From positions 1-64,000 of the forward strand of contig NZ_FYEK01000002.1 in the NCBI RefSeq assembly GCF_900187885.1: a stretch of DNA of 64,000 nt, given 5' to 3'. The notes beneath the pieces were generated by a model. That model was given only the letters and a program-made list of their open reading frames with translations, made no database searches and was not told the DNA's origin. How positions within the stretch are numbered: position 1 is the first letter of the stretch; each line of letters opens with the position of its first letter. Made by a program: the position numbers and the translations under genes. Positions 1 through 64,000 of the stretch are shown here, piece by piece. The stretch comes from Thermoflexus hugenholtzii JAD2 (GTDB taxonomy: Bacteria; Chloroflexota; Anaerolineae; Thermoflexales; Thermoflexaceae).

Positions 1-128
1 CTGGGGGCCGGCGTGGGCGGCGGGGCGGCGGTCGGGGTGGGCGTCGGCGTGGCCGCCGGCGCGCACGCGGCGATCAGGAGGACCACAACAGCCATCCACG
101 ACAGGGCGGAACCGATTGCGCGTTTCAT
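1..128 (-). CDS. N-terminus of a lipoprotein, probably an ABC sugar-binding protein (partial)
   Basis: Only the first 42 codons lie in the window; the gene runs off the left edge. The start is the ATG at 128-126, preceded on the minus strand by a GAGGAGG ribosome site. The product begins MKRAIGSALSW, continues with a hydrophobic stretch ending in the lipobox I-A-A-C (Cys about residue 22), then a Thr/Pro/Ala-rich linker of the kind that tethers extracellular lipoproteins. It lies 105 bp downstream of a LacI-type regulator on the same strand. A regulator followed by a lipoprotein usually marks a sugar ABC transporter operon, so a solute-binding protein is the most likely identity. That is inference, because no binding domain is visible. 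Confidence 0.7.
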   Translation of the reverse strand, partial: MKRAIGSALSWMAVVVLLIAACAPAATPTPTPTAAPPPTPAP

Positions 129-233
129 GGCGACCTCCTCTTTCACAGGATATCCGCTCGCCAGCATATCGGGAACCGATCAACGGGATGGGAAAGGGAT
201 CCCAAGGCCCGGCGAAGGGAACGCGAAAGATCT

Positions 234-1235
234 TTAAAGCGGTGGCCCACAGGATTCGCGCTCGATCAGCGTCCCCTGGAGCAGGATATGTTTCGGGGAG
301 GGACGGCCCTCCAGGATCTCGAGCAGCATCTCCGCCGCCAGCCGCCCCAGCTGCCGGCGGGGCTGGGCCACGGTGGTCAGCGTCGGGGTCACGTATGTGC
401 CTTCCTCCAGCCCATCGAAGCCGATGATGGAGAGGTCCCCGGGCACCCGCAGGCCGGCCCGCAGCGCCGCCTTCAGGGCGCCGATGGCCGTGAGGTCGTT
501 GTAGCAGAACACCGCCGTGGGGCGGGGATCGGCCTCCAACAGCCGGCGCATGGCCGCCTCCCCGCCCTCCACCCGCCCGTCCCCTTTCACTATCCATTCC
601 GGGCGGACGGATAGCCCGGCCTCCCGCAACGCCTGCCGGTAGCCGCGGTAACGGTCCTGGTTGCTGCGGCCGCCCCGGCGGCTGCCGATGTAGGCGATGG
701 CCCGGTGGCCCAGGCGGATCAGGTAAGCCGCGGCCAGGTAGCCGCCGTGGACGTTGTCGGTGGCCACCGAGTAGATGTAGGGACCGGTCTGGTGGCTGTT
801 GATCAGCACGATAGGGATCCGCAGGGCCTCCAGCATGGGGAGGTAGCGGCTGCCCAGGCGGGAGGCGGCCACGATGATGCCGTCCACCTGCTTGGCCGCC
901 AAGAGCTCCACGATGGCGCGCTCCTTCTCCGGGTCCTCGTGGGAGAGGCTGAGGAGGATCCCGTAGCCGCGGGCCTGGGCGACCATCTCGATGCCCTGGA
1001 CCACCTCCGTATGGAAGGGGTCGCTGAGGCGGGTGACCACCACGCCAAGGGTCTGGGTGCGGCGGCCCTGGAGGGCCCGGGCCACGGGGTTCGGCCGGTA
1101 GCCCATGGCCTCGGCGATCGCCTGGATCCGCGCCCGGGTCTCCGGGCGGATCTCCTCGCTGCCCCGCAGGGCCCGGGAGACCGTGGTGTGGCTCACCCCC
1201 GCCGCCCGGGCGATGTCCTTGATCGTCACGCGCAT
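234..1235 (-). CDS. LacI-family transcriptional regulator
   Basis: A 333-residue protein of typical LacI/GalR length. Residues about 4-23 (IKDIARAAGVSHTTVSRALR) form the helix-turn-helix, followed by the hinge segment with NPVARALQ, then a periplasmic-binding-protein-like effector domain (GVVVTRLSDPFHTEVVQGIE onward, with SIIGFDG near the C-terminus). It is expected to bind DNA as a dimer and release it when a sugar or sugar phosphate binds. Its own promoter overlaps a perfect 14-bp palindrome, suggesting autoregulation. The gene downstream on the same strand is a lipoprotein, probably a sugar-binding protein, so it likely controls sugar uptake. The effector cannot be named from sequence. No Shine-Dalgarno is evident in the short leader. 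Confidence 0.93.
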   Translation of the reverse strand: MRVTIKDIARAAGVSHTTVSRALRGSEEIRPETRARIQAIAEAMGYRPNPVARALQGRRTQTLGVVVTRLSDPFHTEVVQGIEMVAQARGYGILLSLSHEDPEKERAIVELLAAKQVDGIIVAASRLGSRYLPMLEALRIPIVLINSHQTGPYIYSVATDNVHGGYLAAAYLIRLGHRAIAYIGSRRGGRSNQDRYRGYRQALREAGLSVRPEWIVKGDGRVEGGEAAMRRLLEADPRPTAVFCYNDLTAIGALKAALRAGLRVPGDLSIIGFDGLEEGTYVTPTLTTVAQPRRQLGRLAAEMLLEILEGRPSPKHILLQGTLIERESCGPPL

Positions 1236-1241
1236 GGCGGG

Positions 1242-1255
1242 CGCACACGTGTGCG
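1242..1255. promoter_or_regulatory. Perfect 14-bp palindrome, candidate operator of the LacI-type regulator
   Basis: The sequence CGCACACGTGTGCG is its own reverse complement. It lies between the -10 box at 1268-1273 and the regulator start codon at 1235, about where transcription would begin. Repressor bound there would block its own promoter. LacI-family operators are short palindromes with a central CG, which this has. Assignment to this particular regulator is inference. Confidence 0.6.
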
Positions 1256-1267
1256 AAATTTAGCCCG

Positions 1268-1296
1268 ATTATAAAGAGATCGTGTTCGCCTGTCAA
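1268..1296 (-). promoter_or_regulatory. Consensus sigma-70-type promoter of the LacI-type gene
   Basis: On the minus strand TTGACA (1296-1291) is followed by a 17-bp spacer and TATAAT (1273-1268). Both hexamers and the spacing are perfect consensus. Predicted transcription start is near 1261, giving a leader of about 25 nt. Confidence 0.85.
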
Positions 1297-1576
1297 GGGG
1301 GCGAATTCCCACCCCGGGGCTTTTCGGTTCTCCGGATGGGGGCCAATCTGGGCGCTGGGGATCGATCCTGGATCAAGGGCTTCCGGGTATGTGTGCCTGA
1401 TTCAGGAGGATTCGACGGGCTATTCCTAAACTCTAAGGGGCATCGCCGGAGACTCCACTCCCTACCCACTGAACCTCCCGCCCCCTGAGGCCCACGCCGT
1501 CGACCCCTTCGCCCTCTTCCCCGAGCAGCCCTGGAAAACCTTCATCCCCTCCCTATGAATCCTCCCTCCGCGCATT
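1297..1576. other. Intergenic stretch with no recognisable feature
   Basis: This segment separates the divergent LacI-gene promoter from the thiamine-unit promoter. Short open frames exist but have no ribosome site, no recognisable domain and no support from composition. I see no RNA gene, repeat or operator here. Confidence 0.5.
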
Positions 1577-1604
1577 TTGACAGCCGCGCGCGGCGCGCTA
1601 TCAT
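1577..1604 (+). promoter_or_regulatory. Promoter of the thiamine salvage unit
   Basis: TTGACA at 1577-1582, a 16-bp GC-only spacer and TATCAT at 1599-1604. It sits directly before the riboswitch, with a predicted start near 1611. Confidence 0.75.
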
Positions 1605-1614
1605 GAGCCCAGAA

Positions 1615-1730
<116 letters not shown>

Positions 1731-1743
1731 TGCCTGGCCCCCT

Positions 1744-1765
1744 GCCCGCCCGTCCGTCGGCGGGC
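1744..1765 (+). promoter_or_regulatory. Hairpin downstream of the TPP aptamer, possible expression platform
   Basis: A 7-bp all-GC stem (1744-1750 with 1759-1765) with an 8-nt loop, followed by GTTTGG. The U-run is poor for an intrinsic terminator, so it may act as a weak terminator or as a folding partner that controls access to the cytX ribosome site AGGAGG at 1809-1814. No alternative pairing with P1 was proven by eye. Confidence 0.4.
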
Positions 1766-1820
1766 GTTTGGCATCCCCCACGCCGCTTCTCCCAACTCCA
1801 TCCTTCTCAGGAGGCCTGCC

Positions 1821-3142
1821 ATGCTGCTGCGCAAGCCGTGGACGGAGCTCCTCCCCCGTATCCAGGCGCCCCCCGAGTGGGGCATCGAGCCGGTGCCGGC
1901 AGAGGCGCGCCGGCTGGGCTTCCTCGACTACGCCGTGCTGTGGGGAGACCTCGGCGTGGGGTTGCTGGTGATGGCCGCCGGCGCGCTGCTGGTGCCCGGG
2001 CTGGGGCTGCCCCAGGCGCTGCTGGCCATCGTCGTCGGGACCCTGCTGGGGAACCTGCTGCTGGCGGCGACGGGCTACATCGGCAGCCGCACCGGCGCCC
2101 CCACGATGGTGCTGCTCCGCCCCGCCCTGGGACGCCTCGGCTCCTATCTCCCCACCGCCCTCAACGTGCTGCAGCTGATCGGCTGGGGAGCCTTCGAGAT
2201 CCTCATCATGGCCCAGGCCGCCAACTTCATCAGCGCCCGCTTCCTCGGCTTCTCCAGCTACCCCTTCTGGGCCATCGCCTTCGCCCTCTGGTGCACCCTG
2301 ATGGCCGTCGGGGGGCCGCTGGTGGTGGTGCGCCAGTGGCTGGAGAAGTTCGCCGTCTGGCTGGTGCTGCTGACCACCCTCTGGCTCACCGCTCACCTGC
2401 TGACCCGGGGGACCTCGCGGCGCTGTGGCGGCAGCCCGGGACCGGGGAGATGCCCTTCTGGCGCGCCGTGGACCTGGTGGCGGCGATGCCCATCTCCTGG
2501 ATGCCCCTGGTGGCGGATTACAACCGCTTCGCCCGGCGGGCCGGCCCCGCCTTCTGGGGCACCTACATCGGGTATTTCATCGCCAACGTCTGGTTCTACG
2601 GCCTCGGCGCCTGGCTCCTCCTGACCGCCCAGACCCACGACCTCGTCCAGGCCATCGGGGTCTTGGCCATCGGCTGGATCGTGCTGCCCATCATCCTGGT
2701 GGACGAGACGGACAACGCCTTCGCGGACATCTATTCGGCGGCGGTCTCCCTGCAGAACATCTGGCCTCGGGTTCGGCAGGCCCTCTTCGCGGTCCTCATC
2801 GGCGCGATCTGCCTGATCCTAGCCCTCACGGTGCCCCTGGCCCAATATGAGAACTTCCTGCTCCTCATCGGCACCTTCTTCGTGCCCCTCTTCGGGGTCC
2901 TGGCGGCGGACTACTTCGTCCTCCGCCGGTCCTACACGGAGGCCGACCTGTATCAGCCCCTCACCTTCCGATGGGAGGGTGTGATTGCCTGGGCGCTGGG
3001 CGTGGTCACCTATCAGGCCCTCACCCATCTCGCCCCCTCCATCGGCGCCACCTTCCCCGCCTTCGGGGTTTCCTTCCTGGCTTACCTGGGGATCGCGGGG
3101 GCGCTCCGCGGGATCGGCCGCGTCCGGCCGGAGCGCGCGTGA
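1821..3142 (+). CDS. cytX: NCS1-family permease CytX (hydroxymethylpyrimidine uptake), interrupted by a one-base frameshift
   Basis: The gene starts at ATG 1821 behind AGGAGG at 1809-1814. The first frame encodes LGFLDYAVLWGDLGVGLLVM and further membrane segments to about residue 197. The reading frame then breaks in the G-run at 2407-2411 (ACCCGGGGGACC). Adding one G restores ...LLTRGDLAALWRQ... and continues in the other frame through PISWMPLVADYNRFA and about seven more membrane segments to the stop at 3142. The combined length, about 440 residues, matches NCS1 cytosine/purine permeases. CytX is the TPP-riboswitch-controlled member thought to import hydroxymethylpyrimidine, and tenA follows, so that role is likely. 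The break lies in a homopolymer, so a sequencing error is as likely as a true mutation. Confidence 0.85.
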
Positions 3143-3154
3143 GACATCGAATCC

Positions 3155-3203
3155 GGGGGAGGGAATGGCCTCTATGGCAACATGGCCTGCTGTTTCCTCC
3201 CCC
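3155..3203 (+). other. Stem-loop in the cytX-tenA gap
   Basis: GGGGGAGGGAA (3155-3165) can pair with TTCCTCCCCC (3194-3203) with one bulged G, enclosing a loop of about 28 nt. No U-run follows, so this is not a good terminator. It could stabilise or process the two-gene transcript. Low confidence. Confidence 0.25.
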
Positions 3204-3252
3204 TTCCGAATCTGCACTCACGTTTGGATCGCGAAAGGGGAAGGAGGACTCG

Positions 3253-3885
3253 ATGACACGAGCCCGCGCGTTGTGGGAAGCCCATCTGGACCTGGTTCGG
3301 CGCTGCGAGGCGCATCCCTTCGTGCAGGGGATCGCCTCGGGGGAGCTGCCGCGGGAGCGTTTCGTCTTCTACGTGGAGCAGGACGCCTTCTTCCTGGAGG
3401 CCTTCGCCCGGGCTTACGCCCTGGGTTTGGCCAAGGCCCCGGATCGGGAGACGATGGACGCCTTCCGCGAGCTGCTCCAGGGCGTCTTTGAGGAGCTGCG
3501 GCTGCATGAGGGCTACGCCGCGCGCTGGGGGGCGAACCTCCGCCCGGAGCCGGCGCCGGCCACCCAAGCCTACACGGATTTCCTGCTGCGGGTGGCGGCC
3601 CTGGAGCCGGTGGGGCATCTGGTGGCGGCGATGACCCCGTGCATGCGCCTCTACGCCCATCTGGGAACCTTCCTCCGGCCGCGGACGAACCCGAACAGCC
3701 CCTACCGGGAGTGGGTGGAGACGTATTCCAGCGCGGAGTTCGAAGCGCTGGCCCGTCGCCTGGAGGCACTGTTGGACCGGCTGCCCGGCGAAGAGAAAGC
3801 GCAGCGCGCCCTTTACCGGGCCGCGCTGCGCTTCGAGCTGGCCTTCTTCGAGGCCGCTTGGCAGGCAACCGATCGCTCCGGGTGA
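3253..3885 (+). CDS. tenA: TenA-family thiaminase II / aminopyrimidine aminohydrolase
   Basis: 210 residues, the usual TenA length. The start ATG 3253 follows AAGGAGG at 3241-3247; the longer upstream frame has no such site. TenA proteins hydrolyse thiamine or its breakdown product aminopyrimidine and return the hydroxymethylpyrimidine moiety to thiamine synthesis. Visible family marks are the N-terminal FVQGIASGELPRERFVFYV segment with D44 in YVEQDAFFL, the nucleophile Cys130 in MTPCMRLYAHLG, the WVETYSSAEF segment near 165, and the C-terminal FELAFFEAAW helix. It lies downstream of the TPP riboswitch and cytX on the same strand, with a 110-bp gap, so import and recycling of the pyrimidine are probably co-regulated. 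It is convergent with the permease gene at 3896, separated by 10 bp. Confidence 0.93.
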   Translation: MTRARALWEAHLDLVRRCEAHPFVQGIASGELPRERFVFYVEQDAFFLEAFARAYALGLAKAPDRETMDAFRELLQGVFEELRLHEGYAARWGANLRPEPAPATQAYTDFLLRVAALEPVGHLVAAMTPCMRLYAHLGTFLRPRTNPNSPYREWVETYSSAEFEALARRLEALLDRLPGEEKAQRALYRAALRFELAFFEAAWQATDRSG

Positions 3886-3895
3886 GGCCTGTGGG

Positions 3896-4711
3896 CTACG
3901 GGTTCAGCAGATACCGCCGCCGGATCCAGGCGCTGAGGCCGTCCATGGCCAGGACCAGGAACAGCACGGTGAGCAGCACGGTGGTCAGGCGGGCGTAGGC
4001 CATGGTGCTGAGGTAGATCTGCATGTAGAACCCGATGCCCCCCGCCCCCACCAGGCCCAGCACCGTGGAGGCGCGGATGTTGTATTCCAGCATGAAGAGC
4101 AGCTGGCTGAGGATGGCGTTGGCGCTCTCCGGCCACAACACGTAGCGGATCAGATGCCGGCGCTTCGCCCCCACGCCGCGCATCGCCTCCAGGATCTCCG
4201 GGTCGATCCCTTCGAAGAGCTCGGCGTAGAGCTTGGCCAGGTAACCCACCGTGTAGAAGGCCAGCGCCAGGGTCCCGGCCAGGGGGCCCAGGCCGACCAC
4301 GATGACCATCAGCACTGCCCACAAGAGCGAGGGCACGGTGCGGATGGCGGCCATCAGCAGGCGGGCCGCGGCCACCACCGCGGCTGGGAACAGGGTGCGG
4401 GAGCCCAAAGCCCCCAGCGGGAACGAAAACAGGAACCCCAGCAACGTCCCCGCCAGGGCCATCTCCAGGGTCTCCAGCAGGCCCCCCCCGATCGTCGGCA
4501 GGATCCCCAGGTCCGGCGGGAACATCTCCCGCGCGAAGCGGGCCAGGTTCAGGCCGCCCTGGAGCAGACGGCCGGCCTCAAAGAAGCCCATGCGGTAAAG
4601 CAGCGCGGCCAGCACCGCCAGCATCCCTAGCCCGAACCCGAACTCCCGCCACGGGCCCATCGCCCAGCCCACCGTCATCCGTCGCTCCATCCGCTCCGCC
4701 TTCATCCCCAT
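3896..4711 (-). CDS. phnE: PhnE-type ABC transporter permease (phosphonate/phosphate family)
   Basis: 271 residues from the ATG at 4711, which follows GGAGGAGG on the minus strand; a longer frame upstream is low-complexity and lacks a ribosome site. The protein has an N-terminal membrane segment (FGLGMLAVLAALLY), about five more, and the cytoplasmic coupling motif EAMRGVGAKRRHLIRYVLWP, the EAA loop that contacts the ATPase. Other PhnE features are LLETLEMALAGTLLGFLFSFPLG and TVLGLVGAGGIGFY. It is the last gene of a phnD-phnC-phnE unit, with a 37-bp gap after phnC. The importer probably takes up phosphonate, phosphite or a similar oxyanion or small ligand; no catabolic genes in the window specify which. 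Confidence 0.9.
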   Translation of the reverse strand: MGMKAERMERRMTVGWAMGPWREFGFGLGMLAVLAALLYRMGFFEAGRLLQGGLNLARFAREMFPPDLGILPTIGGGLLETLEMALAGTLLGFLFSFPLGALGSRTLFPAAVVAAARLLMAAIRTVPSLLWAVLMVIVVGLGPLAGTLALAFYTVGYLAKLYAELFEGIDPEILEAMRGVGAKRRHLIRYVLWPESANAILSQLLFMLEYNIRASTVLGLVGAGGIGFYMQIYLSTMAYARLTTVLLTVLFLVLAMDGLSAWIRRRYLLNP

Positions 4712-4748
4712 CGGTTCACGACCTCCTCCTTCCAAATAGGGCGCGGGT

Positions 4749-5585
4749 TCACGCCCGCGGATCGACGGCGATGAGGGAAGGGACAGCGGGAACCGGCGAT
4801 GGCTCCGAGGGGGCTTCGATGAGCTCCCGGAGGGCCGGCCAGGAGAGGGCTGCGGCGGCGCTCTCGTGGACGATGCGGCCCTCTTTGAGCACCGCCACGT
4901 GATCAGCGAACTCCTGGACCAGCTGGATCTCATGGAGGTTCAGGATCACCGTGAGGCCGCGCTCCCGGGCCAGCTCCCGCACCCGCCCCAGCACCTGGGC
5001 CGCCCGCGGCAGATCCAGGTCGGAGACGAACTCGTCCGCCAGGATCACCTGGGGGTCCTGCATCAGGGTGCGGGCGATGGCCACCCGCTGGCGCTCGCCG
5101 CCGCTGAGGCGGATCACTTTCTCGCCGGCTTTCTCCGCCAGCCCCAGGGCGTCTAAGAGGGCATACGCCCGCTCAATCTCAGCCCGGGGGAAGAAGCCCA
5201 GGGCCGTCCTCCATCCGTCGTGGCGGGCCAGGGCCCCCATCAGCACGTTCTCCAGGGCGGTCAGGCCGCGCACCAGGCCGAGCTGCTGGGGGATGTACCC
5301 CACCATCCGCCGCATCGCGGGGGGCAGGCTTTCATGCAGGGGATGGCCCAGCACGAAGACCCGGCCGCGCGGGATCGGGAGCAGGCCGGCCAGGATCCGC
5401 ATCAAGGTGGTCTTCCCCGCCCCCGAGGGGCCCATGATGGCCCAGAACCCTCCCGGGGGCACCCGCAGGGACACCCCCCTCAGGATCCAGGCCCCCGGTC
5501 GATAGGCGAACCAGAGGTCCTCCGCGGCGATGGCCGGGGCCTCCAGTGGGGCTTCCCCAGGCAAAGAGGACCGGGATGGCGTCAT
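4749..5585 (-). CDS. phnC: PhnC-type ABC transporter ATPase
   Basis: 278 residues from ATG 5585; the further upstream in-frame start lacks a better ribosome site, and GAGGTGAC precedes 5585. The nucleotide-binding domain is complete: Walker A GPSGAGKTT at about residues 52-60, Q-loop in GYIPQQLGLV, signature LSGGERQRVAIAR, Walker B VILADE and the H-loop NLHEIQL. The D-loop region reads DEFVSDLD where phnC and most ABC ATPases have DEP, an unusual substitution. LRGLTALENVLMGAL is typical of the phosphonate subgroup. It pairs with the permease at 3896 and the binding protein at 5632 and powers import. Confidence 0.93.
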   Translation of the reverse strand: MTPSRSSLPGEAPLEAPAIAAEDLWFAYRPGAWILRGVSLRVPPGGFWAIMGPSGAGKTTLMRILAGLLPIPRGRVFVLGHPLHESLPPAMRRMVGYIPQQLGLVRGLTALENVLMGALARHDGWRTALGFFPRAEIERAYALLDALGLAEKAGEKVIRLSGGERQRVAIARTLMQDPQVILADEFVSDLDLPRAAQVLGRVRELARERGLTVILNLHEIQLVQEFADHVAVLKEGRIVHESAAAALSWPALRELIEAPSEPSPVPAVPSLIAVDPRA

Positions 5586-5631
5586 CGGCGTCACCTCGCT
5601 TCGGGATGGCAGGAACCCGCAGGGCACCCTC

Positions 5632-6585
5632 TCACTTTCCTCCGCCCTTACCGACCTCCACGCGCTCTGAGAAGGCGATATGCGTGCGCTGCAGATACGC
5701 CCGCAGCGCGCCCAGATGGGTCTGGGCGTCGGTCTTCTGGAAGCCCACGAAGAGGCCGGAGATGAACCGGCGCATGAGGCTGCGGTGCTCCGGCGCGCCC
5801 AACCCCATCAAGGCCTCCACCACGCGGGTCCGCAACGGCTCGGAGAGGGCCGAGCTCACCACCACCACGTGGGAGGGAAGCGGCCCTTGTTCCTCCAAGA
5901 TCCGCGTGTGGTCAAGGACTTCATGATACAGTTTCTCGGGCACATCGCCGGCGATCACCGTGACATCCACCTGGCCGGCCTTTAAAGCCTCCCAGCACTG
6001 GCCGTAGCCCCCGGCGAACAGCACCTGGCCGAAGAACGCCTTGGGATCCACCTCCTGTCCCTCCGCCGGTTCGGGGAGGAGGCCCCGCTCGATCAACCGG
6101 GCCATAGGCCCGATGTAGCCGGAGGTGGAGATCGGGCTGGGGAAGCACGCCCGCTTCCCCTTGAGCTCCGCTAAGGATTGATAAGGGCTGTCCTGGGGGA
6201 CCACCCAGTAGGAGTAATAATACGTGGCCTCGGTCTTCTGAGCGCCGTGGAACACCTCTCGCACCTCCGCCAGGACCACCTGGGCGCCGGCGCGCTCGAC
6301 GGCGAGCAGGCCCGCGAAGGGCCCCATGAAGGCCACGTGGGCCTGACCGAACCGCAGGGCCTCCACCACCCCGGCCTGGCTCAGCGGGACATAGATCTCC
6401 ACATCCACATCCGGGCCCAGCCGCTGCTCCAGATCCTGCTCCAGCGGACGAGCCTGCTCCAGCATCTCGGAGACGGCAAAGGTCGGTTGCACCGCCACCA
6501 CCAGCCGCGTCCGGGCCGCCGGCCGCGGTGCGCAGGCCATCAGGAACAGGCCGATCAGCCATGCCCATCGAAGCGCTGTCCGCAT
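5632..6585 (-). CDS. phnD: PhnD-type substrate-binding lipoprotein
   Basis: 317 residues from ATG 6585, preceded by a G-rich ribosome site. The alternative start at 6636 would place extra residues before the signal peptide and lies upstream of the likely transcription start. The N-terminus MRTALRWAWLIGLFLMAC is a lipoprotein signal with lipobox L-M-A-C. The mature part shows the PhnD fold: VAVQPTFAVSEMLEQARPLEQDLEQRL, ALRFGQAHVAFMGPFA, SYWVVPQDSPYQSLAELKGKR and SGYIGPMARLIERG. It captures the ligand outside the membrane for the permease and ATPase encoded downstream. Family membership is clear; the ligand is not, because PhnD-like proteins bind phosphonates, phosphite, phosphate and other small molecules. 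Confidence 0.9.
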   Translation of the reverse strand: MRTALRWAWLIGLFLMACAPRPAARTRLVVAVQPTFAVSEMLEQARPLEQDLEQRLGPDVDVEIYVPLSQAGVVEALRFGQAHVAFMGPFAGLLAVERAGAQVVLAEVREVFHGAQKTEATYYYSYWVVPQDSPYQSLAELKGKRACFPSPISTSGYIGPMARLIERGLLPEPAEGQEVDPKAFFGQVLFAGGYGQCWEALKAGQVDVTVIAGDVPEKLYHEVLDHTRILEEQGPLPSHVVVVSSALSEPLRTRVVEALMGLGAPEHRSLMRRFISGLFVGFQKTDAQTHLGALRAYLQRTHIAFSERVEVGKGGGK

Positions 6586-6622
6586 GTTATTTACCCCCCC
6601 CCAGAATGGGATGACCAGCGAA

Positions 6623-6652
6623 ACTTTACCCCGCATCCCATCCCGCTGTCAA
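6623..6652 (-). promoter_or_regulatory. Promoter of the phnDCE unit
   Basis: On the minus strand TTGACA (6652-6647), an 18-bp spacer and TAAAGT (6628-6623). Predicted start is near 6616, about 30 nt before phnD. No riboswitch or operator is visible between promoter and gene. Confidence 0.7.
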
Positions 6653-6686
6653 TAGAAAAGGGTTTATCAACGAATTTTCAGGATTA

Positions 6687-6715
6687 TTTTCACGCAAAAT
6701 AACCTGGGTTAACCT
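6687..6715 (+). promoter_or_regulatory. Weak candidate promoter for the flippase operon
   Basis: TTTTCA (6687-6692), 17 bp, TAACCT (6710-6715) in an unusually AT-rich pocket at 6650-6715. Matches to consensus are modest. A TATGAT at about 6758 without a -35 is an alternative. Confidence 0.3.
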
Positions 6716-6810
6716 CCGGACAGAGGGGGTCGGGTTTCCTGGACGGAGGGTGCAGGATATGATGTAGGGAAATCGATGCGCAGGTATTCCGGAAGCCGAT
6801 TGAGGGACGA

Positions 6811-8322
6811 ATGGGCCCATCCGCGGAGGCCTCGAGGGATCGCGGGGGGATCGCCCGTCAGGTCGTGCGGGGATCAGCCTACAGCGTGGCGGCCTCCCTG
6901 GCCACCATGTCCCTGGGGTTCCTCCGGACCTTGTTGCTCTTGCGCTTCCTGGGGCCGGAGGCTTTCGGGGTGATGGGGATGGCCATGGTCTACGCCGCCG
7001 CGGCCCTCCAGCTGGTGGACTGGGGGCTGGACCAGGGGGTGTTGCACCGGCAGGCGCGGGATCGGCCCACGCTGGCGACCTATGGATGGCTCCGGATGGG
7101 CACGGTGGCGACGGCGGCGCTGGCCCTCTTCCTCGCCGCCCCGATCCTGGGCGCCCTCTACCCTCGGATGCCGGAGCTGCCCGCGGTCCTGCGGGGGATG
7201 AGCCTGGTGGTGCTGCTCCAGGGCCTCTCTTTCATCCAGGAGACGATGATGAGCCGGGACATGCGGTTCGACCGGCGGGCGCTGGTGGATGTGGCGGCCG
7301 CGGCAACGATGACCGTGGTGGCCCCCTACCTGGCCTGGCGGGGATGGGGCGTCTGGGCGCTGGTGGCTGAACAGGCCAGCGGCATCGGGGTGCGGGCGTT
7401 GCTCACCTGGGGGCCCCTCCGGATGTGGCGCCCGCACCGGGGCTGGGATCCAGAGATCGCCCGCTGGTTTGTGCGGTTCGGCGGGCCCCTCTGGCTCTCC
7501 GGGAACATTCAATTCCTGCTGGAGCGCTTCGATGACTTCTGGGTGGGCACCGCGTTAGGGCAGGAGGCGCTGGGGTTGTATGCCCGGGCCTTTGAGTTCG
7601 CCCAATATCCGAGGCGGGTGGTGGCTGGCCCCCTGGTCCTGGTGCTCACCCCGGCCTTCGCGCGCCTCCAGGGCGATCGCCGTCGGCTCTCCCAGGCCTT
7701 TTACCGCGGCGCGTATGTGTTGCTGCGAGCCAGCCTGCTGCTCAGCGGGGCGATGGCCATCGCGTTGCCCGAGCTGTTGCAGCTGCTGAACCCCCGGTGG
7801 CTGCCGATGGTGCGGACCTTCCGCCTGATGCTGGTGTATGCGATGCTGGAGGGATGGGTGGCCCTGGCCGGCGGGCTGCTGGTGGCCACGGGGCATCCGG
7901 CGGCGATGGGTCGCATGGCCCTCGCCCGCCTGGCCTTCTTCCTGCCGGGCGTGGTGGTCGGGGCGTGGGCCGGAGGGATCGACGGCGTGGCCCTCGCCGC
8001 CGACGGCATGATGGCGCTAAGCGCCCTCATGCTCCACCGCCCCCTCCGGGAAACCGTGGACTTCTCCATATGGCCCCTGATGGGTGGGCCTTTGTTGGCA
8101 TGGGCAAGCGCCGGCGGCATTGGATTGCTCATCGAAGCGTTATCGGTCCCTTCCTCGCCGCTGGTGCGCATGCTTTTAAAGGGCATGCTCTTTATCGGGA
8201 TCTACGTCGGATGGCTGCTGGCCTTCGAGAAAGGAACATGGCGTGAGGCGGCCTCGTGGATACTGATGACCCGACAGCGTTCAGCGGGTCTTCTCCAACG
8301 CCCGCCTCAGCACCCGGATTAA
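6811..8322 (+). CDS. Wzx/RfbX-like oligosaccharide flippase
   Basis: 503 residues with about 12-14 predicted membrane helices. The start ATG 6811 has a weak GAGGGA site before it. The N-terminal VRGSAYSVAASLATMSLGFLRTLLLLRFLGPEAFGVMGMA is the typical opening of the polysaccharide-biosynthesis branch of the MOP exporter superfamily, and ALGLYARAFEFAQYPRRVV in the second half repeats the family signature. Such proteins flip undecaprenyl- or polyprenyl-linked sugars across the cytoplasmic membrane. It heads a four-gene operon with three glycosyltransferase-like genes, gap 12 bp to the next, so it probably exports the glycan they build. The exact substrate is unknown. Confidence 0.88.
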   Translation: MGPSAEASRDRGGIARQVVRGSAYSVAASLATMSLGFLRTLLLLRFLGPEAFGVMGMAMVYAAAALQLVDWGLDQGVLHRQARDRPTLATYGWLRMGTVATAALALFLAAPILGALYPRMPELPAVLRGMSLVVLLQGLSFIQETMMSRDMRFDRRALVDVAAAATMTVVAPYLAWRGWGVWALVAEQASGIGVRALLTWGPLRMWRPHRGWDPEIARWFVRFGGPLWLSGNIQFLLERFDDFWVGTALGQEALGLYARAFEFAQYPRRVVAGPLVLVLTPAFARLQGDRRRLSQAFYRGAYVLLRASLLLSGAMAIALPELLQLLNPRWLPMVRTFRLMLVYAMLEGWVALAGGLLVATGHPAAMGRMALARLAFFLPGVVVGAWAGGIDGVALAADGMMALSALMLHRPLRETVDFSIWPLMGGPLLAWASAGGIGLLIEALSVPSSPLVRMLLKGMLFIGIYVGWLLAFEKGTWREAASWILMTRQRSAGLLQRPPQHPD

Positions 8323-8334
8323 GGGGAAAGACAT

Positions 8335-9612
8335 ATGAATAAAAGGTTGAGGCGATCTCATGTTTTTGATCTCATTATCATGACCGTGGTCCTGACCTTC
8401 TGGGTTGGCCGATGGATCTGGCTGATGATCGACATCCATCGTGGGAGGCCGGACCGGTTGATGGATTTCGCGACTTACTATGTGGCCGCCCGGGCGCTGT
8501 GGGAGGGAAAGGATCTCTATCAGATAGACGGGAGCCAGTGGTTCGCCTTAGGCAAGGAAAGCGGCATCCCCACTGCGCTGGGGATCTATGTATATCCGCC
8601 TCTGTTCGCCCTTCTGATGACCCTTCTTGCGTGGCTGCCGTTTTCGGCGGCAGCGATGGTCTGGGGCGCGATTACCTGGGCCTCATTCTTGGGGAGCGCA
8701 TATTTGTTCGCCCGCTGGGTCCGGTTGCCTACATGGCCCTTCCTTCTCTGCGCTCTCTTGTTTCTCCCCGTGAGCGTGACGATGAACTACGGGCAGTCCA
8801 ATGGGATCCTGCTCTTCCTGATCCTTCTCGCATGGCTCTCCTTACACGCTCCCTCCGCATGGACCCAAGGCTGGGGCGCAGTGGCGCTCTCCATCGCGAT
8901 TTGGGTCAAAATGTGGCCGGCGCTGCTGGGCCTCTACTTTTGTCTGAGCCGAAAATTTCTTCGACCGCTGCTCTGGACTGGGATCGCGTTTTTGGGGCTG
9001 GGGGGGCTTCAGGCGCTGATCCTGGGCTCTGAGCGCTGGATGCGTTTCCTGCGCGTCGGCTTCCCAGATTTGCTACGCCTGCTGATGTTGCAGCCTCCCC
9101 ATAATCCCCTCTGGCGCTCGTTCAGCGGCCCCTTGTTCGATTCAGCTCGTCCCCACACAATGCCCCTTGCCGCACTTCCCTTCGTCCTGCTGGTGACATG
9201 GCTGCTCCTCCGCAGGTCTCACCTCGGCTCCGCCTACGACCTAAGCCTCGTCCTGAGCCCCATCCCCCTCATTGCTCGCTTCCAGGAATATCATCATCTC
9301 GTCCTGTTGCTGATCCCTCTCTGGACCTTGATCGCGGAGGGAGCCAAGGGAACACTCCCCAGGCTTTCGTGGGTGTTGGCCATGGGAGGAGGAATGATCG
9401 TGAACGCCCACTGGATCCTCGGATGGTTGGTCGTCCGGCGGGGCTTGGGAATAGGGGCCCCTCTTTACACATCCTATACCCTCCCCTTGTTGGGAACCTT
9501 CCTGATCTGGATGGCGCTCACGTGGTCCCGCCTCGCACGGCAGATGGAGGCACCTATCATAAAGAGGATCCGTGATGAAGCCGATGCGCCCGCGTCTGGC
9601 GATGGTGAGTGA
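8335..9612 (+). CDS. GT87-family polyprenol-phosphate-dependent glycosyltransferase
   Basis: 425 residues, polytopic, start ATG 8335 after GGGGAAAG. Family marks of GT87 (DUF2029, PimE-like alpha-mannosyltransferases) are MDFATYYVAARALWEGKDLY with the acidic residue in the first outer loop, YVYPPLFALLMTLLAWLP, MNYGQSNGILLFL and the WVKMWPALL segment. Enzymes of this group transfer a sugar from a lipid-phosphate carrier on the outer membrane face. It lies between the flippase and a GT4 enzyme whose start overlaps its end by 38 bp, consistent with a shared glycan pathway. Its codons look more AT-rich at third positions than those of its neighbours. The donor and acceptor are unknown. Confidence 0.85.
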   Translation: MNKRLRRSHVFDLIIMTVVLTFWVGRWIWLMIDIHRGRPDRLMDFATYYVAARALWEGKDLYQIDGSQWFALGKESGIPTALGIYVYPPLFALLMTLLAWLPFSAAAMVWGAITWASFLGSAYLFARWVRLPTWPFLLCALLFLPVSVTMNYGQSNGILLFLILLAWLSLHAPSAWTQGWGAVALSIAIWVKMWPALLGLYFCLSRKFLRPLLWTGIAFLGLGGLQALILGSERWMRFLRVGFPDLLRLLMLQPPHNPLWRSFSGPLFDSARPHTMPLAALPFVLLVTWLLLRRSHLGSAYDLSLVLSPIPLIARFQEYHHLVLLLIPLWTLIAEGAKGTLPRLSWVLAMGGGMIVNAHWILGWLVVRRGLGIGAPLYTSYTLPLLGTFLIWMALTWSRLARQMEAPIIKRIRDEADAPASGDGE

Positions 9613-10705
9613 GGAGATCCGAGGAGATCTGATCGAGCCGCTGCGGTGGGTGACCCGGGTGGAGCTCCTTCACTTCTACCGTCACGCTTCCTATGGGGAC
9701 CTGGATCCGGAGGCGCTGGCGGATCCCTCCTTGCGCCGCTACCGGGGTCCGGCGGACCTGCTTCGGGCCCTGGCCCGGGCCCGCCCGGACCTCCTGCAGG
9801 GGGTGGACCCCTTCGCGCTGCGCCTGATGCCCATCCTGTATACGGTCTTCGCCGTCTCCCGGATCCTCGGACGCCCCCTCCTCCTGGTGACCCTGGAGAA
9901 CCGTCCCCTCCCGATCAAATACGGCCAGGGCGCTCGCCTCCTGCGTCCGCTGCTGCGCCCGGTCTTCCGATGGGCCCGCCGCATCGTGGTGCTCAACGAG
10001 GGTGCCCGCGCCAACGTGCGGTGGATCGGTCCTTTCGAAGGGAAGACCGAGCGGCGCATGTATGGGACATGGGGCGTGGACCTCGAGCGGTTCACCCCGG
10101 AGCGCGATGGTCGGGAGCCCGATTTCGGCCCCGGTCCGGTCCTCCTCTTCGTGGGGCGGCTGGTGGAGGAGAAAGGGGTGCGGGATCTGATGCAGGCCTT
10201 TCCCCGGGTTCGCGCCCGCTTCCCCCAGGCCGGCTTAGTGCTGATCGGGGGCGGCCCCCTGCGGGCGGAGCTGGAGGCCCTGAGCCGGCGCCCGCCGTGG
10301 GCCGGCGCGGTGCGCATGCTGGGCCCGGTGCGACATCAGGAGCTCCCCCCTTATTTCCGGGCAGCCGACCTCGTGATCAGCCCCTCTCGGACCACCCGCA
10401 AGTGGGCGGAGCAGGTAGGGATGGTCAACCTGCAGGCGATGGCCTGCGGGGTGCCGGTCATCACCACCCGCAGCGGGGCGATCCCGGAGTATGTCCCTGA
10501 TGGAGTGGCCGGTCGGCTGGTCCCGGAGGGGGATCCGGAGGCCCTGGCCGACGCGATCCTCGCTTTGCTGGAAGACGACGCGTTGCGGCATCGTCTGGGT
10601 CGCCAGGGACGGACCTACGCCCTGGCCCATTACGACGCGCGCCAACACGTCGCCGCCGCGGAGGCGCTATGGCTGGCGCTGGCCTCTCCCGAAGCGATGC
10701 CCTGA
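9575..10705 (+). CDS. GT4-family glycosyltransferase
   Basis: 376 residues from ATG 9575 behind AAAGAGG; a GTG three bases upstream is a possible alternative. The C-terminal half is a clear GT-B nucleotide-sugar domain: VLLFVGRLVEEKGVRDLMQAF, LVLIGGGPLRAELEAL, YFRAADLVISPSRTT, and the donor-binding EX7E region in GMVNLQAMACGVPVITTRSGAIPEYV (split here by the Q/N variation), ending GRLVPEGDPEALADAI. The enzyme is cytosolic or membrane-associated and should add one sugar from a nucleotide donor to a lipid-linked intermediate, before flipping. Overlaps on both sides (38 bp upstream, 37 bp downstream) indicate translational coupling. Confidence 0.9.
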   Translation: MKPMRPRLAMVSEEIRGDLIEPLRWVTRVELLHFYRHASYGDLDPEALADPSLRRYRGPADLLRALARARPDLLQGVDPFALRLMPILYTVFAVSRILGRPLLLVTLENRPLPIKYGQGARLLRPLLRPVFRWARRIVVLNEGARANVRWIGPFEGKTERRMYGTWGVDLERFTPERDGREPDFGPGPVLLFVGRLVEEKGVRDLMQAFPRVRARFPQAGLVLIGGGPLRAELEALSRRPPWAGAVRMLGPVRHQELPPYFRAADLVISPSRTTRKWAEQVGMVNLQAMACGVPVITTRSGAIPEYVPDGVAGRLVPEGDPEALADAILALLEDDALRHRLGRQGRTYALAHYDARQHVAAAEALWLALASPEAMP

Positions 10706-12030
10706 AAGCAGAGCGCCGGCGGGAGCAAGGCCTCCTGCTCCTCTTCGCCCTGTGCGTGCTCACCTTCGTCGCCTCCATCCCGCTGCCCCGGGCCGATGGC
10801 CATCTCATCGGCTCCGATGGGGCTTTCTATTACGCTTACCTCCCCTCGCTCCTTCTGGACGGCGATCTGGACTTCCGGAACCAGTATGAGCGGTCGTTGC
10901 CCCCCGATCATCCGGCCCGCTCCCGGATCAGCCCCACCGGGATCGTCCCCAACCCGTATCCGATGGGCCCTGCCCTCCTCTGGAGCCCCTTCTTTCTCGT
11001 CGCCCACGGCCTGACGCAGGCGCTGCGCGCTGGAGGGACGTCGCTGCCCGCCGACGGCTACGGCCCGCTCTATGAGGGGGTGACGCTGCTCGCCAGCATG
11101 TTGTATGGCTTTATGGCCCTTTGGATGCTGTATCGCCTCGCCGCCCGCTGGTTCGATCCCTCCGCGGCATGGGCCGCAGTGGTTCTCCTGTGGTTTGCCG
11201 GCAACGCGGTCTACTACATGGTCGCCGAGCCGTCCATGGCGCACATGACGGCCATGTTCGCCGCCGCGCTCTTTTTCCGCTGCTGGCTGATCGCCCGGGC
11301 GCGGGATCGCGGGGGAGACTGGCTCGGGCTGGGGGCGGCGGGGGGACTGATGCTCCTGGTGCGCCCGGCGGACGCGATCTTCCTCATTGGCCCCTTCGTG
11401 GACCGTCTCCTCGGGCGGCCGCTCCGGGAGGCGCTGCGCGGGCTCCCGGCGCGCGCCCTCGCCTTCGCCGGGGCCGCCATCCTGGTCTTCCTTCCCCAGG
11501 CCCTGGCATGGGGATGGATGTATGGAGATCTGCGGCAGAGCAGCTATCTTTACGGGGCGACGGAGCCGCTGTTCCGCTGGACCTCGCCGCGCATGCTGGA
11601 GGTCTTGTTCTCCAGCTGGCACGGCCTCTTCACCTGGCATCCCATCTACGCCTTCGCCGTGCTGGGGCTGGCGTGGGCCGCGCGGCGGGATCGCCCCCTG
11701 GCCCTCGCGCTGGCCGCCGGCTTCCTCGCCCAGGTCTACCTGATCGGGGCCTGGCGCGACTGGACCCAGGGGGACGCCTTCGGGGGGCGGATGTTCCTGA
11801 GCGCGATGCCCGCCTTCGTGTTCGGGCTCTCGGCCTTGCTGGAGGCCCTGCGGCGCCGCGGTTGGCTTCGGCCAGCGCTGGCGATTGGGCTGCTCCTCAT
11901 CCTCTGGAATGGCCTGTTCATGGTGCAGTATCGCTTCGGCTTCATCCCGATGTCCGCCTCTCTGACCTTCCGCCAGCTGGTGATCGAGAAGTTCCTCCTC
12001 CCCCTGGAGCTCCTGCGGCGTCTGCGCTGA
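10669..12030 (+). CDS. Polytopic GT-C-like membrane protein, probable glycosyltransferase
   Basis: 453 residues, start ATG 10669 after GGAGG, overlapping the GT4 gene by 37 bp. About ten hydrophobic helices. The first outer loop carries IGSDGAFYYAYLPSLLLDGD, an acidic motif where GT-C enzymes keep their catalytic Asp, and later PMGPALLWSPFFLVAH and FTWHPIYAFAVLGLAWAA. The same layout recurs in the large protein at 21048, but this one lacks the C-terminal soluble module found there. As the last gene of the flippase operon it probably works on the same glycan. It is convergent with the GH57 gene, 6 bp away, with no terminator visible between them. Confidence 0.75.
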   Translation: MAGAGLSRSDALKAERRREQGLLLLFALCVLTFVASIPLPRADGHLIGSDGAFYYAYLPSLLLDGDLDFRNQYERSLPPDHPARSRISPTGIVPNPYPMGPALLWSPFFLVAHGLTQALRAGGTSLPADGYGPLYEGVTLLASMLYGFMALWMLYRLAARWFDPSAAWAAVVLLWFAGNAVYYMVAEPSMAHMTAMFAAALFFRCWLIARARDRGGDWLGLGAAGGLMLLVRPADAIFLIGPFVDRLLGRPLREALRGLPARALAFAGAAILVFLPQALAWGWMYGDLRQSSYLYGATEPLFRWTSPRMLEVLFSSWHGLFTWHPIYAFAVLGLAWAARRDRPLALALAAGFLAQVYLIGAWRDWTQGDAFGGRMFLSAMPAFVFGLSALLEALRRRGWLRPALAIGLLLILWNGLFMVQYRFGFIPMSASLTFRQLVIEKFLLPLELLRRLR

Positions 12031-12036
12031 GGCGGC

Positions 12037-14184
12037 CTACGCCAGCTCGAACTCCATCGTGACCTCCCAGCTCTCCCCCGGCGAGAGCGCCAGATCCCAG
12101 AGGGCGGTCAGGCTGGTCCCCTCGTAGACCCGCTCGAAGCCCGCCTCAGAGTTGGAGACGGCCTCCACGGGGAACTGCCACCAGCGGGCCGGCCGATCCA
12201 GGCGGATCAGGATCCGCCCCCACCATTCGTTCACGATGGCCAGCTCGTCTGCCTCGGGGAGCTCCTCGAGGGTGGCGAAGGGCCGCAGCTCCCCATCCGG
12301 CCACACCGTGTAGGCCTTGTCGCTGTCCCCGCCGGACATCCCCCAGTTGATCTCCACGCCGAAGCGGGCGCGGATGGCGGAAAGGCCCCGGGGCGTCGCC
12401 CGATAGGTGACGCGGAGGAGCGGCCGGTCGGGGAGGACCTCCAGGGTCTTCTCCAGGCGCAACGGCCTCGCCCCCCCCGGCTCCCACACGTGGCCGTCCC
12501 GGCGCAGAACGATGCGAGGGACGGGTTCCGTCTCCAGGGCGATCCGCTCGTAGGGCTGGTTCACGAAGTCTCCCCACTCCGCATGCTGCGCGCGGTAGAA
12601 GTCCATCAGGGAAGTCTCCGGGGCCACCACGTGATCGATCAGCCCGGTCCGCCGATACCAGTCCACGATCAGGCGCTCCTCCAGGCCGTATTCCTTCACC
12701 CGAACCCGATGGGTGTGAATGCTTTCCAGACGGCCCTCCTCTCCGGTTCGGACGATCTCCCCCCGGGCGGCCGCCTCCAGGAGCACCTGATGGTAGCCCT
12801 CGCGATGCCGGGTCATCCCGTTGAGCAGGTTCAGGGCGGCGTCCCGCCGGTCCCACTCCAGCAGCTGTCCGCCCAGATGAGGGCTGATCAGCAACCACTG
12901 GTGGGGCGTGCCGATCACCACCTCCTCCCGGGTGTCGGCGTCGAAATCCACCGGCTCCACATACGCCCAGGGACCCGGCCCGTAACGGACCTCATCGGCG
13001 ATGGCCTCGGCGGTGATCAGATGCTGATAGTTGGCCTCCCGGATGTGGAACAGGTAGATCCCTCCGAACACCCCGTGCCAGTAGGGGCAGTTGCACTGAC
13101 CCGCCCAGACATGATCGAGGGCCTCCGCCCGCCGCTCTGGGTCCGGGATGCGGTGGGCCTTCCGGCTGACCCAGAGCATCTTCTTGTGCATCTGGTTGAC
13201 TTCGGGATATTTGGCCAGGAAGACCCGCCAGAACCCGCCCCGGATGAAGCGCAGCAGATCGTCGCGCCCCTCCGCCTGCAGCTGATGCTTAAGGGCGGTG
13301 AGGGCGGCGGAGGCTTCGGGGGGCAGGGCCCATTCGGTCATCTCATCGTAAGAGGCGGTGGGCAGATAGACCCGGCCCAAGGGAGGGAAGCGGGCGGCGT
13401 ATTCGCCCGGCGGGATGGGGATCAGCCAGTCGGCGTTCTCCTCCAGAGCGGTGAAGAACTCTTCGATCCATCCCCGATCCCAGCAATGGATATCGGTCCC
13501 CGGCCAGAGCCCGAATTTCTCCCCATCGTCCCCCATCACGGCGACGCGGGGCGGGGCGCCAGGGGGCAGGGGCCGCTCCGCCTGCTCCCGCAGCCAGGCG
13601 ATCACCTCCCGAACCGGCGCCCAGGGGATGGTGTAGCGCAGGTGTTTGGAGGTGCCGAAGATCTTGAGGGGGAAGCCCAGCTCCTCCGTGATGTAATATC
13701 CGAACAGATCGTCATCGCTCAGCCCCACCCATTTGAAGTGGGTGTCATCCACAATGGTGTAGGCGATGCCGGCCTGGGCCAGAGCGCGAGGAAGGTGGGG
13801 CTCCCAGACCCGCTCCGCCAGCCAGAACCCGGTGGGCTCCGCCCCGAAATCGGCCCGCACGGATTCGATGTGCTTGCGGATCTGCCCCTCTTTGTCTTCA
13901 TCGGGGATCACCGCCAGGATCGGCTCGTAATAGGCCCCGGCCATGATCTCCACCTGCCCCCGGGCCACCAGGCGACGGATCCGGAGAAGGAGCTCCGGCC
14001 GGTGCTCCTGCAGCCAGTCTCGCAGCGGGCCAGTGTAATGCAGGGCCACCCGGACCCCTGGGTGGCGCTCCAGGGCGGCGATCATAGGCTCATACGCCCG
14101 GCGATAGGCCTCCTCGAACACCCAGTCGAAGTTCCCCACCGGTTGGTGGTTGTGGAACGCCAGCGCAAGGTAGATCGTCCCCAT
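12037..14184 (-). CDS. GH57 4-alpha-glucanotransferase / alpha-amylase-type enzyme
   Basis: 715 residues, start ATG 14184 after GGAGGGA. The GH57 conserved regions are in order: HNHQPVGNFDWVFEEAY at 11, EIMAGAYYEPILAVIP near 79, GFWLAERVWEPHL near 119 with nucleophile Glu124, VDDTHFKW near 145, and VAVMGDDGEKFGLWPG near 214, whose Asp (219 or 220) is the acid/base. The C-terminal half matches the DUF1925/DUF1926 sandwich regions of the Thermococcus 4-alpha-glucanotransferase, whose nucleophile is Glu123. It should cleave or rearrange alpha-1,4 glucans. No signal peptide is present, so it is cytosolic. It is downstream of glgA and glgC, supporting a glycogen role. Amylase versus transferase activity cannot be decided. 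Confidence 0.92.
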   Translation of the reverse strand: MGTIYLALAFHNHQPVGNFDWVFEEAYRRAYEPMIAALERHPGVRVALHYTGPLRDWLQEHRPELLLRIRRLVARGQVEIMAGAYYEPILAVIPDEDKEGQIRKHIESVRADFGAEPTGFWLAERVWEPHLPRALAQAGIAYTIVDDTHFKWVGLSDDDLFGYYITEELGFPLKIFGTSKHLRYTIPWAPVREVIAWLREQAERPLPPGAPPRVAVMGDDGEKFGLWPGTDIHCWDRGWIEEFFTALEENADWLIPIPPGEYAARFPPLGRVYLPTASYDEMTEWALPPEASAALTALKHQLQAEGRDDLLRFIRGGFWRVFLAKYPEVNQMHKKMLWVSRKAHRIPDPERRAEALDHVWAGQCNCPYWHGVFGGIYLFHIREANYQHLITAEAIADEVRYGPGPWAYVEPVDFDADTREEVVIGTPHQWLLISPHLGGQLLEWDRRDAALNLLNGMTRHREGYHQVLLEAAARGEIVRTGEEGRLESIHTHRVRVKEYGLEERLIVDWYRRTGLIDHVVAPETSLMDFYRAQHAEWGDFVNQPYERIALETEPVPRIVLRRDGHVWEPGGARPLRLEKTLEVLPDRPLLRVTYRATPRGLSAIRARFGVEINWGMSGGDSDKAYTVWPDGELRPFATLEELPEADELAIVNEWWGRILIRLDRPARWWQFPVEAVSNSEAGFERVYEGTSLTALWDLALSPGESWEVTMEFELA

Positions 14185-14295
14185 TGTGTATCCCTCCGCC
14201 GTCGGGACGGGCTCCCCGCTCCAGGGCCCGACGCCGCTGCCTCCGCCCCCGCCGCACAGTCCCGGAAAGCCCTATCCCGATCGGAATGAGATGGA

Positions 14296-14307
14296 TAAAG
14301 CGCTTTA
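14296..14307. promoter_or_regulatory. 12-bp palindrome downstream of the GH57 promoter, candidate operator
   Basis: TAAAGCGCTTTA is a perfect palindrome with the central CG typical of LacI-family operators. It falls at about +5 to +16 relative to the predicted start of the GH57 transcript, a repressing position. Confidence 0.5.
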
Positions 14308-14318
14308 CTAAATGCGAT

Positions 14319-14347
14319 AGATTAAATCCGGCGGGGATGTTTGGCAA
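14319..14347 (-). promoter_or_regulatory. Promoter of the GH57 gene
   Basis: On the minus strand TTGCCA (14347-14342), 17-bp spacer and TAATCT (14324-14319). It lies between glgC and the GH57 gene, so the latter can be transcribed separately. Predicted start is near 14312. Confidence 0.6.
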
Positions 14348-14363
14348 AGGGGGTGGGGAAGCT

Positions 14364-15626
14364 TCACAGGGGGGCGATGACCCCGACGGTGGTCCCGCTG
14401 GGGAGGTGGAGGTCGGGGAAGTCCTCGGGGGTGACGTCGCCGGCGATGATGCAGTTGCGGCCGATGCGGGCGTTCGGGGGGATGATCGCGTTCTTGCCCA
14501 CCAGGGTCAGCCCGGAGGAGAGGTCCCCCAGGCGGTTGGGGCTGTAATCCATCCCGTAGCCCAGGTGGGCCTCGGCGCCCACCACCACGTTCTTGTCCAC
14601 AATGCAGCGGTCTACCACCGCCCCGGGCTCGATGACCGTGTCGGTCATGATCACCGAGTAGCGGACCACGGCGCCGCGTTTGACCCGCACGCCCGGGGAG
14701 AGGACGCTGTATTCCACCGTGCCCTCAATGATACAGCCGTCGGAGATCAGGCTGTGGGCGACGTGGGCGCCGGTGCGGATGTTGACCGGCGGCCGCTCCT
14801 CGCTGCGGGTGTGGATCACCCATTCCCGATCGTGGAGATCCAAGGGTGGGTTGTCCGCCAGCAAATCCATGTGGGCCTCCCAGTAGGCCTGCACGGTCCC
14901 CACGTCCACCCAGTAGCCGCTGAACCGATAAGCGTAAACCCGGTAGGCCTCGATCATGCGGGGGATGATGTCCTTGCCGAAGTCGTGGGTGCTCTCCGGG
15001 TTGCGGGCGTCCTCCGTGAGCACCTCGCGCAGCACCTCCGGCCGGAAGACGTAGATCCCCATGGAAGCCAGGGTGCTCCGGGGACGGATGGGTTTCTCCT
15101 CGAAACGGATCACCCGTCCCTCCTCATCGGTCTCCAGGATGCCGAAGCGGGAGGCCTCCTCCAGAGGCACGGGGAGGACGGCGATGGTGAGATCGGCGTT
15201 CTTCTCCGTGTGGAGGCGGAGCATGGGGTTGTAGTTCATCTTGTAAACGTGGTCGCCGGCCAGGATCAACACGTGGGTGGGCCGGTGGTGCTCGATGAAA
15301 TCCAGGTTCTGATAGATCGCGTCCGCCGTCCCCTGATACCAGTCGGAGTCCGCCCGCCCCAGATAGGGGGTGAGGATCCAGACCCCGCGATGGAACCCGT
15401 TGAGATCCCATGGGGCGCCGCTGCCGATGTGCTCGTGGAGGGAGCGGGGTCGGAACTGGGTGCAGACACCCACCAGGTAGATGCCAGAGTTCACGCAATT
15501 GGAGAGGGTGAAATCGATGATGCGGTATTTTCCGGCGAACGGAACCGCGGGCTTGGCCCGCTTCTGGGTGAGAATGCTCAGGCGGGTGCCCTTGCCCCCC
15601 GCCAGGATCATCGCCACCGTGCGCAT
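14364..15626 (-). CDS. glgC: Glucose-1-phosphate adenylyltransferase (ADP-glucose pyrophosphorylase)
   Basis: 420 residues, close to the normal GlgC length. The nucleotidyltransferase N-terminus [20 protein letters not shown] carries the phosphate loop (residues 10-16), followed by [33 protein letters not shown] (glucose/ATP site), [10 protein letters not shown], and FEEKP. A left-handed beta-helix of hexapeptide-like repeats forms the C-terminal quarter ([20 protein letters not shown]). It makes ADP-glucose for glycogen synthesis and is usually allosterically controlled. It lies 127 bp downstream of glgA on the same strand. The catalytic identity is secure; regulation by effectors cannot be read from sequence. 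Confidence 0.97.
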
Positions 15627-15753
15627 CCCCTATCCCCTTGATCCGAATCCTGACCGGAGTCCGCCGCGATCTCCCCGCTCGCGACGCGAGGCAACCGCTT
15701 CATCTGCAGCCCGGAGCGACCTGCTCCCTCCTGCCCAACAAACCTCCCTGGCA

Positions 15754-17190
15754 TTAGGGATTATGCCACGCGAGCGCCCGCCGGTAAAGGTCCTCGTAGG
15801 CCCGGGCGGAGGCGGACCAGGAGAAATCCCGATTCATGGCCCGCCGCTGGGCTGCCCGCCAAGCCGGGCGATCCGCGTAAAGAGCCAGGGCGCGGTCCAC
15901 CGCGGTGAGGAAGGCCTCCACCGAGAACGGCGAGAACACGAAGCCCGTGCCGGCTTCTTGATCGATGTCCAGGACGGTGTCGGCCAAGCCGCCCACCGCG
16001 TGGACCAGGGGGAGGGCGCCGTAGCGCATGGCGATCATCTGGCCCAGGCCGCAGGGCTCGAACTTCGAGGGCATCAGGAACACATCCGCGCCGCCGTAGA
16101 GCAGGCGGGCCAGACGCTCGTCGTGGGCCAGCCGCACCCCGGCCTGTCCGGGGAATCGATCGGGCCACGCCGCGAGGGCCGCCTCATATTCCGGCATCCC
16201 GGTCCCCAGGACCGCCATCTGGATCCCACGGGCGAACAGGGCCTCGGCGGCCTCCAGGAGCAAGGGGAGGCCCTTCTGTTCGATCAGACGCCCGATGAAA
16301 GCGAAGAGCGCGGTCTCCTCCCGCACGGGCAAACCGAAGGCCTCCTGGGCGGCCCGTTTGTTCTCCATCCGCCGCTCCAGGGTCTCCGCGTCGAACCGAG
16401 CGGCCAGGGCCGGATCCGTGCGGGGATCCCAGGCCTCCGGGTCCAGGCCGTTCAGGATGCCGACCAAGCGATCAGCCCGTCGCCGGAGCAGGGGCTCCAG
16501 GCCGAAGCCGAACTCGGGGGTGAGGATCTCCCGGGCGTAGCGGGGGCTCACGGTGTTGACCGCGTCGGCGTGGGCGATGCCCCGGGCCAGCCAGTTGATG
16601 TGGCCGGGCGGCTCCACCTCCAGCCGATCCACATGTTCGGAGATCCCTCCGAAGGCCAGCAGGGCATCCCCGGTGATCCCCTGATACGCCATGTTGTGGA
16701 TGGTGAAGACCGTAGCGATGGGGCGGTAGAAGCGATCCCGTCGGCCGACGGTGGCCAGCCAGAGGAACAGGAACCCGGTGTGCCAGTCGTTGCCGTGGAG
16801 GATCTCCGGCTGCCAGTCGAGGTGGCGCAGCAGGGCCAGGGCCGCCCGGCAGAAGAAGATGAACCGCTGGGGATCATCCGGGTATCCATACACCCGGTCC
16901 CGGCCGAAATATCCCTCATCCCAGAGGAAGTATGTGGGGACTCCTGTGGTCTCACTCACCTCGACCTCGACCACCCGGATCTCCCCGGCGAGGCCCAGGG
17001 GGACCGGGAGGGGGGGGCGCAGGGGACGAAGGTCGTAAGCGGATCCCGGGATGGCCCGGTAGCGAGGGAGGACCACCCGGACGTCGTGGCCCATCGCCCG
17101 CAACGCCCGGGGAAGTCCATATCCGACATCGGCCAGCCCGCCGACTTTGATGAAGGGAGCCGCCTCCGCGATCACGTACAGGATGCGCAT
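15754..17190 (-). CDS. glgA: Glycogen synthase (ADP-glucose, GT5)
   Basis: 478 residues from ATG 17190, which follows GGGAGG and opens with MRILYVIAEAAPFIKVGGLADV; the frame extends upstream to 17424 but that part is not GlgA-like. The K-V-G-G-L motif near residue 15 binds ADP-glucose, HGNDWHTGFLFL is the typical substrate-site segment, and the C-terminal KFEPCGLGQMIAMRYG carries the donor-binding Glu. It elongates alpha-1,4 glucan from ADP-glucose made by GlgC, the next gene. The divergent chelatase-type gene begins 297 bp away. No clear -10/-35 for glgA was found; TTGACG at 17431-17426 may be part of one. Confidence 0.96.
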   Translation of the reverse strand: MRILYVIAEAAPFIKVGGLADVGYGLPRALRAMGHDVRVVLPRYRAIPGSAYDLRPLRPPLPVPLGLAGEIRVVEVEVSETTGVPTYFLWDEGYFGRDRVYGYPDDPQRFIFFCRAALALLRHLDWQPEILHGNDWHTGFLFLWLATVGRRDRFYRPIATVFTIHNMAYQGITGDALLAFGGISEHVDRLEVEPPGHINWLARGIAHADAVNTVSPRYAREILTPEFGFGLEPLLRRRADRLVGILNGLDPEAWDPRTDPALAARFDAETLERRMENKRAAQEAFGLPVREETALFAFIGRLIEQKGLPLLLEAAEALFARGIQMAVLGTGMPEYEAALAAWPDRFPGQAGVRLAHDERLARLLYGGADVFLMPSKFEPCGLGQMIAMRYGALPLVHAVGGLADTVLDIDQEAGTGFVFSPFSVEAFLTAVDRALALYADRPAWRAAQRRAMNRDFSWSASARAYEDLYRRALAWHNP

Positions 17191-17386
17191 GTCGGCCTCC
17201 CGGCGCGCGAGCGGGAGAAGCCCGCGAAGGAGGGTTCTGTCGCTTTCATTATGCCACAAGCCATAAGCGGATCCGCGGGCTTCCGCTCCGTTCGACCGCG
17301 GTAGGGCTGAACGCAGCTCCCTGCCCGGAGCGCTGGAAAACCCTGTCCCCTCCCCTCTGGGCGGGAAACGTCCCAGGCCGATCGAT

Positions 17387-17415
17387 TTGGACGGATTCAG
17401 CGCTTGAAATAGAAT
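17387..17415 (+). promoter_or_regulatory. Promoter of the ChlI-ChlD fusion gene
   Basis: TTGGAC (17387-17392), 17 bp, TAGAAT (17410-17415). The spacer contains AGCGCTTGAA (17399-17408), resembling half of the palindrome in front of the GH57 gene. Predicted start is near 17422, giving a leader of about 66 nt. Confidence 0.55.
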
Positions 17416-17487
17416 AAAAAGCAACCGTCAAGACCCCGCCCTCGCCACCATCGCCGCCCATCGGATCCGGACCGAAGGGGGTTCCCG

Positions 17488-19530
17488 ATGCGCGTGGTTT
17501 TCCCATTTACGGCGATCGTCGACCAGGAACGGATGAAGCGGGCCCTGGTGCTCTGCGCCATCTATCCCCAGATCGGCGGGGTGCTGATCCGGGGGGAGCG
17601 GGGCACTGCCAAGTCCACCGCCGCCCGCGCCCTGGCCGCCCTCCTGCCTGAGATCGACGTGGTCGCGGATTGCCCTTTCTCCTGCGACCCGCACCAGCCT
17701 GCCGCCTGGTGCACCCTCTGCCGGGAGCGGGTGGAGCGCGGCGAGACCCTCCCGGTGGCTCGGCGCAAAACCCGCTTCGTGGACCTGCCGGTGAGCGCCA
17801 CGGAGGATCGCGTGGTGGGCACCCTGGACATCGAGCGGGCGATTCAGAAGGGGGAGCGCCGCTTCGAGCCCGGGGTGCTGGCCATGGCCAACCGGGGCCT
17901 GCTGTATGTCGATGAGGTAAACCTGTTGGACGATCACATCGTGGACGTGCTGCTGGACGCGGCGGCGATGGGGGTGAATATCGTCGAGCGGGAGGGCATC
18001 TCCTTCCAACATCCGGCTCGCTTCATCCTGGTGGGCACGATGAACCCTGAGGAGGGAGACCTGCGGCCCCAGCTGCTGGACCGCTTCGCTCTGTGCGTGA
18101 ACGTGGAGGGAGTGCGGGATCCCGCCCAGCGGGCGGAGATCCTACGGCGCAACCTCGCCTTTGAGCAGGACCCCGAGGGGTTCCGGGCGGAGTGGGAGCC
18201 TTACGAGCGGCAGCTTTCGGAGGAGATCGCCGCCGCCCGGGAGCAGCTCCCCCATGTGGTGCACACCCCGCGGGATCTGCTGCTGATCGCCGGGCTGGTC
18301 TCCAGCCTGGGAGTGGACGGCCATCGGGCGGATCTGGTGATCCTCAAGACAGCACGGGCCCATGCCGCCTTCAAGGGCCGGGATCAGATCACCGAGGAGG
18401 ACATCCTGCTGGCGGCCGAGCTGGCGTTGCCCCATCGCCTCAAGCGCCGGCCCTTCGACGAGGATGGGCACCTCACTCTGGAGCAGCTGGCCGAGCGCAT
18501 GGAGCAGGTCCGGCGCCAGATCGAAGGCAACGCCCCCTCTCAGCCCGCCTCCTCCCCGGAGGGAGGAACCCCAAAAAAAGCGCAACGCATCGACGGGGAG
18601 CTTCGTGATCTAAGCCGACCCATGGGGGAGGAATCCGCGCCGTTGCAGCGCCAGACGGTCACGCGTCAGGAAGGCGTGTGGTGGGAGGGAGGGAAGCCGG
18701 TCCCGATTGGGGAGACGTTTCGGGTGAAGCGCCTGGACACGCCGAAGGATCGGCGGGAGCGACGAGTCGGAGGCCGTCGCAGCGTCACCCGCTCCGCCCG
18801 CAAGCGGGGCCGTTACATCTGGGCGCGCCCCTCTCCGGGCCAGGCGGATGATCTGGCCTTTGATGCCACCTTCCGGGCGGCTGCCCCCCACCAGATCGAG
18901 CGGGATCGTTCCCAAACTGCTCTGGCCATCCATCCGGAGGACTACCATCGCAAGGTGCGGGTCCGCCGGGCCGCCAACCTGATCCTGTTCGTGGTGGACG
19001 CTTCGTGGAGCATGGCGGTGGCGGAGCGGATGGAGGCCACCAAGGGGGCGATCCTCTCCCTGTTGACGGATGCCTATCAACGGCGGGATCGGGTGGGGCT
19101 GATCGTTTTTCAGAAGGATCGGGCTCGTCTGGTGCTGCCGCCCACCTCCAGCGTGGACCTGGCCAAGAAGGCGCTGGAGGACATCCCGGTGGGGGGCAAG
19201 ACGCCGCTGTCGGCGGGCCTGCTTCTGGCGTATGAGGTGCTCTGCCGGGAGATGCTCCTGCGCCCGGAGGTGCGTCCGCTGATGATCTTGCTGACCGATG
19301 GGGCGGGGAACGTCTCCATGAGCGAGCTGCCGCCGCAGGAGGAGGCTCATCGCATTGCCGATCTCTTCCGGGAGCGGGGAATCCCGTGCGTGGTCATCAA
19401 CATGGAGCACGCGGCCTTCGATCAGGGCCTCGCCCAGGCCCTGGCCGATCACCTGGGCGCCCCCTGCTATACGCTTCACGAGCTGAAAGCCGAATCCCTC
19501 TACTCCACGGTCCGGTCGGCATTGGGATAG
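17488..19530 (+). CDS. Magnesium/cobalt-chelatase-type ATPase with ChlI and ChlD parts fused
   Basis: 680 residues, ATG 17488 behind AAGGGGG. The N-terminal 320 residues are a ChlI-type AAA+ module: Walker [10 protein letters not shown] (36-44), [21 protein letters not shown] (Walker B), [19 protein letters not shown]. Four cysteines (62, 66, 75, 78) in [17 protein letters not shown] form a possible metal site. A basic, proline-rich linker at about 350-470 precedes a von Willebrand A domain with MIDAS D504-x-S506-x-S508 and the conserved GKTPLSAGL. In chelatases this pair drives metal insertion by a large H-type subunit, absent here. There are no chlorophyll or cobalamin genes nearby, so cobalamin synthesis or another MoxR/VWA-like role is equally possible. 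Confidence 0.88.
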
Positions 19531-19592
19531 AGGGGCTGGTGGAAGCCGCACGGCGGCGCTCTGGATATCTACCCTGATGCGCACATAAGCCC

Positions 19593-20087
19593 ATGCTGTC
19601 TGAAGCCGCGCGATCTTGTCCCCTCCTTCGCACCCATCGCCAGAGGGATTCCCTTACCCTGGCCCTGTTAGGGGTGGGCTGGGCACTCCGGATGCATGGT
19701 CTGACATACCACAGCATCTGGTTGGATGAGGGAGCGGCCATCTGGATCGCCGGCCTCCCCCTAAGGGTGCTGATCGAACGCACCATGGCCTTCCGGGAGG
19801 AGGTCAGCCCACCCCTATACTTCCTCCTGCTCAAAGGATGGATGACCATAACTGGAGACAGCGATTTCACGCTGCGGTTCTTCTCGGCATGGTGGATAAT
19901 GGTTGGGCTTGCTGTGCTGTTCTCGATTGGCCGGATCGCCTTTGGCCAACCGGTGGGCCGGCTGGCGCTGGCGCTGGGCGCGCTGCAGCCCTACCTGGTC
20001 TGGTTCTCTCAGGAGGTCCGCTTCTACGGCCTGCTCTTCGCCTTGAGCAGTCTGGCCACGCTGGGGCTGCTGCGTGCGCTCCGATGA
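19593..20087 (+). pseudogene. N-terminal fragment of a GT-C membrane glycosyltransferase
   Basis: 164 residues ending at a TGA that overlaps the ATG of the next frame (ATGA at 20084-20087). It contains the start of an ArnT/PMT-like enzyme: LRMHGLTYHSIWLDEGAAIWIA with the catalytic-type Asp-Glu in the first outer loop, EVSPPLYFLLLKGWMTITGDSDFTLRF, and LQPYLVWFSQEVRFYGLLFALSSL. Intact relatives here (35355, 42293) continue with several more membrane helices, which are missing. No good ribosome site precedes the start. It is best read as the first half of a gene that lost its middle section; the second half is the next entry. A functional two-protein arrangement is possible but less likely. Confidence 0.7.
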
Positions 20088-21034
20088 AACCACGCTACTG
20101 GATGAGCCTCACCCCCCTGTTCCTGATCGGGCTGGCCGCCCTGATCGCCTGCGGGGGCCACTCCGCCTGGAGTCGGGCGTGGAGGGTCGTGGCCCTGGCG
20201 GGCTGGGTCGGGCTCAGTTTCCTTGGCTTGCGGGAGCTCTGGTCTCCCCGCAGCGCGAAGGAGGACTGGCGCGGGGCGGCCGCTTGGATCTCCGCGTATG
20301 TAGGACCCGGGGATGGAGCACTCTTCTTCGCGGAATACATTCGATTTCCGTTCTTTCATTACTACCGGAAGCCTCTGGATCATCGAGCGTTCGCGCATCC
20401 CATCCCGGATCGCTCCGCAGCCGAGGGGACGCTAAACGCCCTGGGGCTGGAGCGGTATGAGACCCTCTGGTATATCCGGGCCCATGCCGATTGGGCGGAT
20501 CCCCAGGATTGGGTAGATCAGGTGTTGAGATCCCGATATCCGGTGCGGATGGAAATCTTCCCGGAGAAAATCCGGATCCGGGCCTACGCGATCCGCTGGC
20601 AACGCGCCGATTTGCCACCGGAGGCGCGACCGACCGCGGTCGCCCTCCCGGGCGGATGGTTCCTGTGGGGGCTTCAGCACGCCGGCGGGCGCGGCGTGCG
20701 TCCCCGGTCCTGGGGGGTTTTCCCACCGACCCGCCAGCTCCATCTGGTCCTCTACTGGCAGCGCGCCTCCACCGGAGGTCCGGAGGTCCGCCTGCGCGCC
20801 GCCCTGATGGATCGGGAAGGCCACATCCGCGTGGAGGCGCTCCCTCCGCGAGATGGCTTGATCTCCCGCCAGCCGCCATCCCGGTGGCCAGCCGGCCCGA
20901 TCATCGCGGACGACCGAGATCTGTTCCTGCCGGAGGATCTCCCCTCCGGCCGATACTATCTGGCCGTCTGGATTGAGGGATCCGATGGAGCATCTGTCCC
21001 GCAGACGGTGGACGAGATCGACGTCCTTCCATAA
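20084..21034 (+). pseudogene. C-terminal fragment of the same GT-C protein, with sandwich module
   Basis: 316 codons from ATG 20084, overlapping the previous stop. It opens with MKPRYWMSLTPLFLIGLAAL, which matches the late-domain position of intact relatives (RHVLYVLPFMGIGVG in the protein at 35355), then GLRELWSPRSAKEDWRGAAAWIS, a luminal segment, and the C-terminal module LHLVLYWQRAS...LPEDLPSGRYYLAVWIEG. A stretch of about 150-170 residues expected between the two halves is absent, and the halves are in different frames, so an internal deletion with a frame change explains the arrangement. The next gene starts 13 bp downstream after AAAGGAGG. Confidence 0.7.
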
Positions 21035-21047
21035 AGGAGGCGTGGAC

Positions 21048-23378
21048 GTGCTTGACCGTCGGGATGTGGGGATCGCCACGGGGATCTATCTCCTGGCGTT
21101 CTCCGTTTACTTTCTGACCTACGCAGGTTATCCGATCAGCGATGACGAGCGGGCGATGTTCGCCTCCGCTTCGAGCTTTCAGAGAATCGGCGCCTTCACC
21201 ATCCACCCGCTTTACCATCTGGATGTGAAGCCAGGCAGCGCCAACGTGGGGATGTTCACCACAAGCGGGGAGATGGTTCCTAACTACGAGCCCGGTCAGA
21301 TCGCCGCCATTGTGCCCTGGCTCTGGCTGAGCGACCGGCTAGGGACCGGCCGTTTCCAGACCGCGATGCTGCTGAACCCGATGGTGATCGCCGGCTCGGC
21401 CGCGCTGCTCTATCTGATTGTGCGCAGCCTGCCTTTCCCTCCGGGGGTGGCCGTCCTCACCACGTTGTTTTACGCCTTCGGCACCGCCATGTGGCCTTAC
21501 AGCCAGCGCCTCTTCCGCGAACCCTTGACCGGCGCATGGCTGCTTCTGGCTTTCGGGGCACCTTTTCTTTTCCGGAACCATCCAGATCGGGGGTTTTTCC
21601 TGATGGGCCTTGCGCTGGGCGGGGCTGTGGCGACCAAACAGTCCGCCCTGATCGCCCTGCCCGGCCTGCTCTGGCTTTCTTTCTCCGCGCTTCGGAGCCA
21701 TTCCATTCAGGAAATGATCCTCCGGTATCTGATCGCCCTCCTCGGCTTCGGGCTGGTCATGATCCCTGCGCACATCTATTACCGCATGACGCTCTCCAGC
21801 ATACCTGCCTTCTCGCGCAACGTAGTGGAATACGCGCAGTCGCCGGAGCTGGCCCTTTCGGATCCGTGGCATATGGTGCAGCGGGCGCTGGCGTTAACCA
21901 TCAGCCCGGGAAAGGGATTGCTGTTTTATTCCCCTGCCCTGGTCCTGGCCGGGATCGGAATGTGGGGACTCCTTCGCGCGCATCGAGATCTGGCGCTTGG
22001 GATCTTCGGGTTCGCAGCGCTGCACACCCTGGGATACAGTCGGCAGATCATTTGGTGGGGAGGGTTGAACTGGGGACCCCGATATATGATCCCCCTTCTC
22101 CCAGTGATGATGCTGGCCGCCGCCCCTGGGATCGCGGCCATCCTTCGGTGGCCCCCTCGACGAGCGAAGGCGACCCTCCTCTTCCTGGCCCTGATCGCCC
22201 TCTTTCCTCAGCTGGCCGGGACTCTGGTGGACATCCGGCTGTTCGAAGGGGAGCTGGACCGCGCCCTCTACCAAGTCCTCCAAGATTACCACCGGGCGAT
22301 GGAACAGGTGGCCTGGAACCCGGCTTACAACCCGCTGCTGGGGCAGTGGAAGATGCTGGGCCAAGCCGACCCAGCCCCTGCCTGGATCCGGGACCACCAG
22401 CTGATCCTGGCGCCGATTGGGATCGGGGTGATCGGTGCGATCCTCGGTCTGGTCATTATCGAGCGCATGAGGCGTCACGCTGATCCTCCCTTATGGACAC
22501 TGTGGATCATCGGAGGGTCAGCCCTGGCCATGTCCCTGCTGGCGGTCGTGTCCCTTCGGCAGATCCCCGATGACCCGCGCCTGGACTTCCATGAAAACGC
22601 CCGATTCCTCCGACCGATGATCGAGGATCTAAATCGGGAGGCCCGTCCCGGAGATGTCTTGCTGATGACTTATCCTTACTTCGGCGATTACTTCCTGAAC
22701 TGGCTGCGAGCCCCCATCGACTGGTATGGGATCTTCTCCGCTCCCTCTCCGCTGCCAGAGCCCCGGCGGGCCCTGCTGGATCGATTGCTTGCCCGTCATT
22801 CCCGCATTTGGCTGATGCGGCCGTGGAACCGTTGGCATGAACAGGAGCCCGGCCTGGAGCTTTACCTGCTGGACCATGCTTACAAAGTGAATGAACGCCA
22901 TTACGAGGACTGGATGCGGCTGGTCCTCTATTTAAGCCCGCGGGGAAGCTGGGAACCCGTGAAAGGCTCCATTCGCTGGGAGAACGACGTCGCGTTGATC
23001 CAGGCTGCTCTACAGGGCGGGGAGATTCAAGCCGGGGAGAAGCTTCCCGTCCTGCAGGCTCGGCCTGGGGATCCCCTCCGCCTGACACTGATTTGGCGTG
23101 GGCCCCTGAAGGCCTTGCGCGCCACCAAAGTGTTCGTCCATATTGGAGACCCAGATCAGCCCCCCCGGCTGCAGCAGGATCGCCTGCCCCGGGATGGCTG
23201 GCTCCCGAACGGGCAGGACGATGAGGAAGTGGAAATCTTGGATCGTTATGGGTTCGTGCTGGAGCTCCCCCCTGGCGTTTACCGGGTGCGCATCGGCCTC
23301 TACGACGAGGCCGGCGGAAAGCGCTGGCCCTCCGAATCAGGGGAGGCGATCGATCTCACGATGGTGGAGATCCGTTGA
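21048..23378 (+). CDS. Large GT-C-like membrane protein with C-terminal sandwich module
   Basis: 776 residues. The start is placed at GTG 21048, 7 bp after AGGAGG; an in-frame GTG at 21042 is too close to that site. The first outer loop has YPISDDERAMFASASSFQ, the acidic motif of GT-C enzymes, followed by EPGQIAAIVPWLWLSDRLGTG, YAFGTAMWPYSQRLFREPL and FYSPALVLAGIGMWGLLRAHR, a layout shared with the protein at 10669. About eleven helices are followed by a luminal domain and a terminal module with KVFVHIGDPDQPPRLQQDRLP and LELPPGVYRVRIGLYDEAGG. Likely a lipid-phosphate-sugar-dependent glycosyltransferase at the outer membrane face; substrate unknown. Its stop overlaps the region of the next start. 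Confidence 0.75.
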   Translation: MLDRRDVGIATGIYLLAFSVYFLTYAGYPISDDERAMFASASSFQRIGAFTIHPLYHLDVKPGSANVGMFTTSGEMVPNYEPGQIAAIVPWLWLSDRLGTGRFQTAMLLNPMVIAGSAALLYLIVRSLPFPPGVAVLTTLFYAFGTAMWPYSQRLFREPLTGAWLLLAFGAPFLFRNHPDRGFFLMGLALGGAVATKQSALIALPGLLWLSFSALRSHSIQEMILRYLIALLGFGLVMIPAHIYYRMTLSSIPAFSRNVVEYAQSPELALSDPWHMVQRALALTISPGKGLLFYSPALVLAGIGMWGLLRAHRDLALGIFGFAALHTLGYSRQIIWWGGLNWGPRYMIPLLPVMMLAAAPGIAAILRWPPRRAKATLLFLALIALFPQLAGTLVDIRLFEGELDRALYQVLQDYHRAMEQVAWNPAYNPLLGQWKMLGQADPAPAWIRDHQLILAPIGIGVIGAILGLVIIERMRRHADPPLWTLWIIGGSALAMSLLAVVSLRQIPDDPRLDFHENARFLRPMIEDLNREARPGDVLLMTYPYFGDYFLNWLRAPIDWYGIFSAPSPLPEPRRALLDRLLARHSRIWLMRPWNRWHEQEPGLELYLLDHAYKVNERHYEDWMRLVLYLSPRGSWEPVKGSIRWENDVALIQAALQGGEIQAGEKLPVLQARPGDPLRLTLIWRGPLKALRATKVFVHIGDPDQPPRLQQDRLPRDGWLPNGQDDEEVEILDRYGFVLELPPGVYRVRIGLYDEAGGKRWPSESGEAIDLTMVEIR

Positions 23379-23380
23379 AG

Positions 23381-25924
23381 ATGGGACCTCAAACGCAGAT
23401 GGGAGATGGAATCCGGGCTCACATCTTGGCCATCGTGTTCTTCCTCATTTTGGCAGTGCTGCTGACCTGGCCAGTAGCCATCACGGCAGGATCCGCTCTG
23501 GAGAACGAAGGGGACGCCGTCCTGAACGCCTGGACGCTGGGCTGGGACGTAAAACATCTCCTGAGCCCGCGGGCCCTTCCGCACGCGCCAAATTTTTATC
23601 CTTACCCTTACACGTTGTATTTTTCAGAGAATTTGCTGGGGGCAGCGCTGCTGGCGGCCCCCGTGATCGCAGCCACCGGGAATCCAATCCTGGCCTACAA
23701 TATCCTTTTCATCGGCGCGTTTGCGCTGGCCGCCGCGGCCACGTATCTGCTGGTCTGGAGCCTCACTCGGGACCCGGAGGCCGCTGTCCTCGCCGGGGTT
23801 CTGTTCGCTGGCATGACCCTGCGGTTCGGCCCTTCCCCTCAGCTCCAGGTGCTGCTGAACTTTGGCATTCCCCTTTCGCTGTTCTTTCTCTTCCGCCTCT
23901 TCCAGAACGGGCGGGCCCGTGAGGCGGTCGGGCTGGGCCTGAGCTTCGCCCTACAGGCTTCGATCTCGGTCTACCACGGCCTTTTCCTTTTGTTCGGGTT
24001 GCTCGTCCTCGGCGTAGAGCGGCTGGTTCATTCCCGCACCCCTCGTCGCGCGGCCGGATCCAGGCTGTTGCTGGCGATGGCGCTGGCGGGCGGGATCTTA
24101 ATCCCCATCCTCTGGCCTTATGTGGAGGCGCGCCGGTATGTGGGGGGGAGAAGTTTAGGGGATCAGGCGGCGTTTGGGCTGCTCAGCTTCCTGCTGGTGC
24201 CACACGGCCACCTCTATGCTCGCCTGCCGGTGTTCGGAGAGATCCATCGCTATGCCCATGTGGAGACGCTGTTCCCAGGATGGGTGACCCTGGGGCTGGC
24301 CGCGGTAGGGCTGCTCCGCCGCCGGAGCCCATGGCGGCGCCCTTTCGCGCTCCTCACCCTCCTGGGCTTCACGCTCTCCATTGGGCCCGCCCTCCGCCTG
24401 CGGCTCGAGGATCCGCCGCTCCTGACCGGCATGCCCTATCTGTTCCTTTGGATGGCCTTCCCCGCCTTCCAGGCGATCCGCGTTCCCGCCCGCATGTTCG
24501 TGCTGGCCCAGCTGGGACTGGCAGTGCTGGCCGGGCTGGGCTGGCGGGCGTGCAGGTCATCCCTTCCGCGCGCGCGGAGGGTATTCGGGGCGTTGCTGCT
24601 TCTGGCCGTCCTGGAGGCCTACCGGGGGCCCTTTCCACGCTTCCCGATGCCAACGTCCGCATCCGCCCTGGACACCTGGCTGTCCCAACAGACCCGCGAG
24701 ACTCCTTTCGTGGAATTCCCTACCCTGCGCACCCTGGATCTAACAGCGGATCCGATCAGTCTGAGCCGTCTGGCCCATCAACAGTTCTCTACCCTCTACC
24801 GATGTCAACCGACTCCCATCGGCTACAGCGGCTTCTTCCCCCCGCTGTTCTGGGAGGTGGCGGACCGCCTGCTCATGTTCCCTTCGCGGGAGGGCATCGC
24901 CTTCCTGTCCGATCTGGGTGTCCGCGCCGTCCTCATCCGCTCCGAGGGCTGGCTGACCGGGGAACGGGAAGCCTTCGAAGCCCGCTGGGCACTGTTCTCC
25001 CACGTTCTCGAGCTGGTGCAGGAAGGCCCGGAGGGGCGTCTTTACCTCCTGAAGCCTCCTCGTCCGGGGAACGGCAGCCTTCCCCAGCTGATCGGGAAGG
25101 CGGAAGGCGAACGGCTCTGGCTCTTCCTGCGCTGGCCTCGGGGGTCCAGGCTGGGACGGATCGCTTTGACCCCGCCGCGTTATATCCTTCGCTGGCGCGG
25201 GGAGGGCCGGGATGGGCTTATTGAGCGGACTGTTCAGGGTGCCCTCCCCCAGGCGCTTCCCGCCTACGTGACCCTCTTGCCCCTCACGGCTATTCCCATG
25301 CCGAGTGGGATCTCCCGGTGGGAGGCCGTCCTGCACCTAGAGCCTGGGGAGATAGGACGACGGTCGTTCCCTCCCCTGCCTCCGCTGGAGCTGCGTAGGA
25401 TCTCAGAGCCGGAGGAGATAGCGGCCACGCTTCCAGTGGCCTCCGGCTTTGAAGAGCTCGGGCTGGAGTTCGATAATGGAGGGTTGCTGATCGCCCTGGT
25501 GCGAAGCGGCCATGCCTTCTGTCCGGGGGAGGTCCTGGAGTTCACTTTGTTCTGGACAGTGACGGACGCTGCTCGCTGGCGGACCCAGGAGGCGACACCG
25601 GTTGTCTTCGTCCACCTGCACGACGCCCACGGCCGCATGGCTGCGGGACGGGACCTGCCCGTGGATTTCGGCAGCCGACCGTTTCGGGAGTGGAAGGAAG
25701 GGGAGATCGTGATGCAATCCTACCGTCTGCCCCTCCCGACGGATTTGAGTCCGGGTCCCGCGGATCTGGTGCTGGGTCTTTATCCCATCGGACGGCCTGA
25801 CGCTGCGTCCCGCTGGGCGATCCGCTCCGGCCACATCCCGCTCCGGGAGCCCGGGGCGGCCCAGATCGCTCGGGTCGAGATCCTCCCGACACCATGTCAA
25901 GCGCCAGAGGAGCCTTTTCCATGA
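23381..25924 (+). CDS. Large polytopic membrane protein, GT-C-like, paralogue of 31238-33337
   Basis: 847 residues from ATG 23381; a TTG at 23375, better spaced from GGAGA, is the alternative and overlaps the previous stop. The N-terminal helix is followed by LENEGDAVLNAWTLGWDVKHLL, then NFYPYPYTLYFSENLLGAAL and a helix-rich region with GVLFAGMTLRFGPSPQLQ. The same order (GDPLLNTWILAWE, FYPHRGTLAYSEPLLG) occurs in the protein at 31238, marking them as paralogues. After about 520 residues come luminal sandwich-like sections ending with VVFVHLHDAHGRMAAGRDLP and LSPGPADLVLGLYP. The Asp in the first loop is where GT-C enzymes have their base, but no activity is established. The stop overlaps the next ATG (ATGA). 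Confidence 0.72.
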   Translation: MGPQTQMGDGIRAHILAIVFFLILAVLLTWPVAITAGSALENEGDAVLNAWTLGWDVKHLLSPRALPHAPNFYPYPYTLYFSENLLGAALLAAPVIAATGNPILAYNILFIGAFALAAAATYLLVWSLTRDPEAAVLAGVLFAGMTLRFGPSPQLQVLLNFGIPLSLFFLFRLFQNGRAREAVGLGLSFALQASISVYHGLFLLFGLLVLGVERLVHSRTPRRAAGSRLLLAMALAGGILIPILWPYVEARRYVGGRSLGDQAAFGLLSFLLVPHGHLYARLPVFGEIHRYAHVETLFPGWVTLGLAAVGLLRRRSPWRRPFALLTLLGFTLSIGPALRLRLEDPPLLTGMPYLFLWMAFPAFQAIRVPARMFVLAQLGLAVLAGLGWRACRSSLPRARRVFGALLLLAVLEAYRGPFPRFPMPTSASALDTWLSQQTRETPFVEFPTLRTLDLTADPISLSRLAHQQFSTLYRCQPTPIGYSGFFPPLFWEVADRLLMFPSREGIAFLSDLGVRAVLIRSEGWLTGEREAFEARWALFSHVLELVQEGPEGRLYLLKPPRPGNGSLPQLIGKAEGERLWLFLRWPRGSRLGRIALTPPRYILRWRGEGRDGLIERTVQGALPQALPAYVTLLPLTAIPMPSGISRWEAVLHLEPGEIGRRSFPPLPPLELRRISEPEEIAATLPVASGFEELGLEFDNGGLLIALVRSGHAFCPGEVLEFTLFWTVTDAARWRTQEATPVVFVHLHDAHGRMAAGRDLPVDFGSRPFREWKEGEIVMQSYRLPLPTDLSPGPADLVLGLYPIGRPDAASRWAIRSGHIPLREPGAAQIARVEILPTPCQAPEEPFP

Positions 25925-28560
25925 AGGAGCGGGGATTGGTTCTGCTGTTGCTGGGAATGGTTTTTCTGGCCCTGCCCATGGCCCGGCCGGGGCTTCCTCC
26001 CACTCACGATGGCATCATCCACGCCTATCGAGTGGTGGAGATGGCCCGTTTGTGGCAGGCCGGGGTTTTTTATCCCCGCTGGGCGCCGGACCTCGCCTTC
26101 GGCCTTGGATATCCGCTCTTCCACTATAATGCTCCGCTTTTCCCCTGGCTGGCCACTGTCGGGGTGTGGGCAGGTCTGGCAACCGAGGACGCGATCAAGT
26201 TGGTGCTGATCGGGGCCGCTGCCCTCGGCAGCGTCGGCGTCTACGGGCTGGCCCGCTGGTGGGGGCTCAGCGAGGGGGGCGCCGCGATCGCCGGCCTAGC
26301 CTACGCCTATGCGCCCTTCCGGGTGCGGGAGCTTTACTGGCAAGGGGACTTCCCCCAATACCTGGCCCTCAGCGTGTTGCCCTGGGTCTTGTGGGCCACC
26401 GGAGCATATATCCACCGTGGCGGATGGCCCTGCGGTGGGGGAGCAGGTGCGGCCTACGGGCTGCTCCTGTTAAGCCATAACATCACGGCCATGTTGGGGA
26501 CACCGGTCATCCTAGGCCATGGCCTTCTGGTAATCGTCACGAAAGGCCATCCGGCCCGGGGAGTTGTGCGGCTGGCGCGATCCCTCGCCCTAGGGCTTGG
26601 CCTAGCCGCCTTCTTCGCCGTCCCGGCGCTGATGGATCGCCCGCTGGTCCACTTGGATCGCCTCACTCAGGGCGAATATGACTTCCGCAAACACTTCATC
26701 GGGTTGGGGGAGATCTTCTCGATGCCGCCGTTGCGGGACGACCGCCTGGGGAACCGGCGGGAGTTCCTCACGCTGGGGCTACCCCTGGTTCTGCTGGCCA
26801 TGCCGGCCCTGGGGGAGATGGTTGCCCGCCACCGCCATCGCGCGCTGGCCCTCGGATGCGCTGTTGGGCTTGCGGCGATGATCGGGATGATGACCTCCGC
26901 CTCCCGCCCTCTCTGGGAGGCTGTCCCCTTGCTGGCCTTCGCTGAGTTCCCCTGGCGCTGGCTGGGGCTTGCCGCTCTCCCATTAGCCCTCCTGATCGGG
27001 CTGGCTGCAGAGATCGGGATGGCCCGCTGGCCGCTCCTGATCCCCCTGGGGTTCTCATGGACGCTGATCCTCAGCGCAAACGGCCTGATGCACAACGGTG
27101 GCACCTGGATCCCTCTGCGGGACGCGGGCCTCCGCGATCTTCATCGCTACGAGCGAGACCATCGCTACCCTGGCCTGACTAGCATAGGGGAGCTGTTCCC
27201 TCGTTGGGTCGAAGGGGAGATCGAGGGCTCCCCGCTGGAGGAAGCGTATCGGCGGGGGGAAGAGCCCTCCCGCCTGGACGAGAGATCTCTCCCGCCCGGA
27301 GCCTGGTCAACCCCTCTGGATCGGAGTCCCCTGGACCAGCGCTACTGGGTTCATCTGCCGATGACCGCCCCAGTCCGTTTTTACACCCTCGCCTTCCCTG
27401 GGTGGGAGGTGCGGGTGGACGGCCGCCGGGTCCCCACGTGGGCCGAGGCGGGGACTGGATGGCTGTGGGCGGAGGTGCCAGCGGGAGCCCACGAGATCAC
27501 GCTGCGCTTTCGTCCGCTGTGGTGGTGGAGGTTCCTGGAGGGATTCTCCCTTGGCCTATGGGGAATGGTCATCGCCCGCGGAGGATGGGGCCTGCGGGCC
27601 CTTCGTATCCCCTCCATCTGGATCCATCGTCCATGGACCTTGACGGAGAGGAGCCTGGCCGTGAGCTTCCTGCTGGGCGCGCTATTGCGCTTCCCCGATC
27701 AGCTCTGGTCTCTCACCCGCGTCCCGTTGGATCGGCCTGAGGGGCCTGCGGCGTATCTGCAGGTGGATTATCAACGCCAGATCCGGCTGCTGGGCTACCA
27801 GCTGGATCCCTCGATCGCCTTTCCCGGCGGCGAGGCGCGGCTGACGCTTTGGTGGCGGGCGCTGACCCCGATCTCAGATCAATACAGCGTGTATGTGCAC
27901 GCTATGCCCTGGGAGGATCCCGCCACCCTCGCCTTCCAGAGCGACCATATGCACCCTGCGGAGATCCCCACGAACGCATGGGATCCGCAGCGGATCTACC
28001 GGGACGAGCACCGCCTTCGCATCCCCCTTCAGGCCCATCCGGGGGTTTACCGGTTGCGGGTGGGGCTCTACCACCGCCTAGAGCCGACGCGGCGTCTGCA
28101 GGTGGATGAGACCGGCGCCGATGGACTCGATCTGCCCCTCGCTTTCGTCGTCGCTCGACCGGTCCTACCGCTCCCTCGGCCCATCGCGTTCAGCGGGAAG
28201 ATCCGCCTCCTTGGAGCAGAGACACCGGCCGCGCTGCCAGCCGGGCAGCCATGGACGCTCTGGCTGTCTTTCGAAGCCCTGGCCCCTCTCGATGCAGACT
28301 ACACGCTCTTCGTGCACATCGTAGATGCCGCTGGGCAGCTCCGGGCACAGCGGGATCTCTACCAGCCCACCCGGCACTGGCCGGTGGGGGCATCGATCCC
28401 AGTGGAGGTGCCTCTCCCTGGGCTTTCCCAACCCGGGCGGTACACGATCCGAGTTGGATGGTATCGATGGCCCAGCATGGAGCACCTGCTTCCGGACCCG
28501 CAGCCGGAGCAGGGCCTGTATGGGATTCTGCCGATCTCCCTTGAGGTAGGAGGACCTTAG
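25921..28560 (+). CDS. PTPS-related-type membrane protein with two C-terminal sandwich modules
   Basis: 879 residues from ATG 25921, whose ATGA overlaps the upstream stop. The N-terminal half resembles the membrane protein family named after 6-pyruvoyl-tetrahydropterin synthase-related domains: LPPTHDGIIHAYRVVEMARL, FYPRWAPDLAFGLGYPLFHYNAPLFPWLA, YAYAPFRVRELYWQGDFPQYLAL and LLLSHNITAMLGTPV. After about ten helices comes a luminal domain (FYTLAFPGWEVRVDGRRVP), one more helix pair, then two copies of the cluster's module, at about 620-745 (QIRLLGYQLDPSIAFPGGEARLTLWW) and 760-879 (KIRLLGAETPAALPAGQPWTLWLSF). The His-Asp in the first loop is a GT-C-like acidic motif. It is a tandem duplicate of the next gene. 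Confidence 0.75.
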   Translation: MKERGLVLLLLGMVFLALPMARPGLPPTHDGIIHAYRVVEMARLWQAGVFYPRWAPDLAFGLGYPLFHYNAPLFPWLATVGVWAGLATEDAIKLVLIGAAALGSVGVYGLARWWGLSEGGAAIAGLAYAYAPFRVRELYWQGDFPQYLALSVLPWVLWATGAYIHRGGWPCGGGAGAAYGLLLLSHNITAMLGTPVILGHGLLVIVTKGHPARGVVRLARSLALGLGLAAFFAVPALMDRPLVHLDRLTQGEYDFRKHFIGLGEIFSMPPLRDDRLGNRREFLTLGLPLVLLAMPALGEMVARHRHRALALGCAVGLAAMIGMMTSASRPLWEAVPLLAFAEFPWRWLGLAALPLALLIGLAAEIGMARWPLLIPLGFSWTLILSANGLMHNGGTWIPLRDAGLRDLHRYERDHRYPGLTSIGELFPRWVEGEIEGSPLEEAYRRGEEPSRLDERSLPPGAWSTPLDRSPLDQRYWVHLPMTAPVRFYTLAFPGWEVRVDGRRVPTWAEAGTGWLWAEVPAGAHEITLRFRPLWWWRFLEGFSLGLWGMVIARGGWGLRALRIPSIWIHRPWTLTERSLAVSFLLGALLRFPDQLWSLTRVPLDRPEGPAAYLQVDYQRQIRLLGYQLDPSIAFPGGEARLTLWWRALTPISDQYSVYVHAMPWEDPATLAFQSDHMHPAEIPTNAWDPQRIYRDEHRLRIPLQAHPGVYRLRVGLYHRLEPTRRLQVDETGADGLDLPLAFVVARPVLPLPRPIAFSGKIRLLGAETPAALPAGQPWTLWLSFEALAPLDADYTLFVHIVDAAGQLRAQRDLYQPTRHWPVGASIPVEVPLPGLSQPGRYTIRVGWYRWPSMEHLLPDPQPEQGLYGILPISLEVGGP

Positions 28561-28565
28561 CCCAT

Positions 28566-31241
28566 ATGCTGCGTGAGCGTGGCTTCTGGCTGATGATCCC
28601 CGGCCTCCTGCTGGTGATCAGCCCGTTGTGGTGGGCAGGCTTCCCGCCCTCCCACGACGGCGTGCTGCATGTCTACCGGGTGCTGGAGATGCATCGGATG
28701 TGGCGCGCAGGGGTGCTCTTCCCCCGCTGGGCCCCCGACCTGGTCGACGGCCTAGGATATCCTCTCTTCCACTTTCTGGGCCCCTTGTTCCCCTGGCTCG
28801 GAGCCCTGGGGATGACCCTCGGGCTGGATCTGGAGAGCAGCGTCAAAGTCGTCTTGGCCCTGTTAACGCTGCTGGGCAGCGCAGGGGTGTATCGACTGGC
28901 CCGCCGATGGGGAATCGGGGAGGGCGGTGCGATGGCGGCCGGCCTGGCCTACGCCTTCGCCCCCTTCCGGGTGCGGGAGCTCTACTGGCAGGGGGATTTC
29001 CCTCAGTATCTGGGGCTGTGCCTGCTGCCGTGGACCCTGGATACCTTTCACAACTATCTTCGCGCAGGTGGATGGGCCCGCTGGTGGAAGGCCGGGCTCA
29101 CCTACGCCCTGCTGCTGCTCAGCCACAACATCACGGCGATGCTCGGCACCGGGGTGTTGATCGGCTATGGGGGGCTGGCGATCTGGGTGGAGCGCCCGCC
29201 CCGAGCGCGATGGGGGAAGGCGCTTATGGCGCTGGGGCTGGGCCTGGGGCTTGCCGCCTTCTTTGTGATCCCCGCCCTGTGGGATCGCTCCCTGGTGCAT
29301 CTGGACCGCCTGCTCCGGGGACACTTCGATTTCCGCAAGCATTTCCTGGGGCTGGATCGCCTGCTTTCTTTCGTCCCGGTCCAGGATCAGAGCCTGGGCA
29401 ATCCTCAAGAGGTACTGACCCTGGGCGGTCATCAGGTCGTCCTCGCCCTGCCGGGGCTTCTGGCCCTCCGTCGGCCCGGCCGATCCCGCCCCCTGGCCCT
29501 CGGGGCAGGGATCGGGGTCATCGGGATGATCGCGCTGATGACCTCGATCTCGCGTCCCCTCTGGGAACACATGCCTCTTCTGGCCTATGCGGAGTTCCCC
29601 TGGCGCTGGCTGGGCCCTGCTGCCCTTCCCGTGGCCCTGCTCATCGGCCTCTCCGTGGAGGAAATCCACCGGGCCCGGGGGCTGGCCCTCGCAGGGATCT
29701 TGCTGGCAGTGATCCTGGGCGCGGCTCCCCTGTTGTACCCCTTTGGGCAGTTTACGGTGATGCGCGGGGCCAGTCTGGCCGACCTTCAAGCCTTCGATCG
29801 CCAGGCGGGGCTGATCGGCCTGACCAGCGTGGGGGAGCTACTCCCGCGTTGGGTGACCCGGGAGATCCGGGGCTCCCCGCTGGAGGAAGATTACCGGGAG
29901 GGACGGGAGCCCGTTCGGCTGCGAGAGGAGGACCTGCCCCCCGGCTCCCGAATGGAGGTCCGCTCCCTCCACCCGCTGGATCAGCGCTTCCGGGTGGATC
30001 TCCCTCGCGAGGCTACGGTTTCCTTCTGGGTTTTCGCCTTCCCGGGCTGGAATGTTCAGGTGGATGGACGGCCGGTAGCCATCTGGCCGGAGGAGGGAAC
30101 CGGGCGGCTACAGGCGCGCCTGCCGGCGGGCCGGCATGAAGTCCGCTTGCATTTCGCCGGGCGATGGGACTGGCGCCTGCTGGAGCTGTTCTCCCTTGGG
30201 TTATGGGGGGCCGGCCTCAGCCGCTGGCTTCTGGAGCGCCGGCGCGCCCGGCAGACCCTTGTCAGGCGGGCCCGCTTTGAAGGACCCACTCTCTCTCCCC
30301 GGGAGGCAGCCATTGCCGGGGCATTGGGGGCGCTGCTCCTGATCGGGAAACTCATCTATGTGGATCCCCACACCGGCTGGTTCCGCCCTCGTTCGGATCC
30401 GAACCATCCTCCCGGAATGAGCGAGCGGGCGGACGTGGATTTCGGCGGCCGCGTCCGCCTGCTGGGGTATCATCTCTCCTCCTGGGTCGTCGAGCCGGGG
30501 GAGACCCTGCGCCTCATCCTCTGGTGGCGGGGGCTGCGTCCGATGGAGACCCAATACAGCGTGTATGTCCACGGGCTGGAGGCGCTTCCCCCGAATCAGC
30601 TGCGTTTCCAGAGTGATCACATGCACCCGGGGGACATGCCGACGACGGCGCTGCCATGGCGGGAGGAACGCTACATCCGGGATGCGCACACCCTCCGGAT
30701 CCCGGCTGACCTTCCCCCCGGTCCCTATCGGCTGAAGATAGGATTGTATGAAAAAGACTCCCCTTGGAAGACTGTTCCGGTCGATTCGACGGGGGAAAAC
30801 GGATATATGCTCCCGCGCATCCTGCTGGTGAACCGCCGGATGCCTCCGTCCGCCCGCTTGCCGGAGCCGATCTCCTTCGGCGGGGCCCTTCGCCTAGTCG
30901 GCGTGGAGCGGCCGACGCGGATCCCCCCGGGTCAGCCGTGGAAGCTCTGGTTTTACTGGGAGGTCCAGCGTCCCATCGACCGCTCCTATACGTTCTTCGT
31001 GCATCGGCTGGATGAGAACGGAGCGATGCGTGGACAACAGGACAGACCGCCTTATTTCGATACCTCGCAATGGCCCGTGGGGATGACCGTTGCGGTCCCG
31101 GTCGAACTGGATGCGATTGATCAGCCAGGAACCTACCGCCTGCGGATCGGCTGGTATGAGTGGCCATCGATGACGCACCTCGTCCTCCCTTCCGGGGAGT
31201 CGGCCTATATCCTCCCTCAGACGATCGAGGTGGGACCATGA
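28566..31241 (+). CDS. PTPS-related-type membrane protein, tandem paralogue of 25921-28560
   Basis: 891 residues, ATG 28566, five bases after the previous stop; the ribosome site (AGGAGG) lies inside the end of that gene. The architecture is identical to its neighbour throughout: FPPSHDGVLHVYRVLEMHRM, FPRWAPDLVDGLGYPLFHFLGPLFPWLG, FRVRELYWQGDFPQYLGL, LLLSHNITAMLGTGV, a luminal FWVFAFPGWNVQVDGRPV section, and two terminal modules beginning RVRLLGYHLSSWVVEPG and ALRLVGVERPTRIPPGQ. Roughly every second residue of the N-terminal half matches, so this is an old tandem duplication kept in two copies. Both modules retain the VYVH/FFVH strand and the LPPGPYRLKIGLYE ending. A glycosyltransferase function is inferred from the cluster. 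Confidence 0.75.
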   Translation: MLRERGFWLMIPGLLLVISPLWWAGFPPSHDGVLHVYRVLEMHRMWRAGVLFPRWAPDLVDGLGYPLFHFLGPLFPWLGALGMTLGLDLESSVKVVLALLTLLGSAGVYRLARRWGIGEGGAMAAGLAYAFAPFRVRELYWQGDFPQYLGLCLLPWTLDTFHNYLRAGGWARWWKAGLTYALLLLSHNITAMLGTGVLIGYGGLAIWVERPPRARWGKALMALGLGLGLAAFFVIPALWDRSLVHLDRLLRGHFDFRKHFLGLDRLLSFVPVQDQSLGNPQEVLTLGGHQVVLALPGLLALRRPGRSRPLALGAGIGVIGMIALMTSISRPLWEHMPLLAYAEFPWRWLGPAALPVALLIGLSVEEIHRARGLALAGILLAVILGAAPLLYPFGQFTVMRGASLADLQAFDRQAGLIGLTSVGELLPRWVTREIRGSPLEEDYREGREPVRLREEDLPPGSRMEVRSLHPLDQRFRVDLPREATVSFWVFAFPGWNVQVDGRPVAIWPEEGTGRLQARLPAGRHEVRLHFAGRWDWRLLELFSLGLWGAGLSRWLLERRRARQTLVRRARFEGPTLSPREAAIAGALGALLLIGKLIYVDPHTGWFRPRSDPNHPPGMSERADVDFGGRVRLLGYHLSSWVVEPGETLRLILWWRGLRPMETQYSVYVHGLEALPPNQLRFQSDHMHPGDMPTTALPWREERYIRDAHTLRIPADLPPGPYRLKIGLYEKDSPWKTVPVDSTGENGYMLPRILLVNRRMPPSARLPEPISFGGALRLVGVERPTRIPPGQPWKLWFYWEVQRPIDRSYTFFVHRLDENGAMRGQQDRPPYFDTSQWPVGMTVAVPVELDAIDQPGTYRLRIGWYEWPSMTHLVLPSGESAYILPQTIEVGP

Positions 31242-33337
31242 GGCGGTGGCGCGCTTTCCTGCGGGATGGGATTATGGCTCTCGCCTATGCCCTTGGGGCC
31301 ATCCTGTTCACCGCCCCGCTGATCTTCCGCCTGGCGGACACCCTCCCGCAGGATCTGGGGGACCCGCTGCTCAACACCTGGATCCTGGCCTGGGAGACTC
31401 GCGCGTTAACCGAGCGCCCCGGCACCTTCTTCGATGCGCCGATCTTCTACCCGCACCGCGGAACCCTGGCTTACTCGGAGCCGCTGCTGGGGATCCTGCC
31501 CTTCGCCTTTCCGTTCATCCTGGGCACCGGGATCCCGGCCCTGGGTTACAACGTCGCCTTCCTCGCCTCGTTCTGGGTCGCCGCGCTGGGGATGGCCCGG
31601 CTGGTGCGGGCGTGGGGAGGAAGCCGCCGAGCGGCCTTCCTTGCCGGATGGCTGTTCGCCGGAGCCCCGTATCGCTTCGCCCACCTGATGCACCTGCAGC
31701 TGCTCTATATGGGCTGGATCCCCCTGGCCATGGCCGCGCTGCTGCGATACCGGCGGCGGCCCACCGGGCGACGGGCCCTGGACCTGCTGCTCTCCCTCCT
31801 GTTGATGACCCTCTCTACCTGGCACCTGGCGGTGTTCGGAGGGATCATCCTCGTCCTCCTGGGCTTCTGGAGCCTGCGGGAGAAATCCCTCTCCCGACCG
31901 GCTGCAGGGCAGCTAGGCCTCGTGCTCTTGGTGTGGGGGCTGGTCACAGGAGGGGTCGCGATCCCGTATCTACAGGTGGCCCCGGAGCTGGCCCGCCACC
32001 GGGATCTCCGGCTGGCGCAGGCGTTCTCGGCATGGCCTGTCGACGGGCTGGCCGCTGCCCCCACCCTGCGGATCCTGGGTCCCCTCACGGCGCCCTTCCG
32101 CATCCCCGGCCACACCACTCATGAAGTCCAGCTCTACCCGGGGCTTGCGCCGCTTCTGATGGCTGCTTGGGCCTGGCGGGGGCGCAGGGAGAAGCCTGTT
32201 CGCGCGGTCTGGCGCACCGCCTGGATGGGCATAGGCCTAGGGATGCTGATGGCCCTGGGCCCCCGCTGGGACATCGGCCCGATCTCCGTTCCAGGGCTCT
32301 ACGCCGGCCTCGCCGCCTTGTTCCCCGCCGTCACGTTGATTCGAGCCGTTGCACGCTGGTTCCTGCTCTCCTTGGTCGGCCTGCATGCGCTGGCAGGGAT
32401 CGGCCTAGAGAACAGCCTCTCCTCTACTCGGCGGCGCGTGCCCCTCGCCCTCGGGATCCTGAGCCTGGGGACGCTGGAGGCATGGGCGGTCCCCCTTCCC
32501 CTCGCCGCTCTTCCTCAGCCCTCGGCGCTGCCGCCGGTTTACCGCTGGCTCGCCCAGCAGCCGGGAGAGTTCGCCATTGTGGAGTTGCCGGTCTTCCTCC
32601 CCCTGGATGCGGGTGAAACCCGGCGCATGTATGCCGCTCTAGTCCACCGCAAGCCCCTGGTGATCGCCTACAGCGGCTACATTCCACCGGACATCCAGGA
32701 TCTACGGGAACGGGTACGGGCTTTCCCGCGTCCAGAAGCTCGCGAGGCCCTCGCCACCCTGAGGGTGATAGGCGTGCGCTATGTGCTGGTCGATGAAAGC
32801 CAGCCGGAGCTCCATGGGTTCTCCACGAAAGGGATTTGTGAGATCGCCCGGGATCCCCGATTCCTACCCACCATTCGCATGGAGCCCTATTGGGTATTCG
32901 AGCTGGTGCCCCCCTCCCGAAAGTCGGCGGAGCCCCCGCCGCGGCGTCCGGTTCGTATCCCCTTCGGGGAGGTCGCCGTTCTGCGGGGCTACGCTATACG
33001 TTGGCTCTCCGAAACCGAGGCGGAGGTCTGGCTGGAGTGGGAGGCTGGCGCGCGACCTCATGGTAGCTACTCGATTACCGCTCAGATGCTTGATGAACGG
33101 AAAGAGAAAGTTGCTCAGTATGATGGACCTCCGTACAACGGTGGTTATCCATTCCTCTGCTGGCAACCCGGCGAGCGGATCCTGGATCGCCGGGTGTTAT
33201 CCGCCCAGGGACTGAAGCAGGCCCGATGGTTGGGCGTGGGGATCTACGAGTGGCCTTCGCTGCAACATCTCCCGACCCCACCGGAAACGGAGCGGAGCGG
33301 CGCCCTCATCCTGTTGTCGCTACTCGCTACGCCGTGA
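31238..33337 (+). CDS. Large polytopic membrane protein, paralogue of 23381-25924
   Basis: 699 residues from ATG 31238, with ATGA overlap to the previous stop and GAGGTG as ribosome site. The opening ILFTAPLIFRLADTLPQDLGDPLLNTWILAWETRAL, followed by FYPHRGTLAYSEPLLGILPFAF, FAGAPYRFAHLMHLQLLYMGW and LSTWHLAVFGG, parallels the protein at 23381. About eleven helices reach to residue 420, then a luminal region (FAIVELPVFLPLDAGETRRMY, VIAYSGYIPPDIQDLRE) and one short terminal sandwich segment. The Asp of LGDPLLNTW sits in the first outer loop, consistent with GT-C catalysis. The two paralogues flank the duplicated PTPS-related pair, giving an A-B-B-A gene order. Confidence 0.72.
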   Translation: MRRWRAFLRDGIMALAYALGAILFTAPLIFRLADTLPQDLGDPLLNTWILAWETRALTERPGTFFDAPIFYPHRGTLAYSEPLLGILPFAFPFILGTGIPALGYNVAFLASFWVAALGMARLVRAWGGSRRAAFLAGWLFAGAPYRFAHLMHLQLLYMGWIPLAMAALLRYRRRPTGRRALDLLLSLLLMTLSTWHLAVFGGIILVLLGFWSLREKSLSRPAAGQLGLVLLVWGLVTGGVAIPYLQVAPELARHRDLRLAQAFSAWPVDGLAAAPTLRILGPLTAPFRIPGHTTHEVQLYPGLAPLLMAAWAWRGRREKPVRAVWRTAWMGIGLGMLMALGPRWDIGPISVPGLYAGLAALFPAVTLIRAVARWFLLSLVGLHALAGIGLENSLSSTRRRVPLALGILSLGTLEAWAVPLPLAALPQPSALPPVYRWLAQQPGEFAIVELPVFLPLDAGETRRMYAALVHRKPLVIAYSGYIPPDIQDLRERVRAFPRPEAREALATLRVIGVRYVLVDESQPELHGFSTKGICEIARDPRFLPTIRMEPYWVFELVPPSRKSAEPPPRRPVRIPFGEVAVLRGYAIRWLSETEAEVWLEWEAGARPHGSYSITAQMLDERKEKVAQYDGPPYNGGYPFLCWQPGERILDRRVLSAQGLKQARWLGVGIYEWPSLQHLPTPPETERSGALILLSLLATP

Positions 33338-33441
33338 GCGATCCTTAGTGTGTAAGCCTCAAAGCAATCGAAAGACAAATCTTCATGGTCCTGCTGCCTC
33401 GCCATCTACCGGACAGATCGGAGCAAGATGTGGAGGCAGGC

Positions 33442-35340
33442 ATGAGACGCTGGGGAATGATCGGACTGATCCTGTGGCTGGGCTTCAGCGTTCGGATCAC
33501 AGGCTTGCCGGCTCTCCGGCATAACTACGATCATTCGTTCCCCATCGCCCAGGCAGCCCTCTGGCGGGAGCAGGGGATCTGGCCTCTCATTGGGCAGCGA
33601 TCCACGCTGGGGATCCCGGCCTCACCTCTGGCAAGCCTGCTGATCGTTCCCGTCTTGGCCCTCGGCCCAGGACCCTGGCTTCCGCACTACGCAGCGGTAG
33701 CTCTGGATATGCTGGCGCTGGCTCTGGCGTATCGGACAGCCCGGTCAATGGCGCCCCCCTGGCTCGCGCGGGTGGCTTTGCTCATGGCGGCCTTCTCGCC
33801 CTGGCATGTTTACTTCACCCGAGGCACCTGGCTGCCGGGATGGTTCCCCTTTTTCGTGGCCCTGGCCCTCTGGGCCTGGAGCCCTTTCCTGATCCAAGGG
33901 GGATCCCCCTCGCCGGCCCGCATCGGATGGGGCTGGGTCGGGGTCGCGCTGGCCGTCTTGGTGCACCCGGTGGGACTGCTCCTGATCCCGCCCGCGCTCC
34001 TCTCCGCGGGGCTGATGCCCGGCAACCGGTGGGTTCGGGGGGTCGGCGCTGGGTTGATGTTGGCAAGCACCCTGGCGTATGGAGGGATCGCATGGCATGC
34101 CTGGGAGGGCCCGCGAACGCTCCGGCTGCCTGCTCGCCTCTGGCCCTGGCAGGAGGTGGCCTTCGCCCACGCCCTACGTATGGTCTCCGGGAAAGACTTC
34201 GCCGAGGTGTGGATGGGCGCAGCCTCTCCACCGGATTGGCTGCTCGTCCGTCTGGCCCGCATCGGCGCGGGGCTGATCGAAGCTTCCATCGCTCTGGCAG
34301 TGCTGGAGTCCGTGGCGAGGGGGCTGCGGCAGCGACATGGGCATTCGCCGCTGCTCCCCATCTGGTGGGGCTTCCCCGCCGTGTGGCTGGCCCTCCCCTG
34401 GCCGTATCCCATCCATATCCATTACCTGGTCCCCACGTTGCCCGCCGGGGTCCTTCTGGCCGTCCAGCCATGGCGGAAGCTCCCAGCGCGCTCCTGGGGA
34501 CGCTATCTCATCGAAGCAGGAACGTGGGGGATTGCCTTCGTATGGGTTCTGATCCTGCTCGCGGCAGACCGGAACGCTCGCCTCCATCCATGGACCGGCA
34601 ACCCCGAGGAGCTGCCCATGGTCGAATCCGCCGCCCTGGCCCGGCGCCTGCTTTATGGGCTGGAGGAGGATCCCCAGACGCAGATCTGGCTGCCATGGGA
34701 ATGCGCGGAGACCACGCCGACTTGGCTTTCGGGGGTGGTGGGGCGGGCCCTGGAGGTCCGCTGTGGCTTCCGGCCCGACCGATTGGCCGTCGCGCACACC
34801 ACCCATCGGACTCTCATGGTGCTCTTCGGAACCGGCACTCCCCCTCCGCTGGAGCCCCTGAGCCGGCCGCCCTCATGGCTTCATCGGATGCCGGATGGTG
34901 CATGGATAGCCCTCTACGAGATCCACCCCGGGGAGCTCCGACCCGCCATCCCCCTGGGTATCCTGACCGATTTAGGTTGGCGGCTCCTGGGGTATGATCT
35001 CGAAGAGAAGGGGAATCGCCTTCGCATCACCACCTACTGGCAGGTGGAAAGGATCCCTGAGGACCCCGCACGGTGGGCATGGCATTATCAGCCGTTCCAC
35101 CACCTGCTGGATTCGGAAGGGCATCAACTGCAGAACCCCAGCGGCTGGGGTGTTCCGGGGCATCTCTGGCGGATCGGCGACGTCTATATCGATCATACCG
35201 AGCTGGTCTTCCCGAAGGAGATCTCACACCGCCCCCTTCGCCTGGAGCTGGGTCTGTTTGATCCGAACCGCGTCGTCCGGGCGCGATTTCTTCTACCGAT
35301 CGGAGAGACGGAGACCTTGATCTTGAAGGTTTGGAACTGA
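33442..35340 (+). CDS. ArnT-like GT-C membrane protein with C-terminal module
   Basis: 632 residues from ATG 33442 after GGAGGCAGG; the frame extends upstream to 33385 without a ribosome site. The first outer loop reads ITGLPALRHNYDHSFPIAQAAL, with Asp in the usual GT-C place, followed by LALAYRTARSMAPPWLARVALLMAAFSPWHVYFTRGTWLPGWF, typical of dolichyl-/polyprenyl-phosphate-sugar transferases. About ten helices are followed by a luminal part and one copy of the terminal module (RLLGYDLEEKGNRLRITTYWQVE ... HRPLRLELGLFD). It follows a 104-bp AT-richer gap, the largest inside the cluster, which may hold a promoter although none is convincing. Donor and acceptor unknown. Confidence 0.75.
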   Translation: MRRWGMIGLILWLGFSVRITGLPALRHNYDHSFPIAQAALWREQGIWPLIGQRSTLGIPASPLASLLIVPVLALGPGPWLPHYAAVALDMLALALAYRTARSMAPPWLARVALLMAAFSPWHVYFTRGTWLPGWFPFFVALALWAWSPFLIQGGSPSPARIGWGWVGVALAVLVHPVGLLLIPPALLSAGLMPGNRWVRGVGAGLMLASTLAYGGIAWHAWEGPRTLRLPARLWPWQEVAFAHALRMVSGKDFAEVWMGAASPPDWLLVRLARIGAGLIEASIALAVLESVARGLRQRHGHSPLLPIWWGFPAVWLALPWPYPIHIHYLVPTLPAGVLLAVQPWRKLPARSWGRYLIEAGTWGIAFVWVLILLAADRNARLHPWTGNPEELPMVESAALARRLLYGLEEDPQTQIWLPWECAETTPTWLSGVVGRALEVRCGFRPDRLAVAHTTHRTLMVLFGTGTPPPLEPLSRPPSWLHRMPDGAWIALYEIHPGELRPAIPLGILTDLGWRLLGYDLEEKGNRLRITTYWQVERIPEDPARWAWHYQPFHHLLDSEGHQLQNPSGWGVPGHLWRIGDVYIDHTELVFPKEISHRPLRLELGLFDPNRVVRARFLLPIGETETLILKVWN

Positions 35341-35354
35341 GAGGGATCCTGGCG

Positions 35355-37697
35355 ATGCGGGGAGAGCGGTGGATTGTCCTTTTCCTGTTGCTGGCGGCCA
35401 GCGGGCTTGCCTGGCGGGATCTCCACCGGCCCGCTATCTGGTTCGATGAGGGATGGAGCGGGTGGGTGGCCCGCATGTCTCTGGAGGAGGGGCTCAGGAA
35501 AGCGGCACAGGATCGCCATCCTCCTCTTCGCCCGCTCCTCGATCATATGTGGATCCGCATCGCAGGGGAAACGGAGTTTGCCTTGCGCTGGCCCTCCAGC
35601 GCCTTCGCGCTGCTTGCCCTGGCCCTGGCGTGGCGGGCATATTATCGGCTCCGATTCGAGCCGCCCGGAGGATGCATCGGGATGGGAGCGATTCTGCTCT
35701 CCTCCCTGTGGCTGGAGCAAACCAGACAGGCCCGTATGTATACACAGGCCGCCTTTCTGGCCCTTCTCTCGTGGTGGACGATGGAAGATTGGCTGCGTCG
35801 TCCGGGCTCCTGGAACCGGTGGGGGCTATGGCTCCTCTCGAGCTTCACCTTCTTGATGACCCACTACTACACCGTCTTCTTCCTAGCTGTGGAGATGGGG
35901 CTGCTGCTGAGCTATACGCGGGGCTGGATGAGAGCGAAGGCCCTCTTGGCGCTGGGGCTGTGGGGGCTCGGCACAGGAGCCTGGATGGCCCTCGGCGGCA
36001 TATCTACGGGCCTCTTTATGCCCCAGTCCCAGGACCTGGCCGATCACCCGCTTCAGGGGATCCAGACCATGGGTCTTGCTCTCCGATCGCTGATGGAGGC
36101 CCATGCCCCGGGGTCCTCTCCCCCAGAGGTCGCCCTGATGCTGGGCCTGTGGCTCATCGGAATGCGTCCTACAGGGCACGCGGTGGCCTCCCGCTGGCGC
36201 TGGCTGACTGTGGGAAGCCTAACCATCGCCTTGATTGTGATGGCAGGGATCCGAAGCAATCTCCTCAACTTCGCCCCGCGGCACGTTCTCTACGTCCTCC
36301 CCTTCATGGGGATCGGTGTCGGACGTGGGATCGCTCTCCTATGGCGATGGAGCGCCCGGGTCCGCCCGGCAGGAGCAAGAAAGGCGCTGGCTTACCTGGG
36401 GCCGCTGTTGCCGATCGCCTTATCCGTCAACCGACTGCAAGCGGCACTCTCTCAATGGGATGCGGCAGTGAAAGGCGTCCATGCAGAAAGGGATTTGGTC
36501 GCCTTGTTAAAGAAGCAGGCTCAAGAAGGCGATCTCCTGTTCACCTTGCGCGGCCATTATGGGATTCGATATTACTGGGCTCAGAGCTCGCTCGCGCTGC
36601 CCCTCATCGATGGGCCGCAGACGATGGTCACCAACGATGAGATCGTATCCGGCTGGCTTTCACCCCTTCTTTCAGCGTGCACCGGCGAGCGAAGGCTGTG
36701 GCTGATCGCCTGGCAGGACGACATCGTGGATCCCTTGGCGCTGTTCCCGCGCTGGCTGCTCTGGAACGGCTTCGAGGAGGAACGAGATGCCGTGGGGGGC
36801 CTGCGCCTCTATCGCTATCGCATATCCTGCCCTCCCCAATCCCCACCGGCTCCCGCCCTCGAACGCCCTGTGGATTTTGCGCCGGGCATCCGGTTACGAG
36901 GCATCCAGATTTGGCCCCCCCACTCCCGAGACCGCATCCTTCGGATCACAACAGTGTGGGAACGCACAGGGCCGATCCGGGAACCGGTCAAAATCTCCCA
37001 TCACATGCATGACCGCTTCGGCCGGCTGATCGCCCAGGAGGATGTGCCGCTGGCGCGGGGCCTATACCCGATCGCCGACTGGCCTACCGGCGTTCCCATC
37101 ATGCCCTTCGCAGGTATCCGACTGCCCTCCGAGATGCCTCCCGGCCTTCAGCAGGTCGCCATCGGGTTATACCATCCCATGACGATGGCCCGATATCCCA
37201 TTCGGAGCCCCGCGTCCGGAGAGGACACAATTCGTGTGGCGACCGTGGACATCCCATCGCTCTTAGGGCGCTGGCAGAGTCTACTGATCCCGGGCCCCCT
37301 GGTCTGGGATGACGGCATCGCCTTAACCGGTGTGTGGTTAGATCCGGGGCCACAGGTTCGCCCTGGGGAGACGCTTCGCGTATTGACCTCCTGGGTTCGG
37401 ATGCACGCGGACACGCGGGAGAACCCAGGACCCGTTGTCACCTTCATCCATCTATGGGGAGAAGATGAACATCTTATCGCCCAGGATGACCATCCTCTGT
37501 TGGAAGAACGCCATCCTCCCTCACAATGGGAGCCTTGGGAATCGGTTTGGGATCGCTTCGATCTCCGCATCCCGGAGGATTTGCCTGCGGGCGCTTATCG
37601 CCTGGTGATCGGACGCTATGAATGGCCTGCTTTGGAGCGGATCCACGTCCATGAGCAGGATCACTACCCGCTCGCCACAGTGGGTGTTCTGCCATAA
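35355..37697 (+). CDS. ArnT/PMT-like glycosyltransferase with two C-terminal modules
   Basis: 780 residues from ATG 35355, eight bases after GAGGGA; the longer TTG start at 35331 overlaps the previous gene. The first loop has the canonical WFDEGWSGWVARMSLEEGL motif, then DRHPPLRPLLDHMWIRIAGETEFALRWPS and LEQTRQARMYTQAAFLALLSWWTMEDWL, strongly reminiscent of GT39/ArnT-like enzymes that use polyprenyl-phosphate sugars. NFAPRHVLYVLPFMGIGVGRGIALL marks the late membrane region that is conserved in the broken gene at 20084. Two terminal modules follow, the first around GIRLRGIQIWPPHSRDRILRITTVWE, the second around RPGETLRVLTSWVRM and LPAGAYRLVIGRYE. Best intact model for judging the deletion in the 19593-21034 gene. 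Confidence 0.8.
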   Translation: MRGERWIVLFLLLAASGLAWRDLHRPAIWFDEGWSGWVARMSLEEGLRKAAQDRHPPLRPLLDHMWIRIAGETEFALRWPSSAFALLALALAWRAYYRLRFEPPGGCIGMGAILLSSLWLEQTRQARMYTQAAFLALLSWWTMEDWLRRPGSWNRWGLWLLSSFTFLMTHYYTVFFLAVEMGLLLSYTRGWMRAKALLALGLWGLGTGAWMALGGISTGLFMPQSQDLADHPLQGIQTMGLALRSLMEAHAPGSSPPEVALMLGLWLIGMRPTGHAVASRWRWLTVGSLTIALIVMAGIRSNLLNFAPRHVLYVLPFMGIGVGRGIALLWRWSARVRPAGARKALAYLGPLLPIALSVNRLQAALSQWDAAVKGVHAERDLVALLKKQAQEGDLLFTLRGHYGIRYYWAQSSLALPLIDGPQTMVTNDEIVSGWLSPLLSACTGERRLWLIAWQDDIVDPLALFPRWLLWNGFEEERDAVGGLRLYRYRISCPPQSPPAPALERPVDFAPGIRLRGIQIWPPHSRDRILRITTVWERTGPIREPVKISHHMHDRFGRLIAQEDVPLARGLYPIADWPTGVPIMPFAGIRLPSEMPPGLQQVAIGLYHPMTMARYPIRSPASGEDTIRVATVDIPSLLGRWQSLLIPGPLVWDDGIALTGVWLDPGPQVRPGETLRVLTSWVRMHADTRENPGPVVTFIHLWGEDEHLIAQDDHPLLEERHPPSQWEPWESVWDRFDLRIPEDLPAGAYRLVIGRYEWPALERIHVHEQDHYPLATVGVLP

Positions 37698-37730
37698 GCC
37701 GGGCCGATCCCCATCGCTGGGAGGTTCCAG

Positions 37731-39989
37731 ATGCCTATTCGTCGCCTTTCGAACCATCTAAAGATAGGCCTCGCCCTGCTCTGGATCACCGCGCTCTGGT
37801 GGCTGTTCGTGTGGCGGTATCTGACCCCTGTGCCGGCCGACCGGCTCATGCTGGCCTTAGGAGATTTCACCCACACTTACTACGTGTTCCGAGACCTGGC
37901 CTACCGGGCCCTCCGGGTCGGCGAGTTCCCTCTCCGCGTCCTCTGCCTCTTCAGCGGCTATCCCTACCAGGCCTACCCTCAGTCCGCCCTCTTCTATCCG
38001 GGGACCTGGATCACCCTGATCCCGTCGCTGCTGGGGGGAGCTTCCCACGCCTCCCTGGACGCCTTCCATCTCGAATCCCTGATCCACTTGTGGATCGCAG
38101 GGGTGACCGCTTATGCCCTCTTCGCCCGGGAAACGGGGAGCCCGTGGGGCGGCCTGATGGGAGCGATCGGCTTCGCTTTCGGAGGATATCTGACCGGCTA
38201 TCCGATCCTGCAAGTCTCTATCGTCCAGGCTTCCGCTTGGGCGCCGTTGCTCCTGCTGGGGCTGCGCGCCCTGGCTGAGGGCCGAACGGTCGCGGGAGCC
38301 CTCGCGACCGGAGCCGCGGGGATCTTCATCCTGATGATCGGCCACCCCCAAATGACCCTTTACATCTTCCTCCTAGGCCTCGCCTACTTCATCTTCTGTC
38401 TCTCGCTTCCCGGAGGCCTTGCAGACCGAAAGGCCCTCCGGCACGCGGCATGGATCGGCGTGCTGATCCTCGGCACCTCCGCGATCCAGCTCCTCCCCAC
38501 CCTGGAATATTACCGGCACTCCAATCGCGTGCGCCTGCCCTTCCCGGAATCCGGCACCGGCTTCCCGGTCCAGGATGTCCTCCAGCTCCTCCAGCCCGGC
38601 CTGGTGAGCCACTGGCAGCCTCTGTATTCGGGTTTCCTTCCCCTCACCCTTCTCATCCCGGCTCTGGCCCGGGGCGGGCGAGAGGCTCGTTTCTGGGCTG
38701 GGATCGGGCTGGCCGGCCTCCTCCTCTCCTTCGGGGCCAACTTCCCGCTTTATGAGGTATTCTTCCAGCTCGTCCCCTTCTACGCCACCACCCGCAGCCA
38801 AGAGCGGCACGCCCTCTGGGTCTCCCTCGCTCTCGCCGCCCTGAGCGCCCACGGGCTGGCGGCCCTGCTGCGCGGCCTCCCCCGCGCGCGCCGCTGGATC
38901 CTCTCCGCAGGGACCCGCATCAGCGGGGCGATGGCGCTGACCTTCGCCCTCAGCTTGCCTGTGGTCACCTTTCTGGCCCGCCAGGGGATCGACCCCAGCG
39001 ACCACCGGCGCTTGCCCCAGGAGGTCGGCCTGAGCCTCCTGTTCGCCCTGGGAACATGGGGATGGTGGCAGGCCCGCGCTCGGGGCTGGCGCAACCGACG
39101 CGGGCTGGCCCTCGCAGCCCTTGGACTGGCCAGCCTCAACCTCGCCGCCTTCAACCGCTATCTGGATGCCGTGCCTCCTGCCTCAATCTATCCGGATCAC
39201 CCGGCCGCCGCCTGGATGGCCCAGGACCCCCACCGGCCCTTTCGCTTCTTCGATGAATACCGGCTTCCAGATCACTACGGCTGCTGGCTGGGGGAAGAGG
39301 ACATCCGGGGGGCGACCTCCATCCATCCGGAACCGTATTTCAGTTTTCTGAAGCAAACCCCGGAGCCCATGCAGTGGTGGCTGCTGGGGGTGCGTTACGT
39401 GATCACCTGGGGACGAGAGCTCCCGGACATGCACGCCCTGGGGCGCACCGCCACCCTGCTTCAGGAGATCCCCCAGGGGAACGAGGTCACCCGCATCTAC
39501 CGGCTGGACCCTCCTCTCCCATGGGCCTGGGTGGTGCGTGCGGTCCGCCCGGTGAAAACAGTGGAGGAGATGCTGGCCGCGCTCCGGGATCCTGCGTTCC
39601 GCCCGGCGGAGGAGGCGGTGGTGCTGGGCCCCGCCGAGCCGCTGGATGCCACCGCCATCGAAGGGCCGGACGAGGTCCAGCTCCTGCACCGGACCGCCAC
39701 CGAGGCTCGCTATCGGGCGCGTCTGAGCCGCCCGGGGCTGCTCATCACCCGCGACCCGTGGTATCCCGGATGGACGGTGACGATCAACGGCCGCCCCGCC
39801 CCGCTGCGGCGCGCGGACGGCGTGCTGATGGCCGTGTATCTGCCCGCAGGGGAGAACGAGGTCGTCTTCCGGTTCCGGCCCATCTCGTTTTACATCGGGA
39901 CGGGGATCAGCGGCCTCACCGTGTTCTTCCTGTGGCCGCTCACGCTCTGGAGGATGAGGCGTCGCGTCGGCCATCCAGCGCAATCATGA
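37731..39989 (+). CDS. YfhO-family membrane protein
   Basis: 752 residues, ATG 37731 behind GGGAGG. Unlike its neighbours it belongs to the YfhO family: MLALGDFTHTYYVFRDLAYRALRVGEFPL, SGYPYQAYPQSALFYPGTW, YLTGYPILQVSIVQASAWAPLLLLGLRAL and FYATTRSQERHALWVSLALAAL are in the membrane region, and the C-terminus has the diagnostic LLITRDPWYPGWTVTINGRPAPLRRADG ... VYLPAGENEVVFRFRP segment. YfhO of Gram-positives is involved in sugar decoration of lipoteichoic acid. The Asp of LGDFTH lies in the first outer loop. It is the only large protein of the cluster without the repeated sandwich module. Likely role: transfer of a lipid-linked sugar to a cell-surface polymer. Confidence 0.85.
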   Translation: MPIRRLSNHLKIGLALLWITALWWLFVWRYLTPVPADRLMLALGDFTHTYYVFRDLAYRALRVGEFPLRVLCLFSGYPYQAYPQSALFYPGTWITLIPSLLGGASHASLDAFHLESLIHLWIAGVTAYALFARETGSPWGGLMGAIGFAFGGYLTGYPILQVSIVQASAWAPLLLLGLRALAEGRTVAGALATGAAGIFILMIGHPQMTLYIFLLGLAYFIFCLSLPGGLADRKALRHAAWIGVLILGTSAIQLLPTLEYYRHSNRVRLPFPESGTGFPVQDVLQLLQPGLVSHWQPLYSGFLPLTLLIPALARGGREARFWAGIGLAGLLLSFGANFPLYEVFFQLVPFYATTRSQERHALWVSLALAALSAHGLAALLRGLPRARRWILSAGTRISGAMALTFALSLPVVTFLARQGIDPSDHRRLPQEVGLSLLFALGTWGWWQARARGWRNRRGLALAALGLASLNLAAFNRYLDAVPPASIYPDHPAAAWMAQDPHRPFRFFDEYRLPDHYGCWLGEEDIRGATSIHPEPYFSFLKQTPEPMQWWLLGVRYVITWGRELPDMHALGRTATLLQEIPQGNEVTRIYRLDPPLPWAWVVRAVRPVKTVEEMLAALRDPAFRPAEEAVVLGPAEPLDATAIEGPDEVQLLHRTATEARYRARLSRPGLLITRDPWYPGWTVTINGRPAPLRRADGVLMAVYLPAGENEVVFRFRPISFYIGTGISGLTVFFLWPLTLWRMRRRVGHPAQS

Positions 39990-40002
39990 GGAGTTCCCGC
40001 GG

Positions 40003-42258
40003 ATGTCGCGCACCCCCGTCGGGATGATCCACGCCTTTCTCCTCGTCGCCTGGGCTCTGGCCCTGGCCCTCTGGCGGCCCGTCCCGGCCCACAACGATGA
40101 GGCCTACGTCCTCTGGGCCATCCGCACCCACGATCTCCCCGGCCTCATCGCCACCGGGCTGCGCCTGGACGGCCAGCCCCCCCTTTATCCCGTTCTCCTC
40201 TGGGCGATCCAGCAGCTCCCCCTCTTCCGCTCCGTTCCCATGCTTTACCTCATCGGTCTCCTCCTCGCTTTCCCTTTCTATCCGGTGATGTTCCGGCTGG
40301 CCCGCTCGCTTGGGGGGGAACGAGCCGGGATATCGCTTCTGGCCCTCTTGGCTTTCAACCCCTTCCTGGCCGGTCTGATGATGTTCCTGCGCGCTTACCC
40401 CCTCACGCTGATGCTGAGCGCCCTGACCCTCTGGCTTGCCGCGAAAGCCGACCGCCGTCCAACCCTTGCCCGCGGGCTGGCGTGGGGGCTGGCGGGCCTC
40501 GCCCTGCTTTTCACGTTCTATTACGGGGTCTTCCTGATCGCTGCCGCTTTCATCTGGCTCCTGCGACGGCCCGGAGCGGGTCGACGCAGGCAGGCGGCCT
40601 GGCCCGGTGTGATCCTGCCCGGGCTGGCCGGCGCGCTATGGGCTTACTTCGCCCTGGCCCCTGCCCTGGCCATCGTGATCCGCCATCAAGGGAACCCCGG
40701 CATCCATCCCAGCCCGCTGGAGATGGTGGGGAACCTCTGGCTCACCCTCTGGAGCGGATGGGCCGCGGATGCCCGCTTCGCCCTCGCGGCCGGCAGCGCG
40801 ATGCTCCTCATCCTGGCTTGGGCGCTAAGCATCGCGATCCGCCGCGGGCTCCCCGCTTTGGGTTTCCCGCTCCTGACGGGAAGCCTCGCGCTGGCCGGCT
40901 TCCTTCTGGTCGGCTGGCGCTACAACTTCTTCGCCGCGCGCTACGGGGTGGTGGCCCTGCCCTCGCTCCTTCTGGCCCTCGCCCTCATCCTGGTCCACTC
41001 CCCCCGCCGGGTCCAAGCCCTCGCCGTCGGATGTGCCGGGCTGCTCGGGCTGATCGGCCTCTCCCGGACCATCCTCGCTTACACCGCTCTGCCCGAAAAC
41101 AACCCCTGGTATGCGGAGGTCGTGACGGCGCTCCTCGAACGCGTCGCCCCGGGGGAGGTCGTGGTGGTCCAGGCCCCCTGGCACTATCAAGCCTTGCTAA
41201 TGTATGCGCCCGACGCGCCATGGCATCTCTTCGATCTCAACGAGGAAGCCCGCTGGCGGGAGGCCCTCCGCGACCGTCCGGTCGTCTGGCTCCTCGGCGT
41301 CCCGGCCTATCGCGGGAACTGGGAGGTCCTCGAGGGGGCCCTGGCCGGCTGGATCCGAACCGTGGAGAAAGAATGGCCCGCGCCGGCGGACGCCGCCCTC
41401 GTGCGCTACGTCCCTCCGCCGGAGGCCCCCTCGTGGCAACCGCTCTCCGTCTCCTTCGAGGGCGGGCTGGTCCTCGAGGCGGCGGCCCTGGAGCTCCAGG
41501 GCCCGCCGGGGATCCTGCGGGTGGGCCTGCGATTGCGCGCCGCCGCCCCCATCTCGCAGCCCTACACCCTGTTCGTTCACCTGCTGGATCCCGCCGGCCG
41601 GTGGATCGCCGGCAGCGACGCGGAGCCGCCCATCCCCACCCCGGCGATGCAGCCGGGAGCTTCTGTCACCTTCTGGCACGCCCTCCAGGTCCCCACCTGG
41701 CTGCCGGCAGGGGTTTATCCGGTGACCGCCGGGGCCTATCCGACGGGGTCCAATGGATGGCCCCGCCTGCGCACCCGAACCGGCGAGGACGTGGCCCGGC
41801 TGGGAACTGTGTCCATCACCCCCCGCCCGGCCTGGCTCGACAGCCGGGACGGGTGGCGGTGCGGGGACCTGCTCCTGAGCCGCCTCACAGTGATGCGCTT
41901 GACGTCTTACCGGCAGGAGGGGCCGGACATCTTCCCGGAGTCGGGCCGGCCGGATCGCCTCTGGGTTCAGGCGGCCTGGCGGGTGGAAGCCGCAGGGGCG
42001 GGGCTGCCGGAGGTGATCGTGGAGACCGACAGAGGCGTGCAACAACTGGCGTGGCAGACATCCTCCGCCCTCGACGTCCGGTATGCTGCGGGTGAGGCCG
42101 TTGTCGGAGTCTGGGAGGGAGAGATCCCGCCGGATCTTCGCACACGCCGGCTGATCGTGCGGTGCCCCCGCGGAGAGGCTGAGATCCCCGCCTACACCCT
42201 GTCCCGCCAGCGCTGGCGCTGGAACTACAGCTGGGTTTTCTGGAATCGAATGCCATAA
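40003..42258 (+). CDS. GT39/ArnT-like membrane glycosyltransferase with sandwich module
   Basis: 751 residues, ATG 40003 after ATGAGGAG. The first loop reads VPAHNDEAYVLWAIRTHDLPGLIAT, with the Asp-Glu pair of GT-C enzymes, followed by LDGQPPLYPVLLWAIQQLPL and MMFLRAYPLTLMLSALTLWLA, features of GT39-like enzymes using lipid-phosphate sugars. About ten helices reach to residue 370; then a luminal region (VVVVQAPWHYQALLMYAPD) and the sandwich module at about 470-600 (LRVGLRLRAAAPISQPYTLFVHLLD ... VPTWLPAGVYPVTAGAYP). The remaining 150 residues form a further non-membrane section ending YSWVFWNRMP, a tail also seen at the end of the next protein (YGWVFLNRFP), so these two genes are close relatives. 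Confidence 0.8.
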   Translation: MSRTPVGMIHAFLLVAWALALALWRPVPAHNDEAYVLWAIRTHDLPGLIATGLRLDGQPPLYPVLLWAIQQLPLFRSVPMLYLIGLLLAFPFYPVMFRLARSLGGERAGISLLALLAFNPFLAGLMMFLRAYPLTLMLSALTLWLAAKADRRPTLARGLAWGLAGLALLFTFYYGVFLIAAAFIWLLRRPGAGRRRQAAWPGVILPGLAGALWAYFALAPALAIVIRHQGNPGIHPSPLEMVGNLWLTLWSGWAADARFALAAGSAMLLILAWALSIAIRRGLPALGFPLLTGSLALAGFLLVGWRYNFFAARYGVVALPSLLLALALILVHSPRRVQALAVGCAGLLGLIGLSRTILAYTALPENNPWYAEVVTALLERVAPGEVVVVQAPWHYQALLMYAPDAPWHLFDLNEEARWREALRDRPVVWLLGVPAYRGNWEVLEGALAGWIRTVEKEWPAPADAALVRYVPPPEAPSWQPLSVSFEGGLVLEAAALELQGPPGILRVGLRLRAAAPISQPYTLFVHLLDPAGRWIAGSDAEPPIPTPAMQPGASVTFWHALQVPTWLPAGVYPVTAGAYPTGSNGWPRLRTRTGEDVARLGTVSITPRPAWLDSRDGWRCGDLLLSRLTVMRLTSYRQEGPDIFPESGRPDRLWVQAAWRVEAAGAGLPEVIVETDRGVQQLAWQTSSALDVRYAAGEAVVGVWEGEIPPDLRTRRLIVRCPRGEAEIPAYTLSRQRWRWNYSWVFWNRMP

Positions 42259-42292
42259 TTGCAAAGGCTCATCCTATGGAGGGAACGGTTTT

Positions 42293-44500
42293 ATGAGCAT
42301 GCGCTGGGGAGTGCTGGCAACTATACCGCTGACATTCTGGGTTACGCTGGCCTTGATGCCTCCTGAGCTCGCTCAGATCGATGAGAAGCATGTGCTCTGG
42401 CAGGCTTCCTCTTATGGGGTGATCGAGATCGCCCGCAATCTGACGCGGGACAGCCATCCCCCACTTTATTACTGGCTGGTCCATTTATGGTGGGAGATGA
42501 GCGGCTTTGACCGGCCTTATGCCTATCGGGTGCTTTCTATCCTCCTGGGACTGACTGCGCTCCCGTTGGCTTTCCAACTCGGCAAGCAAGCGGCGGGGCC
42601 CCGCGTCGGGATGTGGGCCGCTATTCTGCTCGCTTTAAATCCCTTTTTCATCTTCCAGCTTTTCCTGATCCGTATGTATGGGAGCGTGATCGCCCTGGGC
42701 GCTGCATCGACATGGGTATGGTTGCTCTTGCTGCGGCGCCCCTCCCCCCGCCGGTGGTTGATATGGATCATCCTTCAGGGGGCTCTGCTGTTCATCCACT
42801 ATTACAGCGTTCTGCTGCTTCTTGCACAGATCTTGATCCTCGGGCTTTACCGCCCCCGGGGCTGGCAGGTCGGGCTGACGCTCTCCACGCTGTTGTGGAG
42901 CGCCTTCGGGTTCTGGCTCCTTTGGGCCTATCCTGGAAGCCTGGAAAACACGGTGCGCAACCTTTCGGCGATCCCGGTGCGACCTCGGCCCTGGGAGGTC
43001 CTTGAGCACTTCTGGGCCAGCTGGCTAACCGGCCCTCTGAGCGATGGACACTTCGCCCGAGCAGCGGGGCTGGCCACCGCGCTGGGAGCTCTCGCCGTGT
43101 GGATATGCAAAGAGCCTCGGAAACGAGCTCCTCTCCCTGTTCAATGGCGACTGATCGGGATGGTTTCGTGGTTGCCCCTGGCGATGGGAGCCGGAATCGC
43201 ATTGCGATGGCCCTTCTTCGGTGCAAGATACTTCGCGATGGTCCTTATCCCTTTCCTCGTGTGGGTCATCACCCCGATTGCGCTTCGAGCGCGGTGGTTT
43301 GTCATAACCTTCCTCGTGCCGGGCCTGATCAGTTTGCCTGCAATGCCCCTTATCCAGAGCTTCCCGGATGCCGGGGATACGAAAGAGATCGCAGCCATGC
43401 AAATCCTTGGGGGCGAGGACCCCATTCTGATCCAGGCCTGGTGGCATTCTCTTTGGCCAGAGTATCCAAGATTCCGCTCTTACGACTGGAATGATCCCCG
43501 TCAGCGTGCCATCGTCCTTTCACAACACCCATCCTTCTGGTTCATCGGGGTAACCCTCTACCGAGGTAATTGGGAGGAGTGGGTCACCGATCTCCAGCGG
43601 ACTCACACCGTTGACTTTTACACGGAGATCGACCACTTCGTCCCCGAGCGTCGAGCGACCGTCATTCACTTCACCCGAAAAGCCCAGCCCGTCCGTTGGG
43701 ATCCATTCACTGTCAGATGGGAAAACGGATTACAGCTCCAAGCGATCGGCCGGATCGATGAAAGCGCCAAACCCGGTCATCCGCTCCGCATCGCCCTTCG
43801 CATGAGCACAGATCGTCCCCTCACAAGCCGATGGACGCTCTTTCTGCACCTGGTGGATGAGCATGGCCAGCTTTGGTCAAATTGGGATGCAGAGCCGGAG
43901 CCTGGAGTCCAGCACTGGGCTCCCGGTCAAACCATTGAAGTGCATCGCAGCCTGTTGATCCCTCTTTACACACCTCCCGGCAGGTATCGGCTTCAGATCG
44001 GCTGGTATCCGACCGGAGCTCCCGGATTTCCCAGGCTTCCTCTGGAGGGAGGTGCCAGCGATTCTCTGATCATCGGAGAGATAGAGGTCCACCCGCGCGT
44101 TGATCCCGCGCGTGTCGGGAGCCTCTCTGCCGGCCCCGTAGAAGTAGAACCTCCTGTAGCCCGCATGGTCCAAGGTATCGATGGGTGGCGGCTGGAAGTT
44201 CAGGTGCGCTGGCGCAGTCGGAGCTATGCCCGCGTCTCAGGATGGCAAGTGATGCTGCGCACCCCTGATGGATCCATACCTCTGCAACGCGCATATCGAA
44301 TTCCAGATGCCACAGTGGTAACGCCGGGATGGCTTACAGAGATCTGGATCAGTCCCCCGCTTTCGGGCACCCGACCTGCTTTGAGCGTTTTAGAGATTCT
44401 CTACGAAGGCCATCGCATTATAGGGCGCCCTGTATGGATTTTCCCGGCTGACACGGGCTGGGTTTATGGATGGGTGTTCCTGAATCGCTTTCCACGCTGA
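42293..44500 (+). CDS. GT39/ArnT-like membrane glycosyltransferase, relative of 40003-42258
   Basis: 735 residues, ATG 42293 after GGAGGGA at 42278-42284. The first loop has LAQIDEKHVLWQASSYGVIEIARNLT with Asp-Glu, then DSHPPLYYWLVHLWWEMSGFDRPYAYRV and LFLIRMYGSVIALGAASTWVWLLLL, as in GT39-like enzymes. A luminal part (FWFIGVTLYRGNWEEWVTDLQRTH) and the terminal module (LRIALRMSTDRPLTSRWTLFLHLVD ... TPPGRYRLQIGWYPTG) follow. Its tail YGWVFLNRFP matches the tail of the previous gene. Third codon positions look more AT-rich than in neighbouring genes, which may reflect a different history or weaker codon selection. It is the last gene of the cluster; the metG promoter starts two bases after its stop. 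Confidence 0.8.
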   Translation: MSMRWGVLATIPLTFWVTLALMPPELAQIDEKHVLWQASSYGVIEIARNLTRDSHPPLYYWLVHLWWEMSGFDRPYAYRVLSILLGLTALPLAFQLGKQAAGPRVGMWAAILLALNPFFIFQLFLIRMYGSVIALGAASTWVWLLLLRRPSPRRWLIWIILQGALLFIHYYSVLLLLAQILILGLYRPRGWQVGLTLSTLLWSAFGFWLLWAYPGSLENTVRNLSAIPVRPRPWEVLEHFWASWLTGPLSDGHFARAAGLATALGALAVWICKEPRKRAPLPVQWRLIGMVSWLPLAMGAGIALRWPFFGARYFAMVLIPFLVWVITPIALRARWFVITFLVPGLISLPAMPLIQSFPDAGDTKEIAAMQILGGEDPILIQAWWHSLWPEYPRFRSYDWNDPRQRAIVLSQHPSFWFIGVTLYRGNWEEWVTDLQRTHTVDFYTEIDHFVPERRATVIHFTRKAQPVRWDPFTVRWENGLQLQAIGRIDESAKPGHPLRIALRMSTDRPLTSRWTLFLHLVDEHGQLWSNWDAEPEPGVQHWAPGQTIEVHRSLLIPLYTPPGRYRLQIGWYPTGAPGFPRLPLEGGASDSLIIGEIEVHPRVDPARVGSLSAGPVEVEPPVARMVQGIDGWRLEVQVRWRSRSYARVSGWQVMLRTPDGSIPLQRAYRIPDATVVTPGWLTEIWISPPLSGTRPALSVLEILYEGHRIIGRPVWIFPADTGWVYGWVFLNRFPR

Positions 44501-44501
44501 G

Positions 44502-44530
44502 TTGTTAGAACGTCGAGATCCCGTTAAAAT
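44502..44530 (+). promoter_or_regulatory. Promoter of the metG leader
   Basis: TTGTTA (44502-44507), 17-bp spacer, TAAAAT (44525-44530). Predicted start is near 44537, so the transcript has a leader of about 200 nt before metG, holding a small open frame and hairpins. Being upstream of a terminator, it implies conditional transcription of metG. Confidence 0.7.
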
Positions 44531-44557
44531 TTAGGGAAAGACCAGAAGGGGTCTGAC

Positions 44558-44617
44558 ATGCATTTGCGAGAAGAGGAGCGGATGATGAGGAGAGAATCCC
44601 CGCGGTCGGGGGCCTGA
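44558..44617 (+). CDS. Putative 19-residue leader peptide with tandem Met codons upstream of metG
   Basis: ATG 44558 to TGA 44615-44617 encodes MHLREEERMMRRESPRSGA. A weak ribosome site (GAAGGGG) lies in the loop of a small hairpin before it. Two adjacent ATG codons (44582-44587) lie upstream of the hairpin, and the stop codon is exactly the three-base loop of that hairpin. Next come an alternative pairing partner and an intrinsic terminator, then methionyl-tRNA synthetase. This is the arrangement of leader-peptide attenuators in which slow translation of control codons prevents termination. Only two internal Met codons are present, so coincidence cannot be excluded. Confidence 0.45.
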   Translation: MHLREEERMMRRESPRSGA

Positions 44618-44661
44618 GGCCCCCCCGACTGCCGGGTGGGTTTCGCCCGCCGACCGCCGGC
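44599..44661 (+). promoter_or_regulatory. Mutually exclusive hairpins in the metG leader (attenuator logic)
   Basis: Hairpin A pairs 44599-44614 with 44618-44636 (long GC stem with small bulges, loop TGA). Hairpin B, the candidate antiterminator, pairs GCCGGGTGG (44631-44639) with CCGCCGGC (44654-44661), one G bulged and one G-U pair. B shares bases with both A (44631-44636) and the terminator 5' arm (44654-44661), so A plus terminator, or B alone, can form. A smaller stem (44635-44640 with 44646-44651) is a further alternative. Confidence 0.45.
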
Positions 44662-44678
44662 CTCGGCCGGCGGTTTTT
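44654..44678 (+). terminator. Intrinsic terminator before metG
   Basis: CCGCCGGCC (44654-44662) and GGCCGGCGG (44665-44673) form an 8-9-bp GC stem followed directly by TTTTT and GTTT. It lies 58 bp before metG and downstream of the metG-side promoter, so it can attenuate metG as well as end transcription from the glycosyltransferase cluster. Confidence 0.85.
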
Positions 44679-44736
44679 GTTTCAGGGTTCCGGAACGAGA
44701 GACGCCAAGACCCTTCACGCGATCCGGAGGTGCTCA

Positions 44737-46509
44737 ATGGCGGAGAAGGTGCTGGTGTGCGTGGCTTGGCCCTACGCTAACGGCCCCCTGCATCTCGGGC
44801 ATATCGCCGGCGCTTACCTGCCGGCGGACATCTTCGCCCGCTACCACCGCCTGAAAGGAAACCAGGTCCTCATGGTCTCCGGTTCGGATTCCCACGGGAC
44901 CCCCATCACCGTCCAGGCGGATCGGGAGGGGATCTCGCCCCGGGAGCTGTTCGAGCGCTATCATCGGGTCTTCCTGGAGACCTGGCAGAAGTACGGCATC
45001 TCCTTCGATCTTTTCACCCACACTGACACGGAGAACCATCATCGGGTCTCCCAGGACATGTTCCTGCGCCTGTTGGAGAACGGCTATCTGTTCCGGCAGA
45101 CCCAGCGCCAGTTCTACTCGGAGGTCTCCCGTCGCTTCCTTCCTGATCGCTACATTGAGGGCACGTGCCCGATCTGCGGCTACGAGCGGGCCCGGGGGGA
45201 CCAGTGCGAGCGATGCGGGACGTTGCTGGAGGCCACCCAGCTCATCCATCCCCGCAGCCGAATCGACGGCAGCACCCCGGTGCTGCGGGAGACGGAGCAC
45301 TATTTCTTCAACCTGCCGGCTTTCACCGAGCCGCTCCTGAACTACCTCCGGGACAAAGGCTACTGGCGCCCCAACGTCCTGACCTTCACCCTGAACTACA
45401 TCCGCCAGGGCCTCCAGCCCCGTCCCATCACCCGCGACCTGGACTGGGGCATCCCGGTCCCCCTGGAGGGATTCGAGGGGAAGGTCCTCTACGTCTGGTT
45501 CGAGGCCGTCATCGGCTACCTCTCCGCCACCATCGAGTGGGCCGCCCTGCAGGGCCGCCCTGAGGCCTGGAAGGACTGGTGGTATGATCCGGCGGCGAAG
45601 ATCGTCTATTTCATCGGAAAGGACAACATCCCCTTCCACACCATCATCTGGCCGGCCCAGCTGATCGGCACCGGCCGCCTCTATGAGGAGGACCCGTCCC
45701 GGCGCTTCACCCTCCCCTACGACGTCCCGGCCAACGAGTTCCTCAACCTGGAGGGGGACAAGTTCTCCACCAGCCGCAACTGGGCTGTGTGGGCCCTGGA
45801 CGCCGCATCCCGCTACGCCGTGGACGCCCTGCGGTATTACCTGACGGCGATCATGCCGGAAACCCAGGATTCGGAGTTCCGGTGGATCGATTTCATCCGC
45901 CACAACAACGAGGAACTCCTCTCCATCTGGGGTAACCTGGTCCATCGGGTGCTCACTTTCGCCGCCCGCCATTTCGACGGCCAGGTGCCCATGCCCGGCC
46001 GGATGGAACCGCGCGACGCCGAGGTCCTGGCCCGGGTGGACGTCTCCTTCGAAACCGTGGGGCGCCTGATCGAGGGCTGTCGCTTCCGACAGGCCCTGGA
46101 GACGGTGATGGGACTGGCCGCCGAGGTGAACCGCTACCTGAACGAGCGGGAGCCCTGGAAGGAGATCCGCGAGGATCGAAACCGGGCGGCCACCACCCTC
46201 TACGTGGCCATGCGGGCCATCGACAGCCTGAAGATCATGTTCGCGCCCTTCCTTCCCTTCTCCAGCCAGCGGGTCCACGAGATGCTCGGCTACGAGGGAG
46301 ACCTGGTGGGGCGGCTGACGGTGCGCGCGGTGGCCGAGCGGACCCGGGAGCACCTCGTCCTCACATACGAGGCCGACCCGCGGATCCGCTGGGAGCCCAG
46401 CCGGCTGACACCCGGCCAGCGCCTGAGGGAGATCCGCCCGCTGTTCGAGAAGATCGATGAGGGACGCGCCGAGGAGGAACGGGCTCGCCTGGGCCAGCCG
46501 ACGGCATAG
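44737..46509 (+). CDS. metG: Methionyl-tRNA synthetase
   Basis: 590 residues from ATG 44737 behind GGAGGTG; the frame extends to 44677 through the terminator region and is not used. Class I signatures are HLGH (residues 19-22 in NGPLHLGHIAG) and KFSTS (342-346), a variant of KMSKS. A zinc knuckle of four cysteines is in TCPICGYERARGDQCERCG near 145-163. GSDSHGTPITVQA and FIGKDNIPFHTIIWPAQLIG are MetRS segments, and the C-terminal helical anticodon domain follows (FAARHFDGQVPMPG onward). No C-terminal tRNA-binding OB domain is present, so it ends shorter than the E. coli enzyme. It charges tRNA-Met for protein synthesis. Confidence 0.97.
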   Translation: MAEKVLVCVAWPYANGPLHLGHIAGAYLPADIFARYHRLKGNQVLMVSGSDSHGTPITVQADREGISPRELFERYHRVFLETWQKYGISFDLFTHTDTENHHRVSQDMFLRLLENGYLFRQTQRQFYSEVSRRFLPDRYIEGTCPICGYERARGDQCERCGTLLEATQLIHPRSRIDGSTPVLRETEHYFFNLPAFTEPLLNYLRDKGYWRPNVLTFTLNYIRQGLQPRPITRDLDWGIPVPLEGFEGKVLYVWFEAVIGYLSATIEWAALQGRPEAWKDWWYDPAAKIVYFIGKDNIPFHTIIWPAQLIGTGRLYEEDPSRRFTLPYDVPANEFLNLEGDKFSTSRNWAVWALDAASRYAVDALRYYLTAIMPETQDSEFRWIDFIRHNNEELLSIWGNLVHRVLTFAARHFDGQVPMPGRMEPRDAEVLARVDVSFETVGRLIEGCRFRQALETVMGLAAEVNRYLNEREPWKEIREDRNRAATTLYVAMRAIDSLKIMFAPFLPFSSQRVHEMLGYEGDLVGRLTVRAVAERTREHLVLTYEADPRIRWEPSRLTPGQRLREIRPLFEKIDEGRAEEERARLGQPTA

Positions 46510-46573
46510 GCTCCCTCGCTCGCCGGTTCCGGGTCAGGCGCCCCCCATTCAACCTAAGGGCAGGAGCGAATCG

Positions 46574-47074
46574 ATGCGACGGGAGATCCTCTCATGGGGA
46601 GATGTCGAGGCGCTGATCGACCACTTGCTGCCCCAGCTGCGGGGGCCCTTCGATGCCCTGCTCATGATCACCCGGGGCGGCATCGTCCCCGGAGGGATGA
46701 TCGCCGAGGCCCTGGACATCAAATACATCCTGACCGCCGCGGTCCGCTTCCCGGAGGCCCAGGACCTGAGCCGGGTCAAGTTGTTCACATGGCCGACCTT
46801 CCTGCAGTTCCCGGAGGATGAGCTGCTGCGGGGCCGACGGGTGCTCATCGTGGATGACGTGTGGGCCAGCGGCCGCACCATCAACACCGTCCGCAGCCGC
46901 GTGGAGGCCGCTGGAGGATATCCGGAGACCGCCGTGCTGCATTACAAGCCCCGGGAGTCCCTCTTCCGCCACGGGCCAACGTATTACGCGGCCGTGACCG
47001 ACGCCTACATCATTTATCCCTGGGAGCTGCGCCGCGGCACCGAGGGGGTCCGTCCGATGGAGCCTCTCGGTTAG
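46574..47074 (+). CDS. Phosphoribosyltransferase-family protein
   Basis: 166 residues from ATG 46574 after CAGGAGCG. The type I phosphoribosyltransferase motif is clear: VLIVDDVWASGRTINTV near 95-111 binds the PRPP ribose phosphate, and the substrate loop LLMITRGGIVPGGMIAEALDI is near 30-50. The length and motif fit the xanthine/hypoxanthine PRTase-like group of stand-alone small enzymes, including many of unknown base specificity. It probably salvages a purine base using PRPP in the cytosol. The hood region that fixes the base is not diagnostic. It follows metG by 64 bp and its stop overlaps that of the convergent methyltransferase gene by 4 bp. Confidence 0.85.
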   Translation: MRREILSWGDVEALIDHLLPQLRGPFDALLMITRGGIVPGGMIAEALDIKYILTAAVRFPEAQDLSRVKLFTWPTFLQFPEDELLRGRRVLIVDDVWASGRTINTVRSRVEAAGGYPETAVLHYKPRESLFRHGPTYYAAVTDAYIIYPWELRRGTEGVRPMEPLG

Positions 47075-47886
47075 CCCCCTTCGGATCCGGCCACGCGCCC
47101 CCATCCGCGCTGCCGGGCCACCTCGTAGAGCAGGAGCGCCGCGGCCACCGCCACGTTCAGGGACTCCATCCCCCGGGCCATGGGGATGCGCACGGTGCGA
47201 TGGGGAAGGCTCCGGACCTGCGGGCCGGGGCCGGCGGCCTCGCCGCCCAGGACCAGGGTCACGGGCTCCCGCCAGTCCACCTCCCAGTAGGTGCGCTCCC
47301 CCTCTGGGGTGGCCAGCCAGAGGGCCGTGCCCTCGACCTGCTGGGGGAGCTCCGGCCACGAGATCCGACGCACCGGCAGGACGAAGTGGGCTCCCGCTCC
47401 CGCCCGCACCGCCTTCGGATGCCACGGGTCTGCCGTCCCCGGGGGGATGAGCACTCCCTCCGCCCCGGCGGCCGCGGCGCTTCGCAATACCGCGCCGACG
47501 TTGCCCGGCTCCTGAACCCGATCCAGCAGCAGGAGGAAGGTCGGAGCGGCCGGCCACGGCAGCTCCGGGATGGGGGCCACTGCGATCAGGCCCTGGGGGG
47601 TCTCGGCGTCCGTGCACATCCGGAGGATGGCCGGGGTGACCTCATAACAGGGGACCCCTGCTGCCTGCAGGCGGGCAAGGGTCTCCTGAGCCCGGGGGGT
47701 GGGCTCAGCGTAGAAGGCGAACGCCAGACGGTAGTCCGGGTGCCGAAGGGCGAAGCGAAGGGCCTCGTCGATCAGACGCGGGCTTTCCAGAACCATCTGA
47801 CGGTAAGCCTGGCGGGCCTTCCGCTGTTCCAGAAGCGCCCGCACCCGCTTCACCTTCTCGTTGGCGGGGCTGGTGATCCGAAGCAT
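47071..47886 (-). CDS. SpoU/TrmH-family RNA 2'-O-methyltransferase
   Basis: 271 residues from the codon at 47886 (MLRITSPANEKVKRVRALL). The N-terminal substrate-binding part (RLIDEALRFAL, CTDAETPQGLIAVA) is followed by the SPOUT methyltransferase domain with its knotted motifs: LLLLDRVQEPGNVGAVLRSAAAAGAEGVL (motif 1), LVLGGEAAGPGPQV (motif 2) and RIPMARGMESLNVAVAAALLLYEVARQR (motif 3). The catalytic-type Arg in LRSA, the glycine-rich loop and the Asn/Ser in ESLNVAVA are present. It should methylate ribose 2'-OH in rRNA or tRNA with S-adenosylmethionine; the exact target is not readable. It is downstream of rplT on the same strand but separated by a terminator. Confidence 0.93.
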   Translation of the reverse strand: MLRITSPANEKVKRVRALLEQRKARQAYRQMVLESPRLIDEALRFALRHPDYRLAFAFYAEPTPRAQETLARLQAAGVPCYEVTPAILRMCTDAETPQGLIAVAPIPELPWPAAPTFLLLLDRVQEPGNVGAVLRSAAAAGAEGVLIPPGTADPWHPKAVRAGAGAHFVLPVRRISWPELPQQVEGTALWLATPEGERTYWEVDWREPVTLVLGGEAAGPGPQVRSLPHRTVRIPMARGMESLNVAVAAALLLYEVARQRGWGRVAGSEGG

Positions 47887-47914
47887 CCTCGCCGCCCTCG
47901 GGCATCTCCTCCGG

Positions 47915-47951
47915 AAAAACCGATGCCGGCACCCTGTCGGCGCCGGCATCG
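47915..47951 (-). terminator. Intrinsic terminator after rplT
   Basis: On the minus strand CGATGCCGGCGCC (47951-47939) and its partner (47933-47921) form a 13-bp stem with one G-U pair and a 5-nt loop, followed by GTTTTT. It ends the infC-rpmI-rplT transcript before the SpoU methyltransferase gene. Confidence 0.85.
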
Positions 47952-47974
47952 AAGGAGGCGAGGCCCAAACCCGT

Positions 47975-48337
47975 TCAGGCGAGGCCCAGGGCCTGACGGG
48001 CCGTCTCCACCAGGCGGGCAAAGGCCGCCGCGTCCCGCACCGCCAGATCCGCCAGGACCTTGCGATTGAGCGAGATCCCGGCCGCCCGCAGGCCGGCGAT
48101 GAACCGGCTATAAGAGAGCCCGTTCTGGCGGGCGGCAGCGTTGATGCGCATGATCCAGAGCCGACGGAAATCCCGCTTGCGCTCCCGCCGATGCTGGTAA
48201 GCATAAGCCAGGGACTTGATCATCGCCTCATGGGCCCGCCGGTAATGCCGGCTGCGGGATCCCCGCTGGCCTTCCACCATCTTGAGCACTTTCTTGTGGC
48301 GACGACGGTTGGTGACGCTGCTCTTAACCCGGGTCAT
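47975..48337 (-). CDS. rplT: 50S ribosomal protein L20
   Basis: 120 residues from ATG 48337, the standard L20 length. [61 protein letters not shown] and [24 protein letters not shown] match the family. L20 binds 23S rRNA early in assembly and in several bacteria represses the infC-rpmI-rplT operon. It lies 43 bp after rpmI, in the classical order. The upstream frame extension to 48361 has no ribosome site; GGGGGGAG precedes 48337. Confidence 0.98.
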
Positions 48338-48380
48338 TCGAACTCCCCCCGATCCGATCAAAAGATGTCCGCATCGTCCT

Positions 48381-48593
48381 TCAATCTTTCCGATCCAGAT
48401 AGGGTGCCAGCCGCTTCACCATCTTATAGACGAAGGGCTCGGTCACCGTGAGCATCTCATCGTAGAGCCGCTTAGTGCGCTTGGCGCGCTTACGGCGCAA
48501 GTGGCTGCGGCCGATCTTGGCCCGCACCAGCTTGCCGCTCCCGGTATAACGCAGCCGCTTAGCGGTCGCCTTATGGGTTCGAATCTTGGGCAC
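48381..48593 (-). CDS. rpmI: 50S ribosomal protein L35
   Basis: 70 residues. It starts at GTG 48593, eight bases after GGAGGT on the minus strand. [26 protein letters not shown] and [34 protein letters not shown] are L35 signatures. The start lies 23 bp inside the end of infC, so the two are translationally coupled, and rplT follows 43 bp later. It is a small basic protein of the large ribosomal subunit. Confidence 0.98.
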
Positions 48594-49161
48594 CTTCCAT
48601 CACCTCCGGGCTGGATTCGGTCTTCCGCTCCGCCGGCTGGCTCCCCTTCCGACGCAGGGGGGCCAGCACCATCACCATGCTCTGGCCCTCCATGTTCGGG
48701 GGGATCTCCACCATCCCCACGTCGGCCACCTGCTCGGCAAAACGTTGCAACATATCCGTGGCCAGCTGCAGGTGCGTCATCTCCCGCCCGCGCATCCGAA
48801 CCTGGACCTTCACCTTGTTGCCGTCGGTGAGGAAGCGACGAGCGTCCCGCACCTTGAACCCCACGTGATGGGGATCGGTGGTCGGCCGCAGGCGGATCTC
48901 CTTAACCACAATCTGCTTGAGGGCCTTGCGCGCCTCCCGTTCCTTCTTCGCCTGCTCATACATGAACTTGCCGTAGTCCATGATCCGGCAGACCGGGGGA
49001 TCCGCCTGGGGGGCCACCTCCACCAGGTCCAGGCCGTGCTGGCGGGCCAGGGCCAGGGCCTCCACCAGGGAAACCACACCGATCTGCTTCCCATCCGGGC
49101 CGATCAACCGGACCTGACGGGCCCGGATGGCCTCATTCACGCGATACTTTCGGGCGGAAAT
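48571..49161 (-). CDS. infC: Translation initiation factor IF-3, probably starting at ATT
   Basis: 196 residues when started at ATT 49161-49159, five bases after AAGGAGG. An in-frame ATG exists at 49206, but it lies inside the -10 region of the promoter, upstream of the predicted transcript start, so it cannot be used. The ATT start matches the conserved N-terminus ISARKYRVNEAIRARQVRLIGPDGKQIGVV. The C-terminal domain has KEIRLRPTTDPHHVGFKVRDARRFL and PPNMEGQSMVMVLAP. IF-3 dissociates ribosomal subunits and proofreads start codons; an unusual start codon lets it regulate its own synthesis, as known for E. coli infC (ATT). Operon order infC-rpmI-rplT is classical. Confidence 0.93.
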   Translation of the reverse strand: MSARKYRVNEAIRARQVRLIGPDGKQIGVVSLVEALALARQHGLDLVEVAPQADPPVCRIMDYGKFMYEQAKKEREARKALKQIVVKEIRLRPTTDPHHVGFKVRDARRFLTDGNKVKVQVRMRGREMTHLQLATDMLQRFAEQVADVGMVEIPPNMEGQSMVMVLAPLRRKGSQPAERKTESSPEVMEGAQDSNP

Positions 49162-49196
49162 ATGCGCCTCCTTCCCCGGAACAGGATGCCGGGAAG

Positions 49197-49225
49197 ATGA
49201 TAACATGGGGCCGCCCGGACGTCAA
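49197..49225 (-). promoter_or_regulatory. Promoter of the infC operon
   Basis: TTGACG (49225-49220), 17-bp spacer, TATCAT (49202-49197) on the minus strand. Predicted start is near 49190, giving a leader of about 29 nt. It excludes the ATG at 49206 as a start codon. Confidence 0.75.
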
Positions 49226-49244
49226 CCGGGGCCGAACCCGAGTC

Positions 49245-49469
49245 TCATCCTTCGAAGCCTTCCGGTTCCGACAGCACCCGACGGGCCGCCTCCGCCCAGG
49301 CCGGCGGCACTTGCACCTCCACCGGGCTGAAGACGGGAGCGATCACCGCGTGGAGGGCTTCATACCGCAGCCGCGCCGGGATCCCTTCTCCCTGAAGCCG
49401 GGCCTGGATCATTTGGCCTTCGATCAGGCTCCCGGCCTCATAGACGATGATCCACTCGGCCTCTGTCAA
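49245..49469 (-). CDS. DUF2007-type small protein
   Basis: 74 residues from TTG 49469, six bases after GAGGAGG; the frame extends upstream only through the gene at 49480. TEAEWIIVYEAGSLIEGQMIQARLQGEGIPARL matches the short DUF2007 domain, described as a putative signal-transducing protein family, with the conserved pattern of two strands and a helix between. It is co-directional with the YtxH-like gene (gap 10 bp) and with infC downstream. The function of the family is unknown. Confidence 0.7.
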   Translation of the reverse strand: MTEAEWIIVYEAGSLIEGQMIQARLQGEGIPARLRYEALHAVIAPVFSPVEVQVPPAWAEAARRVLSEPEGFEG

Positions 49470-49479
49470 CCGGCCCTCC

Positions 49480-49860
49480 TCAGGCCGAAGGGCCTTCCGT
49501 GGGGGATCCCCCGGCGGGAGCGGAAGGGGCACCCCGGGCCTGGGCGAGCATCTGCTCCATCTGCGCCCGGCTCTCCTCCAGCCACTTCCGCATCTCCTCC
49601 GCTCGCCGGCGGGCCTCCGCGGCGGCCTCCTCAGCCCGGCGCCGGGCTTCCAGGAGGGCCGCTTCAATCTGGGAGCGGGTCTGGCTCGCCACCTCCTCCG
49701 CCTGGCTCTTCAGCTCGATCCCCCGCTCCTGCAGCAGCCGCCGGGTCTCCTCACCCGAGCGAGGGGCGAACAGCAAGGCCACCACCGCTCCGACCAGAGC
49801 CCCCGTCAGAAATCCAGCAAGGAACGCGCCGAACTCCCCACCGCTCTCCCGCGCTGCCAT
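49480..49860 (-). CDS. YtxH-like membrane-anchored coiled-coil protein
   Basis: 126 residues, ATG 49860 behind GAGGAGG. A single N-terminal helix (FGAFLAGFLTGALVGAVVALLFAPRSGEETRRLL) is the hallmark of YtxH-like proteins, with the LLFAPRSG motif right after the membrane segment. The rest is a long charged coiled coil of Glu/Arg/Ala heptads (EVASQTRSQIEAALLEARRR onward) and a short Pro/Ser/Gly tail. YtxH-like proteins are general-stress and envelope proteins of unknown mechanism. It follows the small membrane protein at 49899 (38 bp) and precedes the DUF2007 gene. Confidence 0.85.
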   Translation of the reverse strand: MAARESGGEFGAFLAGFLTGALVGAVVALLFAPRSGEETRRLLQERGIELKSQAEEVASQTRSQIEAALLEARRRAEEAAAEARRRAEEMRKWLEESRAQMEQMLAQARGAPSAPAGGSPTEGPSA

Positions 49861-49898
49861 GATAGACCTCCTCGTTCATCAGGATGGGCACCCCTGCG

Positions 49899-50288
49899 TC
49901 AGGAGGCCCGGCCTCGCAACAGACGGACAAAGGTCCTCAGCGCATGGGCAACCCCGGCCGCCATGCCGGCGGCCTCGATGACCGGCCGGGCCAGACGCCG
50001 GCTCAGGAAGGCGCTGGTGCCGTGCACCGTGTTCACCGTCTCCTGCGCGCGGCTCAGGATCGGCCGGACCTCCTCCTGCAGCCAGTCGACCAGACGGATC
50101 AGGCGGTAGATCAGGAACGTCGTCACCGCAGCGAGCAACGTCAATTGCATCGCCAAGGCAATGATCAAGATGTCCCGGAGGACGGCGGCGGCCGCCGGAT
50201 GGGTGTAAAGGAAAACGAGAACGGCTCCCATCGCGCTGGCGACCGCCAGGCCGATCAGGATCCAGAACCAGCGGGGCATCGCACGCAT
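49899..50288 (-). CDS. Small two-helix membrane protein, DUF948-like
   Basis: 129 residues from ATG 50288; the frame runs upstream to 50546 but that part has no ribosome site and is low-complexity. Two hydrophobic segments lie near the start (FWILIGLAVASAMGAVLVFLY and DILIIALAMQLTLLAAVTTFLIYRL), followed by an amphipathic stretch WLQEEVRPILSRAQETVNTVHGTSAFLS. The pattern (membrane helix, then a coil with repeated hydrophobic-Thr contacts) resembles DUF948/YtxG proteins that are often adjacent to YtxH. No enzymatic function is suggested. Probably an envelope scaffold paired with the YtxH-like gene. Confidence 0.65.
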   Translation of the reverse strand: MRAMPRWFWILIGLAVASAMGAVLVFLYTHPAAAAVLRDILIIALAMQLTLLAAVTTFLIYRLIRLVDWLQEEVRPILSRAQETVNTVHGTSAFLSRRLARPVIEAAGMAAGVAHALRTFVRLLRGRAS

Positions 50289-50360
50289 AGGTTCCCCACG
50301 CTGCAGGATGATCTCGGGAAGGAGCCTGCCGCCTCTCCACCCGAACTGCCACCCGGCTTC

Positions 50361-50366
50361 ATTATA
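50361..50366 (-). promoter_or_regulatory. Candidate -10 box for the 50288-49245 genes
   Basis: A perfect TATAAT on the minus strand, 73 bp before the small membrane protein gene. No convincing -35 or extended -10 is found at 16-18 bp, so this is only a candidate. Confidence 0.3.
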
Positions 50367-50478
50367 CCTGATCCGCGCAGGAATCCGCTCGAATGAACAG
50401 GCCTCCGACTCACTCGAACCCGGCAAGGTCGGTGGGGAGGCCCCCGGCTCCATCGGGCATGCAGCGGGGGCGCCGGAT

Positions 50479-50507
50479 TTGACAAAATGCGGGCCCCTGC
50501 GTATAGT
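50479..50507 (+). promoter_or_regulatory. Promoter of rpoC
   Basis: TTGACA (50479-50484), 17-bp spacer, TATAGT (50502-50507). Predicted start is near 50514, about 400 nt before the rpoC start codon. Confidence 0.8.
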
Positions 50508-50513
50508 TAGGTT

Positions 50514-50909
50514 TAGCCTCATGAAGACCCGATCTCTCCATCCCAACCGTTCACGAGAACCGCGGCCCTGGCCCCGGAAGGTCAGGGTAGGTTCTCTTGT
50601 TGTCTTTTACAGAACATGGGTGGAAGCGGACGGCGGGAGAAGGTGAGCGCGGTGCGCCTCTTTCCCGAATCCTGCCCGACATGAATCCGGACTTCCCGTC
50701 CACGGGAGCAGACGCCGGGGTCCAGAGCGGACCATCCCCATTCGAGTCGATCTTCGCTTGCGGAGCGCGCCAACGACGGGGTGCTTTTGCCTGCGCCCGG
50801 GCAAGGGCTGGATGGTCTGGACTGCTCGGGTGGCTCCAGAGGCAGAAAGCTTCCTGGGGATCCCTGATCGATCGGAATCGTCCGTGATGCCGTGATGAAG
50901 GAGGCACCT
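50514..50909 (+). other. Long 5' leader of rpoC
   Basis: About 395 nt of transcribed but probably untranslated sequence. It contains the terminator-like hairpin at 50555-50606, and a 41-codon frame (50521-50646, beginning MKTRSLHPNRSRE) that would be translated only if a poor ribosome site (TTAGG) works. Beyond 50650 I see only short GC hairpins such as 50788-50805. The ribosome site of rpoC is AAGGAGG at 50898-50904. Confidence 0.5.
50555..50606 (+). terminator. Terminator-like hairpin in the rpoC leader
   Basis: GAGAACC (50555-50561) pairs with GGTTCTC (50590-50596), and CCCTGGCC inside it pairs with GGTCAGGG (one G-U) around a CCGGAA loop. A T-rich stretch (TTGTTGTCTTTT) follows. It begins about 41 nt after the predicted start. 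No gene lies upstream on this strand, so its only transcript to act on is that of rpoC, suggesting attenuation. Confidence 0.6.
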
Positions 50910-53900
50910 GTGGAGGCCAAGGAGTTTCGTGCGCTGCGGATCTCGCTGGCCTCGCCGGAACAGATCCTGTCGTGGTCTTACGGCGAGGTGACCAAGCCAG
51001 AGACCATCAACTACCGCCGGCTGCGCCCGGAGAAAGACGGGCTGTTCTGCGAGGTCATCTTCGGCCCGACCCGGGATTATCAGTGCTATTGCGGGAAATA
51101 TAAGGGCCCCCGTTACAAAGGCATCGTCTGTGAGAAGTGCGGGGTCGAAGTCACCCGCGCCTCCGTGCGCCGGGAGCGCATGGGCCATATCACCCTGGCC
51201 GCCCCGGTCGCCCATATCTGGTATACCCGTCGAGTTCCCTCCTACCTGGGGTTGCTGCTGGATATCTCCCGCCGCAACCTGGATCGGGTTCTCTACTTCG
51301 CCCAGTATGTGATCACCTCGGTGGATGAGGAAGCGCGGCAGCGCGCCCTCAAGCGGCTGGAAGAGGAGTTCGAGCGAGAGCGTCGCGCCATCGAAGCCAA
51401 ATACCAGAAGGAGATCGAGACCCTTCTGGCCAAGGTCCAGAAGCTGGAAGAGAAGGAGCGCCAGAAGCTGGCGGACCGAGAGGCTCGCATCGAGGAGAAG
51501 TGGGACGCGGAGGTTGAGGCGTTGATGCGGGAGGCGCAGCGCACCCAGGCCCGCCTGGAGGAGCGGCTGGGGAAGACCATCCGCGTCCCCATCGTCTTCG
51601 AGCCCACCGGCGAGGTGATCGCCGACGCCGGGGAGACGGTGGGCCGGGAGCATCTCTCCGCCCTGAAGCGCATCCTGGAGGAACAGCTGAACCGGATCAA
51701 GGAGAGGGAAGCGGCGGAGCGCTCCCGTGCCCTGGCCCGGACGGAGGAGACGCTGAAGGCGCTGCGGGAGGCGGCGGAGGAGAAGATCGCCGCCCTTAAG
51801 GATCAGGCCGCCCGGGAGATCGAGGCGCTGCGCCAGCGCATCCAGGCGGACCGGGACGAGCTGGTGAGCCTGGCCCCCCTGCAGTTTCTGGGTGAGAACA
51901 AGTATCGCGAGCTGAAGAGCAAATGGGGTCAGGTCTTCAAGGCGGAGATGGGGGCGGAGGCCTTCCTGGAGATCCTCCAGCGCCTGGACCTCGAACAGAT
52001 GGCCAAGGAGCTGTGGCAGGAGATCCGCCAGGCCAAGTCCAAGCAGCGCCGCAAGAAGGCCATCAAGCGCCTCCAGATCGTCCGCGCCTTCCTTCGCAGC
52101 GGCAACCGACCCGAATGGATGATCCTGCGGGTCCTGCCGGTGCTCCCGCCGGACCTTCGGCCCATGGTCCAGCTGGACGGCGGGCGCTTCGCGACCTCGG
52201 ACCTGAACGATCTCTACCGGCGGGTGATCAATCGAAACAACCGGCTGAAGCGCCTGCTGGAGCTGGGGGCGCCGGACGTGATCATCCGCAACGAGAAACG
52301 CATGCTCCAGGAGGCCGTGGACGCCCTCATCGACAACTCCCAGCGGGGCAAGGCCATGTCCCGCCGCGGGCGCCGGGAGCTCAAGTCCCTGAGCGACATG
52401 CTGCGAGGGAAGAAGGGGCGCTTCCGCCGCAACCTGTTGGGCAAGCGGGTGGACTACTCCGGGCGCTCGGTGATCGTGGTGGGGCCGCAGCTGAAGCTCC
52501 ACCAGTGCGGCCTTCCCAAGACCATGGCCCTTGAGCTCTATAAGCCCTTCGTCATCGCCCGGCTGATCCAGTATAACTACGCCACCAACATCAAGGGGGC
52601 CAAGCGGCTGATCGAGCGCCAGCGGCCCGAGGTCTGGGAGGTGCTGGAGGAAGTCATCAAGGAGCGGCCGGTGCTGCTCAACCGCGCCCCTACCCTCCAC
52701 CGCCTGGGCATCCAAGCCTTCGAGCCCGTGCTGGTGGAGGGCAAGGCCATCCAGATCCACCCCTTGGTCTGCGCCGCCTTCAACGCCGACTTCGACGGGG
52801 ACCAGATGGCCGTCCACGTCCCCCTCTCCGAGAAGGCCGTCTGGGAGGCCCGAAACCTGATGCTCTCCAGCAAGAACCTCCTGCTACCGGCCAACGGCGA
52901 GCCGGTGGTCGGGCCCACCAAGGACATGGTGCTGGGTTGCTACTACCTGACGATGAGCCCGCCCAACGGAGCTGCCGGCCCGACCCGCGTCTTCGCCAGT
53001 CTGGAGGAGGTGGAGCTGGTCTACCAGCTGGGGAAGATCTCCCTGCACACCCCCATCCGGGTCTACACCCGGACGGTGTATGACGAGAACGGGCAGCGCT
53101 ATCCGGACGGCCAGCCCCGCCCGCGGCTGATCGAGACCACCGTCGGCCGGGTCCTCTTCAACCTGGCCCTGCCCGAGGCGCTGCGCTTCGTGAACGAGAC
53201 AATGGACAAGGGCCGGCTGAAGGATCTAGTGGCCCAGTGCTTCCAGTGGCTGGGGCCGGAGGCCACGGTGGAGATGGTGGACCGGCTGAAGGACATCGGC
53301 TTCCAGTATGCCACCCGCTCGGGCGTCACCATCGCCGTGGCCGACCTGGAGATCCCGCCCACCAAGCGGGAGGTGCTGGCCCGCTACGAGGCCATGGTGG
53401 CCGAGGTGGAGCGCCAGTATCGACGCGGCCTCCTCACGGATGAGGAGCGCTACAACCGCGTCGTCGACCTCTGGCAGCGGGCCACCAATGAGATCGCCGA
53501 GGCCGTCAAGCAGACCATGAGCCCGGATAACAACGTGACCATCATGGCTGTCTCCGGCGCCACCAAGGGTGGCTTCCAGCCGGTCGCCCAGCTGGCCGGC
53601 ATGCGCGGCCTGATGGCGGACCCGGCGGGGCGGATCATCGAGCTGCCCATCCGTTCGAACTTCCGCGAGGGCCTCACCACCATCGAGTATTTCATCTCCA
53701 CCCACGGCGCCCGCAAGGGCCTGGCGGACACCGCCCTGCGCACGGCCGACGCGGGCTACCTCACCCGGCGCCTGGTGGATGTGGCCCAGGACGTCATCGT
53801 CAATGCCTACGACTGCGGCACCCGCGCCGGCATCTGGATCCGGGCGAGCGACGACGTAGGCGGGCAGACCCTCAAGGAGCGGATCTTCGGCCGCGTCCTG

Positions 53901-55163
53901 GCCGCCCCCGTCTTTGATCCGAAGACCGGAGCCCTCATCGCCGACACCGGCACCCTCCTCGACGAGGTGCTCTCCGAGCGCATCGAGAAGGCGGGGGTGC
54001 AGGAGGTCTACGTCCGCTCGCCGATGACCTGCCAGCTCCGCTACGGGATCTGCGCCCTCTGCTACGGGCGCGACCTGGGCACGGGCCGGTTGGTGGAGGT
54101 GGGCACCGCCGTGGGGATCATCGCCGCCCAGTCCATCGGCGAGCCGGGGACGCAGCTCACCCTGCGGACCTTCCACACCGGCGGCGTGGCCGGCGTGGCC
54201 GACATCACCCAGGGCCTGCCGCGGGTCGAGGAGCTGTTCGAGGCCCGCAAGCACCCCAAGGGCGAGGGCCTGATGGCCGACATCGACGGCGTGGTCCATA
54301 TCTACCGCACCGAGGAGGGGCTGCGGCGGATCCGCCTGGTGAAGAGCGAGCTCCGTGAGGACGTCTACGAGATCCCCGGCAACTGGTCCATCAAGGTGGA
54401 GGACGGCCAGACCGTCAGCGAGGGCCAGGTGCTGGCCAGCCGGGGTGACCAGCAGATCGTCGCCCAGCATGGCGGCCGGGTGGTCTACCGGAAGGGCGAG
54501 CCCCTCAAGGTGGTCTATGAGGTCCGGGAGGAACGGGAATACGATGTGCCGGCCACGGCGCGCCTCCTGGTAGAGGAGGGCCAGAAGGTGAAGGCTGGCG
54601 ACGCCCTCACCGAGGGGCCCAAGAATCCACATCGCATCCTCAACCTGCTCGGGCGGGAGGCCGTGCAGCTCTACTTGCTCAGCGAGATCCAGAAGGTCTA
54701 CCGCTCCCAGGGCGTGAACATCAACGACAAACACTTCGAGATCATCATCCGCAAGATGCTGAGCAAGGTCCAGATCATCAACCCGGGCGACACGGACTTC
54801 CTGCCCGGCGACCTGGTGGACCGCCTGATCCTCCAGGACATCAACGCGCGCCTGGTCGCGGAGGGCAAGCGCCCGGCCACCGCCCGTCAGGTCCTGCTGG
54901 GCATCACCAAGGCTGCCCTGGCCACGGACTCCTTCCTCTCGGCGGCCTCCTTCCAGCACACCATCCGGGTGCTGGCTGGGACGGCCCTGGAGGGCAAGAT
55001 CGACGAGCTGCGCGGCCTGAAGGAGAATGTGATCATCGGGCGCCTGATCCCGGCCGGGACCGGCTTCAAGTATTACGCCGAGAAGCGCGGGATGGAGGAC
55101 ATGTCCCGCGGCGGCACCGGCCCCACCCTGGCCGAGGCGGTTACCACCGCCATCGACCTGTGA
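50910..55163 (+). CDS. rpoC: RNA polymerase beta' subunit
   Basis: 1417 residues. The start is GTG 50910, five bases after AAGGAGG; it gives the usual opening [20 protein letters not shown]. Zinc ligands C59, C61, C74, C77 form the first finger, and the second is around [11 protein letters not shown] near 1041. The catalytic magnesium site is N625-A-D627-F-D629-G-D631-QM. Residues about 137-320 are a charged coiled-coil-rich insertion (many [14 protein letters not shown]-type heptads) between the N-terminal zinc region and the clamp ([11 protein letters not shown]); such lineage-specific insertions occur at this place in some bacteria. rpoB is not adjacent, contrary to the usual rpoBC operon. 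Confidence 0.97.
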
Positions 55164-55183
55164 TGAGCGCGGAAGTCCATACC

Positions 55184-55221
55184 ACGGGGGGCAGGCCGGA
55201 ACGCCTGCCCCCCGTGTTGTT
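55184..55221 (+). terminator. Hairpin terminator after rpoC
   Basis: A perfect 13-bp stem (55184-55196 with 55203-55215) around a 6-nt loop, followed by GTTGTT. The U-run is short, but stem strength and position 21 bp after rpoC support termination. Confidence 0.7.
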
Positions 55222-55273
55222 CCGCCGGAGGGGATGATCCCTGCGTCATGCATTCTGCGAGAGGCCGACCGGG

Positions 55274-58153
55274 ATGCGCTCCGTTTTCGTGGCCCTCGAT
55301 CTGGAAACCACCGGCCTGGATCCGGAGACCGACGCCATCATCGAGATCGGCGTGGTGAAGTTCCGGGGGGAGACGGTCCTGGACGAGTGGGGAACGCTGG
55401 TCCGCCCTGAGCGCCCCATCCCGCCCGCCGTTGTGGAGCTCACCGGCATCCGCCCGGAGGAGGCTGAGCAGGCGCCGCCGTTGCGGGCCCTGCTCCCTCG
55501 CCTCCGGGCGCTGGTGGGAGACGCCGTCCTGGTGGGGCATTCCATCGATCAGGACCTGGCCTTTCTGCGCCGCTACGGTCTCTTCCGGGAGAACGAAGCC
55601 CTGGACACCTATGAGCTGGCGGCCATCCTGGTCCCTTACGCCGGTGGCCACAGCCTCTCCACCCTGGCCCGCGACCTGGGGATCCCGGTGGAGGTGGTGC
55701 ACCGGGCCCTGGAGGACGCCCGGCTGACCCACCGGCTGTTCCAAGCGTTGTTCGAGCGGGCTTGCCAGCTCCCCGAGCCCATCCTGGAGGAGATCATCCG
55801 GCACGCGGCCCGCTTCCCGTGGCCCCCGCGCCGCTTCTTCGAGGAAGCCCTGCGGGCCGTGCAGCGGGGCCGGTTCGCGGACCAGAGCATCGGGGCCCAG
55901 CTGCGGGCGAAGGGCCGGGCCACCGCCGAGGCCTATCTGGCCCCGCCCCCCGTGCGGGCCCGCCCCCTCCGCCCCCGCCGCGAGCCTCAGCCGCTGGATG
56001 AGGAGGCGTTGGCCCGGCTGCTGGAGCCGGGAGGCGCCCTCTCTCGCATCTTCCCGGACTATGAACACCGTCCCCAGCAGGTCGAGATGCTCCGGGCCGT
56101 GGCCGCCTCCTTCAATGAAGGAACCCACCGGATGATCGAGGCGGGGACCGGGGTGGGCAAGAGCCTGGCCTATCTGATCCCCGCCGCCGTCTGGGCCCTG
56201 CAAAACGGCGAGCGGGTGGTGATCTCCACTTACACGATCCCTCTCCAGGAGCAACTGCTTCAGAAGGACATCCCCGTCCTCCAGCGCCTGTTCTCCGAGT
56301 CCGGGCTGGCGGATGGATCGGCGCTGCGGGTGGCGCTCCTCAAGGGGCGAGCCCATTACCTCTGCCCGGCGCGGGTGATGCAGCTGCGGCACGCCGGGCC
56401 CTCCAGCATCGACGAGCTGCGCATGCTGGTCAAAATCCTGGTGTGGCTGCCCACTACCCGCACCGGTGATGGGGATGAGCTGTATCTGCCCACACCCGCG
56501 GAGCGCGCGCTGTGGGCCCGTCTCTCCGCCGACAACGAGGCCTGCACGGCCGAGGTCTGCGCCGCATGGGGCGAGGGAGGCTGCTTCCTTCACCGCGCCC
56601 GCAAGGCCGCCGAGGCCGCCCACCTGATCATCGTCAACCACGCCCTCCTCTTCGCCGACGTGACGACCCAGAACATGGTGCTCCCGGAGCACCGCCACCT
56701 GATCATCGATGAGGCCCACCACCTGGAGGAAGCGGCCACCCGGCAGCTTACGGTGGAGATCGATCGCTTCGGGCTGCTGCGTCTGCTCCAGGAAGCCGGC
56801 GGGGCTCGGGATCACCGGACCGGGGGGCTGGCCGGCGCGTTGACCACCTTGAGCCGGGGCCTGCCCCCTGCCCTCCGCGGCCCCCTGACCGGCCTGACGC
56901 GCCGGTTGAGCGAGGCCGTAGAGGCCGCCCGCACCGGCGTGGATGTCCTGATGGACGCCCTCGTGGCCTTCCTGGAGGCCGCTGCGCCGGGGCGGGGGGA
57001 ACACGCCCGCAAGGTCCTCCTCCAGGGGGCCGAGCGCCAGCGCCCGGCCTGGGCCGCGGTGGAGCAGGCATGGGAGTTGCTCTCGGCCCGCTGGCGGGCC
57101 GTCCAGGAGGCGCTGGCAAGCATCCGTGCCGCGCTGACAGAGTTGCTGGAGCATGGCTTCGCCGAGGTGGAGGAGCCGCTGGGCCTGGTTCAGGTCTTAA
57201 GCCATGACTTCGAAAGGGCCCGTCAGGTCCTGGAGGCGGCCATCCGCAATCCCTCGCCGGACACCGTCTACTGGCTGGAAGGCCAGGGGGAAGGGGGGAG
57301 CTGGCCTCATGTCCGTCTGCACGCGGCCCCCCTGGAAGTGGGCCCGCTGGTGCGGCGGCACCTGCTGGGGTCCCGGCGCTGCGTGATCATGACCTCGGCC
57401 ACCCTGCAGACGGTGGACCGGGAACGCCAGGCTCCTTCCTTCGCGTTTCTGAAAGAGCGGTTGGGGGCCTGGGAGATGGAGGAGCTGGCCCTGGATTCCC
57501 CCTTTGATTACCGGCGGAACGCCCTGGTGTATCTGGTGACGGACATCCCGGAGCCGGGGCAGGCGGGCTACCAGCGAGCGGTGGAGCAGGCGGTGCTGGA
57601 GGCGGCCCGGGCCATCGGCGGACGCACCATGGTGCTCTTCACCGCTTACGCGCCCCTGCGGCGGGCCGCCCGGGCCCTCGCCGATCCCCTCGCCCGGCTC
57701 GGCATCTCCGTCTACGAACAGAGGGACGGAAGCTCCCGGCGCCAGCTGGTGGAACGCTTCCGTTCAGCGGAGCGGGCGGTGCTGCTGGGGACCCGGAGCC
57801 TCTGGGAGGGGGTGGATATCCCCGGGGAAGCCCTCTCATGTCTGATCATCGCCAAGCTGCCTTTCGAGGTTCCCGACGAGCCGATCTTCGCCGCCCGGAG
57901 CGCCCGCTACCGCGATCCGTTCCTGGATTACGCGGTGCCGGAGGCGGTGCTGCGGTTCCGCCAGGGCTTCGGGCGCCTGATCCGCCGCCGTTCCGACCGG
58001 GGGGTGGTAGTGATCCTGGATCGGCGGGTGCTGACCCGCACGTATGGAGCCTGGTTCCTGACCGCCCTTCCCCCGTGCACCCTCCATCGAGGTCCTCTGT
58101 CCGACATCGGTTCGGTGCTGAAGGACTGGTTGATGGGCGCTGCGGCGAAGTGA
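55274..58153 (+). CDS. dinG: DinG-type DNA helicase with N-terminal exonuclease domain
   Basis: 959 residues. Residues 1-160 are a DnaQ-like DEDD exonuclease (LDLETTGLDPETDAIIEIGVV; VGHSIDQDLAFL; HRALEDARLTHRLF). From about 250 a XPD/DinG superfamily 2 helicase follows: Walker A AGTGVGKS near 290, DEAH in LIIDEAHHLEEA near 477, and the C-terminal GTRSLWEGVDIPG near 839. Four cysteines (364, 424, 429, 437) have the spacing of the E. coli DinG iron-sulfur cluster, which B. subtilis-type DinG with an exonuclease domain lacks. It probably unwinds DNA 5'-3' during repair. It lies in its own transcript after rpoC; the next promoter is at 58184. Confidence 0.92.
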   Translation: MRSVFVALDLETTGLDPETDAIIEIGVVKFRGETVLDEWGTLVRPERPIPPAVVELTGIRPEEAEQAPPLRALLPRLRALVGDAVLVGHSIDQDLAFLRRYGLFRENEALDTYELAAILVPYAGGHSLSTLARDLGIPVEVVHRALEDARLTHRLFQALFERACQLPEPILEEIIRHAARFPWPPRRFFEEALRAVQRGRFADQSIGAQLRAKGRATAEAYLAPPPVRARPLRPRREPQPLDEEALARLLEPGGALSRIFPDYEHRPQQVEMLRAVAASFNEGTHRMIEAGTGVGKSLAYLIPAAVWALQNGERVVISTYTIPLQEQLLQKDIPVLQRLFSESGLADGSALRVALLKGRAHYLCPARVMQLRHAGPSSIDELRMLVKILVWLPTTRTGDGDELYLPTPAERALWARLSADNEACTAEVCAAWGEGGCFLHRARKAAEAAHLIIVNHALLFADVTTQNMVLPEHRHLIIDEAHHLEEAATRQLTVEIDRFGLLRLLQEAGGARDHRTGGLAGALTTLSRGLPPALRGPLTGLTRRLSEAVEAARTGVDVLMDALVAFLEAAAPGRGEHARKVLLQGAERQRPAWAAVEQAWELLSARWRAVQEALASIRAALTELLEHGFAEVEEPLGLVQVLSHDFERARQVLEAAIRNPSPDTVYWLEGQGEGGSWPHVRLHAAPLEVGPLVRRHLLGSRRCVIMTSATLQTVDRERQAPSFAFLKERLGAWEMEELALDSPFDYRRNALVYLVTDIPEPGQAGYQRAVEQAVLEAARAIGGRTMVLFTAYAPLRRAARALADPLARLGISVYEQRDGSSRRQLVERFRSAERAVLLGTRSLWEGVDIPGEALSCLIIAKLPFEVPDEPIFAARSARYRDPFLDYAVPEAVLRFRQGFGRLIRRRSDRGVVVILDRRVLTRTYGAWFLTALPPCTLHRGPLSDIGSVLKDWLMGAAAK

Positions 58154-58183
58154 GAAGTTCCGATGCCTCCGAACCGATCCCGT

Positions 58184-58213
58184 TTGCCGGGCGAAAGGCT
58201 CCCCACGTAAAAT
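58184..58213 (+). promoter_or_regulatory. Promoter of the nucleoside-type ABC transporter unit
   Basis: TTGCCG (58184-58189), 18-bp spacer, TAAAAT (58208-58213). Predicted start is near 58220, about 114 nt before the permease start. Confidence 0.6.
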
Positions 58214-58333
58214 TCAAACCACATCGGATCGGGGAGGGCGGTTGCTGTTCGGCATCCGGCCCTTGAAAGCGATCAGACGCCTCAGCATCGCGAGCCCTGA
58301 ACCCGGGGTAGCGGACGGGCGAGGAGGTGGGAT

Positions 58334-59521
58334 GTGGAGCGGAGCCTTCGCGGGCTGGCGCGGACGTGGGGCGGGCGCCTGGATGAGCTCACCCGAGCGC
58401 TTCGGCAATCCGTTCAGAGCGGCGCTCTCTGGGTCCCCATCCTGGCGGTCCTGACTGCGATGGGGATCGGCGGGGTTGTGGTCTTCGTCGCCACCGGCAA
58501 GCCTCAGCTGGCCCTCCTGGCTTATCAGGGGCTGTGGGAAGGGGCCTTCGGCTCCCCCAAGGCGTTAAGCGAAACCCTGGTGCAGATGACCCCCTACGTG
58601 TTCGCCGGGTTGGGCATCGCCCTGGCCTTCCACGGAGGATTGTTTAACATCGGGGCGGAAGGCCAGCTGGCCCTGGGGGCCATCGTCGCGGCGTGGATCG
58701 GCTACGCCCTTCCCTCTCTGGTGGGCGGGACCATCCCGGCTCTTCTGCATCTGCCGCTGGCCATCCTGGGTGGGGCGCTGGCCGGCGCCCTGTGGGCCGC
58801 CATCCCGGGCTGGCTGAAGGCCCGCACCGGCGGGCACGAGGTCATCAACACGATCATGATGAACTACATCGCCCTGCTGATGGCCAGCTATCTCCTGAAC
58901 GGCCCCATGCGGGATCCCAGCCCGACCAACGTGGTGGCCCGCACCCCTCGCATCGCAGAGACCGCCCGTCTCCCCCGACTGTTCGCTGATCCGGATCTCC
59001 GGTTGCACGCCGGGTTCCTGATCGCCCTGGGGATGGCCCTGCTGGTGGCCTGGCTGCTCTGGCGGACCACCCTGGGCTTCGAGATCCGGACGGTCGGCCT
59101 GAACCCTCACGCGGCCCGCTATGCGGGCATCCCCATCGTCCGGATCACTGTGCTCACGATGGCCATGAGCGGCTTCCTGGCCGGGATGGCGGGCGCGGTG
59201 CAGGTGACGGGGCTGAATTACCGGCACGAGCTGAGCTTCAACCTGGGCTACGGCTTCGACGCCATCGCCATCGCCCTGCTGGGGAAGGTTCACCCCATGG
59301 GAGTGGTGCTGGCCGCCTTCCTCTTCGGAGCCCTGCGCAACGGGGCCAGCCGCATGCAGTTCCTCACCCAGGTCCCGGTGGATCTGATCTCGGTGATCCA
59401 GGCCCTGATCCTGATGTTCGTGGCCGCCGAGGCGATCGTGCGCACGCTGTATCGGCCGCTATTCCGGGGCGCGGCGGAGGAGGAGCGGATGGTGCTCACT
59501 CGAGGATGGGGAGAGCTGTGA
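58334..59521 (+). CDS. ABC transporter permease, BmpA/Nup nucleoside type (first permease)
   Basis: 395 residues from GTG 58334, six bases after GAGGAGG. Ten or so hydrophobic helices of the branched-chain/ribose-type permease fold include TLVQMTPYVFAGLGIALAFHGGLFNIGAEGQLALGA, the conserved GGHEVINTIMMNYIALL segment near the middle, and GFEIRTVGLNPHAARYAGI followed by SGFLAGMAGAVQVTGL, which are typical of the larger permease of nucleoside importers (YufP/NupP). It partners with the fused permease-ATPase encoded 75 bp downstream. No substrate-binding lipoprotein (BmpA) gene is present upstream or downstream in the window, so it must lie elsewhere. Confidence 0.88.
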   Translation: MERSLRGLARTWGGRLDELTRALRQSVQSGALWVPILAVLTAMGIGGVVVFVATGKPQLALLAYQGLWEGAFGSPKALSETLVQMTPYVFAGLGIALAFHGGLFNIGAEGQLALGAIVAAWIGYALPSLVGGTIPALLHLPLAILGGALAGALWAAIPGWLKARTGGHEVINTIMMNYIALLMASYLLNGPMRDPSPTNVVARTPRIAETARLPRLFADPDLRLHAGFLIALGMALLVAWLLWRTTLGFEIRTVGLNPHAARYAGIPIVRITVLTMAMSGFLAGMAGAVQVTGLNYRHELSFNLGYGFDAIAIALLGKVHPMGVVLAAFLFGALRNGASRMQFLTQVPVDLISVIQALILMFVAAEAIVRTLYRPLFRGAAEEERMVLTRGWGEL

Positions 59522-59596
59522 AGAGGATGACCTCGAGATATCCCGCGAACGATGCGTGGGGCGCCTGAGGGGATCCGATCGGGGAGCGAAGAGGGG

Positions 59597-62236
59597 ATGG
59601 ACGCGCGACGGTTCGGCTTCATCATCGGGGTGATCGCCCTGATCTTCGGGGCGGCAGTGGCCCTGGGATACGGACGGTATCCCGCGGCGGTGATCCTCGT
59701 CAGCATGCTGGCCACCACCATCCGGGTCTCTACCCCTTTGGTGCTGGGAGCCCTCTCCGGGATCTTCTGCGAGCGCAGCGGGGTGGTTAACATCGCCATC
59801 GAGGGGATGATGCTCACCGCGGCCTTCACCGGCTTCACAGCTTCCCTTTACATCTACGATGCCGGCGCGCCCGGCATGGTGGCGCTGCTCCTGGGCGTGC
59901 TGGTGGCCATCTTGAGCGGGGCGCTCCTGGGCCTGCTCCACGCCGTCCTCTCGATCACGTATAAGACCGATCAGATCATCAGCGGGACGGTGATCAACAT
60001 CCTGGCGGTGGGGATCACCGGCTACCTGAACCGCCAGCTGTTCTTCGGCGGTCAGATGCCCCACTCCCCCGGCGTGCTCCCCCGCATCTCCCTCCCGGTG
60101 CTCTCGGAGCTCCCCCTGGTGGGGAGCATCTTCAGTCAGCAGCCCATCACCTGGCTAGCCCCCCTCCTGGTCCTGGCCGTCCACATCCTGCTTTTCCATA
60201 CTGTCTGGGGGCTGCGCACCCGAGCGGTGGGGGAGCATCCTCGGGGGGCGGACACCCTGGGCATCGATGTGATCCGCATGCGCTATATCAATGTGATCCT
60301 GGGTGGGGCGATGGCCGGGCTGGCGGGGGCCTACTTCACCCTGGAGTCGGTGCCGGCCTTCGAGCCGTTGATGACCAACGGCCGGGGCTTCATCTCCCTG
60401 GCGGCGATGATCTTCGGGAACTGGACCCCCTTCGGGGCGTGGGCGGCCACGCTGCTGTTCGGGGCGGCCCAGGCCCTGCAGGCCAACGCCCAGCAGTTCG
60501 AGTTCCCCGCCCCCTCCCAGTTCGTGGGGATGGTGCCCTACGTGATGACCATGCTGGTGCTCACCGGCATCGTCGGCCGCACCATCCCGCCGGCGGCGGA
60601 CGGACAGCCGTATGAGCGCGAGGCGCTGCCGCCTCGCCGTCGGACCCAGCGCCCGGCGGCCCTGCCCTTCTCCGCCGATGGGGAGATCCTTCAGGCGGTC
60701 GGGATCGTCAAGCGGTTCCCCGGGGTGGTGGCCAACGACCACGTGAACTTCTCCCTGCGCCGGGGCGAGATCCACGCCATCCTGGGGGAGAACGGGGCCG
60801 GCAAGACCACCCTGATGAACATCCTCTACGGCCTGTATCATCCGGACGAAGGCGAGATCTACGTGAAGGGGCAGCCGGTGGAGCTGCGCCGGCCGAACGA
60901 CGCCATCCGCCTGGGGATCGGGATGGTCCACCAGCACTTCATGCTGGTGCCGGTGTTCACCGTGGCCGAGAACATCATCCTGGGCCAGGAGGTCCGCCGC
61001 GGCCCCTTCCTGGATCTGCGCCGGGCGGTTCAGGAGGTGCGGGAGCTCTCCCGCCGCTACGGCCTGGAGGTAGACCCGGAGGCCCTGGTGAAGGACCTAC
61101 CGGTGGGCGTCCAGCAACGGGTGGAGATCCTCAAGGCCCTTTACCGCAACGCCGACATCCTGATCCTGGACGAGCCCACGGCGGTGCTGACGCCCCAGGA
61201 GACCGAGGAGCTGTTCCGGGTCATGCGTCACCTGCAGCGGCAGGGGGTCTCCATCATCTTCATCACCCACAAACTGAAAGAAGTGCTGGCGGTGGCGGAC
61301 CGCATCACGGTGCTCCGGAACGGGCGGGTGGTGGGCGTGCTGACGCCGGAGGAGGCGGACGAGGCCCACCTGGCCGCGATGATGGTCGGGCGTGAGGTGA
61401 TGCTGACGGTGGAGAAAGCCCCCGCACGGCCCGGGGAGGAGGTCCTGCGGGTGGAGGATCTGCGGGTGCGGGACGACCGGGGGGCGCTGGCGGTGGATGG
61501 AGTGAGCTTCTCCGTGCGCGCCGGCGAGATCCTGGGGATCGCGGGGGTGCAAGGGAACGGACAGACCGAGCTGATCGAGGCTCTGGTGGGGTTGCGCCCC
61601 GTCTCCGGCGGCCGGGTGTTCCTGCTTGGGGAGGAGGTGACCGGCCGTCCGCCCCGGGCCCTGATCGACCGCGGGATGGCGCACATCCCGGAGGATCGGC
61701 AGAAGCACGGCCTGGTGCTGCCTTACTCCGTCGCCGACAACCTGGTTCTGAACGCTTATGACCGCCTGCCCTTCGCCCGGGGCCTCCAGCGGCAGCCCCA
61801 GGCGATCCTGGAACACGCTCGCCGTCTCATCGCCCTTTATGACATTCGGACCCCGAGCCCCTACATGCCTGTCCGCAACCTCTCCGGCGGCAACCAGCAG
61901 AAGGTGATCGCCGCCCGGGAGCTGTCCCGGCCCATCCGGCTGCTGGTGGCCAACCAGCCCACCCGGGGGCTCGACGTGGGGGCCACCGAATACATCCATC
62001 GCAAGATCGTGGAGATGCGGGACCAGGGGGTGGCCGTGCTCCTGGTCTCCACGGAGCTGGACGAGATCTTCTCCCTATCCGATCGGATCGCGGTGATGTA
62101 TCGGGGGCGCATTGTGGCCGTCCTGGAGGCGGCGGAGGCCACGCTGCAGCAGGTGGGCCTGCTGATGGCCGGGGTGCTCCCGGCCCCCGCGCGGACGGAC
62201 GGGGAACGCCCCGCCGCCCAAACCCTTGCCGGATGA
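59597..62236 (+). CDS. Fused ABC permease plus double ATPase, nucleoside type
   Basis: 879 residues from ATG 59597; an upstream ATG at 59552 is possible but adds an uncharged-helix-free tail. Residues 1-330 are the smaller permease (TIRVSTPLVLGALSGIFCERSGVVNIAIEGMM, KTDQIISGTVINILAVG, MRYINVILGGAMAGLAGAYF). A 40-residue basic linker (EALPPRRRTQRPAALPF) leads without a stop into two ATPase halves: GENGAGKTT near 397 with LPVGVQQRVEIL and LDEPTAVLTPQE, then a second half with degenerate GVQGNGQTEL near 651, LSGGNQQKVIAAREL near 762 and NQPTRGLDVGA. These two proteins are normally separate genes (NupQ and NupO types). The in-frame fusion is unusual. Confidence 0.9.
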   Translation: MDARRFGFIIGVIALIFGAAVALGYGRYPAAVILVSMLATTIRVSTPLVLGALSGIFCERSGVVNIAIEGMMLTAAFTGFTASLYIYDAGAPGMVALLLGVLVAILSGALLGLLHAVLSITYKTDQIISGTVINILAVGITGYLNRQLFFGGQMPHSPGVLPRISLPVLSELPLVGSIFSQQPITWLAPLLVLAVHILLFHTVWGLRTRAVGEHPRGADTLGIDVIRMRYINVILGGAMAGLAGAYFTLESVPAFEPLMTNGRGFISLAAMIFGNWTPFGAWAATLLFGAAQALQANAQQFEFPAPSQFVGMVPYVMTMLVLTGIVGRTIPPAADGQPYEREALPPRRRTQRPAALPFSADGEILQAVGIVKRFPGVVANDHVNFSLRRGEIHAILGENGAGKTTLMNILYGLYHPDEGEIYVKGQPVELRRPNDAIRLGIGMVHQHFMLVPVFTVAENIILGQEVRRGPFLDLRRAVQEVRELSRRYGLEVDPEALVKDLPVGVQQRVEILKALYRNADILILDEPTAVLTPQETEELFRVMRHLQRQGVSIIFITHKLKEVLAVADRITVLRNGRVVGVLTPEEADEAHLAAMMVGREVMLTVEKAPARPGEEVLRVEDLRVRDDRGALAVDGVSFSVRAGEILGIAGVQGNGQTELIEALVGLRPVSGGRVFLLGEEVTGRPPRALIDRGMAHIPEDRQKHGLVLPYSVADNLVLNAYDRLPFARGLQRQPQAILEHARRLIALYDIRTPSPYMPVRNLSGGNQQKVIAARELSRPIRLLVANQPTRGLDVGATEYIHRKIVEMRDQGVAVLLVSTELDEIFSLSDRIAVMYRGRIVAVLEAAEATLQQVGLLMAGVLPAPARTDGERPAAQTLAG

Positions 62237-62278
62237 GCGAGGGCACGCATCGATGTTCGATCCCGGCAGGAGGCGGAG

Positions 62279-63607
62279 ATGAAGCGGATTTGCGTGATCG
62301 GAGCCGGCTACGTCGGATTGACCACCGCGGCTTGCCTGGCGGACCTGGGCAATCGGGTGGCGTGCGTGGATATCAATGAGGAAAAGATCGCCATGCTGCA
62401 GGAAGGCCGGCTCCCCATCTTCGAGCCAGGGCTGGAAGAGATCGTCCGCCGCAACATGAAGGCGAGCCGCCTTTCCTTCACGACCTCATATGAGGAAGGC
62501 ATCAACGGCCTGCCGGCGGAGTTCGTCTTCATCGCCGTGGGGACCCCCGAGGGGGTGGACGGAGAGGCAGATTTGCGGTATGTGCGCATGGCCGCGGAGC
62601 GCATCGGGGAGGTGATGGACCATCCCCTCATCATCGTCAACAAGAGCACGGTGCCGGTGGGGACCGGAGATTGGGTGGCAGACATCGTGCGCAGCCGCCA
62701 GCGCCAGCCCATTCCCTTCTGGGTGGTCTCCAACCCCGAGTTCCTGCGGGAGGGGTCAGCGGTTTACGACTTCATGAACCCCGATCGCATCGTCCTGGGC
62801 TCGCTGGATCGGGAAGCAGCGGAGAAGGTAGCCCAGCTGTATCTGCCCCTGCGCAGCACCATCATGATCACCGACCTGCGCACCGCCGAGATGATCAAAT
62901 ACGCCTCCAACGCCTTCCTGGCCACCAAAATCTCCTTCATCAACGAGATCGCCAACATCTGCGAGGCCCTGGGGGCCGATGTGAAGGAGGTGGCGGCCGG
63001 CATGGGCTATGACAAGCGCATCGGCCGCGCCTTCCTGGACGCCGGGGTGGGGTGGGGGGGCTCATGCTTCCCTAAGGACGTCAAGGCCCTCATTCACATG
63101 GCCGTCGTCCACGGGTGTCATCCGCAGCTGTTGCAGGCGGTGGTGGAGATCAACCGGGATCAGCGGCGGCGGGTGGTGTGGAAACTAAAGGAGATCCTGG
63201 AGGATCTGCGGGGCATGGTGATCGGGCTGCTGGGGCTGGCCTTTAAGCCGAACACCGATGACATCCGGGAGGCCCCGGCCCTGGAGATCGCGGGGCTGCT
63301 CCTCCGGGAGGGGGCTGTCGTGCGGGCCTACGATCCGGTCGCCATGCCCAACGCCGCGCGGGTCCTGCCCCAGGTGATCATGTGCGCCGATCCCTACGAG
63401 CTGGCCGAGGGCGCCGACGCCCTGGTGGTGGTGACGGACTGGAACGAGTTCAAGCATCTGGATCTCCCGCGCATCAAGCAGCTCATGCGGCGGCCGGTGA
63501 TCATCGACGGCCGTAACATCTATGAGCCCGAGATGATGCGCGAGCTGGGCTTCATCTACCGGGGGATCGGCCGGGGGTATAATCGGACAGGATCGGATCG
63601 CGAATAG
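62279..63607 (+). CDS. ugd: UDP-glucose/GDP-mannose dehydrogenase family protein
   Basis: 442 residues, ATG 62279 behind AGGAGGCGGAG. The N-terminal NAD fold begins [32 protein letters not shown] (GAGYVG at 8-13); [15 protein letters not shown] and [13 protein letters not shown] follow. The catalytic cysteine is C263 in [18 protein letters not shown]. The C-terminal part ([33 protein letters not shown]) closes the active site. It oxidises a nucleotide sugar, most often UDP-glucose to UDP-glucuronate, for surface polymers. It follows the ABC transporter by 42 bp but is functionally closer to the glycan genes. UDP-glucose versus GDP-mannose or UDP-ManNAc specificity is not certain. Confidence 0.95.
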
Positions 63608-63668
63608 CCAGAGCAGGTCGTCTTCTTTCACGCTCGGCTGCGTTCCGAACAGGGCAAAAGGGGCGGTT

Positions 63669-64000
63669 ATGGCCTCAGCCCCCTCGCGCCGGGTTGATCC
63701 CTCGGGGACTCAGGATGATACAAGAGCCCGCCGATTGATCCGGCTGGCTGTTTCCTTCCTGTTTTCTATCCTCCTGAATTCTTACACGTGGACGCTTGAT
63801 CCTCAGCCAGCCTCTCCTTCATCCGAAGGGCCTGCCTCTCATCCTGCGGATCCGGCCCCGCCGCCGGGACGGTCCTTCGCTTCCCTGGCAGAGTTCTGGG
63901 CCGGTCAGGCGGAGTGGATCCTGGAGGTCCCGGATACGGGACTTCCGTTGGGGGAATCCGATACGGTCTGGCGCGGCGGCTTAGAATTCTGGTCCTATCT
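63669..64000 (+). CDS. N-terminus of an exported protein of unknown function (partial)
   Basis: An open frame from ATG 63669 to the window edge, 110 codons, preceded by AAAAGGGGCGG. It opens MASAPSRRVDPSGTQDDTRA, then a hydrophobic anchor (LIRLAVSFLFSILL), then a Pro/Ser/Ala-rich linker and a soluble part with FASLAEFWAGQAEWILEVPD and LPLGESDTVWRGGLEFW. Start, signal anchor and linker indicate a surface protein on the outer side of the membrane. I recognise no domain in the visible part. It lies 61 bp downstream of the sugar dehydrogenase. Confidence 0.65.
   Translation, partial: MASAPSRRVDPSGTQDDTRARRLIRLAVSFLFSILLNSYTWTLDPQPASPSSEGPASHPADPAPPPGRSFASLAEFWAGQAEWILEVPDTGLPLGESDTVWRGGLEFWSY

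Follow-up and report, generated by a model that had tools for sequence, protein, structure and literature searches.

In Escherichia coli, the pheST operon is controlled by an attenuator that consists of a leader peptide (PheM) with Phe codons, an antiterminator and a terminator, and that responds to tRNA charging. The attenuators of the trp, his and leu systems have the same layout and govern biosynthesis operons. T-boxes (RF00230) perform the same task by another route, that is, they sense uncharged tRNA to antiterminate synthetase genes. In bacilli, a leader peptide with His codons replaces the T-box before the synthetase-family genes hisS and hisZ, an example from outside the Proteobacteria (PMC2965389). 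According to Naville and Gautheret (2010), leader-peptide systems had, to their knowledge, been shown only in Proteobacteria and Actinobacteria before the hisS case, ermC aside (PMC2965389); the main text of that paper contains no mention of Chloroflexi or methionyl. A survey of Actinobacteria did not detect any conserved regulatory RNA structure for Met operons (PMC1262725). A search of the open-access literature for a methionine-reading leader-peptide attenuator, or for any leader-peptide attenuator in Chloroflexota, did not yield one.

The DNA analysed here (the window) is a stretch of 64,000 nucleotides from Thermoflexus hugenholtzii JAD2, in which metG is preceded by a leader that is very probably a transcription attenuator of the classical leader-peptide type, which reads Met as its control codon and targets metG. 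Like pheST, the locus combines a leader peptide containing cognate codons, a predicted antiterminator and a terminator ahead of an aminoacyl-tRNA synthetase operon. It differs from pheST in the amino acid (Met instead of Phe), the gene (metG) and the phylum (Chloroflexota, pheST being from the Gammaproteobacteria), in that the predicted antiterminator strand can alternatively fold into the hairpin that encloses the stop codon of the leader, and in that many members of the class appear leaderless. The layout is also that of the trp, his and leu attenuators, and in one leader from another family (L015) the segments resemble trp 1:2, 2:3 and 3:4; here, however, a synthetase gene would be governed, with Met as the control amino acid. 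The hisS/hisZ leaders read His in Firmicutes, whereas the metG leader would read Met in Chloroflexota, and unlike in a T-box, sensing apparently proceeds via a translated peptide.

The metG leader in Thermoflexus

All features of the leader lie on the forward strand. A promoter (TTGTTA-17-TAAAAT) can be read at 44502–44530, with the −35 box at 44502–44507 and the −10 box at 44525–44530; TTGNNN and TANAAT, spaced by 17–18 nt, also precede the leader at four other loci of the genus (L010, L011, L012 and L014). The Shine-Dalgarno-like sequence AGAAGGGG (44544–44551) presumably serves the leader ORF at 44558–44617, which starts with ATG at 44558, encodes the 19-residue peptide MHLREEERMMRRESPRSGA and ends with TGA at 44615–44617. 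The putative control codons are the doublet ATG ATG (Met-Met, 44582–44587), which is conserved in the genus, and enrichment of Met extends class-wide. Folding places a hairpin, H1, at 44602–44632 (stem 44602–44614/44618–44632), which would compete with the antiterminator; the TGA constitutes its entire 3-nt loop, so that the stop codon lies in the loop exactly as the preliminary description had it. The intrinsic terminator (44652–44682; stem 44652–44661/44666–44675, T-run 44674–44682) is invariant in the genus, and besides it and H1 the leader contains a second hairpin. The metG gene itself, encoding methionine--tRNA ligase (NCBIfam NF001100 and TIGR00398, both above cut-off), extends from 44737 to 46509, with its Shine-Dalgarno sequence GGAGGTG at 44726–44732 and its ATG at 44737. 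The promoter, the 19-codon frame, the Met-Met codons and the terminator ahead of metG, all named in the preliminary description, are thus directly legible, and three of the parts by which an attenuator of this kind is recognized are present: a short ORF with a Shine-Dalgarno sequence and a promoter (translation is predicted), Met control codons and a terminator. Folding gave −80.9 kcal/mol for the leader versus −64.5 kcal/mol for dinucleotide shuffles (z −3.98). A DNA search for a second copy of the leader in the same genome found none.

Eight other genomes of the genus were compared, and a metG match was obtained in seven of them. Met codons, hairpin and terminator are present at all eight same-genus loci (the window plus the seven). 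The leader peptides are MHSHEEGRMMRRDPSRSGA (identical in L009 and L048), MTFTPIVSPLMMRRFASRSGA (L010), MKPARAVFPPMMRRSVSRSGA (L011), MLPVPMPIMRRRPQRSGA (L012), MIQAGAILQAIAPMMRRCPQRSGA (L013) and MLSIATPMMRRCH (L014); the last one stops earlier, ahead of H1. The N-terminal halves are unrelated in sequence and length, and conservation starts at the Met codons, which appear as MMRR or PMPIMRR. In L012 one ATG of the doublet has been lost, and another ATG is found two codons farther upstream. In L010–L014 the sequence preceding the leader is not recognizably that of the window, yet the leader stays with metG; the leader unit therefore belongs to metG. Several hundred extra hairpin-rich bases, possibly a mobile or repeat element, lie between the leader terminator and metG in one genome (G005, L013).

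The preliminary description had predicted that in related genomes the frame would be neither absent nor broken, that the clustered ATG codons would be kept while other codons vary, and that the stems would covary. The frame is intact in 8 of 8 genomes, with the earlier stop of L014 noted above, and the alignment of the region before metG bears out the retention of the ATG cluster amid varying codons. Covariation of the stems did not materialize: none of the three structures has compensatory changes within the genus, in which the stems hardly vary, and the antiterminator strands are paired in 93.6% of cells across the genus, again without compensatory change. Since the terminator is invariant and compensatory changes are absent, covariation neither supports nor refutes the structures. 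The attenuator interpretation of the preliminary description is supported, strongly so by the conserved Met clustering; compensatory changes within the genus were not seen, and the specific antiterminator helix is probably a different one.

Predicted antiterminator pairing and proposed mechanism

The antiterminator had been placed at 44631–44639, pairing with 44654–44661. This pairing exists but is weak (−11.7 kcal/mol), and the preferred computed fold has a longer one, between 44600–44613 (strand 2, which is also the 5′ side of H1) and 44645–44660 (strand 3, which overlaps the 5′ arm of the terminator), with −27.4 kcal/mol as a duplex. The folding calculations indicate that the helix was probably misassigned; weak in the window and incompletely paired across the genus, the shorter pairing was rejected as the main antiterminator and is kept as an alternative only. 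With the RNA of the window free from 44600 onwards and the 3′ arm of the terminator not yet made, the antiterminator reaches −45.2 kcal/mol versus −38.1 kcal/mol for H1, these and all other folding energies being computed for 37 °C although the genus Thermoflexus is presumably thermophilic. L009 and L010 also favour the antiterminator (P of 0.96 and 0.95, respectively). In the equilibrium folds of L011–L014, H1 or the originally described pairing is favoured, with P of 0.05–0.33 for the antiterminator.

Two comparisons across leaders bear on the proposed switch. In 10 of 21 leaders (p<0.05 each), the segment that begins behind the last Met codon and ends slightly beyond the stop shows stronger pairing with the 5′ arm of the terminator than shuffles do; the combined Fisher value of 3e-8 is optimistic because some of the 21 leaders are related. 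In addition, the probability that the 5′ arm of the terminator is tied up was computed for the moment before the 3′ arm exists, using an assumed ribosome footprint of 15 nt. This probability averages ∼0.6 when the ribosome sits on the Met codons and 0.31 when it has reached the stop (Wilcoxon p 0.001, 27 leaders); in the window the two values are 0.72 and 0.41. The contrast is sharpest in L070, L074–L076, L085, L090, L101, L105 and L106; it is absent or reversed in L011–L014.

The mechanism that we propose is as follows. Transcription would start shortly before 44558, and a ribosome would translate the 19-codon leader. When Met-tRNA is plentiful, the ribosome would reach the stop at 44615 and cover about 44600–44630, thereby blocking the antiterminator; the terminator at 44652–44682 would then fold and metG would be mostly off. 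When charged Met-tRNA is scarce, the ribosome would stall at the Met-Met codons and leave 44600–44613 free to pair with 44645–44660, which would occupy the 5′ arm of the terminator and allow RNA polymerase to continue into metG. In this model, the position of the transcription start, the stalling of the ribosome, the sequence of folding events and the direction in which metG responds are inferred.

Met-rich leaders across the class

For a wider comparison, 101 regions upstream of metG were collected, mostly from Chloroflexota and with metagenome bins as the majority of the relatives; 92 of these regions are non-redundant. ORFs of 8–60 codons were counted and Met was scored in stretches of 8 codons, with dinucleotide shuffles as the null. 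At least 3 Met per 8 codons were found in 15 of the 92 regions versus 0.8±0.9 in shuffles; a threshold of 4 Met was reached by 4 regions versus 0.0. The enrichment of Met has a z of 15.8, the next amino acid being Phe with a z of 4.0 (at least 3 in 8 codons). The signal is present in 13 of 63 cases in the 350 nt preceding metG, whereas six neighbouring intervals gave 0–1 of about 60 and the antisense strand 2 of 63.

In principle, the terminator could be the ordinary one of the upstream gene, followed by metG with an unregulated promoter, and the short ORF could be there by chance. The upstream ORF ends at 44500, about 150 nt ahead of the terminator, a distance compatible with such a role, and a GC-rich hairpin can be conserved without having a regulatory function. 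However, the promoter and the leader ORF sit between the upstream gene and the terminator, the leader accompanies metG in L010–L014 although the preceding sequence is unlike that of the window, and the clustering of Met is far above chance and specific to the stretch before metG. We thus consider an ordinary terminator combined with a chance ORF highly improbable.

Attenuator-like leaders of different families have different sequences and the same succession of leader, predicted antiterminator and terminator. The leaders of L015, L088 and L096 contain MMM and those of L075 and L076 contain MPMRMP; other Met-rich stretches are MAMPM (L056), MSMKMDMM (L090), MAMRTMRMEM (L070) and MPMRMWM (L105). 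Twenty-six Met-rich leaders were picked by Met content, irrespective of terminators, and an intrinsic terminator between leader and metG was found in 25 of them; that of L024 was recognized by eye. Many metG genes of the class are without such a leader in the upstream region that was fetched. A −10 box is located 4–10 nt ahead of the leader ATG in 12 of the 26 (background 3.9%, p 6e-11); in L024, L026, L056, L070, L074–L076, L098, L099, L101, L105 and L106 the spacing is 6–9 nt. From this position of the ATG just behind the −10 box, many Met-rich metG leaders seem to be leaderless, with translation starting at or near the transcription start.

T-boxes and a second type of metG leader

The metG leader was compared with Rfam at E values up to 10. 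It has no match to the T-box (RF00230) or to covariance models of the SAM family, and the only hits, to sroD, mir-557 and Chloroflexi-1, are sub-threshold and chance-like. Elsewhere in the genome there are seven T-box matches (L001–L007), with scores below the Rfam gathering cut-off; leaving L004 aside, the genes behind them are trpS, valS, trpE, pheS, ilvE and thrS. Two SAM-I riboswitches precede metK and a gene of the cystathionine-gamma-synthase family. Within the window, a TPP riboswitch lies at 1611–1741 on the forward strand, above the Rfam gathering score.

That the leader RNA is highly structured, and that T-boxes and SAM riboswitches do occur elsewhere in the Thermoflexus genome, would suit a tRNA- or metabolite-binding RNA (a T-box, a SAM riboswitch or an unknown riboswitch) in which the ORF is irrelevant. 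Such an RNA is extremely unlikely given that T-box and SAM families go unmatched even at an E of 10 and that, beyond the genus, the Met-rich ORF persists in RNAs of different sequence. With T-box matches before other synthetase genes and none at metG, this genome appears to use T-boxes as sensors for several amino acids and the leader peptide as the sensor for Met-tRNA.

A second, unrelated leader peptide, absent from the window, occupies the same position before metG in other families (L020, L028, L033, L034, L036, L037, L052–L054, L060, L066, L152–L161 and L164–L189). It has the motif R-x2-[STV]-A-A-[KT]-G-x-M-[GR]-[GA], and these leaders carry a G-run hairpin directly after the ATG. A degenerate DNA pattern of the motif matched in 26 of 294 genomes, once in each, and 23 of the 26 matches are located 77–312 nt upstream of metG. 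The reversed control pattern gave 8–9 matches, which puts the 3 matches elsewhere at chance level; with an earlier, stricter pattern all matches (10 of 10) precede metG. The codons of the conserved R and A residues vary synonymously, indicating that selection acts on the peptide. A terminator was not found in 14 of 18 leaders of this type. In L034, L037, L052 and L054 the motif is not in a short ORF of its own but at the C-terminal end of a long upstream ORF, which on visual inspection resembles a glycosyltransferase. Judged from these sequences, the second leader type looks like a nascent-chain sensor and is a candidate arrest peptide.

In the Met-rich leaders, too, the nascent chain in the exit tunnel (Met-Met-Arg-Arg or M-x-M-[RP]) might be the sensor, with free methionine or SAM as the signal in place of tRNA charging. 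M-x-M-[RP] indeed recurs in several families, in line with this possibility, and a conserved peptide motif such as nascent-chain sensing leads one to expect is present in the second type of metG leader. The Met-rich peptides (MMRR, MMMPR, MAMPM, MSMKMDMM, MPMRMP), however, share little beyond the content and spacing of Met, a pattern more in keeping with control codons than with a fixed arrest motif, and we regard nascent-chain sensing by the Met-rich leaders as unlikely. For the Anaerolineae-type metG as a whole, the chances appear evenly balanced that two unrelated leader peptides control the gene, one being the Met-codon attenuator and the other the R-x2-[STV]-A-A-[KT]-G-x-M-[GR]-[GA] peptide, which would probably arrest the ribosome upon methionine, SAM or Met-tRNA. 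If so, the second motif would define a new arrest peptide, specialized for an aminoacyl-tRNA synthetase.

The apparently leaderless leaders would offer a clean place for studying the coupling of transcription and translation in Chloroflexota. If the attenuator model is correct, attenuation by tRNA charging would extend to a new amino acid and a new phylum, and a single genome would rely on T-boxes for some synthetases and on a leader peptide for another, so that it could be tested how one type of sensor takes the place of another in evolution.
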